In this document: positions 1 through 36,046 of the stretch, piece by piece
Position numbering within the stretch: the first letter of the stretch is position 1
Layout: each line of letters begins with the position of its first letter
Origin: a virus
Virus record (IMG/VR): IMGVR_UViG_3300035232_001386
Location: 1 to 36,046 of that record
Length of the DNA stretch: 36,046 nt
Strand: one strand, 5' to 3'
Notes under the pieces: generated by a model
The model's database searches: none
The model's input: only the letters and a program-made list of their open reading frames with translations
Told to the model about the DNA's origin: nothing
Position numbers and translations under genes: made by a program

Positions 1-1848
1 TGGGGTGGAGACCTTGATGGCGTTCCGATCAACTACTATACAAACCATGGCGACAATAGACTCGTAACATCAGTCAGTGGTGACACAGTTAACGCAGAAG
101 AGAACCTCACGTTTGATGGTGCACTCCTAGACGTCATCGGAGACATACAGGCACTAGAGATAGATGCGAGCCAATTCAGTGGCTCAATTGCCTTGTTCGG
201 CTCAACAGACATCGGAGATGCACAAGTAGATCAGCTCACAGATGGAACTCTGACCATTGAAGCTGGTGCTATTGCAAATGCATCTCACATTCAATCAACG
301 ACGCTTGAAGGTCTTCTAACATCCCCATCGCAAACAAACATCACAGAGGTGGGAACACTAACAAGCCTCAACGTTGCAAACGACGCAACGATCAATGGAA
401 CTCTCTATGTTAAAAGCGCCGAGAACAAAGTCGGAGTAAACGTCTCCGACCCTCAAGCAACATCTGAGATTCTATCAACATCTACCCAACTAAGATTAAC
501 AAGTCAGAGAGGAGTGTTCGGCGTTCAAGATCTCGAATACACAGACTTGCATACAAACACCGATGGAGACTTTACCATAAGTCCTTCTAACGGACACACA
601 AATGTCACAGGAGATCTTAACGTCTCTGGTGATCTTGTGGTTACAGGATCCTTCACAGCTCGAACTACAGACTTTGCAGTATCAGCAGACACCTTGACTC
701 TCGGAGATGAAGCAACGGACACGATTATCGTCAACGCAGACACAATCTCTGTCCCAAATGGTCTTGCAATTGACAATGGGTTATTTATCAACAACGGACT
801 CATTGGTGTTGGAGATTATTCTGATGGAGCAAAGTTTGAGATAGAAGCACCATCAAATCAATTTAAAGTTGGAACCACAACCGAAAAGCTATCTATAAGC
901 GTCGAGAATGGCTCCACAACCCTTTCAACAAACACTTCGACCTTAGACATAGGCAATGACACAAACGTTCTTGGAGAGCTTATTGTGGGTTCCAATGGCG
1001 ACATTGTTTTGGACAACATTGGCCAAGTGTCATCATCAGTATCTGTTTCATCTGCTGCGGGATATTTTACAAACATCACATCAACGACAATCACTAATGG
1101 CAACACAACGATCAATAGTGACAACATTGTGACCCCAACTCTTGACGCAACAACAGTAAATTCTACAAATCTTGGAGGCACACTTAGCACCACTGCGCAG
1201 CCAAACGTAACAAGTTTGGGGACGCTAACTTCGCTTGATGTTGCAAATGCAGCAATTGTTGGAGGACCTATTGCAGTCAACAAATCAACTGCTGATAGAA
1301 TGGTTGACATCAAAGACTCCGAGAACCCACAACTTAGATTGACGAACTCTGAATTTGTCTTTGGGATAAGTCAGCACCAATATGTAGACCTTAAGGCAAA
1401 CTCAACCGGTGATCTGGAGATTCTTCCAAAGTCTGGCAAGGTGATCATTCCCAACCTTAACTTAACAAACCTTCAACAGGGATCTGCAAACAACTTTCTA
1501 TCTATAGACTCTAGCGGAAACGTAATCCTTGCACCTGCTGTGCAATCAGGCATTGAGGTGAGAAATAGAGTTGTAACTACACAGTCCTACTCGATGGCAA
1601 CTGATGACTACTTTGTAGGAATCCAAGCAACACAGAACACAACGATAACACTTCCAAGTGCATCATCGTTATTCGATGGTCAAATTTTTGTTATAAAAGA
1701 CGAATTAGAGAACGCAGATGTTTACACACTTACCATCGTTGCACAATCAAATCAGCTAGTTGAAAATAGATCAAGTATTACCTTGTCTTCTCCAGGTTCT
1801 TCCATCAACATTTATTGCGATGGACAGTCTAAATTCTTCATTATGTAA
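1..1848 (+). CDS. Tail fibre-like virion protein, 5' end outside window
   Basis: The frame is open from base 1 (WGGDLDGVPINYY...), so the internal TTG at 193 is not taken as the start; 615 residues are visible. The sequence is rich in Thr, Ser, Asn and Gly with short beta-strand repeats, as in fibres of marine myoviruses. A module near residues 112-203 (TEVGTLTSLNVAND ... LRLTSQRGVFG ... GDFTISP) recurs near residues 399-485 (TSLGTLTSLDVANA ... LRLTNSEFVFG ... GDLEILP). The C-terminal ~100 residues (VVTTQSYSMATDDYFVGIQA ... TITLPSA ... IFVIKDE ... SINIYCDGQSKFFIM) form a compact beta domain that I know as a frequent C-terminus of marine phage fibre and structural proteins. Inferred role: trimeric fibre or adhesin contacting the host surface. 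The adsorption receptor cannot be told from sequence. A terminator follows directly. Confidence 0.75.
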   Translation, partial: WGGDLDGVPINYYTNHGDNRLVTSVSGDTVNAEENLTFDGALLDVIGDIQALEIDASQFSGSIALFGSTDIGDAQVDQLTDGTLTIEAGAIANASHIQSTTLEGLLTSPSQTNITEVGTLTSLNVANDATINGTLYVKSAENKVGVNVSDPQATSEILSTSTQLRLTSQRGVFGVQDLEYTDLHTNTDGDFTISPSNGHTNVTGDLNVSGDLVVTGSFTARTTDFAVSADTLTLGDEATDTIIVNADTISVPNGLAIDNGLFINNGLIGVGDYSDGAKFEIEAPSNQFKVGTTTEKLSISVENGSTTLSTNTSTLDIGNDTNVLGELIVGSNGDIVLDNIGQVSSSVSVSSAAGYFTNITSTTITNGNTTINSDNIVTPTLDATTVNSTNLGGTLSTTAQPNVTSLGTLTSLDVANAAIVGGPIAVNKSTADRMVDIKDSENPQLRLTNSEFVFGISQHQYVDLKANSTGDLEILPKSGKVIIPNLNLTNLQQGSANNFLSIDSSGNVILAPAVQSGIEVRNRVVTTQSYSMATDDYFVGIQATQNTTITLPSASSLFDGQIFVIKDELENADVYTLTIVAQSNQLVENRSSITLSSPGSSINIYCDGQSKFFIM

Positions 1849-1900
1849 AACCTCTACATTGCCGGTTTAACCGAGACAATAGAAGTTTTTTTATTTTTTA
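1847..1900 (+). terminator. Probable intrinsic terminator after fibre gene
   Basis: AAACCTCTA (1848-1856) pairs with TAGAAGTTT (1880-1888) with one mismatch. The loop contains a small CGGTT/AACCG palindrome, and a T-rich tract (1886-1899) follows. The stem is imperfect, so strength is uncertain. Confidence 0.45.
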
Positions 1901-1978
1901 TTGACGTTTAGGATCTCCAAGACTAAACTAGTGAAAATTTATTTTCTTTTAGCTACAAGAGGTAGTAGTTATGTGTAG

Positions 1979-2001
1979 CCCGAAGTACATCGTACTTAGG
2001 G
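1979..2001 (+). promoter_or_regulatory. Stem-loop in leader of coiled-coil fibre gene
   Basis: CCC(1979-1981), one mismatch, AAGTAC(1983-1988), loop ATC, GTACTT(1992-1997), then GGG(1999-2001). It lies 18 bases before the GGAGG ribosome site of the next gene. It has no T-tract, so it looks like a 5' leader structure (mRNA stability or translation) rather than a terminator. The rest of 1903-2032 shows no clear late-type octamer. Confidence 0.4.
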
Positions 2002-2032
2002 TCCTATGATCATTATTTGGAGGAAATTAATA

Positions 2033-4549
2033 ATGGCTAAATTATTTTTAGGAGCCGTCAAGGTTGACGATCAAGTTACAGAATTTGATATGTCGGGTTT
2101 GACCGCAGGGAAACTTACTCTCCCTACAGGTGCTATTAAGAGTCTTACTGAAATCAGTTCTTCAGTTCTTCTCGGTACAGGAAACATGCCACAACAAGGT
2201 GGTGGAAAATTAATTCAAGAAAAACACTTGGTAGATTCTATCGACTTTGCTGAACAAGGTCGTCAAGCTATTCAAGCTGATGTAGATGCTAACGAAGCTG
2301 CAGCCTTGGCTGGTCGTCAAGCTATTCAAGCAGACGTTGACCAAAATGAAGCTGATGCTGATGCATCTTTTGTAGCTGCTACATCTGATCGCGGTTTGAT
2401 TCGTACTGAATTTGCTGCTGCAGATTCGGCTTTGGAAACTTCTTTGCAAGCATATGCTGATCAAGCAGAAGCTGACGCAAAAGCAGACGCTGCATTCAAT
2501 CTTGCTGCAGAAGCTGTAATCGCTCGTGCTGCAGAACTTGCAAATGCAAACGCTATCTCTGCTGAAGAGACTCGTGCATTAGGCCAAGAGGCTGCAATTC
2601 GTTCTGAATTTGCCGCCGCAGATGCTATTTTGACTGCTGCTCGTGTAGCAGGTGACCAAGCATTGCAAGACCAATTCGACACCTTGTTGGCTGGTTCTTC
2701 TGTAGATTTGGACACATTGCTTGAACTAGTAACTGCTTATGAATTGGCTGATACTGATATCGTTGCTTCTATCGTAGCTCTTCAGGCTGATGTTGATGGT
2801 AATGAATCTGATGCTGATGCATCTTTCGTAGCTGCTACATCTGATCGTGCTTTGATTCGTTCTGAATTTGCTGCTGCTGATGCTACTGAAACTGCTGCAC
2901 GCATTGCTGGTGATGCTCTTCAAGCACAAAACTTAGCTTCTGAAGAGGCTGCACGTATTGCTGCTGATGGTGTTGCTACATCTGATCGCGCTGCTATCCG
3001 TTCTGAGTTCGCCGCTGCTGACTCTGCAGAACAGACTGCACGTATCGCTGCTGATGGTGTTCTTCAAAGCAACATCGATTCTGAAGCTGCAACTCGTCTT
3101 GCAAACGACAACACTCTTCAGGCTAACATTACTTCTGAAGAAACTGCTCGTATTGCTGGTGATGCTGCAACTTTAGTTTCTGCTAAAGCTTATACGGATG
3201 CTCGAGAGGCTGCTGAAGCTGCTCTTCGTTTGGCTGCAGACACTACTCTTCAAAGCAACATCGACGCTGAAGAAGCACGCGCTGTTGCTGCTGAAGGCGT
3301 TTTGACTGCTGATTTAGCTGCTGAAGTTGCAAACAGAATTTCTGCTATTTCTGCAGAAAACACTGCTATGCTAGCCGCAGTTGCTGGTGTTCAAGCTGAT
3401 GTAGATCAAAATGAATCTGATGCTGATGCTGCTATCTCTGCAGAAGAAGCTCGCGCTATTGCTGCTGAGGGTGTTCTAACTTCAAACTTGGCTTCTGAAA
3501 TCACAAACAGAACAAATGCTGATGCATTTGAAGCAAACTTGAGTGCTGTTGCTCGTGCTGCAATTCAAGCTGATGTAGATCAAAATGAAGCTGATTCAGA
3601 CGCTTCACATGCTTCTGCAACAACTGATCGTGGAGCTATTCGTTCTGAATTTGCTGCTGCTGATGCTGCTGAAGCTGCGCTTCGTGTTTCTGGCGATGCT
3701 GCTTTGCAATCTCAACTAGATGCTTTGTTGGCTGGTTCTTCTGTAGATTTGGATACATTGATTGAGTTGGTAACAGCTTATGAGTTGGCTGATACTTCTA
3801 TCATTGCTTCCATCACTGCTCTTCAATCTGATGTAGATCAAAATGAGTCTGATGCTGATGCTGCTATTGCTGCAATGGATGTTGCATACAAAGCTGCTGA
3901 TGTAGTTCTTCAAGAGAAAATTGATGACGAAGAAGCCCGTGCTACTGCTGCTGAAGCTGTTTTGTCTGCTGCTATTTCTGCAGAAGAAGCTCGTGCTCTT
4001 CTTGCTGAAGGCGTTTTGACTTCAAACTTGGCTTCTGAAATCACAAACAGAACAAATGCTGATGCATTTGAAGCAAACTTGAGCGCTGTTGCGCGTGCTG
4101 CAATTCAAGCTGATGTAGACCAAAACGAAGCTGATGCTGATGCTGCTATTGCTGCTGAACAAGCTCGTGCTGTTGCTGCCGAAGGTGTTTTGACTTCAGA
4201 CTTAGCTGCCGAGGTTACTCGTGCATCTGGTGAAGAAATTCGCATCGAAGGTAAGTTTGATGATCACTTTGAAGGTAAGGTTGAAGTTGCTTACTTGACA
4301 GAGACATCTTCTGCAATGGGTTCTGCTACTCACTACATCGTTAATGCATCTACTGCAAAGTCTTTCACAGTTCCAACAATGACCGAAAGCTATTTCATTA
4401 TGGTTAAGGTTGCTGAAGGTTCTGAGTCTGTAACTTTCAACGCTGGAACAGGTGAGTCTTTCGACGGTGAAACTGATGGTAACATCGTTCTTCACGGTGG
4501 AGCATCTGTTATGATGGTTAAGAAAGGTGGAGTTATGTACTTGTTCTAA
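2033..4549 (+). CDS. Long alanine-rich coiled-coil fibre protein
   Basis: 838 residues from ATG 2033, chosen because GGAGG at 2019-2023 sits 9 bases upstream; an in-frame ATG at 2006 lies before that site and has none of its own. Residues 1-70 are a non-repetitive head (MAKLFLGAVKVDD...). Residues ~75-740 are a long Ala/Asp/Glu/Arg helical repeat with phrases such as AIQADVDQNEADADA, RSEFAAADA, ARIAADGVLQSNI and EEARAVAAEGVLTS, typical of a trimeric coiled-coil shaft. Residues ~750-838 (VEVAYLTETSSAM ... VMMVKKGGVMYLF) form a beta-rich tip. Two internal blocks are duplicated at DNA level, and GCT dominates Ala codons. Role inferred: whisker, collar or tail fibre. No close T4 equivalent is recognised; the architecture recalls fibritin but is much longer. 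Confidence 0.75.
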   Translation: MAKLFLGAVKVDDQVTEFDMSGLTAGKLTLPTGAIKSLTEISSSVLLGTGNMPQQGGGKLIQEKHLVDSIDFAEQGRQAIQADVDANEAAALAGRQAIQADVDQNEADADASFVAATSDRGLIRTEFAAADSALETSLQAYADQAEADAKADAAFNLAAEAVIARAAELANANAISAEETRALGQEAAIRSEFAAADAILTAARVAGDQALQDQFDTLLAGSSVDLDTLLELVTAYELADTDIVASIVALQADVDGNESDADASFVAATSDRALIRSEFAAADATETAARIAGDALQAQNLASEEAARIAADGVATSDRAAIRSEFAAADSAEQTARIAADGVLQSNIDSEAATRLANDNTLQANITSEETARIAGDAATLVSAKAYTDAREAAEAALRLAADTTLQSNIDAEEARAVAAEGVLTADLAAEVANRISAISAENTAMLAAVAGVQADVDQNESDADAAISAEEARAIAAEGVLTSNLASEITNRTNADAFEANLSAVARAAIQADVDQNEADSDASHASATTDRGAIRSEFAAADAAEAALRVSGDAALQSQLDALLAGSSVDLDTLIELVTAYELADTSIIASITALQSDVDQNESDADAAIAAMDVAYKAADVVLQEKIDDEEARATAAEAVLSAAISAEEARALLAEGVLTSNLASEITNRTNADAFEANLSAVARAAIQADVDQNEADADAAIAAEQARAVAAEGVLTSDLAAEVTRASGEEIRIEGKFDDHFEGKVEVAYLTETSSAMGSATHYIVNASTAKSFTVPTMTESYFIMVKVAEGSESVTFNAGTGESFDGETDGNIVLHGGASVMMVKKGGVMYLF
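2684..2830 (+). repeat. Fibre repeat block A, copy 1
   Basis: Encodes LLAGSSVDLDTLLELVTAYE and onward. It matches a second copy at about 3725-3871, offset 1041 bases (347 codons, in frame); the first 29 bases are identical. Confidence 0.75.
3479..3543 (+). repeat. Fibre repeat block B, copy 1 (65 bases identical)
   Basis: Identical over 65 bases to 4019-4083 at an offset of exactly 540 bases (180 codons). Similarity continues through about 3610 with scattered silent changes. Encodes SNLASEITNRTNADAFEANL. Confidence 0.85.
3725..3871 (+). repeat. Fibre repeat block A, copy 2
   Basis: Second copy of the block at 2684-2830, encoding LLAGSSVDLDTLIELVTAYE and onward. The frame is preserved, consistent with shaft extension by tandem duplication. 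Confidence 0.75.
4019..4083 (+). repeat. Fibre repeat block B, copy 2
   Basis: Exact partner of 3479-3543. The perfect match inside an otherwise diverged repeat suggests a recent duplication or gene conversion. Confidence 0.85.
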
Positions 4550-4592
4550 TCTTCTGATTAGCCTGTTCATAATGCCTTAGAGGTATTAACCT

Positions 4593-4627
4593 GGGCCTCG
4601 GAGGAAACTTTGAGGCCCTTTTTTTAT
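4593..4627 (+). terminator. Strong intrinsic terminator
   Basis: GGGCCTC (4593-4599) pairs with GAGGCCC (4612-4618) around a 12-base loop and is followed by a run of T from 4619 to 4625. It lies between the coiled-coil fibre gene and the 133-residue gene; no ACTATTTA octamer follows it. Confidence 0.85.
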
Positions 4628-4655
4628 TAAGACACATTTCTATGGAGGATTTAGA

Positions 4656-5057
4656 ATGTCTGTAACAAAATACACTGCTGGTGTTTCAGCACCAGACGGA
4701 GGATCCGAAGGGGTTTCTCCAGAAGCAAACCACAACACTATGATCTGCATCGGTTTTGCCGAGATCGAAGTTTATGGTAAAAATGCTGGTTCATGGGAAC
4801 TAGTTGGGACCACAACATCTGATGATAAAGTTGTGTTTGTTCCTTTCACAACCTATTCAGAGGTTTTTTTCAAATCTAATTCAGGACAAGAAGAGTCTAT
4901 GCGTGGAGTTTTCATGGAAGACTCAATGGTAAAAGCAGCAGCGCCTGCACCTTCAGCAATTGCTGATGTTAGTGATGTTCCTGCATTTACTTCATCAGAT
5001 GCTGGGAAAGTCCTATCTGTTGATGCAGGTGGCGACCTTGTTTGGATTACTAGATAA
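4656..5057 (+). CDS. Small virion protein related to N-terminus of adjacent LamG adhesin
   Basis: 133 residues, ATG 4656 after a GGAGG site. It aligns by eye to residues ~1-145 of the next protein: shared features are I-x-V/I-YG...GSW, a Y...FFKS/YLKS-x-(S/N)G-(Q/S)EE segment, and a C-terminal DVSDVPAFTSSDAGKVLSVD ... LVWI matching DIDEVPIYTADDHNKMLTIM ... LAWL. No signal peptide or membrane segment is seen. The T-rich gap before it holds only a terminator, and 15 bases separate it from the LamG gene, so the two are probably translated from one message. Inferred role: structural subunit sharing the docking or oligomerisation fold of the large adhesin. I do not recognise a named family. Confidence 0.75.
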   Translation: MSVTKYTAGVSAPDGGSEGVSPEANHNTMICIGFAEIEVYGKNAGSWELVGTTTSDDKVVFVPFTTYSEVFFKSNSGQEESMRGVFMEDSMVKAAAPAPSAIADVSDVPAFTSSDAGKVLSVDAGGDLVWITR

Positions 5058-5072
5058 CGGAGGTAAAATCTA

Positions 5073-8000
5073 ATGAAAAAGCAAAAAATGTTAAAGTTGA
5101 CAGCTTTTCCAACCAATCCAGCTATTGAAAATGCTTTCTCCGCACCAGTGACTCACTCAGGTGAAATCTCTGTGGTGTTTAAAGGAAGAGACATTTCAAT
5201 TTATGGATGGGATGGTTCATCTTGGTCAACGATCTACACGTGGAACTCTTCAGATCCACAATTCAAATTTAGTAACACATACCAGAGCTACTATCTCAAG
5301 TCGCTTAATGGTTCCGAAGAGACTGTCAATGTTTCTTTTTTCTCAACACAATCTTACCAAGGCTCTACTCCCTTGTTAGTAGGAGTTGACAGAGGCACAA
5401 AGCTTTATGATATCGACGAAGTGCCTATCTATACAGCTGATGACCACAACAAGATGCTTACAATTATGTCCAATGGTTCATTGGCATGGTTGTTGGCTAA
5501 TGAGTCTTTCATCGTTCCATCGGAAGGTGGAGAACCTAGTGGAGTTGTCGGGTTGGAAGAAGATTCTGGCTTAACTCTACATGGAAACGCACAGCTTGTC
5601 GACGGAGTTTTATCTTTAGATGGAACAGCCGGAACATACGCTTCTCTTCCGCACTCTAGCGATTTCGATAGAGAGTCTGGGGACTTAACCATAAACATGT
5701 GGATTAAGGCGAATTCATTACCGGACAATTGGAACGCAGGGCTTGTGTCAAAGATGGGCACTGGTTGGGATGGATACATCACAGCTATCTCAACAATGCA
5801 AGCGGATGCTGGAGGCAACATGACCTCTGGTGGACTTCAGACAACTTCTTGGGTTGGTGGTTCTAATCCAACTGCAAACAATCGAGCAGAGCCTTCTGGA
5901 GGCATCTCTTTGGGTGTTTGGCATCACGTTGCATATGTAATGCCGTCAACTGGAGATTACAAGATGTATTTCAACGGACAAGCGGTTCACTCTTATGCTC
6001 CAACGGCTAGAAACACTTCTACTACGGGTGACCTTAGAATTGGTGGGTGGCAGAATGGATCTTATAGCGGGTTCTTTGATGGATTTATCGATGGTGTCTC
6101 TATCGAAAAGACAGCCTTATCTGCTAGTGATATCTCAACGCTACACTCTGTTGGGAGAGAAGAGAGTCAAGATGATAGCAGCAATCCTAATGTTGCATCT
6201 CCTAGTTTGATTGCAGATGTCTTAAATCACCCATCAACAACAATTGTTGGAAATCCTGTTTATCAAGATAACATTTTGACACTCGACGGCTCTTCTTATA
6301 TGATCCATGGTGACATTGCAGAATTCATGTATCAAGATTACATGACAACAAACTTGTGGTTCAGGAACGACGGTGGCTCTAGAAAGTCTAAACTATGGTC
6401 TTTCGGAGCGGCACACACAAGTAACAACAAATTCGCTCACGTCCTTCAGCAAGAGAATGATTCTGATCTTAGATTTGTGTCTGCTGCTGGATCAGTAACC
6501 AATCCTAACCACTACTCTATCTATGATGATGCATGGCATATGATCACCGCCGTTTGGGATAATGTAAACGGTGTCAAAAGACTTTATTTGGATGGTGTTC
6601 AGCTTGGATCGGATATTAACTTCTCTGCCAAAGTGAATCCATTTAGAGACGGTGATGATGTTTATGGTTTAATTATTGGAACCGGAACTGGGCTTGGCGT
6701 AGTTAGATCGCATGAGGCTTACAAGGGACAATTTACAAAAATGGAAGTTGAAAACTCAGTTTGGGATTCTTCTCAAATTACTTCCAAGTTTAATGAAGGG
6801 TCTGGAATTCCAACCATTCAATCATCCCCTGGGGCATTCCTTGAAGATCTCAGCTCAGTTATTGCTAGAGATGCATCTAAATTTACAAATGGAATTTACA
6901 GGGACACCCAGACTGGCTCAACCGGGGGTATGAAGGTCGAGCTGAAGGATGACGGCATCTTGGAATACGACCCAGTCACAAATGAAACAGTTAACGATGA
7001 GTTTACTATTTCATGGTGGATGCACTTAGACTCAACGCAAGTAGCAGGCAATCTAGGTTTAATAGGGTCGAATGTTGCATCCGTCAATGGCGAAGTCCGA
7101 AGGTTTACGTTTAATCTTGGCGGTGGTGCTGCGCTCACAGATCCTGACCTTTATTCGTATACTCGAGGCCCTCGAACAACTCAGAATCCGGAGACAGGTG
7201 TTTCAATGGCTGGCGTGTGGACTCACGCGGCAATTGTCATAAGAAACGATAGCTCAAACACTGTTGCAAGTTTGTATCTAAATGGGTCCAAGCTCGACAA
7301 TAGCATTAGCTATCCACTTGGAACCAAACTTTTCCCACCATCAACGCACCAAACATTCGTATTTGGAGCTGGATCTCAATCATACTCTGTCAAAGGATTG
7401 TTTGATTCAATGCAGATCGCCGATGGTGTCGCCTTGACTGACGAGCAAGTTGCTGCTATTGCTGGTCAATCTGATCGTCAAATGTCTATTGAGACTGCTG
7501 CCCCTGCTGCAAGCTATCTTGAAACTGCCGCAACTCTTTTCGGAGGTGCCAACTTGAGCAACGATTCCCTCGTCCTTGATGGAATAGACGACTACGCTGT
7601 TATTGATGATGGATTTAGATTCACAGATAAGATGACTACATCTGTCTGGTTCAAGACTACTGCAACTGGTGATAGAAGAATTTATTCTTCTCACGTTAGA
7701 AGCATGAGTGGTGAAGATTATCGCAACGGCTTCTTTGCACGATTGAACAATGGACAGTTGAAATTTAGACATCCAGCCGGTGGAACTGGTGAACTTACTG
7801 GTCCTAGTGGCTTGAATGATGGCACATGGCATCACCTAGCCTTATCTTGGGAGGCATCTGTTGGCTATACTTTATATGTTGACGGTTCTCAAGTAGGCTC
7901 TGGCGCGTCAGGTGTTTCTGATGGATATGCTTCCGATTGGGGACTCTATATTGGAGCAAACCCGTGGAATCGCACTCCTCAGGAGCCTTATGCCTTCTTT

Positions 8001-8084
8001 GATGGTGAGATCAAGAAGTTTGAAGTTCTAAACGAAGTGTTAACATCTCAGCAAGTTACCGATCTTTACAACGCTGGTGCATAA
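5073..8084 (+). CDS. Four-domain LamG-like (concanavalin-fold) adhesin
   Basis: 1003 residues, ATG 5073 preceded by CGGAGG (5058-5063). Residues 1-145 are the docking-type domain also found alone in the preceding gene. Four LamG/laminin-G-like units follow: A ~160-359 (SSDFDRESGDLTINMWIK ... GVWHHVAYVM ... FDGFIDGVSI), B ~378-576 (HGDIAEFMYQDYMTTNLWF ... NPFRDGDDVYGLIIGTGTG), C ~588-806 (VIARDASKF ... NETVNDEFTISWWM ... GLFDSMQIADG), D ~819-1003 (LNDGTWHHLALSW ... LYIGANPW). The LamG signature W-H-H/W-x-H, the YLDG/YVDG turn and the closing FDG strand recur in each. LamG folds commonly bind glycans, so binding host surface polysaccharide is a reasonable inference. All four domains have homologues in the 1876-residue protein, in another order. 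A terminator follows. Confidence 0.85.
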   Translation: MKKQKMLKLTAFPTNPAIENAFSAPVTHSGEISVVFKGRDISIYGWDGSSWSTIYTWNSSDPQFKFSNTYQSYYLKSLNGSEETVNVSFFSTQSYQGSTPLLVGVDRGTKLYDIDEVPIYTADDHNKMLTIMSNGSLAWLLANESFIVPSEGGEPSGVVGLEEDSGLTLHGNAQLVDGVLSLDGTAGTYASLPHSSDFDRESGDLTINMWIKANSLPDNWNAGLVSKMGTGWDGYITAISTMQADAGGNMTSGGLQTTSWVGGSNPTANNRAEPSGGISLGVWHHVAYVMPSTGDYKMYFNGQAVHSYAPTARNTSTTGDLRIGGWQNGSYSGFFDGFIDGVSIEKTALSASDISTLHSVGREESQDDSSNPNVASPSLIADVLNHPSTTIVGNPVYQDNILTLDGSSYMIHGDIAEFMYQDYMTTNLWFRNDGGSRKSKLWSFGAAHTSNNKFAHVLQQENDSDLRFVSAAGSVTNPNHYSIYDDAWHMITAVWDNVNGVKRLYLDGVQLGSDINFSAKVNPFRDGDDVYGLIIGTGTGLGVVRSHEAYKGQFTKMEVENSVWDSSQITSKFNEGSGIPTIQSSPGAFLEDLSSVIARDASKFTNGIYRDTQTGSTGGMKVELKDDGILEYDPVTNETVNDEFTISWWMHLDSTQVAGNLGLIGSNVASVNGEVRRFTFNLGGGAALTDPDLYSYTRGPRTTQNPETGVSMAGVWTHAAIVIRNDSSNTVASLYLNGSKLDNSISYPLGTKLFPPSTHQTFVFGAGSQSYSVKGLFDSMQIADGVALTDEQVAAIAGQSDRQMSIETAAPAASYLETAATLFGGANLSNDSLVLDGIDDYAVIDDGFRFTDKMTTSVWFKTTATGDRRIYSSHVRSMSGEDYRNGFFARLNNGQLKFRHPAGGTGELTGPSGLNDGTWHHLALSWEASVGYTLYVDGSQVGSGASGVSDGYASDWGLYIGANPWNRTPQEPYAFFDGEIKKFEVLNEVLTSQQVTDLYNAGA
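6978..7022 (+). repeat. DNA segment shared with second LamG gene, copy 1
   Basis: 45 bases, one mismatch to 15297-15341, encoding TNETVNDEFTISWWM in LamG domain type C of both adhesins. This is much closer than the surrounding DNA. Confidence 0.85.
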
Positions 8085-8094
8085 TTAAGATAAA

Positions 8095-8107
8095 ACTTAT
8101 TTACTAG
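8095..8107 (+). promoter_or_regulatory. Octamer-like motif upstream of terminator
   Basis: ACTTATTTACTAG resembles ACTATTTACTAG at 20635-20646 (one inserted T). It lies only 7 bases before the terminator stem at 8115, so if active it would make a very short RNA; it may be a decayed site. Confidence 0.25.
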
Positions 8108-8114
8108 AAAGACT

Positions 8115-8150
8115 TGTCTCGGCGCGAAAGCGCTGAGGCATTTTCTTTTT
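8115..8150 (+). terminator. Strong intrinsic terminator after LamG gene
   Basis: An 11-base stem TGTCTCGGCGC/GCGCTGAGGCA (two G-U pairs) with a GAAA tetraloop is followed by TTTTCTTTTT (8141-8150). Confidence 0.92.
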
Positions 8151-8182
8151 AAGCGCCCTTTTGGAGTTTTGTTTATCGCTAC

Positions 8183-8190
8183 ACTATTTA
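8183..8190 (+). promoter_or_regulatory. Putative phage late promoter element ACTATTTA
   Basis: Exact octamer 33 bases after the terminator T-run and 29 bases before the scaffold start codon. The same octamer stands before four other units. Inferred, not proven, to be the core late promoter of the capsid unit. Confidence 0.55.
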
Positions 8191-8219
8191 AAGGAGAAAA
8201 GAATTCTAGGAGAAAATTG

Positions 8220-9392
8220 ATGTCAAACATGCTAGAGCAGGCTATTGCCGACGCAGCTGCGTTACGAGAACAAGCCATTAAAAATGCAGAACAATCTGTT
8301 ATTGAAAAATACTCTCACCAAATCAAAGAAGCAGTTGATGTTATGCTTGAGAACAATGACCTCAATGCAGCCCAGGACATGATCGCCGAAGCAGAAGGGG
8401 AAATGAACGCAGGAACTTCCGCAATGCCCGCATCTTTCGCAGGTGGTCAAGAAGGAGCTACAATAGAAGCCCCACCAGCTTGGGACTCTCGTTATGACGA
8501 TATGTCAGTTAAGTTCAACGCTCTTGTTGACTCACTGCCACAGTCAAACGATGGAATGATCGATCTCGACTTGGGTGAGTTTGAAATGTCAGCCGAAGAA
8601 GAAGAGGCTATGGGCGGATCAGATGATGACGCACTTGGTGGACTTGACGACTCTTCAGAGCCCGCAGGAGACCTTGCAGCAGAACCAGAAGGTGATGACA
8701 CCTCCGGTGGCGATGAAAGCCTTGACGACCTATTGGCGACTCTCCAAGAAGGAAAAGAAATGAGTGAAGAAGATGTGCAACTTGATGAGATCCTCAACAT
8801 GTTAGAAGAAGAGCTTCACATTGATGATGGCGACATTTACAGACCAACAGGTCATCCAGGACCAATGGACGTCGAAGCAAGAAAGAATAGAGATTTGGCT
8901 ATTGCACGAGACGAGCAAGAGTTGGAAGAAGAATCAGAAGAAGAGTCTTCAGAAGACGATTCAGCCGAATCAAAACAAACAGAATTATATGAGACAATTG
9001 AAGCCCTTGCAAGCCAAAACGAAGCAATGGCCAATGTGCTTGAGAAACTCGAGACACATCTAGACGAGGCTCTATTGTCCAACGCAAAACTTTTATACCA
9101 GAACCGCACTCTGGGTGATGCCTCCCTGAATGAGCGACAAAAATCAAAAATTGTCGATGCCATCGCAAACGCGGAGTCTTTGAAGGAAGCTAAGCAACTT
9201 CATGAGACACTCAAAGCTACAGTGGGATCAACGCCTAACCGCACCAAAGGTCCACAATCACTTAGCGAGTCTGTCAACCGACGTTCGAACTTAAGTTCTA
9301 TGTTGAATTCAAGACAAAACATTAACGAAAGCAAGCAAAGCGCTGATCCTTTTATGGAAAAGATGCAAAAGCTTGCAGGCATAAAAAAATAA
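8220..9392 (+). CDS. Prohead scaffold/core protein (gp22-like)
   Basis: 390 residues from ATG 8220, chosen for AGGAG at 8208-8212, 7 bases upstream; an in-frame TTG at 8169 would read through the late-promoter octamer and is rejected. The protein is helical and highly acidic: coiled-coil N-terminus (MLEQAIADAAALREQAIKNA), acidic stretches at ~130-200 and ~240-265, a helical segment ~265-320, and a basic C-terminus (MEKMQKLAGIKK). IAE and LDE tripeptides fit the LxE/IxE sites used by T4-type prohead proteases. Its place directly upstream of the major capsid gene (18 bases) is that of T4 gene 22. Inferred role: internal core around which capsid protein assembles, degraded on maturation. It is longer than T4 gp22 (269 residues). 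The call rests on position and composition. Confidence 0.65.
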   Translation: MSNMLEQAIADAAALREQAIKNAEQSVIEKYSHQIKEAVDVMLENNDLNAAQDMIAEAEGEMNAGTSAMPASFAGGQEGATIEAPPAWDSRYDDMSVKFNALVDSLPQSNDGMIDLDLGEFEMSAEEEEAMGGSDDDALGGLDDSSEPAGDLAAEPEGDDTSGGDESLDDLLATLQEGKEMSEEDVQLDEILNMLEEELHIDDGDIYRPTGHPGPMDVEARKNRDLAIARDEQELEEESEEESSEDDSAESKQTELYETIEALASQNEAMANVLEKLETHLDEALLSNAKLLYQNRTLGDASLNERQKSKIVDAIANAESLKEAKQLHETLKATVGSTPNRTKGPQSLSESVNRRSNLSSMLNSRQNINESKQSADPFMEKMQKLAGIKK

Positions 9393-9410
9393 TTTTAAGG
9401 AGATTTTAAA

Positions 9411-11333
9411 ATGTCAATTATCGAAACTCTTACAGAAGGGATGGTACACCGTAACATGCAAAAAGAAGGTGCATCACTTTTGAATAAATGGTCACAGACT
9501 GGTCTTTTGGAAGGCTTGTCTAACGACGAACAGAAGGCTGGCATGGCTCGTCTTTTGGAAAACCAAGCTCGCGAATTGTTGCGTGAGTCTAACACTATGG
9601 CTGGTGGCGACGTTGAAGGTTTCGCTGCTGTTGCTTTCCCAATCGTCCGTCGTGTATTCGCTGGATTGATTGCAAACGATTTGGTTTCTGTACAACCAAT
9701 GTCTTTGCCTTCTGGTTTGATCTTCTTCATGGATTTCACATTCGGTTCAAGCATCGGTGATCGCGACTCAAATGGTCGTCTTGGCGCTGAAGCTGATCGC
9801 TCTATCTACGGACAAGGCGTAGTGGGTGCTGAGATCACTGGTGGGGTTAACTTGAACTCTAACGCTATGGATCAACAACCATATGGTCTTGGAGCTGCCT
9901 ATTCTTCTCCAACCGGTTCAATCGCTGCTTCTCCAACTGGTCTTACAGTTGTTCTTGATGGTGATGCTGCAGCCGCAACTTTGGACAACACAGCATCAAA
10001 TGGTCAAGAAGCTTTGCTTAAGGAAGTTCAATTCGACGCAGATCTTTTGGATCAACACGCAGGTGCTTCAAATCAAGGTAAAATCTTAAGTTTGACTGTT
10101 ACTAAAACTAACATGGAAGCAGCAGGTTTTGCATTAAACATGAGACAATTGTCACAAATTCATGCTCCAATCCGCACATTTACAGATGCGGATTCGTCAA
10201 ACAGCCCTAAAGATAACTGGAACACTACTACTTTGACTGATTTAACTGGTGATGTTTTGATCAGACAAATTCGTCGTTTGACTGCTTATGATTTAGCAAC
10301 CGACACATTTACTTTCTACTACATCGTTCCATTTGCTTCTCAAGGAACTGGTGCAGGTATTGTTCAAGGTGCCATCTCTGCAGTCACTTTTGTGGATTCC
10401 AACGCAGTCAGTACGGCTGGTGGATTGACCAATCCAGAATGGGAAGGAACTCAAGTTCATGCTTCTTATCCTGCTGAAGATACCATTGACGCTAGTTCTA
10501 CTGGTGGAATCGGATCTGTGGTTGGTGCAGCTAACTGGGGACTTGAAGGAAATGCTGAGATCCCAGAGATCGACATCAAGGTTGACTCTATCGCGATCAC
10601 CGCAGTAACCAAAAAGTTGAAAGCAAAGTGGACTCCAGAATTGGGTCAAGACTTGAACGCTTACCACAACTTGGATGCTGAGGTTGAATTGACTTCTATT
10701 CTTTCTGAGCAAATCGCTCTTGAAATCGATCGTGAAATCTTGCAAGACCTTATCAAAGGCGCTACTGCTGGAACTTTCTACTGGTCTCGTTCACCTGGTT
10801 TGTTTGTAAACCGCACCACTGGTGTTGCGTTGGATAACTCTTCAGTTGCTCCTGACTTCACTGGTACTGTTTCAGAATGGTATGAAACTTTGATCGAAAC
10901 TATCAACGACGTTTCAGCTCAAATCCATCGTAAGACTTTGCGTGGTGGTGCTAACTTCGTAGTTCTTTCTCCTGAAATTGCAAACGTTTTGGAATTCACT
11001 GCTGGTTTCCGTGCAAACGTAACTGCTGACGCTGACAAAGGCGACATCGGTGCTGTTAAGGTTGGTTCTTTGAATCGTAAGTTCGACGTTATCGTTGATC
11101 CTTACTTCCCACGTAATGCAATCTTGGTTGGTCGTAAAGGTTCTTCTTTCTTGGAAAGTGGATATGTTTACGCACCATACGTGCCATTGCAAACAACTCC
11201 AACTATCTTTGGACCTGATGACTTCGTTCCTCGTAAAGGTGTCATGACACGTTACGGAAAGAAGATGGTTCGTCCGGACATGTACGGATTGGTTATCGTT
11301 CGTGGTCTCTTGGGTGATGATGTAGCTCAATAA
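9411..11333 (+). CDS. 23: Major capsid protein (gp23-like)
   Basis: 640 residues, ATG 9411 after AAGGAG. The N-terminus (LLNKWSQTGLLEG...LLENQ), VRRVFAGLIANDLVSVQPM and the core from residue ~385 (KKLKAKWTPELGQDLNAYHN, LDAEVELTSILSEQIALEID, YAPYVPLQTTP, MTRYGKKMVRP) follow T4 gp23 (NLIAFDICGVQPM, LKAAYSIELAQDLRAVHGMD, YYAPYVALTPL). This is the HK97-fold shell subunit. T4 gp23 is cut after an LxE motif near residue 65; here LRE at 57-59 before SNTMAGG is the matching site, so the mature protein probably starts at Ser60. It is about 120 residues longer than T4 gp23, the extra lying mainly between residues ~120 and 380, probably as a surface domain. Codon use is strongly biased to GCT, GGT and TTG, as expected of a highly expressed gene. 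It is followed by a perfect terminator. Confidence 0.95.
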   Translation: MSIIETLTEGMVHRNMQKEGASLLNKWSQTGLLEGLSNDEQKAGMARLLENQARELLRESNTMAGGDVEGFAAVAFPIVRRVFAGLIANDLVSVQPMSLPSGLIFFMDFTFGSSIGDRDSNGRLGAEADRSIYGQGVVGAEITGGVNLNSNAMDQQPYGLGAAYSSPTGSIAASPTGLTVVLDGDAAAATLDNTASNGQEALLKEVQFDADLLDQHAGASNQGKILSLTVTKTNMEAAGFALNMRQLSQIHAPIRTFTDADSSNSPKDNWNTTTLTDLTGDVLIRQIRRLTAYDLATDTFTFYYIVPFASQGTGAGIVQGAISAVTFVDSNAVSTAGGLTNPEWEGTQVHASYPAEDTIDASSTGGIGSVVGAANWGLEGNAEIPEIDIKVDSIAITAVTKKLKAKWTPELGQDLNAYHNLDAEVELTSILSEQIALEIDREILQDLIKGATAGTFYWSRSPGLFVNRTTGVALDNSSVAPDFTGTVSEWYETLIETINDVSAQIHRKTLRGGANFVVLSPEIANVLEFTAGFRANVTADADKGDIGAVKVGSLNRKFDVIVDPYFPRNAILVGRKGSSFLESGYVYAPYVPLQTTPTIFGPDDFVPRKGVMTRYGKKMVRPDMYGLVIVRGLLGDDVAQ

Positions 11334-11356
11334 ATTTAGCTAACATCTATCCGATT

Positions 11357-11390
11357 AAACCCCGTCTGGAAACAGACGGGGTTTTTTGTT
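11357..11390 (+). terminator. Strong intrinsic terminator after major capsid gene
   Basis: A perfect 9-base stem CCCCGTCTG (11360-11368)/CAGACGGGG (11373-11381) with a GAAA loop is followed by TTTTTTGTTT. A-T pairs extend it outward. Confidence 0.96.
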
Positions 11391-11407
11391 TATTGAGCTT
11401 TCAACGA

Positions 11408-11415
11408 ACTATTTA
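11408..11415 (+). promoter_or_regulatory. Putative late promoter element ACTATTTA
   Basis: Exact octamer in GAACTATTTAAGAAG, 18 bases after the capsid terminator T-run and 35 bases before the adhesin start. Confidence 0.55.
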
Positions 11416-11450
11416 AGAAGAATAAAGAATTCAAAGAAGGGAGCATTTCA

Positions 11451-14400
11451 ATGAAGTCCACAAAAGCAGTACATAAGTCATATAAAAAGTTAATTAGCAA
11501 ACTCAGTTTCGATAGAGCATTAGTTCCAAATCAGAATCACGGAGAAACTGTAATTCCAATCGGATCTAACGACTTGTTTGTTCAGCTTCCAAGTTTGACC
11601 AACACCTACACCTATAACCTCATCAATACCGCCGAGATGACGGGTGCTATCACTCTCAAAACATCCGGAGGAGCATCTCTCAAAGGCTTGATTCTAAACA
11701 ATGTTGGCGGAACTCTCAACATTGAACCAATCCCTCAAGGAGCAACCTCTTTTGAGATGGGAAGCGATGTCAAGGACGGCTGTTTTGTTCAAACCCTATC
11801 AAACGGGAACAACTGGTTTATCTGGTCTGTTGCAACGCATGGGACATTAGGAATTGGTCAAGTCGGCAATAACAATGTATCTCCATCAACGTCAACCACC
11901 ACTCAGGTGCCAGCACCCGTGACTCTAAATCCTATCCAATCAAACACAACTTTTCCACCATCTGCAAACTTTGAGGCGCGACATTCAATCATTATCTCCG
12001 GAGATGCAGAGCCGGGTGCCACTATTGTAATTTCTGAAGAATCAGGGCTAATTGGTGACATCACAGTAACTGTGGAAGACGACGGATCATGGAGTACGAA
12101 TGAAATCACAGATTTAGAAAACGAAGACTACAACTTCGTCTTTACGCCGTCGGTCGGGGAAGCCGCAACGGATCAAGAATTTGCTTCTAACGATGGAGTT
12201 CTTAGTTTCGCAACTCCACAAAGCTTTACGATAGAGCGTGGAGAGGATTATGATTTCACTGTTGGCGCTTCAGCAGTAGACACTAACAATGTTTTAATTA
12301 CGCCATTCAACGTTGACGATTCACAATATAACACAAGCCTTGTTCACGGAGCAACATTTGATATTGTCTATAGTTTTAACTACCTTGGAACACCTTACAC
12401 AAGAACGGTTAGTGGAGTTGTCGAGGACACAATTGCCCCTGCTAAGCCAACAATAGCATCAGCAACTTTCGACAGTGTTAACATTAATGACTTTACTGCA
12501 ACCGGTGCTGCTGAAGATGGTTCGACAGTTGAAATTTTCTTCGATGGTGTTTCTCAAGGAACTGTTACTTCTGTCGGAGGAACATGGTCTTACACTAGTA
12601 CTTTCGTTTTCAATCAGACGTTCGAAATAACTGTCCAAGCAACCGACTCTGCTAGTAACATAAGTGAGGAGTCAGATGCGACATCAGTTGTTTATTCGCC
12701 ACCAACTTTGACTAGACCAACATTGACAATCGTTAACGCTCCAATAAACACTTGGACAAATCAAGCCAACACCATTGAACTATCCGGAACGACAGATGCT
12801 GGGTCAACAATTGTGATCAAAGATGGCAATGTAGTTGTAACACCTGTTTCTGGTCCAAACTATAGCGGAAATAATTGGGATGCTACAATCAACGTGGCAG
12901 ATGAATCCAACTCATCTATTACGATTGAGGCCTCTAAGGCAAACTTCAACAGTCCAAGCCCATCAATAGCAAAGACTCTATTGGTCGACCGTGTTCCACC
13001 AGCAATCAGCGGAACACCTTTGGGAGATCTAACAGTCTATCTCGGAAACATTGGAGATAGCAATGACAACATTCCAACAGCTACAGACTTTTCTTCGGCA
13101 ACTGTAGCATCAGACTGGTCAACTCAAGTCGATGCAACAGAAGGCGCAAAGACTGTTACTTACACCGCAACAGACCTTGCTGGCAACACTGCAACCGATA
13201 CTAGAACAGTGAACGTTTCAACTGAAGTCATTATTCCAGTCATCACCTCTGTTACAGATCTTGGCAATGGAACAGGGACAGTAGAAGGAACTGTCACAGG
13301 AACTTATGCTGATAACTTAACAGTCCAAGTGTTAGTGCGCGGATTAGATGATGGCTCTCCTGTTGAAGTTTCAAATGGTTCATTCAGCTACACAACAACA
13401 AATTTAGGCAATGGGACTTTTGCAATAAATGCGATTACCATCAATAGTGTTGGAGAAGAATCCGGTCTTTCAAATGAAGAAACTTTACCAATTACAGCGT
13501 CAGCTACTCAATTCCTTGAAGAGTCTGCTGCCGCGACGACAAACTTAACCAACACGGATCGTGTTCAGATAACGGATGGAGTGTTTAGTAGAACAGTGGC
13601 TCAACATGAAGCCACATATGTTAACTTATCTGATGAAGGCGTCTTATCTTATGGCAGTAATGGTGAACGAGTTCACACGGCAATGACTCTTTCATTCTGG
13701 CTTAGACCTGACTCAGACTTCCAAAGTGGCACAAAAATCCTTGGGTTTCTCAATGCAACCAGTGTATACACCGATGGTTTTGGAATCAGAATGGGTAAAA
13801 GAAACGGTGGGGCGAACATTGAATTAGCGCCCTACATTGCACAACTCGACAGCACCTTCAGAACTTCTGCCGATTTCACACCAGAGTTCGCCGAAGATCA
13901 ATGGTATCATGGTGCAATTGTTGTGACTGAATTTGATGCTAGTGGCACATCGGATGTCAAGTTGTTCATTAATGGAGTTCTTGGTGCCACGGACCAGATT
14001 GATTCCACCCTGCTTCAATATGAAAATCGTTCAAACTTTGGAATTGGAACTTACATGATAGGATCCAGTGGAGAAACCTTTCAACAGAGTGATAATTTGC
14101 TATCACTAGACTCAATTCAAATCGCAGACAACGTTGCATTATCAGATAGTCAAGTTGCTGCAATTTACAATCAGTCAGACCGACAAATGACAATTGCAGA
14201 GGCAGTTGAGATCCCACCAACTGTAACCTCACCAACTATTAGAGTTGTTGCTGGTAACAATGCTAATAGTTTGGAACACTCAACGACAGCCGTGCCTCAT
14301 GGAGCTGCCGCTTACGATATTGATGAAGCTGCTTTCATTCTTGACAACCCGTCAAACTCTCCTGCTGATGGCACTGACTTTATAGAAATTCCTTATTCAT

Positions 14401-17081
14401 CTGATTTTGATAGACCTTCAAATGGAGACTTAACAATTCAATTGTGGTTTAATGCAGATCGACTTCCCGTTGATGAAGGCGGTGGTGACCGAAACTTTGG
14501 ACTTATTTCCAGAACTGATGCAGGAAACACTAATGATGGTGGTTGGATCATAGCTTTGACAACAGAGTCCGGATTTTCAACAGGTGGGATTCAAGCAACA
14601 ATTTTTCCTACACCACACAACAGAACGCTTCCATCTGGAGGTGTAACTATTGGTTCTTGGCATCATGTTGCTTTGGTTATAAGAAATAGTGGTAATGCTA
14701 CAATCTACTATGATGGCCAAGAGATAAGCACATACACTTATGGCACGAACTCTGAAGCAGGCGCTCTCAGTAAAAACTATCCTTTGATAATTGGAGGTTT
14801 CTCATTCAATGAGGCAGGAACCTCTATTGATCAACACTTTGATGGTAAAATAAAGGGAGTCACAATCGATCAAGTGGAGATCTCAGCTACTGAAATTTTA
14901 AACAACTATAATAATCCCCCAATCGAAGTTAATAACGGAGCGGCACTGACGACATCAATCAACTCTTCTTTTTCTTTTATTGGCTTTGGAGATGATGCAG
15001 AAGATGGCGAATTGACTCCAACCACGACGTCAAACCCAGACCCATTTGACATCGCAGCAGAGAATACCTACACGATAGAACACTCAGTTACAGATAGTGC
15101 TTCCGAAGAAACAACGCACTCATTCACCGTTCAAGTAATAGAGCCTCAATATTTATTCCTGGAGGACATTCCATCTGTAGTAGCAAGAGATGCGTCTAAA
15201 TTCAGTTTAGGGATTTATAACGACGTCAGCTCAGCTCAAGGCGTAGGAATGATTGTTAAGCTCAATACAGATGGCGTGTTGCAATACGATCCAAACACAA
15301 ATGAAACAGTTAATGATGAGTTTACTATTTCATGGTGGATGAATCTGCCATTCTTCGCTGGTGCTGGGAATAGAGGATTTGTTGGTTGCAATACAGGAAA
15401 AATACCTCCAGTATCCGGTGATGTGCGCAACTTTAGTTTCGACCTCGGTAGCGTAGGTTCAAATTATAACAACGTCACATTTAATGTTTCTGCTGGTCCG
15501 GCTGGACAAAATACGTTTAACCCCAACCTTGGATCTATAGAATCCACATGGACGCATGTTGGTGCAACATTCAAAGCTTCCGGCACAGGCTTTATTTTGA
15601 CCATTTACCTAAATGGTCAACCGTTACCTACAACTAAAGCCTTTGCTGCTGGAATGAAACTATTTCCTCCAAGCACTCATGAGGATTTCAAATTTGGTGC
15701 TGGTAAGCATACCCCTTCTGTAAAAGGACAATTTGACTCAATGCAAATTGGTGACGGCGTAGTCTTGACAGATTCTCAAATGTTAGCCATCTATAACCAG
15801 TCTGATCGGCAGATGACAATTGCAGAGGCTGCTGCTAATGAGTTTGGCATTGCTAGCGTCATAGATGATGTCTATAATGATCCAACATCTACGATTGTCG
15901 GAAGTCCCACATTGACCAATTCAATTCTGGAAATAACAGGAGACGACTATATCATAAATGGCGACATTGCCGAATACATGTATCAAGATTATTTATCTAT
16001 TAGTTTTTGGATTAAATCAACAGAAGAGACTCAAGCAGCAGTTAATAAGTTTGTGTCCCTTGGTTGGTCGCATGCGGGGAATAACAAGTTTGGCCACGTA
16101 ATAGGGACTCAAACAACTAGCCCATATAATGGATTCAGAGTCATAACCCCGAGTGGTGGGGCTTTAGACGAGACTGTACCTACGGGTGATTGGTTTGATG
16201 AGCAGTGGCACATGCTAACTCTGACTTGGGATAATATAAATGGAGAAAAGAAATTTTATTATGATGGTCAACAACTTGGAACAACCACTACTTTCTCTTC
16301 TAAATCGGATCCATTTAGAGATGGGGACGATCTTTATGGATTAATCATTGGAACGGGAACGGGTGCAGCTGGTGGCATCCGCTCAGGTGAAGCGTTCAGA
16401 GGAAAGATGACCAACATGGTGATTAATAACTTTATCTGGACAGATCAACAGGTCTCAGACTTATATGATGTAAACTTCAACGGCAATCTTCATTTTTCAG
16501 CAAACATTGAAGAAGTCGGAACCCTAAGTGGAAATGCTTCCCTTGTTAACGGTGTTCTAGTTTCGTCAGCTCTTGGAGATTACACATCAATGCCAATGAC
16601 TAGTGCTTTCAAGAGCAATAGCTTTCAAACTATTTCATTTTGGTTTAAAACAACTTATACTCCAACTAACGGCACTTGGATGAGATTCATCCACTCTCAA
16701 GTCAATGGTCAAGGCTCCAATGGCTTCTTCATTGAAATGAGGTCTTCAACGAAGATTTACTTCAAAGGCGCGTCGCAAGCGCTTGTTGCCGACAACAACC
16801 CAGCAGCTGAGGCGCCTAGTGCCTTGAATGATGGTGCATGGCACCAAATCATAGTTTCTTGGGAAGACTTGGGAGTCGAAAAATTAAGAATCTGGGTGGA
16901 TGGTGCACCAATGACTGTTCTAGATGAGACACTTGTCGGCTCTGGTAATGACAACAAAAATACATTGTTTATTGGAGCTAAGCAATTTGATAGCCCAATG
17001 GAGATGGATAAGGTTGCAATCACTGAGGAGTTTATTGACGATGCAGAAGCATTAGCAAGATATAATTATGAGGCGCCATAA
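11451..17081 (+). CDS. Giant Ig-like/LamG mosaic adhesin
   Basis: 1876 residues, ATG 11451 after AAGGGAG. Domains in order: N-terminal docking-type domain ~1-145 (ends NGNNWFIWSVATHGTLGIG, like the C-terminus of the next small protein); bacterial Ig-like domains ~160-245, ~328-420 and ~425-510; a HYR/DUF5011-like domain ~512-590 (AKTVTYTATDLAGNTATDTR); another Ig-like domain ~590-683; LamG type C ~684-920; LamG type A ~925-1150; a cadherin-like spacer ~1153-1230; a second LamG type C ~1232-1460; type B ~1463-1672; type D ~1674-1876. Each C unit ends in a QSDRQM(T/S)I linker, as in the other LamG protein. Inferred role: long virion-surface adhesin or capsid/neck decoration binding host or particle glycans. 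It stands between terminator-octamer pairs, so it is probably its own late transcription unit with the two small genes after it or alone. Confidence 0.85.
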   Translation: MKSTKAVHKSYKKLISKLSFDRALVPNQNHGETVIPIGSNDLFVQLPSLTNTYTYNLINTAEMTGAITLKTSGGASLKGLILNNVGGTLNIEPIPQGATSFEMGSDVKDGCFVQTLSNGNNWFIWSVATHGTLGIGQVGNNNVSPSTSTTTQVPAPVTLNPIQSNTTFPPSANFEARHSIIISGDAEPGATIVISEESGLIGDITVTVEDDGSWSTNEITDLENEDYNFVFTPSVGEAATDQEFASNDGVLSFATPQSFTIERGEDYDFTVGASAVDTNNVLITPFNVDDSQYNTSLVHGATFDIVYSFNYLGTPYTRTVSGVVEDTIAPAKPTIASATFDSVNINDFTATGAAEDGSTVEIFFDGVSQGTVTSVGGTWSYTSTFVFNQTFEITVQATDSASNISEESDATSVVYSPPTLTRPTLTIVNAPINTWTNQANTIELSGTTDAGSTIVIKDGNVVVTPVSGPNYSGNNWDATINVADESNSSITIEASKANFNSPSPSIAKTLLVDRVPPAISGTPLGDLTVYLGNIGDSNDNIPTATDFSSATVASDWSTQVDATEGAKTVTYTATDLAGNTATDTRTVNVSTEVIIPVITSVTDLGNGTGTVEGTVTGTYADNLTVQVLVRGLDDGSPVEVSNGSFSYTTTNLGNGTFAINAITINSVGEESGLSNEETLPITASATQFLEESAAATTNLTNTDRVQITDGVFSRTVAQHEATYVNLSDEGVLSYGSNGERVHTAMTLSFWLRPDSDFQSGTKILGFLNATSVYTDGFGIRMGKRNGGANIELAPYIAQLDSTFRTSADFTPEFAEDQWYHGAIVVTEFDASGTSDVKLFINGVLGATDQIDSTLLQYENRSNFGIGTYMIGSSGETFQQSDNLLSLDSIQIADNVALSDSQVAAIYNQSDRQMTIAEAVEIPPTVTSPTIRVVAGNNANSLEHSTTAVPHGAAAYDIDEAAFILDNPSNSPADGTDFIEIPYSSDFDRPSNGDLTIQLWFNADRLPVDEGGGDRNFGLISRTDAGNTNDGGWIIALTTESGFSTGGIQATIFPTPHNRTLPSGGVTIGSWHHVALVIRNSGNATIYYDGQEISTYTYGTNSEAGALSKNYPLIIGGFSFNEAGTSIDQHFDGKIKGVTIDQVEISATEILNNYNNPPIEVNNGAALTTSINSSFSFIGFGDDAEDGELTPTTTSNPDPFDIAAENTYTIEHSVTDSASEETTHSFTVQVIEPQYLFLEDIPSVVARDASKFSLGIYNDVSSAQGVGMIVKLNTDGVLQYDPNTNETVNDEFTISWWMNLPFFAGAGNRGFVGCNTGKIPPVSGDVRNFSFDLGSVGSNYNNVTFNVSAGPAGQNTFNPNLGSIESTWTHVGATFKASGTGFILTIYLNGQPLPTTKAFAAGMKLFPPSTHEDFKFGAGKHTPSVKGQFDSMQIGDGVVLTDSQMLAIYNQSDRQMTIAEAAANEFGIASVIDDVYNDPTSTIVGSPTLTNSILEITGDDYIINGDIAEYMYQDYLSISFWIKSTEETQAAVNKFVSLGWSHAGNNKFGHVIGTQTTSPYNGFRVITPSGGALDETVPTGDWFDEQWHMLTLTWDNINGEKKFYYDGQQLGTTTTFSSKSDPFRDGDDLYGLIIGTGTGAAGGIRSGEAFRGKMTNMVINNFIWTDQQVSDLYDVNFNGNLHFSANIEEVGTLSGNASLVNGVLVSSALGDYTSMPMTSAFKSNSFQTISFWFKTTYTPTNGTWMRFIHSQVNGQGSNGFFIEMRSSTKIYFKGASQALVADNNPAAEAPSALNDGAWHQIIVSWEDLGVEKLRIWVDGAPMTVLDETLVGSGNDNKNTLFIGAKQFDSPMEMDKVAITEEFIDDAEALARYNYEAP
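15297..15341 (+). repeat. DNA segment shared with first LamG gene, copy 2
   Basis: Partner of 6978-7022 with one base difference, in the second type C LamG unit of the giant adhesin. Confidence 0.85.
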
Positions 17082-17146
17082 TTGATCGTTTCAATTAAGA
17101 TTCATAATTGCATCCTGAAATTTGTTGAGCAACTCAAAACCAATAG

Positions 17147-17170
17147 TGGAGTGTTGAAATAAGCACTCCA
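17147..17170 (+). terminator. Stem-loop after giant adhesin, possible weak terminator
   Basis: TGGAGTGTT (17147-17155), loop GAAATA, AGCACTCCA (17162-17170), with one G-U pair. The following TCTTCTC is only weakly T-rich. A second small hairpin (TTGAG/CTCAA) lies at 17125-17137. The remainder of the 133-base gap shows nothing else except the octamer below. Confidence 0.5.
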
Positions 17171-17185
17171 TCTTCTCAAAAACAA

Positions 17186-17193
17186 ACTATTTA
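17186..17193 (+). promoter_or_regulatory. Putative late promoter element ACTATTTA
   Basis: Exact octamer in AAACTATTTAATAAC, 15 bases after the stem-loop and 21 bases before the ATG at 17215. Confidence 0.55.
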
Positions 17194-17214
17194 ATAACAA
17201 AAGGAAATAAAACA

Positions 17215-17619
17215 ATGGCTAAAATCGCAAGAACACCATTTAACGCTGCTCGATGGCTTACAAAGGACATCTCAGCTTCATCGCAAATCTCAAACAAGCT
17301 TACCGGCTATTGTTTGTTTGTGACAGCTGATACCGAGGAAGTAAGCCTTACCGTGAATTACGTTGATAAAGGATCCTACATGAAGATTATTTTATCAGAA
17401 ACTTCATTATATAATCTCAATGTGATCCTACCAGCAATGGAAGGTGTTGCAATCTATGATGACGGTGCTGTTGGAGTCTTATCTGTTGGAGACAACGACG
17501 AGACAACATTAATCCTTCCCGCTAATGCCAGTGCCGGTTCTTACATCGATTTAATTTGCGATGGAGACAAATGGTATGTCCAAGCAATGACTCACGGCGT
17601 GGCGTGGTCACAAAGTTAA
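17215..17619 (+). CDS. Small virion protein related to N-terminus of giant adhesin
   Basis: 134 residues, ATG 17215 after AGGAA. It is a beta-rich protein; its end (SYIDLICDGDKWYVQAMTHGVAW) matches residues ~115-140 of the 1876-residue protein (CFVQTLSNGNNWFIWSVATHGTLG), and both have a midsection with LP and a hydrophobic strand pattern. Similar C-terminal phrases occur in many marine phage structural proteins. No signal peptide or membrane helix is seen. Its own octamer upstream suggests separate late expression, probably at higher copy number than the adhesin. Inferred role: capsid or tail decoration or adaptor subunit. No named family recognised. Confidence 0.7.
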   Translation: MAKIARTPFNAARWLTKDISASSQISNKLTGYCLFVTADTEEVSLTVNYVDKGSYMKIILSETSLYNLNVILPAMEGVAIYDDGAVGVLSVGDNDETTLILPANASAGSYIDLICDGDKWYVQAMTHGVAWSQS

Positions 17620-17637
17620 AAAAATTAGGAGAATAAC

Positions 17638-17964
17638 ATGGCTAGCAATAGAAAGAAAATGAAAAGAAGAATGATTAGAGAGCGAGCACTTGCTGCAAAG
17701 AAAGCAGCTCTCGAGGCAAAATCAGCAATCGTTGAAACTGTTGAAGAAGCAGTTGAAAAAGTAACTGAAGTTGTCGAAGAAGTAAAAGAAGAAGTTGTTG
17801 AGATTGCTGAAAAAGTCGAAGAAGCAATTGAAGAAGCAAAATCTACTGTTGAAGACATCGTTGAAGAAGCGATAGAAGCAGCAGAAGAAGTAAAGGAAAA
17901 GAAAACTGCTCGGAAGACAAGCAAAAAGAAAGCAAGTCGCAAATCATCTAAGAAAAAAGATTAA
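17638..17964 (+). CDS. Charged helical protein with H1-like lysine tail
   Basis: 108 residues, ATG 17638 with AGGAG 7-11 bases upstream, 18 bases after the previous gene. Three parts: basic N-terminus (NRKKMKRRMIRERALAAKK), an uninterrupted acidic Glu/Val/Ala helix (~25-88, heptad-like EEVKEEVVEIAEKVEEAIEE), and a C-terminal Lys/Ser/Arg tail (KKTARKTSKKKASRKSSKKK) like eukaryotic H1 or bacterial H1-like tails. No enzyme motif. It could be a DNA-packing or charge-neutralising internal virion protein, or an assembly factor; the sequence alone does not decide. The low-complexity composition means similarity hits would be unreliable. A terminator follows. Confidence 0.65.
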   Translation: MASNRKKMKRRMIRERALAAKKAALEAKSAIVETVEEAVEKVTEVVEEVKEEVVEIAEKVEEAIEEAKSTVEDIVEEAIEAAEEVKEKKTARKTSKKKASRKSSKKKD

Positions 17965-17975
17965 GTTTGTTTCAT

Positions 17976-18024
17976 AACCTCCTTACCTTCGAACACGTTG
18001 TGCTCGGGGGTTTCCTTTTATTTT
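17976..18024 (+). terminator. Intrinsic terminator with long two-part stem
   Basis: The outer stem AACCTCC (17976-17982)/GGGGGTT (18006-18012, one G-U) encloses CGAACAC/GTGCTCG with loop GTT. It is followed by TTCCTTTTATTTT. Confidence 0.8.
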
Positions 18025-18025
18025 G

Positions 18026-18033
18026 ACTACTTA
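18026..18033 (+). promoter_or_regulatory. Variant late promoter element ACTACTTA
   Basis: One base different from ACTATTTA, at the same place: directly after a terminator and 19 bases before the start of the neck gene. It is followed by GTAAG, giving the small palindrome TACTTAGTA. Confidence 0.45.
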
Positions 18034-18052
18034 GTAAGACGGAGGATTTACT

Positions 18053-19321
18053 ATGGCATTCCCACCACTTACACCAACATCAACACAGTCGGCAATCACG
18101 TTACCATCAGAAGGTTCCAGTGCAGATGTCGAAGCTGCATTGGCGATTGGTTTTTACAAATCAGATACAACATTTCAAGAAGGTGCAGCATCACAAGTTG
18201 CTTACACCTATAATAGACTTGGCGGTGAGGTGCTTGACATCGAATTGACAGCTAAAGAGGTCTACAACAACTATGAAGAGGCATGTTTAGAGTACTCTTA
18301 CATAGTTAACCTTCACCAAGCTAGGAACGCTTTAGGGAGCGCTCTAGGCTCTCCTACAGGGTCATTTGATGAGACGGGAGCACTAACGGATGGCGAGAAC
18401 ATAGCGTTAAAATATCCCAAGTTTCAATTTGACTACGCATTTAAAATAGCAGACAAGTTCTCGACAGAATCAGTTGTTGGTGGAACGACTCCAATCTATT
18501 CCGCATCGTTTGATATTACAGCTCTCCAACAAGACTATGACCTACAAGCCATAGTTGAAGACTTGGCAGCTGATTTGAGCAACCCACCAGAATTTGCAGA
18601 TGCCCTCGGAGATGGAGATAAAAAGTATAGAATCAAGATTCGTCAAATGTACTACGTAACTCCTCGACAGATGTGGAGATTCTATGGATACTATGGTGGC
18701 TTAAACGTCGTTGGTAACTTTCATAACTACGGACAGTATGCTGATGGCTCTACTTTCGAAGTCGTCCCTGCATGGCAAAACAAGCTACAAGCGATGGCTT
18801 ATGAAGATCACCTTTACACAAGAACATCTCACTATTCTTACGAGATCATTGATAACAAGCTTAGACTTTACCCAATGCCTGATAATGTTACATGTAAGAC
18901 CTTTTGGTTTAGATTCTCAATCGACGGCGGAAACCAAGCTTTTGAAGAAGGAGAGTATGACTCAGGACTTGATGGTGTCAATAACATGAACACCATGCCA
19001 ATGGAAAACCTTCCTTACGAAAGCATCAATTCAATCGGTAAGCAATGGATCAGACGTTTCTCGTTGGCCCTATCGAAAGAGACTCTTGGCCAAATCCGAG
19101 GCAAGTTTGGTGGCAACGTTCCAATTCCCGGCGACAACATTCAATTGAATGCATCAGATCTATTGTCTCAAGCTTCAACTGAACAACAAGCATTACGTGA
19201 AGAGCTTAACAAGCAACTTGACGAGATGCTTTACTCTAAGTTGGCAGAGACCGATAAGGCAATGGTTGATAATGCAGACGCTATCGTCAGCAAGACGCCA
19301 TTAAAGATCTTCGTGGGGTAA
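18053..19321 (+). CDS. Neck/head-completion protein (gp13-like)
   Basis: 422 residues, ATG 18053 after GGAGG. The N-terminal segment (GGEVLDIELTAKEVYNNYEEACLEYSYIVN) and the C-terminal segment (GKQWIRRFSLALSKETLGQI, FGGNVPIPGDNIQLNASDLL, ALREELNKQLDEML) follow the pattern of T4-superfamily gp13 neck proteins (LGxPVxxIELTDxQVYxxIE; ..KKYATALIKxQWGxNL..PGGVxxNG..IxxEA). gp13 helps close the filled head and joins it to the tail. The protein is longer than T4 gp13 (309 residues), with extra sequence at ~85-160 (GSALGSPTGSFDETGALTDG). It is the first of three closely spaced genes (13-14-15-like). The exact number assignment is by pattern memory and order. Confidence 0.6.
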   Translation: MAFPPLTPTSTQSAITLPSEGSSADVEAALAIGFYKSDTTFQEGAASQVAYTYNRLGGEVLDIELTAKEVYNNYEEACLEYSYIVNLHQARNALGSALGSPTGSFDETGALTDGENIALKYPKFQFDYAFKIADKFSTESVVGGTTPIYSASFDITALQQDYDLQAIVEDLAADLSNPPEFADALGDGDKKYRIKIRQMYYVTPRQMWRFYGYYGGLNVVGNFHNYGQYADGSTFEVVPAWQNKLQAMAYEDHLYTRTSHYSYEIIDNKLRLYPMPDNVTCKTFWFRFSIDGGNQAFEEGEYDSGLDGVNNMNTMPMENLPYESINSIGKQWIRRFSLALSKETLGQIRGKFGGNVPIPGDNIQLNASDLLSQASTEQQALREELNKQLDEMLYSKLAETDKAMVDNADAIVSKTPLKIFVG

Positions 19322-19326
19322 CATAA

Positions 19327-19812
19327 ATGTCAGAATGGGAAAGACCAACACAGCCGCCTTCACCAATGTTCTTTGGAGACAAGGAAAAAAACCTTGTCAA
19401 ACAAATAAATGATGAGATCATTGAGAGAGTTGTCGGTCAACAAGTACTTTACTTTCCAATAGATGTGGAGTCGACAGATTTCCATCCTATTTATGGAGAA
19501 GCAATCGAAAAAAACTTCTTGCATCCAATTAGAGTCTTCGCTTTGGTTGAGTATCAGGGAGTTGAAACCACCGACATGGAGAACATCGCTCTCGACAAAG
19601 CAACAAAGATCAAAGTGAACTTTCATAAGAGAAGATTGACAGAAGATCAGAACTTATTTGTCAGAGAAGGTGACTTCGTAAGATTCGGAGAGATCTTTTA
19701 TGAGATTGTTAAGCTACTCGAGCCAAAGATCCTATTCGGTCAACCTGAAACAAGATTTGAAGTTGGTGCAGAGTGTATAAGAGCAAGAGACGGACTATTC
19801 AATGCAGGCTAA
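19327..19812 (+). CDS. Neck protein (gp14-like)
   Basis: 161 residues, ATG 19327, 5 bases after the previous stop, with only a weak GGGG site, so probably translationally coupled. Features: EKNLVKQINDEIIERVVGQQ, VLYFPIDV...DFHPIYGEA, a charged FHKRRL turn, and VREGDFVRFGEIFYEIVKLL. This is the layout of gp14 neck proteins of T4-like phages (Y-x-P near the start, a (K/R)RR motif, then a P/GD-x-I/V-x-F ... FEI strand). It forms the head-tail connector with gp13. It is shorter than T4 gp14 (256 residues). Confidence 0.5.
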   Translation: MSEWERPTQPPSPMFFGDKEKNLVKQINDEIIERVVGQQVLYFPIDVESTDFHPIYGEAIEKNFLHPIRVFALVEYQGVETTDMENIALDKATKIKVNFHKRRLTEDQNLFVREGDFVRFGEIFYEIVKLLEPKILFGQPETRFEVGAECIRARDGLFNAG

Positions 19813-20617
19813 CAACGAAATTTCACATCCATCAACGCTTGAGAACATCGATACTGCGATTTATCGCTTTATAGATGAGACCCTAAGCCCTCATGCTACT
19901 ACAAACGCTGGTAGAGAGAAGGTAAATGTGTTATGGATGGGAACAGAAAGGACTTTTCAAATAAAGAACAACAAAGAATTGAGAGATAAGGTCGGAAAGT
20001 TAAGATTGCCATTGATTACCGTAACAAGAGCAAGTGTGTCTAGAGATGATGCATTTAAAGGTTCTGTGCAAGCTGCTTATGTTGGTGATGGTGAACGAAT
20101 TGTCATTCGAAAAGTCATCCAACAAGATAAAACACAAAACTTTCAGAACGCTTCTAGGAAGCGTCAGGAAAAGGGTGATGAAACAGGTCCTGTTTCTACA
20201 AAAAAGATTGTCTACGAGACAATTTCAATCCCAAAACCCACTTATTTGACCTGTATGTTCGAGGTCAACATAAGAACAGAATATCAACAACAGATGAATG
20301 ATCTACTTCCGTTGTTTATGAATAGCATGAAAAACTATTTTATCGTCGAGAACAATGGCTACCAATACGAAGCCTTCATCCAAGATGACTATGGCATCAA
20401 TAGCAACCAGTCAAATCTTGGTCAAGATGAAAGAATGTTTAATGCAAAAGTTCAGATCAAAGTCCTTGGTTATATCAACCAAACAAGCAGCGAATCGGAC
20501 GAACCTCTTATCAAAAGAGAAGAGTCAATCGTTGAAGTCAAAATCTCTAGAGAGCGTGTTATCGTAGGAGACAACAAACCTTGGGATAAGAACGGTGAGA
20601 AATACCGAGATTTATGA
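19802..20617 (+). CDS. Tail sheath stabiliser/tail terminator (gp15-like)
   Basis: 271 residues, ATG 19802, overlapping the previous gene by 11 bases. It is close in length to T4 gp15 (272). The sequence pattern matches: early V-L-W-M-G with KNNKELRDKVGKLRLPLITV, then P-K-P-T-Y-x-T-C-M-F-E-V-N-I-R-T-E-Y-Q-Q-Q-M-N-D-L-L-P-L-F, and after it AKVQIKVLGYI. In T4, gp15 caps the sheath and tube end and docks the tail to the neck. The gene stands directly before the sheath gene. Confidence 0.65.
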   Translation: MQANNEISHPSTLENIDTAIYRFIDETLSPHATTNAGREKVNVLWMGTERTFQIKNNKELRDKVGKLRLPLITVTRASVSRDDAFKGSVQAAYVGDGERIVIRKVIQQDKTQNFQNASRKRQEKGDETGPVSTKKIVYETISIPKPTYLTCMFEVNIRTEYQQQMNDLLPLFMNSMKNYFIVENNGYQYEAFIQDDYGINSNQSNLGQDERMFNAKVQIKVLGYINQTSSESDEPLIKREESIVEVKISRERVIVGDNKPWDKNGEKYRDL

Positions 20618-20634
20618 CTTTGGGGTTTCAGAGG

Positions 20635-20642
20635 ACTATTTA
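20635..20642 (+). promoter_or_regulatory. Putative late promoter element ACTATTTA
   Basis: Exact octamer, extended as ACTATTTACTAG, 35 bases before the sheath start. Here no terminator precedes it, so it would add to readthrough from the neck unit. Confidence 0.55.
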
Positions 20643-20677
20643 CTAGGAAAATGAATATTTAAAAAGGAGAGTTTTTA

Positions 20678-23600
20678 ATGCCTACCAAGTTTGACTTTTT
20701 GTCCCCAGGAATTGAACTAAGAGAAATCGACCAATCAGCGGTCGCTGCAGTTCCTGAGAACGACGGAATACTTCTAATCGGACGTGCCAAGAAAGGCCCC
20801 GCTATGAAGCCGATTAAGATTACCTCATTAGCAGACTTCAAAGCTGTTTTTGGAAACCCAATGGACGGTGTTAAACGCGGCGACCCATGGCGTGAAGGAA
20901 ACACCGGTGGTGGTGGCTGGGCTGCATATGCTGCTGAAGCTTACCTTGCTGCTGAAGTCGGTCCTGTTAAGTTTATCCGCTTGGCTGGTGTTGCTGAAAC
21001 TGCCGGAGATGCCGGATGGTCTGTCAATCAATCTTTTAGCTCTACCGTAGAAGATAACGATGGAGCAATGGGCGTCTTTGTTGCAGAGAAACCAACTGCA
21101 TCCAAAACTGTCGCTGCTGATGCAAACTTGAGCCTTGATTACACAGAATTGGCACAAGCATTGGGACTCGGAGCGGTAACTTTGACTGTTGAAGTTTTAA
21201 GCTTGACGGATCCATCATTAACATTTAAAATCGGACTTCACGATTCAGTTGCCGGATTTGCTGCTCCAGCCGGAACGGACCATGACATTGATTTGGACAT
21301 GAATTCTCTACCATTAATTGGCGACGTTAACGACGCAATTTTCGGTGAAAAAGCTCTTATTGAAGCTAGGCCTAATGCAGATTTTGTTATTACTGGTGGT
21401 GGTGGAGCAGTCGTCAACATTCAGATGGATGAATTGGGTGCTGGCGGTAATCTTAAAGACATAACTGCTGATGTCGCTGTTTTCGGAGGTACAGATACTG
21501 TTTCATTTGAAAACGGTGCTGAAACTGCTGCAGGTAACGGTGTCTTAGCTGCAATCTTCTATGCAGATGGTGTTAGTATTACTCTTTCTGGACCAGATTA
21601 TTCTGGTGTTACAGCGACAGAAGAATCTGCACACTTAATCGATAGTGCTGCTGGTGGTAGCTGGACAGCCACATTAGCCGATGCATCGCTTACAGAAACT
21701 GTTACTTTTAACTTTGATGAAACTTCACAAAACTTTATTAGAAATGTTTTTAGCACTGATGCCACATTGTGGAACCCATCTGGTGCTACAAGACTAGCAG
21801 AAAAAGTTTTCTTGGGTGAATCTTTTGAATACAATGTTCAACGCCTAGGTGGTTATGGAACCACTGGTGGTCAAGTTGCCTTTGTTGCTGGAATTAAAGA
21901 CAATGCAAATCTTTTCACAGATCACCATGTTGAACTATCACCAGCAAAGACTGGTTGGTTTATTGGTTCTGCTGCTTCTAACTACAAGCGATTGTTCAGA
22001 CTTGCCGCTTTAGATGAAGGCTCAGACTTCCACAAGACTCACATCGTTCGAATCAAAGACTTGCGTAAAGCAACAACAGTTCGACCAGAAGGTTCTTTCA
22101 CAATCGAGATTGCTCGAGCCGGACAACGTCCATCTGAGTATGTCGAAAAGTTCGCAAACGTCACTCTGAACCCAGACTCTCCAAATTACATCTTGAAGAA
22201 AATCGGAGATCTTAATCAATATTGGGACAACTCCGCAACACCTCCTAAAATTAAATCCGAAGGTTCATTCAATAATGAATCGAATTTGATCCGTGTAGAA
22301 CTAGCTCAGAACGGAATTAACAAGACAGACCTTCCTCTTGGATTCTTGGGCCCTGCTAAGATCGCTACCATTCCTTTGGTTTGCGACACTGCCACTAATG
22401 ACACCGCAGGCTGGATCACGGGCAAAAATGCAATCCCAACGGCAACTTCAAGCAAAACTGTTACAGTCGCTGGTGCTGAAGGTTTTGGATTGACTCTAAC
22501 TATTGATTGGCCAACTCACAGACTAAGCGTTCAAAACTCTGCTGCTAACAATGCAAACTATGCTCCATCTGCTATTCACGGATTATCTTATAATTCTCTA
22601 CGTGGTCAAGATGATTTTTGCGACATTGGAATTCTTAAGTTAGACTTCAACCCACACATAGAATATGATAGCACAGTTGATGTTGCCTACACATTCTCTT
22701 TAGAGAACATTGCACAAGATGGTTCTACTGGGACCTACTATCACACCAACGCTTTCGTAGTGGCTTTTGATGATTCATCAACTGGTGCTCTTGTGACTGG
22801 AATCAAGCAATTTGCTGCTCCATTTTTTGGAGGTTCTGATGGTGTTGACATTAAGATTGAGAACCCATTCAACGATAGTGAACTTTCAACTGGTTATGCA
22901 AAATACTCAATGGAATCTGCAATCTCTCAGGTTGCTGATTACTATACAAGTCGTTATGACTTAATCTCAATTCCAGGTGTTACTAACAGCTCAATCATTA
23001 CTTCACTCGTTCGACAAACAGAAGAGCGTGGCGATGCATTGGCAATTATCGACATGGAAGGAATCTATGTAAGCGCAGTGGACAACGATGGATCAGCTGA
23101 AGTTCCCGGATCTGTTGCAGATATGGTTTCAACCGCCGAAGGTGGAACAGTTGCTTCATCTTATGCTGCTGCTTACTATCCAAATGTGCGCCTAGCAGAC
23201 GTGTCAAGCGGCCGTGGAAGCGTTTTGATGGCTCCTCCTAGTGTTGCTGCCATTGGAGCTATTGCGAAGTCTGAGGCCCTCTCACAGCCTTGGTTTGCAC
23301 CTGCTGGATTTAACCGTGGTGGACTTGCTCCTCTTGGTGGAACTGGTGGCGCTAGCGTTGTTGGAACTCTTGAGCATTTGAGCAAAGCAGATCGTGATGA
23401 TCTTTACAATGTTAACATTAACCCAATTGCACGATTCCCTGCAACTGGCGACACTGTCATCTTCGGTCAGAAAACTCTTCAACCAACTGATACTGCGTTG
23501 GATCGCATTAACGTTCGTCGAATGATGATTCACTTGAAGAAGCGCATTGGTGCGATTGCAGACCAATTCTTGTTCGAACAAGGTGTCAAGGCAACTTACG

Positions 23601-23812
23601 ATAGCTTTAAGGCTCAGATTAATCCAATTCTCTTGCAAGTAAAAAATGAGTTTGGAATCACGGACTACAAAGTTGTTCTAGATGAGACTACAACAACACC
23701 AGACCTACAAGACCGAAACATCATGTATGCGAAAGTCTTCGTGAAGCCTGCGAAAGCAATTGAATACGTCGTTATTGACTTTGTCGTTACTCAAAGTGGC
23801 GTTGAATTTTAA
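20678..23812 (+). CDS. 18: Tail sheath protein (gp18-like), enlarged
   Basis: 1044 residues, ATG 20678 after AAGGAGAG. The N-terminus (FLSPGIELREIDQSAVAAVP, GILLIGRAKKGPAMKPIKIT, DFKAVFGNP) and C-terminus (NVNPIARFP-type NINPIARFPATGDTVIFGQK, ALDRINVRRMMIHLKKRIGA, KVFVKPAKAIEYVVIDFVVT) are typical of contractile sheath proteins; LVRQTEERGDALAIIDMEG lies in the core. Subunits stack as hexameric rings round the tube and contract on infection. T4 gp18 has 659 residues; the extra ~385 residues lie mainly in residues ~110-720 and are Ala/Gly/Thr-rich beta sequence, probably surface domains. Codon use is that of a highly expressed gene. Confidence 0.95.
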   Translation: MPTKFDFLSPGIELREIDQSAVAAVPENDGILLIGRAKKGPAMKPIKITSLADFKAVFGNPMDGVKRGDPWREGNTGGGGWAAYAAEAYLAAEVGPVKFIRLAGVAETAGDAGWSVNQSFSSTVEDNDGAMGVFVAEKPTASKTVAADANLSLDYTELAQALGLGAVTLTVEVLSLTDPSLTFKIGLHDSVAGFAAPAGTDHDIDLDMNSLPLIGDVNDAIFGEKALIEARPNADFVITGGGGAVVNIQMDELGAGGNLKDITADVAVFGGTDTVSFENGAETAAGNGVLAAIFYADGVSITLSGPDYSGVTATEESAHLIDSAAGGSWTATLADASLTETVTFNFDETSQNFIRNVFSTDATLWNPSGATRLAEKVFLGESFEYNVQRLGGYGTTGGQVAFVAGIKDNANLFTDHHVELSPAKTGWFIGSAASNYKRLFRLAALDEGSDFHKTHIVRIKDLRKATTVRPEGSFTIEIARAGQRPSEYVEKFANVTLNPDSPNYILKKIGDLNQYWDNSATPPKIKSEGSFNNESNLIRVELAQNGINKTDLPLGFLGPAKIATIPLVCDTATNDTAGWITGKNAIPTATSSKTVTVAGAEGFGLTLTIDWPTHRLSVQNSAANNANYAPSAIHGLSYNSLRGQDDFCDIGILKLDFNPHIEYDSTVDVAYTFSLENIAQDGSTGTYYHTNAFVVAFDDSSTGALVTGIKQFAAPFFGGSDGVDIKIENPFNDSELSTGYAKYSMESAISQVADYYTSRYDLISIPGVTNSSIITSLVRQTEERGDALAIIDMEGIYVSAVDNDGSAEVPGSVADMVSTAEGGTVASSYAAAYYPNVRLADVSSGRGSVLMAPPSVAAIGAIAKSEALSQPWFAPAGFNRGGLAPLGGTGGASVVGTLEHLSKADRDDLYNVNINPIARFPATGDTVIFGQKTLQPTDTALDRINVRRMMIHLKKRIGAIADQFLFEQGVKATYDSFKAQINPILLQVKNEFGITDYKVVLDETTTTPDLQDRNIMYAKVFVKPAKAIEYVVIDFVVTQSGVEF

Positions 23813-23849
23813 TAGACACTAATTACAGATAAATAGGAGAATTTAGATT

Positions 23850-24452
23850 ATGGCATTTTGGACCTCAAATACAACAGAACCAAAAAGAAACTTTCGATGG
23901 AGAGTTACAATGGATAAAATTACAAATTACGATGGTGTCGATAGCAAGGCAGTTTGGTGGGCAAAAACAGTTGACACTCCAAGCTACACGGTTACAGATG
24001 TGACACATTCGTTTTTTGATAACGAATACAAGTTTCCAGGTCGCGTTCAATGGCAAGACGTAAACATGACGTTGGTTGATCCAATTTCACCAAACGCTGC
24101 CTTTATCACCAATCAAATCATTTTAGATTCTGGATATTCTATCAAGAGTCAAGATCAATTCAATGGGAGTAACCCAAGACAAGGAGCTTTCGGTCCAACA
24201 TCTATCACAAAGTCTGGTGCAAATGCAGCAGTGGGTATAGTCACGATTGACATTTTTGCTGGTAACGGAAGCGTTGTTGAATCATGGCAAATGAATAACC
24301 CGTTCATCACTTCCGTTAAGTTTTCAAGTCTTGACTACACAAATGATGACATGAGAACAATTGACTTAACTTGGAAATACGACTGGGCTATATGTGACAG
24401 TGGAGATGGTGAAAACAACTCCCTCGGCACCCAATTTGAACCTGGTAAATAA
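23850..24452 (+). CDS. 19: Tail tube protein (gp19-like), first copy
   Basis: 200 residues, ATG 23850 after TAGGAG, 37 bases after the sheath gene. It begins FWTSNTTEPKRNFRWRV and has ...WWAKTVDTPSY..., YKFPGRVQWQDVNMTLVDP and a C-terminal VESWQMNNPFITSVKFSSLD ... LTWKYDWA. This is the gp19/phage tube fold. It forms the inner tail tube through which DNA passes. It is slightly longer than T4 gp19 (163 residues). Paralogous to the next gene. Confidence 0.85.
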   Translation: MAFWTSNTTEPKRNFRWRVTMDKITNYDGVDSKAVWWAKTVDTPSYTVTDVTHSFFDNEYKFPGRVQWQDVNMTLVDPISPNAAFITNQIILDSGYSIKSQDQFNGSNPRQGAFGPTSITKSGANAAVGIVTIDIFAGNGSVVESWQMNNPFITSVKFSSLDYTNDDMRTIDLTWKYDWAICDSGDGENNSLGTQFEPGK

Positions 24453-24465
24453 CGAGGAGGCTTAG

Positions 24466-24975
24466 ATGTCCTTTTGGACTGATAACAGTCTTGAACCAAA
24501 GAGAACCTATCGCTTCCGAATTAAAGGAGGAGCGATAGGTCTTGGTAAAGATACTAGCGGGACTTGGTGGAATGCAAAGAAGGTCGACAAACCTTCTTTT
24601 ACCATCAACTCAAGCAAGTATCGATTGATCAATCATCAAATTAACGTTCCAGGCATTGCGTCGTGGAATCCGATAACAATTGAGCTTGCAGATGTTGGAA
24701 AAACGATCAACGTAATCCTAGGTGAACTAGGAGAAATCGGTGGATATAATCCAACCGATCTCACAAAAGATAAAGGTATAGCGAAAAGCTATGATAATGG
24801 AATCTTAAAGTCTTTCTTTATCGAACAATTGAATGGTAATGGAGAAGTCATCGAGCAGTGGTCTCTAGAGGGAGCGTTTGTTTCAGATGTGAAGCTTAGC
24901 TCTCTAGACTACAGTTTGGACGAAATCAGTTCGGTTACATTAACATTGACTTACGATTATGCAAAATTAGAATAA
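24466..24975 (+). CDS. Tail tube protein paralogue, second copy
   Basis: 169 residues, ATG 24466 after GAGGAGG, 13 bases after the first copy. Same frame of motifs: FWTDNSLEPKRTYRFRI, WWNAKKVDKPSFTI, INVPGIASWNPITIELADVG, VIEQWSLEGAFVSDVKLSSL, LTLTYDYAKLE. Tandem duplication of the tube gene; the two are well diverged, so the copies probably have distinct places, for example main tube and distal or proximal ring. Confidence 0.8.
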   Translation: MSFWTDNSLEPKRTYRFRIKGGAIGLGKDTSGTWWNAKKVDKPSFTINSSKYRLINHQINVPGIASWNPITIELADVGKTINVILGELGEIGGYNPTDLTKDKGIAKSYDNGILKSFFIEQLNGNGEVIEQWSLEGAFVSDVKLSSLDYSLDEISSVTLTLTYDYAKLE

Positions 24976-24989
24976 AACACGGAGAAATA

Positions 24990-25820
24990 ATGAGCAGAAA
25001 TTCAGATCGGTTAGGCAGCAGCCAACCAAGTGCCGCTGAGGCACCGCCACAAATGTTCAACCCATTGAGCTTTACAGCTCCAACAGAATTCGTTGACTTA
25101 CCTTCTAAGGGAGTTGGATATCAAAAGAACCACCCCCTTCACGGTAAAGATTCAATTGAGATTAGATACATGACAGCAAAGGACGAAGACATTCTTTCAA
25201 ATCAATCCTTGATCAAGAAGGGAGCTGCACTTGAAAGACTTATGGAAAACATCATCATAGAGTCCGAAATCGACCCCCTAACGCTTCTTATCGCAGACCG
25301 TAATGCAATCCTTATCAAAGCTCGTGGAACGGCTTACGGCTATGATTACGAGGCTCGTGTGAAGTGTCCTAAATGCGACACATCAAACTTAATGACATTT
25401 GATCTTCGAGACCCAAAAGTCACAGGTGGAATTCAACCAGACCAAGAGATCGTCAAGCTATCTGATGATGGAGTGTTTACAACAAAACTTCCGTTCTCAA
25501 AGTTTAACATCAATTTTCGTCTTGCAAACGGAATCGAAGAGTCAAAGATCGCTCAAGTTTTGATCAATGATAAGAAAGAGTTCTCGATCTCCGATCAATA
25601 CAAAGAAATGATTCTTTCAATTGAAGGACATAGCGACAAAGAGATCATCAATCAATTTGTTGACAACATGCCAGTTGCTGATTCTGTGCACTTTAAGATG
25701 TGCCTTAAGCATGCGACGCCATCAGTTGAAATCAAAGAAGCTCTTACATGCAAGAATTGTTCTCACGAACAGGAGGTTCAGGTTCCATTCGGGACCGACT
25801 TTTTTTGGCCTAACTCCTAA
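24990..25820 (+). CDS. Baseplate-hub/tail-assembly protein with zinc ribbon (gp26-like)
   Basis: 276 residues, ATG 24990 after GGAG. A Pro-rich N-terminus precedes LPSKGVGYQKNHPLHGKDSI, IEIRYMTAKDEDILSNQSLI and ARVKCPKCD; Cys126/Cys129 (CPKC) and Cys254/Cys257 (CKNC) could hold a zinc ion. This is the layout of the T4 gp26-type baseplate/hub family, which in related phages lies before the tape measure gene. Its place, with a 54-residue reading frame right behind it and the tape measure next, is that of tail-assembly chaperones in other tailed phages, so it may serve tape-measure assembly rather than stay in the particle. It ends in FFWPNS, encoded over a run of seven T. Confidence 0.65.
   Translation: MSRNSDRLGSSQPSAAEAPPQMFNPLSFTAPTEFVDLPSKGVGYQKNHPLHGKDSIEIRYMTAKDEDILSNQSLIKKGAALERLMENIIIESEIDPLTLLIADRNAILIKARGTAYGYDYEARVKCPKCDTSNLMTFDLRDPKVTGGIQPDQEIVKLSDDGVFTTKLPFSKFNINFRLANGIEESKIAQVLINDKKEFSISDQYKEMILSIEGHSDKEIINQFVDNMPVADSVHFKMCLKHATPSVEIKEALTCKNCSHEQEVQVPFGTDFFWPNS
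25800..25806 (+). other. T7 run, candidate translational slip site
   Basis: GAC-TTT-TTT-TGG lies four codons before the stop of the gp26-like gene. A +1 or -2 shift here would enter the frame of the 54-residue gene (FFGLTPKAMEG...), giving a longer fused product. A homopolymer alone is weak evidence. Confidence 0.35.
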
Positions 25821-25824
25821 AGCA

Positions 25825-25989
25825 ATGGAAGGTATCTATGAAGGATTCTTTATTCTGAAGCATTTCGGAGGATGGTCCTTTACGGAGATTCATTCATTAC
25901 CCATTGGTTTGAGGACTTGGTTCATTGAAAGACTGAAAAAGCAGTTCGAAGATGAAGCAAAAGAAATGAAGAAAGCCCAGAAGCGATAA
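25825..25989 (+). CDS. Small tail-assembly protein before tape measure
   Basis: 54 residues from ATG 25825: MEGIYEGFFILKHFGGWSFT, then LPIGLRTWFIERLKKQFEDE and a basic end. The start follows the previous stop by 4 bases and has no ribosome site, so expression is by reinitiation or by frameshift from the upstream gene; the frame is open further upstream, but that part is only the shadow of the gp26-like gene. Small proteins of this kind (gly-trp-(S/T)F...(L/M)P...R.(F/W)) follow the gp26-like gene in T4-related phages. Inferred role: second part of a tail-assembly chaperone pair. The terminator stem starts inside its last codons. Confidence 0.6.
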   Translation: MEGIYEGFFILKHFGGWSFTEIHSLPIGLRTWFIERLKKQFEDEAKEMKKAQKR

Positions 25990-26006
25990 ACACGCTCTGG
26001 GTTTTA
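25976..26006 (+). terminator. Intrinsic terminator overlapping a stop codon
   Basis: CCCAGAaGCG (25976-25985, bulged A) pairs with CGCTCTGGG (25993-26001) around ATAAACA and is followed by TTTT. The stop codon TAA (25987-25989) lies in the loop. A competing stem AAGCGATAAA (25981-25990)/TTTATCGCTT (26003-26012) is also possible. Confidence 0.75.
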
Positions 26007-26014
26007 TCGCTTGA

Positions 26015-26022
26015 ACTATTTA
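26015..26022 (+). promoter_or_regulatory. Putative late promoter element ACTATTTA
   Basis: Exact octamer inside the perfect inverted repeat TGAACTATTTAGTTCA (26012-26027), 23 bases before the tape measure start. Confidence 0.55.
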
Positions 26023-26045
26023 GTTCATAACATGAGGGATTGCAT

Positions 26046-28502
26046 ATGGCTGATGGGAACGAAGAAGGTAAAGTAACTAAAGAAAAGATTTTAGCTGCTA
26101 TCAAAGAACTTAATAAAGCTGAAAAGAAAGAGTTGCTAGCAGCACTCGGAGCTTCAGGTGTGGGATCTTTCTTGACTGATAAAGATATCTCTAGAGCCGA
26201 GGACTATAATAGAGTCTTGCAAGCTACTGCTGCAGCCATGGGCGACCTTGAAGGTGCTGCAAAAGCTCAACAAATCTTATTAGAAGAGAGTTTTTTAGAT
26301 AAAGTAAAAGACGCATTCAAAGGTCAAGAAATCTTAGGAAAAAAAATCAAAGAAGCAGAAGAGGCTCTTAGCGATTTTAAAAAAGGAAACAAAGATGCCT
26401 TAAGTGATTTAACTACATCTTTGGGCATTGATCCTGAAGAAATGAAACGAATGCAAGAAGCGTTGCAATACACCCAAGACATGATTGAAGGTGTGAAAAT
26501 TTACGGCGCAGAAACAGACAAGGTGGCTGGTAAGGTTGGTGGACTGTTTGGTCTACAAGAAAAATATTCTTCCAGCACTCTTGGAAGCCTAACTAAGCTA
26601 TCTGCTGCAATGAAAGAGGGTGGGGAACAACAAAGGTTGGCACAACTGGCATTTAAAAATTCAATGTCGGAAATGTTCAACATTGGAAACATCGGATTAA
26701 ACATCTTCAGTGCACTGAAAGATATAAATGTTCAAATGTTTAAAAACTTTGATTCTGCTTCAGCAGCACTAGCAAAGTCAACAGGCCAAGGACGAAAGTT
26801 TCAAGAGACAATGTATGATGTGTCTCGCGAAGGAAACCAGTTTGGAATCTCCATGGATAATGCTCAAGCAGCCATTGGCACATTGGTCGACCAAACATCG
26901 AATTTTACCAACCTATCAAAATCAACAGCTCAAAACATTGCCTTAACTGTAGCTCAGATGGAAAAGCTTGGAGTTTCCACTGCTGATTCGGCCAAGATTT
27001 TTCAAAACTTCAATCAAGGATTGGGAATCAGTGCTGAAGAATCTGCAAAAATGCAAGTTGAATTAGCAATGGCTGGGACCTCAATCGGGATCAGTTCCGC
27101 TAAAATCACAAAAGATTTCAATGCATCTCTTTCAACTTTGATGGTTTATGGTCGAGAGTCTCTAGATGTTTTCAAAGGGCTCGCCGCAGCAGCAAAAGCT
27201 GCTGGTGTTGAGACATCAACTCTTCTTGGGATTGCTGGTAAATTTGACACATTTGCAGGAGCTGCAGAAGGTGTTGGAAAACTCAATGCTCTTCTTGGAA
27301 CTCAATTATCAACAACAGAGATGTTGATGGCTACGGAAGATGAGCGTATTAAAATGCTCGTTGAATCTGTTCAAGCCGGTGGTGTGGCATTTAAAGATAT
27401 GGATCGTTTCCAACAAAAGGCAATTGCGAATGCTGCGGGAATTACCGATATGGCAGAAGCAAATCGAATCTTTGGGATGTCTCTCGAAGCTTATGAGGAG
27501 AATGAAAGAAAACTAAAAGCATCTGCTGATGCTCAAAAGAAAATGGAAGAAGCGCTAGCACCGACAGTTAAACTAATGGACACAATGAAGATTCTTGGTC
27601 AAGAACTTGTTGTTGCTCTAAAGCCAGTAATAGAAAAAATTCAAGAGTTGGCAGACTATGCACGTGAAGCTTTTGGAGACATGAGTACGGAAACTAAAGA
27701 GTTAATTGGTTTCGGGCTATTGCTAGCTTCTGGATTCATGGCTCTTGTTCCAATCTTCGCTGCTGGTGGAACTTTAGTGATGGGACTTGCAACAACAGCA
27801 GGCACGCTTGGAATGATGGCTGGAGCCTCTACGGCTACCGCTGGTGGGATTACTGCAACCGCAACTGCAGCTGCTGCGGCAACACCAGCGCTTGCTGGGA
27901 TGGCTGCACCGTTAGCGGCTATTGCTGCCGAACTAGGTGTTATTCTTGGTCCGATTGCACTGATTGCTATCGGGATTGGAATTGCAACCATTGCATTTGC
28001 AGGATTCGCCTATGCTGTCGTCGAATTACTTAAGCCTGTTGTAGGTATTGTTGCAGACTTTCTAAACTTTATTTACGATGGCCTCACTGGGATTGGAAGT
28101 GCTATAGCAGCAGCATTCAGCACAAGCGACGCAGATGTAGCAATAGAAGGATTTAGAACAAGATCTGTTGAGGCCATGGCAGACATCGTCATGTCAATCG
28201 GAACAGACGATTCAGTCGTCGAGAGAACAGCAGCGATGGTTGCTGAAATTAACAAGTTAGGTCAGGACGTAAAAGTAAGCTCCACAATTGAGAACTTGGC
28301 CCTACTTACTGCAGGGACCGCAACTTCAATAACTGGAGAGAAAGTAAAGACAAGCACAACGAATGTGACAGCAAAAGTTCAAAACTTTTTTGAGGGAATG
28401 CAAATGACTCTTAGTGTTGACGGCGCAGAGTTTAAGGGATATGTTGAAAACGTCTCTGAGAAAGTCGCAGGAGAAGTAGTCGGTGGGGAGAGGGTAGTTT
28501 AA
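26046..28502 (+). CDS. Tail tape measure protein
   Basis: 818 residues from ATG 26046, chosen because GAGGG (26034-26038) is well placed; an in-frame TTG at 26040 is too close to it. Helical, Ala/Lys/Glu-rich throughout with a coiled-coil N-terminal half (VTKEKILAAIKELNKAEKKE), phage minor tail-type ALGAS/AALAKSTGQGRKF segments, and a long hydrophobic Gly/Ala segment at ~552-660 (LLLASGFMALVPIFAAGGTL ... IALIAIGIGIATIAFAGFAY). Such a segment is typical of tape measures, which fix tail length and can form a membrane channel on ejection. Position after the chaperone-like pair and before the baseplate genes agrees. It replaces T4 gp29 (590 residues) in role. Confidence 0.85.
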   Translation: MADGNEEGKVTKEKILAAIKELNKAEKKELLAALGASGVGSFLTDKDISRAEDYNRVLQATAAAMGDLEGAAKAQQILLEESFLDKVKDAFKGQEILGKKIKEAEEALSDFKKGNKDALSDLTTSLGIDPEEMKRMQEALQYTQDMIEGVKIYGAETDKVAGKVGGLFGLQEKYSSSTLGSLTKLSAAMKEGGEQQRLAQLAFKNSMSEMFNIGNIGLNIFSALKDINVQMFKNFDSASAALAKSTGQGRKFQETMYDVSREGNQFGISMDNAQAAIGTLVDQTSNFTNLSKSTAQNIALTVAQMEKLGVSTADSAKIFQNFNQGLGISAEESAKMQVELAMAGTSIGISSAKITKDFNASLSTLMVYGRESLDVFKGLAAAAKAAGVETSTLLGIAGKFDTFAGAAEGVGKLNALLGTQLSTTEMLMATEDERIKMLVESVQAGGVAFKDMDRFQQKAIANAAGITDMAEANRIFGMSLEAYEENERKLKASADAQKKMEEALAPTVKLMDTMKILGQELVVALKPVIEKIQELADYAREAFGDMSTETKELIGFGLLLASGFMALVPIFAAGGTLVMGLATTAGTLGMMAGASTATAGGITATATAAAAATPALAGMAAPLAAIAAELGVILGPIALIAIGIGIATIAFAGFAYAVVELLKPVVGIVADFLNFIYDGLTGIGSAIAAAFSTSDADVAIEGFRTRSVEAMADIVMSIGTDDSVVERTAAMVAEINKLGQDVKVSSTIENLALLTAGTATSITGEKVKTSTTNVTAKVQNFFEGMQMTLSVDGAEFKGYVENVSEKVAGEVVGGERVV

Positions 28503-28503
28503 A

Positions 28504-29076
28504 ATGAGTTTTATTACAGAATATAAGAATGGCAAAGAGGCTGTTTTAAAGATTTCATCAGCACAAGGCAAGCTAGATGTAGAATTTCCAGCATTTCTTA
28601 CATCGTTTACAAATAGTTTCTCTTCAAATTGGAGCGAAGAGCAGGTCTATGGTCGCCAAGATGTAATCGGAACGTTTCAGTCTACAAGAAGAAAGATCAA
28701 TGTTGGATTTGACATTGTTTCTGGGAATCTTGATGAGGCAAAAAAGAACATGGAGATGATAAATAAAGTCTCAAGAATGCTTTACCCCTCTTACACAGGA
28801 TCCACAAGTAATGCACTTGTGTTGTCGAAAGTTCCATTGGTAACAATCCAGTTTGGAAATCTTCTTCGTGAAGAAGGTGGTCCACTATTAGGATGGATTA
28901 GTAGCTGGTCTGCAAACCCAGTACTAGATTTGGGAATGTTCACGCCAGCCCCAGGAATGTTCTTTCCGAAAGTCTACAATGCCACCATTGACTTTACGCC
29001 ACAACATAAGCAAGATCTTGGATTTAACACTGGTGCGGGTGGTAATCCTACAAAGTTTCCATATGATGGAGGATAA
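28504..29076 (+). CDS. Baseplate/tube-junction structural protein
   Basis: 190 residues, ATG 28504, one base after the tape measure stop; the ribosome site is in the preceding gene (GGGGAGAGGG). Motifs: SSNWSEEQVYGRQDVIGTFQ, RRKINVGFDIVS, DEAKKNMEMINKVSRMLYPS and PLLGWISSWS. I know this pattern (YGRxDxI..FQ.T+R.I...FD+...DEA..N+..+..L..MLYP.Y) from marine T4-like structural proteins beside the LysM-type gp53-like gene. Inferred role: ring joining baseplate and tube, comparable to T4 gp48/gp54 in position; the number cannot be fixed. Confidence 0.65.
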   Translation: MSFITEYKNGKEAVLKISSAQGKLDVEFPAFLTSFTNSFSSNWSEEQVYGRQDVIGTFQSTRRKINVGFDIVSGNLDEAKKNMEMINKVSRMLYPSYTGSTSNALVLSKVPLVTIQFGNLLREEGGPLLGWISSWSANPVLDLGMFTPAPGMFFPKVYNATIDFTPQHKQDLGFNTGAGGNPTKFPYDGG

Positions 29077-29078
29077 TC

Positions 29079-29414
29079 ATGTCGAGATACAATTCTAGAA
29101 GAAAAGGGACAAACCGAAACGAAAAATGGGAAAAAACATTTGAAGATCGAGGAGTCAAAGAGATTCAACAATACGCAACTCCGAGATTCAAAAAAGTAAC
29201 TGAAAAGCAAATGCGGCGAATCGTTACAAAGGATTACATTTGGAAACAGGGAGATCGCATGTGGAGATTGGCATCTAGAGAATTTGGAGACCCCCGATTA
29301 TGGTGGGTCATTGCAAGGATGAACAACAAACCAACAGACGCATTGTTTGAAACAGGTCAGATCGTCAAGATTCCAACAGACGTAACGATTGCATTGGAGG
29401 TTTTCGGTGTCTGA
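29079..29414 (+). CDS. 53: Baseplate wedge protein with LysM-like domain (gp53-like)
   Basis: 111 residues, ATG 29079 after GGAGG (29068-29072 region), 2 bases after the previous gene. Basic N-terminus (MSRYNSRRKGTNRNEKWEK) then KDYIWKQGDRMWRLASREFG, WWVIARMNN, GQIVKIPTD: the LysM-like fold described for T4 gp53, which joins baseplate wedges. Small versions like this are usual in marine T4-like phages. The end overlaps the next gene by 8 bases. Confidence 0.75.
   Translation: MSRYNSRRKGTNRNEKWEKTFEDRGVKEIQQYATPRFKKVTEKQMRRIVTKDYIWKQGDRMWRLASREFGDPRLWWVIARMNNKPTDALFETGQIVKIPTDVTIALEVFGV
29396..29400 (+). promoter_or_regulatory. Ribosome site deciding the GTG start of the hub gene
   Basis: GGAGG 6 bases before GTG 29407, inside the end of the gp53-like gene. 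The alternative TTG at 29389 lies before this site and has none. Confidence 0.75.
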
Positions 29415-32400
29415 CTATGATGAAATAATTGAAAAACTAGATCTATGGATTGAAAAATTTGAGCCTTCAATTCCGTGGACGGCTGGAGCAGTATTTGCTA
29501 CGATTGGTGGTGCAATTGGTGGTGTGGCTGGTTTCTTGGTCGGTCTACCATTTGGTGGCATCACGGGAATCCCCGCTGGTGTTGCTGGTGCTGCTGGTGG
29601 TGCAGCTCTTGGTACATCTTTGTGGGCTTTGATCGAGGGCGCTGAGGAGGTCGGACTTTTGGACGGATCAGAAGACTATACAAATGGAGGACCCGGCGGA
29701 AAAGGGTCAGTATACTTAAATAATTATTATTACAAATCGCTTTCAACTATCAGAGTGGCGGTCCAGGAATCTGAGCAATCAGGGACAGACATCCAAAAAT
29801 CTGCCGCTATCTTCAGCGCTAGGATACTCCTAGGAGATGTTAGCAATTACACCAACGACAACCCAGCGAATGAAGTTACTTTTATCCCTCATCAGTTATG
29901 GGAATCTGTTTTTACATACAAATCAATTAGCCAGTCAAAATTTATAGCCTCGTTTGCCCTGAGGATGTTGGCGGAGAACGGCCCGCACGTGCCGGCAAAT
30001 GTGGTCCAGGCTATTACCAAAAATGCAATAAAGTCTATAGGAAATGGCAAGTTCCTAAGTAGATTTGCCCTAGGGAGGATCCCACAAATCCGAACAGCAA
30101 TCACCCTAATCCCCTTTAGTGAAGCAAAAAAAAGGGTCTCAATGGTTGTGAGAGACGAGATTAGAAACTTGAAAGGGATTCAGATACAAGTGAATCCACC
30201 ACCCACACTCACTGGTGTAAAAATCTTTTCTCTCCAACAAGGAGATGAAGGAGGGAAAAAGGTTTGGGAGATTCAACCCGAGAGGTTACAAAAGGGCATC
30301 AAAAAAGTGGACCAGTCAGTCTTAACGCCCGACATGGTTGGCAAGAAACATCTCAATGCGTTGAGCATCAACTGGCCAACTCAAGTAATCGGAGAATTGG
30401 ACTCGGAGGATGAAGATGAAAAGAAACTGCGGGCATCTTTACAAAGCTTTGATGAAATTAGTGAAACAACAGACTTAACAACTTACAAATTCAAATATTG
30501 GAGAGAAGTTGATCCAGATTTATTAGATGACATGGGATTTGGGCTCGGGTTTATTAGTAGTGGCATCGAATGGCTTGCTGATAATAAAGACCAAAAGCCA
30601 GAAGACCTTGTAGATAAAGGCCTATCCAGCGCTTATCTGCAGTATATCTTGGAAGTCATTCGGGTCAGTAAAGGCCTCACCTTAAAGACAGACGAAACAA
30701 CTGTCTCAACCATTTTTGCAAAGATTTTTGACACTAATCTAGCCAGAAGAATGTATGGATACATCGCAGTAGATAAGGAGATTGCTCGAAGAGTTGCTTT
30801 TATGAAAAAAGTAGCGGAAATTGTAGAAGGTCGAGACGAAGGTGAGAAGGGGAATCCACTAACAGACGAAGAGCTCAAGCAAGCAGAACAGGCTGGTCTA
30901 GATGGTTTCAAGACTGGTGATGCAGATACTATCGAGATCGAAGCACTTGATGAAAATGCTGTCAAGAACATGCAAAAGTTCTATAAACAATGTGCTCTCA
31001 TGATGAACATTAAAAAGCTTCGCGATGATTATGAAGACACAATCAAACAAAAATACACAAATGCAGCTTATGATGGCAGATTTTGCGTTATCAAATCTGG
31101 TGAGTCTAAGCCAAACCAAGAGACGATTCTTACCAAACTAATTTCATCTCAACATCAACAAAAATTATTTGAACTTGAACCATGGCAAGTGTCTTCATTG
31201 ACTCCAAAGCTAGGACTATTTAAAATCTTAGATTCCGGAAATGGCAACACAAAAGAAGTTGAGTTCGAATTCGAAAGAACCTCCAAAATAGATAGACAAG
31301 AAGTCAAAGGACAAGATTATACATCTCCCGCTACCACATTTATGGGGTCCGATTTTGACAAAGGGAATGGTGTGGGCGTAAAAGAGTTCTCGATTGAGTT
31401 CGCAGGAACAAATCCAGCGGAAGCTCGCAATGACATCAAGGCTACATTAAAATTATTTTTTCAAACATTCACGGATTTTATTCGCTATAGAAAATCGAAA
31501 GGCGGAACGGCTGCGGATGTCTATAGATATGCTGATCTCGTCATTCAGCCAAAGCCAAACAAAAATAGCACTACAGCCTATGGTCAAGACGTTACAAATA
31601 AGAGAGCCTACGATGCTGCATTCTATAGAATTAGAGCAGATCTCGGCTATTATGTCCCAGACTTTGCAGATAAAGACTTGAAAGATGCAATCGAGCATCA
31701 AAACAAATCATTCATGCTAACAATGGTTGATCACGACATCTCTTTCAATAAAGACGGAAGCGTTGGCATAACGATTGAATATAGAGCCTACCTTGAGTCA
31801 CTCTTAAAGATGCCTCGATTAGATGCACTAGCCAGTCCAGACTTGATTCAAAAGCGGCAAGAAAATGCAACGAAGCTAGCATCTGAATTATTGATGGGAG
31901 AATGTTCAGTTGAGCAAATCAGAGAGCTTCAAATAAGCCTACAATCTCAAGAAGAGGCAATCGCTCAAAAATCATTGAGATCAATCCTAAATCGACTCGA
32001 AGAACGTGGCGTCATCTACAATGCCAAAGTTAGTGACGAAGATAGAAATTTCTTCCTAAACAATGGATTCTTCAACAAGTGTGGTCTTGACCAATTCAAT
32101 CAAGAAGAAAACGGAGACAACACCGATCTTGGTAAAGCCATAAGTCAAGAACTACCTGAAGAATCGAGTGGGTTCGACTTCTTGGATACAAAAGATTCTC
32201 TTATTCAATTTTTCTATTTTGGAGATCTTCTTTATACAATCCTTGATTGCGCTTATGACGAGAATAGTAATCCGAGGGACGGAATGAGCAACAACAGAAT
32301 TGTTCTTGGATCTTTCGAGTTTGATTCATTTGCTTCGAGTGCCCCGGGCGGATCAGTCTATGGAATTGATCAGATGCCAATCTCAGTTGATTTCTTTTCT

Positions 32401-33831
32401 CGATGGTTTGTCGACAATGTTATCAGTCAAAAAAGCACAAGAAAAACATTTCCTGTTCTTAATTTTATAAGACAACTCTCCAATTCTCTAATAAGAAAAT
32501 CTTTACTTGAAAATTGTGTTAACAAAGAGATGGATAGGGGCTTGCGTTTTCAAACAGGTCAAGTAACAGCTTATAGCGAAAGTGGGGACCCGCTTGTAGA
32601 AATTGCAAAGGATTCATTTCGTAAGGGAAACCCTGTGATAAATGTTGATGAATACAGAGGCGGACTGCTGCCGCTAAAAGGAAGTCCGTCTGAGAAGTCG
32701 GATAATGGAAGTTATTGGAATTACATTGTTCTTAGTTCAATGGGCTCAACTCTCTCATACACCGGTAACGGAACTTATGAAGATGATGTTAAGCAAGGTA
32801 GATTTCACGTTCAGATTGGCCAAAAGTCTGGTTTAGTGAAGTCGATTTCTTTGTCAAAAACAAGTCAATCTTACCTTAAGGAAGCAAGATTTTTTCAGAA
32901 TGGTATCGATGGAATCTTGCAACTATCAAACGTTTACGTTGCAAATGTCGAGATGTTCGGAAACACAGTTTTTTATCCAGGAATGGAATTCTTTTTCAAC
33001 CCTTATGGCCTCGGCGGCGGAACAGAGTTTGGAGTTCCAAATGACCCATCGAAGAAATCTATCGCATGGAAAATGGGCATTGGTGGCTATCACACCGTTC
33101 TCAGTGTAAAAACGACCTTAACACCAGGCAAGTTCACGACAAGCATCAAGGGGCAACAGTATTACTCTGGTGATGGCTCAGGAAACTCCGATCTCGAAAA
33201 AAGAAGAACCGATGGCCAAACAAGCATCGAGGACTATAAACCATTTTGGGACGGTACATCAGACGGTGGAGAAAAAGAAAGCAAAGAAGCGTGCAATAGA
33301 ACAATCTCTAGCGTTCAATTTGGCTCCGCAGAAGAAGCAGAAGCCAGCCCAGCAGGCACTCCAACAGCAAGCGGTGCAACACCCGCTCCAGTTGAAGAGG
33401 TGGCTCCAGAAACGGAATCAGAACCTCCTACGTCGGAACTGCCACCAGTCACAACAGAAACAATTGAAGATCCAGAAGTAGAGTCAGACAATTCTACTAA
33501 TGACTCCTCCAATGAGGACCCCGCAGAGGCAATAGAAACAAATACATCTTCTTCATCGACTGAACAAGAATCCGATACGGTAGTAATTACAGCCGAGAGT
33601 CAGAATGCACCAGTCACAGTCAGAAGTTCCTATCAGGGCAAACTAGTGACAACAAGAGATGTCACAATACGGTCATCAGCAACCTCCTACCGAGTGGAAA
33701 CCCAGGTGACAGAAGTTGGCGGGATGTTTACTGAAATGACCGACGGAACTGTTTATTTTCGGAGGGCGACCACAGAAGGGCTTGCGGAACCGGTAGAAAT
33801 CACAGATCACAGCAGGATTAGTAAACGATGA
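29407..33831 (+). CDS. Very large baseplate hub-like structural protein
   Basis: 1474 residues from GTG 29407. Residues ~19-78 are a hydrophobic Gly/Ala stretch (WTAGAVFATIGGAIGGVAGF ... GVAGAAGGAALGTSLWALIE) with glycine-zipper spacing, as in membrane-active segments. A large mixed core follows, with a helical charged part ~470-560. Near residue 1225, GGYHTVLSVKTTLTPGKFTT resembles the end of phage hub proteins of the gp27/gpD class. Residues ~1310-1398 are acidic, Pro/Ser/Thr-rich and probably disordered. The last ~75 residues are beta-rich (VTTRDVTIRSS...). Inferred role: central baseplate/hub with possible membrane contact at ejection. No lysozyme motif is seen. The stop overlaps the next start (ATGA). 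Confidence 0.55.
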   Translation: MSDYDEIIEKLDLWIEKFEPSIPWTAGAVFATIGGAIGGVAGFLVGLPFGGITGIPAGVAGAAGGAALGTSLWALIEGAEEVGLLDGSEDYTNGGPGGKGSVYLNNYYYKSLSTIRVAVQESEQSGTDIQKSAAIFSARILLGDVSNYTNDNPANEVTFIPHQLWESVFTYKSISQSKFIASFALRMLAENGPHVPANVVQAITKNAIKSIGNGKFLSRFALGRIPQIRTAITLIPFSEAKKRVSMVVRDEIRNLKGIQIQVNPPPTLTGVKIFSLQQGDEGGKKVWEIQPERLQKGIKKVDQSVLTPDMVGKKHLNALSINWPTQVIGELDSEDEDEKKLRASLQSFDEISETTDLTTYKFKYWREVDPDLLDDMGFGLGFISSGIEWLADNKDQKPEDLVDKGLSSAYLQYILEVIRVSKGLTLKTDETTVSTIFAKIFDTNLARRMYGYIAVDKEIARRVAFMKKVAEIVEGRDEGEKGNPLTDEELKQAEQAGLDGFKTGDADTIEIEALDENAVKNMQKFYKQCALMMNIKKLRDDYEDTIKQKYTNAAYDGRFCVIKSGESKPNQETILTKLISSQHQQKLFELEPWQVSSLTPKLGLFKILDSGNGNTKEVEFEFERTSKIDRQEVKGQDYTSPATTFMGSDFDKGNGVGVKEFSIEFAGTNPAEARNDIKATLKLFFQTFTDFIRYRKSKGGTAADVYRYADLVIQPKPNKNSTTAYGQDVTNKRAYDAAFYRIRADLGYYVPDFADKDLKDAIEHQNKSFMLTMVDHDISFNKDGSVGITIEYRAYLESLLKMPRLDALASPDLIQKRQENATKLASELLMGECSVEQIRELQISLQSQEEAIAQKSLRSILNRLEERGVIYNAKVSDEDRNFFLNNGFFNKCGLDQFNQEENGDNTDLGKAISQELPEESSGFDFLDTKDSLIQFFYFGDLLYTILDCAYDENSNPRDGMSNNRIVLGSFEFDSFASSAPGGSVYGIDQMPISVDFFSRWFVDNVISQKSTRKTFPVLNFIRQLSNSLIRKSLLENCVNKEMDRGLRFQTGQVTAYSESGDPLVEIAKDSFRKGNPVINVDEYRGGLLPLKGSPSEKSDNGSYWNYIVLSSMGSTLSYTGNGTYEDDVKQGRFHVQIGQKSGLVKSISLSKTSQSYLKEARFFQNGIDGILQLSNVYVANVEMFGNTVFYPGMEFFFNPYGLGGGTEFGVPNDPSKKSIAWKMGIGGYHTVLSVKTTLTPGKFTTSIKGQQYYSGDGSGNSDLEKRRTDGQTSIEDYKPFWDGTSDGGEKESKEACNRTISSVQFGSAEEAEASPAGTPTASGATPAPVEEVAPETESEPPTSELPPVTTETIEDPEVESDNSTNDSSNEDPAEAIETNTSSSSTEQESDTVVITAESQNAPVTVRSSYQGKLVTTRDVTIRSSATSYRVETQVTEVGGMFTEMTDGTVYFRRATTEGLAEPVEITDHSRISKR

Positions 33832-34997
33832 CAAGATTTAATGGAAAAAATAACTTAAAAACTAGTAGGTTAGCATTTGAGAGAGCCAAATATAGACTCG
33901 AAGCATTTGAGGATGACTATCCACACGTCTACAACATGGGCTTTGCCGAAAGAACTTTTTATGGACGCGTCAATAGATTGTTAGAACCTGTTGTAGTTAA
34001 AGAAGAATTTCTAAAAGAGATAACTGTTGCCGGACAAGATATCTCTTCTCATCGTGCAGTGAATTTTGTTGCTGATCAATTTATGGACATGGAACAACAT
34101 TTTGCAAAAGCATGTCGAATTGGTGCAATCCCAACTGATGATCCTATTTTGTCGTCATTAAAAATCAAGAGAGCCTATGAGAGCCCAATCAAAGGATTTA
34201 AAGAAACTTCAGAATCAGCAATGAGAAAAATCCTTGATGGCTTTATCATGAAACACAAGAGTCAAATCAACAGCTTTGATGATTTCACAAGGATCTTTGT
34301 TGACTACTACATTCATTCCGATATTACCGAGACTGTAATTCTATCAGATTACATGAAGTCTGTCAACTCAAACACCTTCCAATCAGGACTAGCTATGGAC
34401 ATTGCAGGGCTTGACTATTCAAACGACGCAATAAAAGAACAGCAAATGTTTAACTCCCCAGCGTTTAATTATTACATTAACATTGCAAAACAATACGGTT
34501 TTAGGGTAGATCAGAATAATCCAGGCGTCATTGTTTCAGATCTGGATTCACCTGTCACCGCTAACTATCGAAAGAGATACTTATTAACAACAGTTCAATC
34601 AGTCTTCGATAACCAATACCACAAAACAGTCTTAACTGATTTAATTCACTTAGAGAAGCTATTAATAGATTCTTACAACTCATATGTTAATAACAATCCA
34701 TATAATACACATTACAAATCATGTAATAACAATACAATAGCACATATTACTAATATAAAATATCATGTATATATACAATATAATACATTAGTATTAATAT
34801 ATATAAATATGAAAAACTTTTTTGAGGGTTCACCACTATCGCCCTCTTCTATAAAGCAAATCACACAGACTGCACAAAGCATTGCAAAACACGATAAAGA
34901 AAAGTCTATGCTCTACATTGAAGACCAGTTCAAGGCATTTTACAACCAGAAACACGGCTCCCTAACTTATTTTACAAAAAGAATCAAAAAAACTTGA
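33828..34997 (+). CDS. Baseplate-region structural protein, unknown
   Basis: 389 residues, ATG 33828 overlapping the previous stop, so translationally coupled. Helical protein: LKTSRLAFERAKYRLEAFED, FAERTFYGRVNRLLEP, FIMKHKSQINSFDDFTRIFV, NNPGVIVSDLDSPVTANYRK, ending YIEDQFKAFYNQKHGSLTYF. Proteins with this final pattern follow the hub gene in marine T4-like phages; no function is known to me. Residues ~285-328 are encoded by extremely AT-rich DNA with many ATA, TAT and AAT codons, unlike the rest of the gene, but the frame continues through it. The stop codon overlaps the -35 box of the next gene's promoter. Confidence 0.6.
   Translation: MTRFNGKNNLKTSRLAFERAKYRLEAFEDDYPHVYNMGFAERTFYGRVNRLLEPVVVKEEFLKEITVAGQDISSHRAVNFVADQFMDMEQHFAKACRIGAIPTDDPILSSLKIKRAYESPIKGFKETSESAMRKILDGFIMKHKSQINSFDDFTRIFVDYYIHSDITETVILSDYMKSVNSNTFQSGLAMDIAGLDYSNDAIKEQQMFNSPAFNYYINIAKQYGFRVDQNNPGVIVSDLDSPVTANYRKRYLLTTVQSVFDNQYHKTVLTDLIHLEKLLIDSYNSYVNNNPYNTHYKSCNNNTIAHITNIKYHVYIQYNTLVLIYINMKNFFEGSPLSPSSIKQITQTAQSIAKHDKEKSMLYIEDQFKAFYNQKHGSLTYFTKRIKKT
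34681..34812 (+). other. AT-rich island inside coding sequence
   Basis: About 130 bases with only about five G on the + strand and repeated TATATA/ATAATA/AATACATTA. It lies in frame within the previous gene and 260-390 bases upstream of the polymerase start. AATACATTA recurs at 35037-35045. Possible unwinding element or origin, or relaxed coding constraint. Confidence 0.6.
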
Positions 34998-35022
34998 CAG
35001 TGCACCTCCAACATGTTATCTT
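34994..35022 (+). promoter_or_regulatory. Host sigma70-type promoter for DNA polymerase gene
   Basis: Perfect -35 TTGACA (34994-34999), 17-base spacer, -10 TATCTT (35017-35022, 4 of 6). TATAGT at 35022 is an alternative -10 but with a 22-base spacer. The -35 box overlaps the TGA stop of the previous gene. Expected RNA start about 40 bases before ATG 35071. Confidence 0.6.
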
Positions 35023-35070
35023 ATAGTAACCACTACAATACATTATAACATATTACGGAGGACACCGCTG

Positions 35071-36046
35071 ATGTTTTTTCAACTTTTAGATAATAAATTT
35101 GATTGTGCAGGAACTTATTTTGATGGACAGTTTATTTGGGACAAGATTCCAAACGGACTGACAAAAACCTGGGCCTACTCAGATCACCTTTACGGCATGG
35201 ACATTGATTATGCTCAATTGCTGGTCGCTGGTAAATCACTCAGCGACGTTTGCCCACCTCACCTAGCACAACGCTGGGAGGCTGCGACAAAGACGCTTAA
35301 GAGCCATTATAAGGCGATTGGCACATCACGAATTGATGTCAGCAACGTTTGCTTTTACGATCTCGTCCCCAAAAAGCATTTGCGACATTACTTCGACACC
35401 AAGAATGAGATCACAAAGTGGGTGTTTGATAATGTCGAGAAACCACAACACTATACTTTATTAAAAAGAACACATGCAGCCGTGAAGGAACTTAGAAAAC
35501 ACACAGTGAATCTAAATTCATTTGCAATTTACATTTCTGCAGCTGATGATTTGAAAGCGAAACACTTATATGATCAATTCGGCGACTCGAAGCCAATTGT
35601 TGATTTCAACATCTTTGGAACCATCACCGGTAGACTTACGACCAAGAGAGATTCTTTCCCAATTTTAAATCTCAAAAAAGAATTAAAGAAACATGTTAGA
35701 CCAAACAACGATGTCTTTCTAGAATTGGACTTCAACGCAGCGGAAGTGAGAACAATGCTAGCACTACAAAACCACATTCAACCAGACGGAGACATTCATG
35801 AATGGAACATCGAAAACGTTTTTCAACAAGACCTTAGCCGCGAAGAAGCTAAAACAAAATTATTTGCTTGGCTCTACAACCCAGATTCCAAAACTATACA
35901 ATCAGATTTCTACGACAGAGAAAGCTTGTTGGAAGAATATTATGACGGAGAGCAAATCAAAACACCTTTTGGCAGAACAATCGCTTGTCCCATTCGCAAG
36001 GCCCTCAACTATCTACTACAATCAAGTTCCTCGGACAACACCCTTG
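35071..36046 (+). CDS. Family A DNA polymerase (PolA-type), 3' end outside window
   Basis: 325 residues visible from ATG 35071 (CGGAGGA 9 bases upstream); absent from a simple list of long closed frames because it has no stop here. Polymerase motifs: TGRL with Arg188 (E. coli Pol I Arg668); motif A LDFNAAEVR with metal-binding Asp220 (Asp705) and Glu225 (Glu710); DIH; motif B Arg257, Lys261, Phe265, Tyr269 with the exact 4-4-4 spacing of Arg754, Lys758, Phe762, Tyr766; then FGR and Arg309, Asn313, Gln317 spaced as Arg841, Asn845, Gln849. Motif C lies beyond the window. It replicates phage DNA. The ~180-residue N-terminus has no recognisable 3'-5' exonuclease DxE motif, and the fingers are shorter than in Pol I. 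Phe at the 762 position predicts discrimination against dideoxynucleotides. Confidence 0.9.
   Translation, partial: MFFQLLDNKFDCAGTYFDGQFIWDKIPNGLTKTWAYSDHLYGMDIDYAQLLVAGKSLSDVCPPHLAQRWEAATKTLKSHYKAIGTSRIDVSNVCFYDLVPKKHLRHYFDTKNEITKWVFDNVEKPQHYTLLKRTHAAVKELRKHTVNLNSFAIYISAADDLKAKHLYDQFGDSKPIVDFNIFGTITGRLTTKRDSFPILNLKKELKKHVRPNNDVFLELDFNAAEVRTMLALQNHIQPDGDIHEWNIENVFQQDLSREEAKTKLFAWLYNPDSKTIQSDFYDRESLLEEYYDGEQIKTPFGRTIACPIRKALNYLLQSSSSDNTL

Follow-up and report, generated by a model that had tools for sequence, protein, structure and literature searches.

The stretch of DNA analyzed here, hereafter the window, is the whole of the IMG/VR virus record IMGVR_UViG_3300035232_001386 (36,046 bp). Its last feature is an open reading frame on the plus strand that starts with ATG, is still open at the contig end after 325 amino acids and is a real gene for a family A DNA polymerase (PolA; Table 1). 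Upstream lie head and tail sheath genes together with PHROG-matched tail tube, baseplate hub and wedge genes, which bear out the T4-type virion that a sequence-only reading of the window had proposed. Two tail tube-type genes are adjacent (23850-24452 and 24466-24975; phrog_4542, E = 2e-18 and 1e-22). Right after the major head gene, a 1876-aa protein (11451-17081) is without a PHROG match and has orthologues in close relatives only.

Table 1 Features of the window and the evidence for them.
Feature	Position	Strand	Evidence or remark
T4-type major head protein (gp23 type)	9411..11333	+	phrog_138, E = 5.2e-73; gp23 type from phrog_138 alone
Contractile tail sheath	20678..23812	+	phrog_23, E = 6e-57
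389-aa uncharacterised protein just upstream of PolA	33828..34997	+	Orthologues upstream of PolA in 6/6 annotated relatives; no PHROG match
Sigma-70-type promoter-like site, TTGACA-17-TATCTT, TG before TATCTT (extended -10)	34994..35022	+	Scan, 10/12 matches
Ribosome binding site GGAGG	35057..35061	+	Read in sequence
Compact family A DNA polymerase, first 325 codons	35071..36045	+	Contig end removes ~70 codons with motif C
TGR, residues 186-188, counterpart of E. coli R668	35626..35634	+	TGR in 92/92 relatives
Motif A ELDFNAAEVR, residues 218-227, catalytic D220 and E225	35722..35751	+	E218, D220, E225 and R227 in 92/92 relatives
Motif B, O-helix R257-K261-F265-Y269	35839..35877	+	R, K and Y in 92/92 relatives; F in 89, L in 3
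ALNYLLQSSSSD, residues 311-322, counterpart of E. coli N845 and Q849	36001..36036	+	Q317 in 92/92 relatives, N313 in 88/92

The GGAGG found ahead of the polymerase gene also precedes most of its relatives' polymerase genes. The promoter-like site overlaps the end of the upstream gene and is weak on its own, with five sites in a scan of the region against 3.0 expected; a matching pattern lies upstream of the polymerase in 42 of 91 relatives. Rfam searches gave zero matches in the window and two related stretches.

On its own, the 325-aa fragment matches Pfam DNA_pol_A weakly (E = 2e-4, under the gathering score) and the PHROG DNA polymerase family phrog_17 at E = 2e-12. A scan of IMG/VR returned 35 relatives of the polymerase and a profile scan at least 592 stretches. 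The full-length relatives clear Pfam DNA_pol_A (L028, 2.6e-15; L036, 1.5e-12), and a PDB search with a profile of the family finds Taq Pol I (E = 5e-10). The nearest of them, L002, is 87% identical over the 325 aa of the window, and past the point at which the contig ends the relatives carry about 70 aa more, including motif C.

Motif conservation was read in 92 full-length IMG/VR relatives of 389-400 aa, down to ~40% identity. Both the Asp and Glu of motif A (E. coli D705 and E710) and the R-K-F(Y)-Y series of motif B that mark family A are present, and E218 adds an extra invariant acid to motif A. The sequence-only reading had described catalytic residues kept up to motif B, and this holds across the family, the only variation being at F265. 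Its residue numbering is likewise correct, with R188, D220, E225, R257, K261, F265, Y269 and Q317 all found in the window protein, as are its spacings of 37 residues from D220 to R257 and 48 from Y269 to Q317. The E. coli Pol I counterparts are D705, R754, Y766 and Q849, with spacings of 49 (motif A to motif B) and 83, so that the compact fingers are 35 residues shorter.

Motif C was expected downstream as HDE. The motif is indeed there in the relatives, with H347 and D348 (E. coli D882) in all 92, but the canonical Glu (E. coli E883) is replaced by Ser in 76 and by Cys in 16; the window's own copy ends before this point. HDS also occurs in the PolAs of SPO1-like SBSphiC, Roseobacter phage CRP-738, Microbacterium phage Schubert and Maribacter phage Colly_1, and the motif C Glu is thus not required for family A membership. 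We considered HDS/HDC as a sign of decay or of a pseudogene and ruled this out because HDS is known among these other phage PolAs and the other catalytic residues are invariant. That the compact PolA is a catalytically dead or structural relic, as the lost Glu and short fingers could suggest, is accordingly very improbable: every other catalytic residue is unchanged in 92 sequences, and the SPO1-like, Roseobacter and Microbacterium phage enzymes share the HDS.

Several PolA clades that have lost the motif C Glu carry an acid two residues ahead of the motif A Asp. Examples are ExD with HDS or HDC in the compact family, ExD with HDS in the CRP and Schubert types and DxD with HDQ in gp199 of Flavobacterium phage immuto, and the HDE clades examined are without such an acid. 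The rule is broken by the SPO1-like (QAD, HDS) and Colly (APD, HDS) enzymes. A compensating swap of the motif A acid for the motif C Glu is possible, but it is only a lead.

An AlphaFold2 model of L002, built on 63 sequences, reached a mean pLDDT of 92.5 and a pTM of 0.89. Its best Foldseek matches are the apicoplast polymerase and KlenTaq (E about 1e-11), with Pol nu and Pol theta also among the matches, and VIA-align superposes model residues 1-391 on the Bst Pol I large fragment (Z = 25.4, 4.5 A, 355 residues). The model thus confidently predicts the palm-fingers-thumb fold of Pol I, which places the compact polymerase with Pol I by structure as well. The DNA_pol_A_exo1 domain (PF01612) that characterizes Klenow-type PolA (polymerase plus 3'-5' exonuclease) gave zero matches in the window fragment or in the full-length relatives tested. 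Only about 165 aa lie ahead of the polymerase match in L028, and the N-terminal part of the compact polymerase is matched by no exonuclease family. The structural alignments begin at model residue 1, and hence roughly the first 60 residues may be what remains of the exonuclease region. The invariant motifs, the predicted fold and the missing exonuclease matches together uphold the earlier description of a shortened family A enzyme without an exonuclease domain.

For a gene-by-gene comparison with the window we read five longer related records in full, and then the 187,355-bp record G034. The two ends of G034 share 42 bases with one mismatch and its terminal open reading frames hit one and the same protein, which is what a nearly complete, circularly permuted genome would show. 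The conserved gene order runs from the virion genes with the gp23-type head protein through a protein of ~390 aa to the compact PolA, a tubulin-fold protein, a gp32-type SSB, UvsX, FEN, a DnaB helicase and a class II ribonucleotide reductase (RNR). The compact PolA opens a replication module located directly after the baseplate genes, with a bacterial-type DnaE further downstream. FEN, the 5'-3' flap nuclease, is a separate gene 3-6 kb downstream of PolA (PF02739, 1e-24), and the fused 5' nuclease of a full bacterial Pol I is thus lacking.

In addition, G034 encodes a DnaG-type zinc-ribbon protein, PhoH, ThyX, UvdE, a chaperonin and a protein that combines SbcD-like (Metallophos) and SbcC-like (SMC_N) parts. 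Between UvsX and FEN, another related record (G025; L043:5626-6234) carries a gene for a ClpP-type serine protease. Among 84,980 bacterial and archaeal genomes the sole match is a WOR-3 MAG chromosome (CP070664.1, L493:5001-8925), which carries a compact PolA (39%), the tubulin-fold protein, SSB and a truncated UvsX in this order, followed by unrelated sequence. This stretch is likely a phage remnant or an assembly or binning chimera.

Just 3' of PolA, 88 of 92 loci encode a protein of ~280 aa (L043:2512-3354 in G025; L028:11480-12319) that has no Pfam or PHROG match. Its model (pLDDT 95.4) aligns with CetZ (Z = 24.8), FtsZ (23.2) and TubZ (22.8), and we are confident from this predicted fold that it belongs to the tubulin/FtsZ superfamily. 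A canonical NxDxxD catalytic loop is not obvious by eye, and a search of 50,697 phage records at E = 0.1 gave no relatives.

The DnaE, a bacterial family C polymerase, was found in 16 records, always on the same strand and 12.8-29.4 kb downstream of PolA. Every one of the 14 tested records that extend 30 kb or more beyond PolA has it, and the records without it stop at most 24.6 kb downstream. It has PHP, DNA_pol3_alpha (3e-50) and finger domains, and the catalytic Asp motifs PDIDYD/PDIDID and KFD occur in each of the 11 copies read. The PHP metal-ligand pattern appears complete in the L064-L069 group; in 5 of 11 DnaE proteins a pattern search did not find some of the ligands.

In G035 (the record of L079, at ~46000-49990 on the minus strand; L489) DnaE is interrupted just before the catalytic PDVDIDFGD motif. 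An N-intein ends in one frame, followed by a 318-aa LAGLIDADG-like endonuclease open reading frame, a C-intein ending in VHN and the remaining DnaE. From its sequence, the interruption looks like a split intein, similar to those described in fractured genes of phage metagenomes.

Searches for other replication enzymes were negative. A family B polymerase (PF00136) was absent from 41 related records, including three of 156-187 kb, and the family B gp43 replicase of the Tevenvirinae replisome, which the sequence-only reading had named as evidence against itself, was hence not found elsewhere. That reading had also suggested a separate exonuclease gene of the DnaQ type, which did not materialize: PF00929 found none in 10 records (including the three of 156-187 kb), and the separate nuclease is the 5'-3' FEN. 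As for an adjacent DnaQ in particular, the next gene is the one that folds as tubulin/FtsZ. A second PolA was missing from nine long records. PF00712 found zero beta clamps in 10 records, so DnaE may lack processivity or borrow a clamp from the host. Divergent genes can escape profile searches, as G034's own compact PolA did with PF00476.

Alongside family, fold, catalytic residues, gene order and the co-occurrence of DnaE and FEN, which computation establishes, we infer a division of labor. DnaE is probably the replicase, and the compact PolA and separate FEN would together fill gaps as the two halves of a divided Pol I. DnaE would copy the phage DNA, and its PHP domain may proofread. The compact PolA, a minimal polymerase with the palm, fingers and thumb of Pol I, shortened fingers, predicted catalytic competence and neither 3'-5' exonuclease nor 5' nuclease, would act with FEN in filling the gaps left by RNA primers as well as gaps from UvsX/gp32-driven recombination. 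The net effect would be a bacterial Pol I whose parts are encoded by separate genes. An accessory role of the compact PolA is supported mainly by its pairing with different likely replicases, DnaE here and a long PolA in phage immuto. The sequence-only reading had implied that PolA replaces gp43, but with a bacterial DnaE in the same phages the latter is the likelier replicase.

Counting against DnaE as the replicase, the compact PolA leads the core replication operon, a position that a replicase could hold. The roles could be reversed, with the compact PolA as main replicase, having trans-acting proofreading or none, and DnaE acting in repair or lesion bypass as bacterial DnaE2 does. PMC6302109 describes most phage PolAs as replicases, and the compact PolA heads the SSB-UvsX-FEN-DnaB-RNR module. 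We nevertheless judge this reversal unlikely, given that DnaE is present in every record reaching far enough, that PolA has no exonuclease domain and DnaQ was not found in 10 records, and that in immuto the compact PolA sits beside a full-length one.

The missing exonuclease domain, the UvsX and gp32 in the same module and the Foldseek matches to Pol nu and Pol theta would also fit a specialized lesion-bypass or recombination-extension polymerase of the Pol nu/Pol theta kind, without helicase, that extends UvsX-made D-loops. This seems quite improbable, because Pol I large fragments match the structure best, insertion loops of the Pol theta/nu type are not apparent in the 395-aa protein, and the separate FEN favors primer removal.

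Combining DnaE as replicase and a gap-filling PolA with the neighboring gene gives a wider picture, which we offer with considerable doubt: a widespread lineage with T4-type virions may have swapped the T4 replisome for a bacterial-style pair, a DnaE replicase and a Pol I divided between a minimal polymerase and a free FEN, coupled to a tubulin-fold protein that would organize or position the replicating DNA.

Phage PolA, phage DnaE, exonuclease-free PolA and a separate FEN are each already known singly. In the open-licence papers searched, we found no description of their combination in T4-type virion phages with so short an enzyme. The Far-T4 genome fragments of PMC4360716 are ascribed a T4-like replication mechanism, and the DNA polymerase is mentioned without its family in the portion of that article consulted; the searched passages of PMC6302109 and PMC9069017, on PolA in viruses, do not describe the compact form.

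The group, with at least 592 IMG/VR stretches, is abundant, uncultured and mostly marine, and it shows that a T4-type virion occurs with a replisome unlike that of T4; these viruses seem to copy their DNA quite differently. The compact PolA ranks among the smaller complete polymerases of family A and offers a model for the minimal needs of the fold. The system also offers a clear test of whether labor in phages is divided, with a family C enzyme replicating and a Pol I-like one filling gaps, and it calls for caution in using PolA as a viral replication marker, given that PolA is not always the replicase.

Compared with the Pol I large fragments of Bst, Taq and E. coli (Klenow), the compact PolA shares the fold, motifs A and B and the two catalytic Asp residues. 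It differs in length (about 395 aa versus about 580-605 aa, at 12-19% identity), in having no detected exonuclease domain and in HDS/HDC instead of HDE. Known phage DnaE proteins, from Streptomyces phage LukeCage and others, have the same PHP, DNA_pol3_alpha and finger architecture but are only about 29-32% identical to the DnaE here. Rhodothermus phage RM378 also combines a T4-type virion with polymerase and exonuclease as separate genes, and had been named as a PolA precedent. Its polymerase Rm378p092 is instead family B (PF00136, E = 2e-33), as is its separate exonuclease p024 (PF03104, 3e-14), and the precedent falls away.

With the window fragment as query, INPHARED contains no cultured orthologue at E = 1e-5, and full-length queries find distant PolAs only (best about 1e-5). 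The nearest cultured counterpart is the Flavobacterium phage immuto, which has a Far-T4-like genome with gp20, gp23 and PhoH. Its gp001 (QQO91919/YP_010114413) is a compact PolA of 441 aa without a Pfam exonuclease match, and similar compact PolAs occur in at least 312 IMG/VR stretches. It differs from the present family in having H in place of E225 in motif A and YDA as motif C. Furthermore, immuto has a second PolA of 777 aa with an exonuclease, whereas no second PolA was found in nine long records here, and its annotation of bases 1-150000 is without DnaE. A tree joins gp001 with the present family (95/98), but both branches are long and the join could be a long-branch artefact. We infer orthology of the two enzymes, for which shared gene order argues better than the tree: gp001 heads a module of SSB, RecA, FEN, DnaB and RNR, the same kind as that headed by the compact PolA here.
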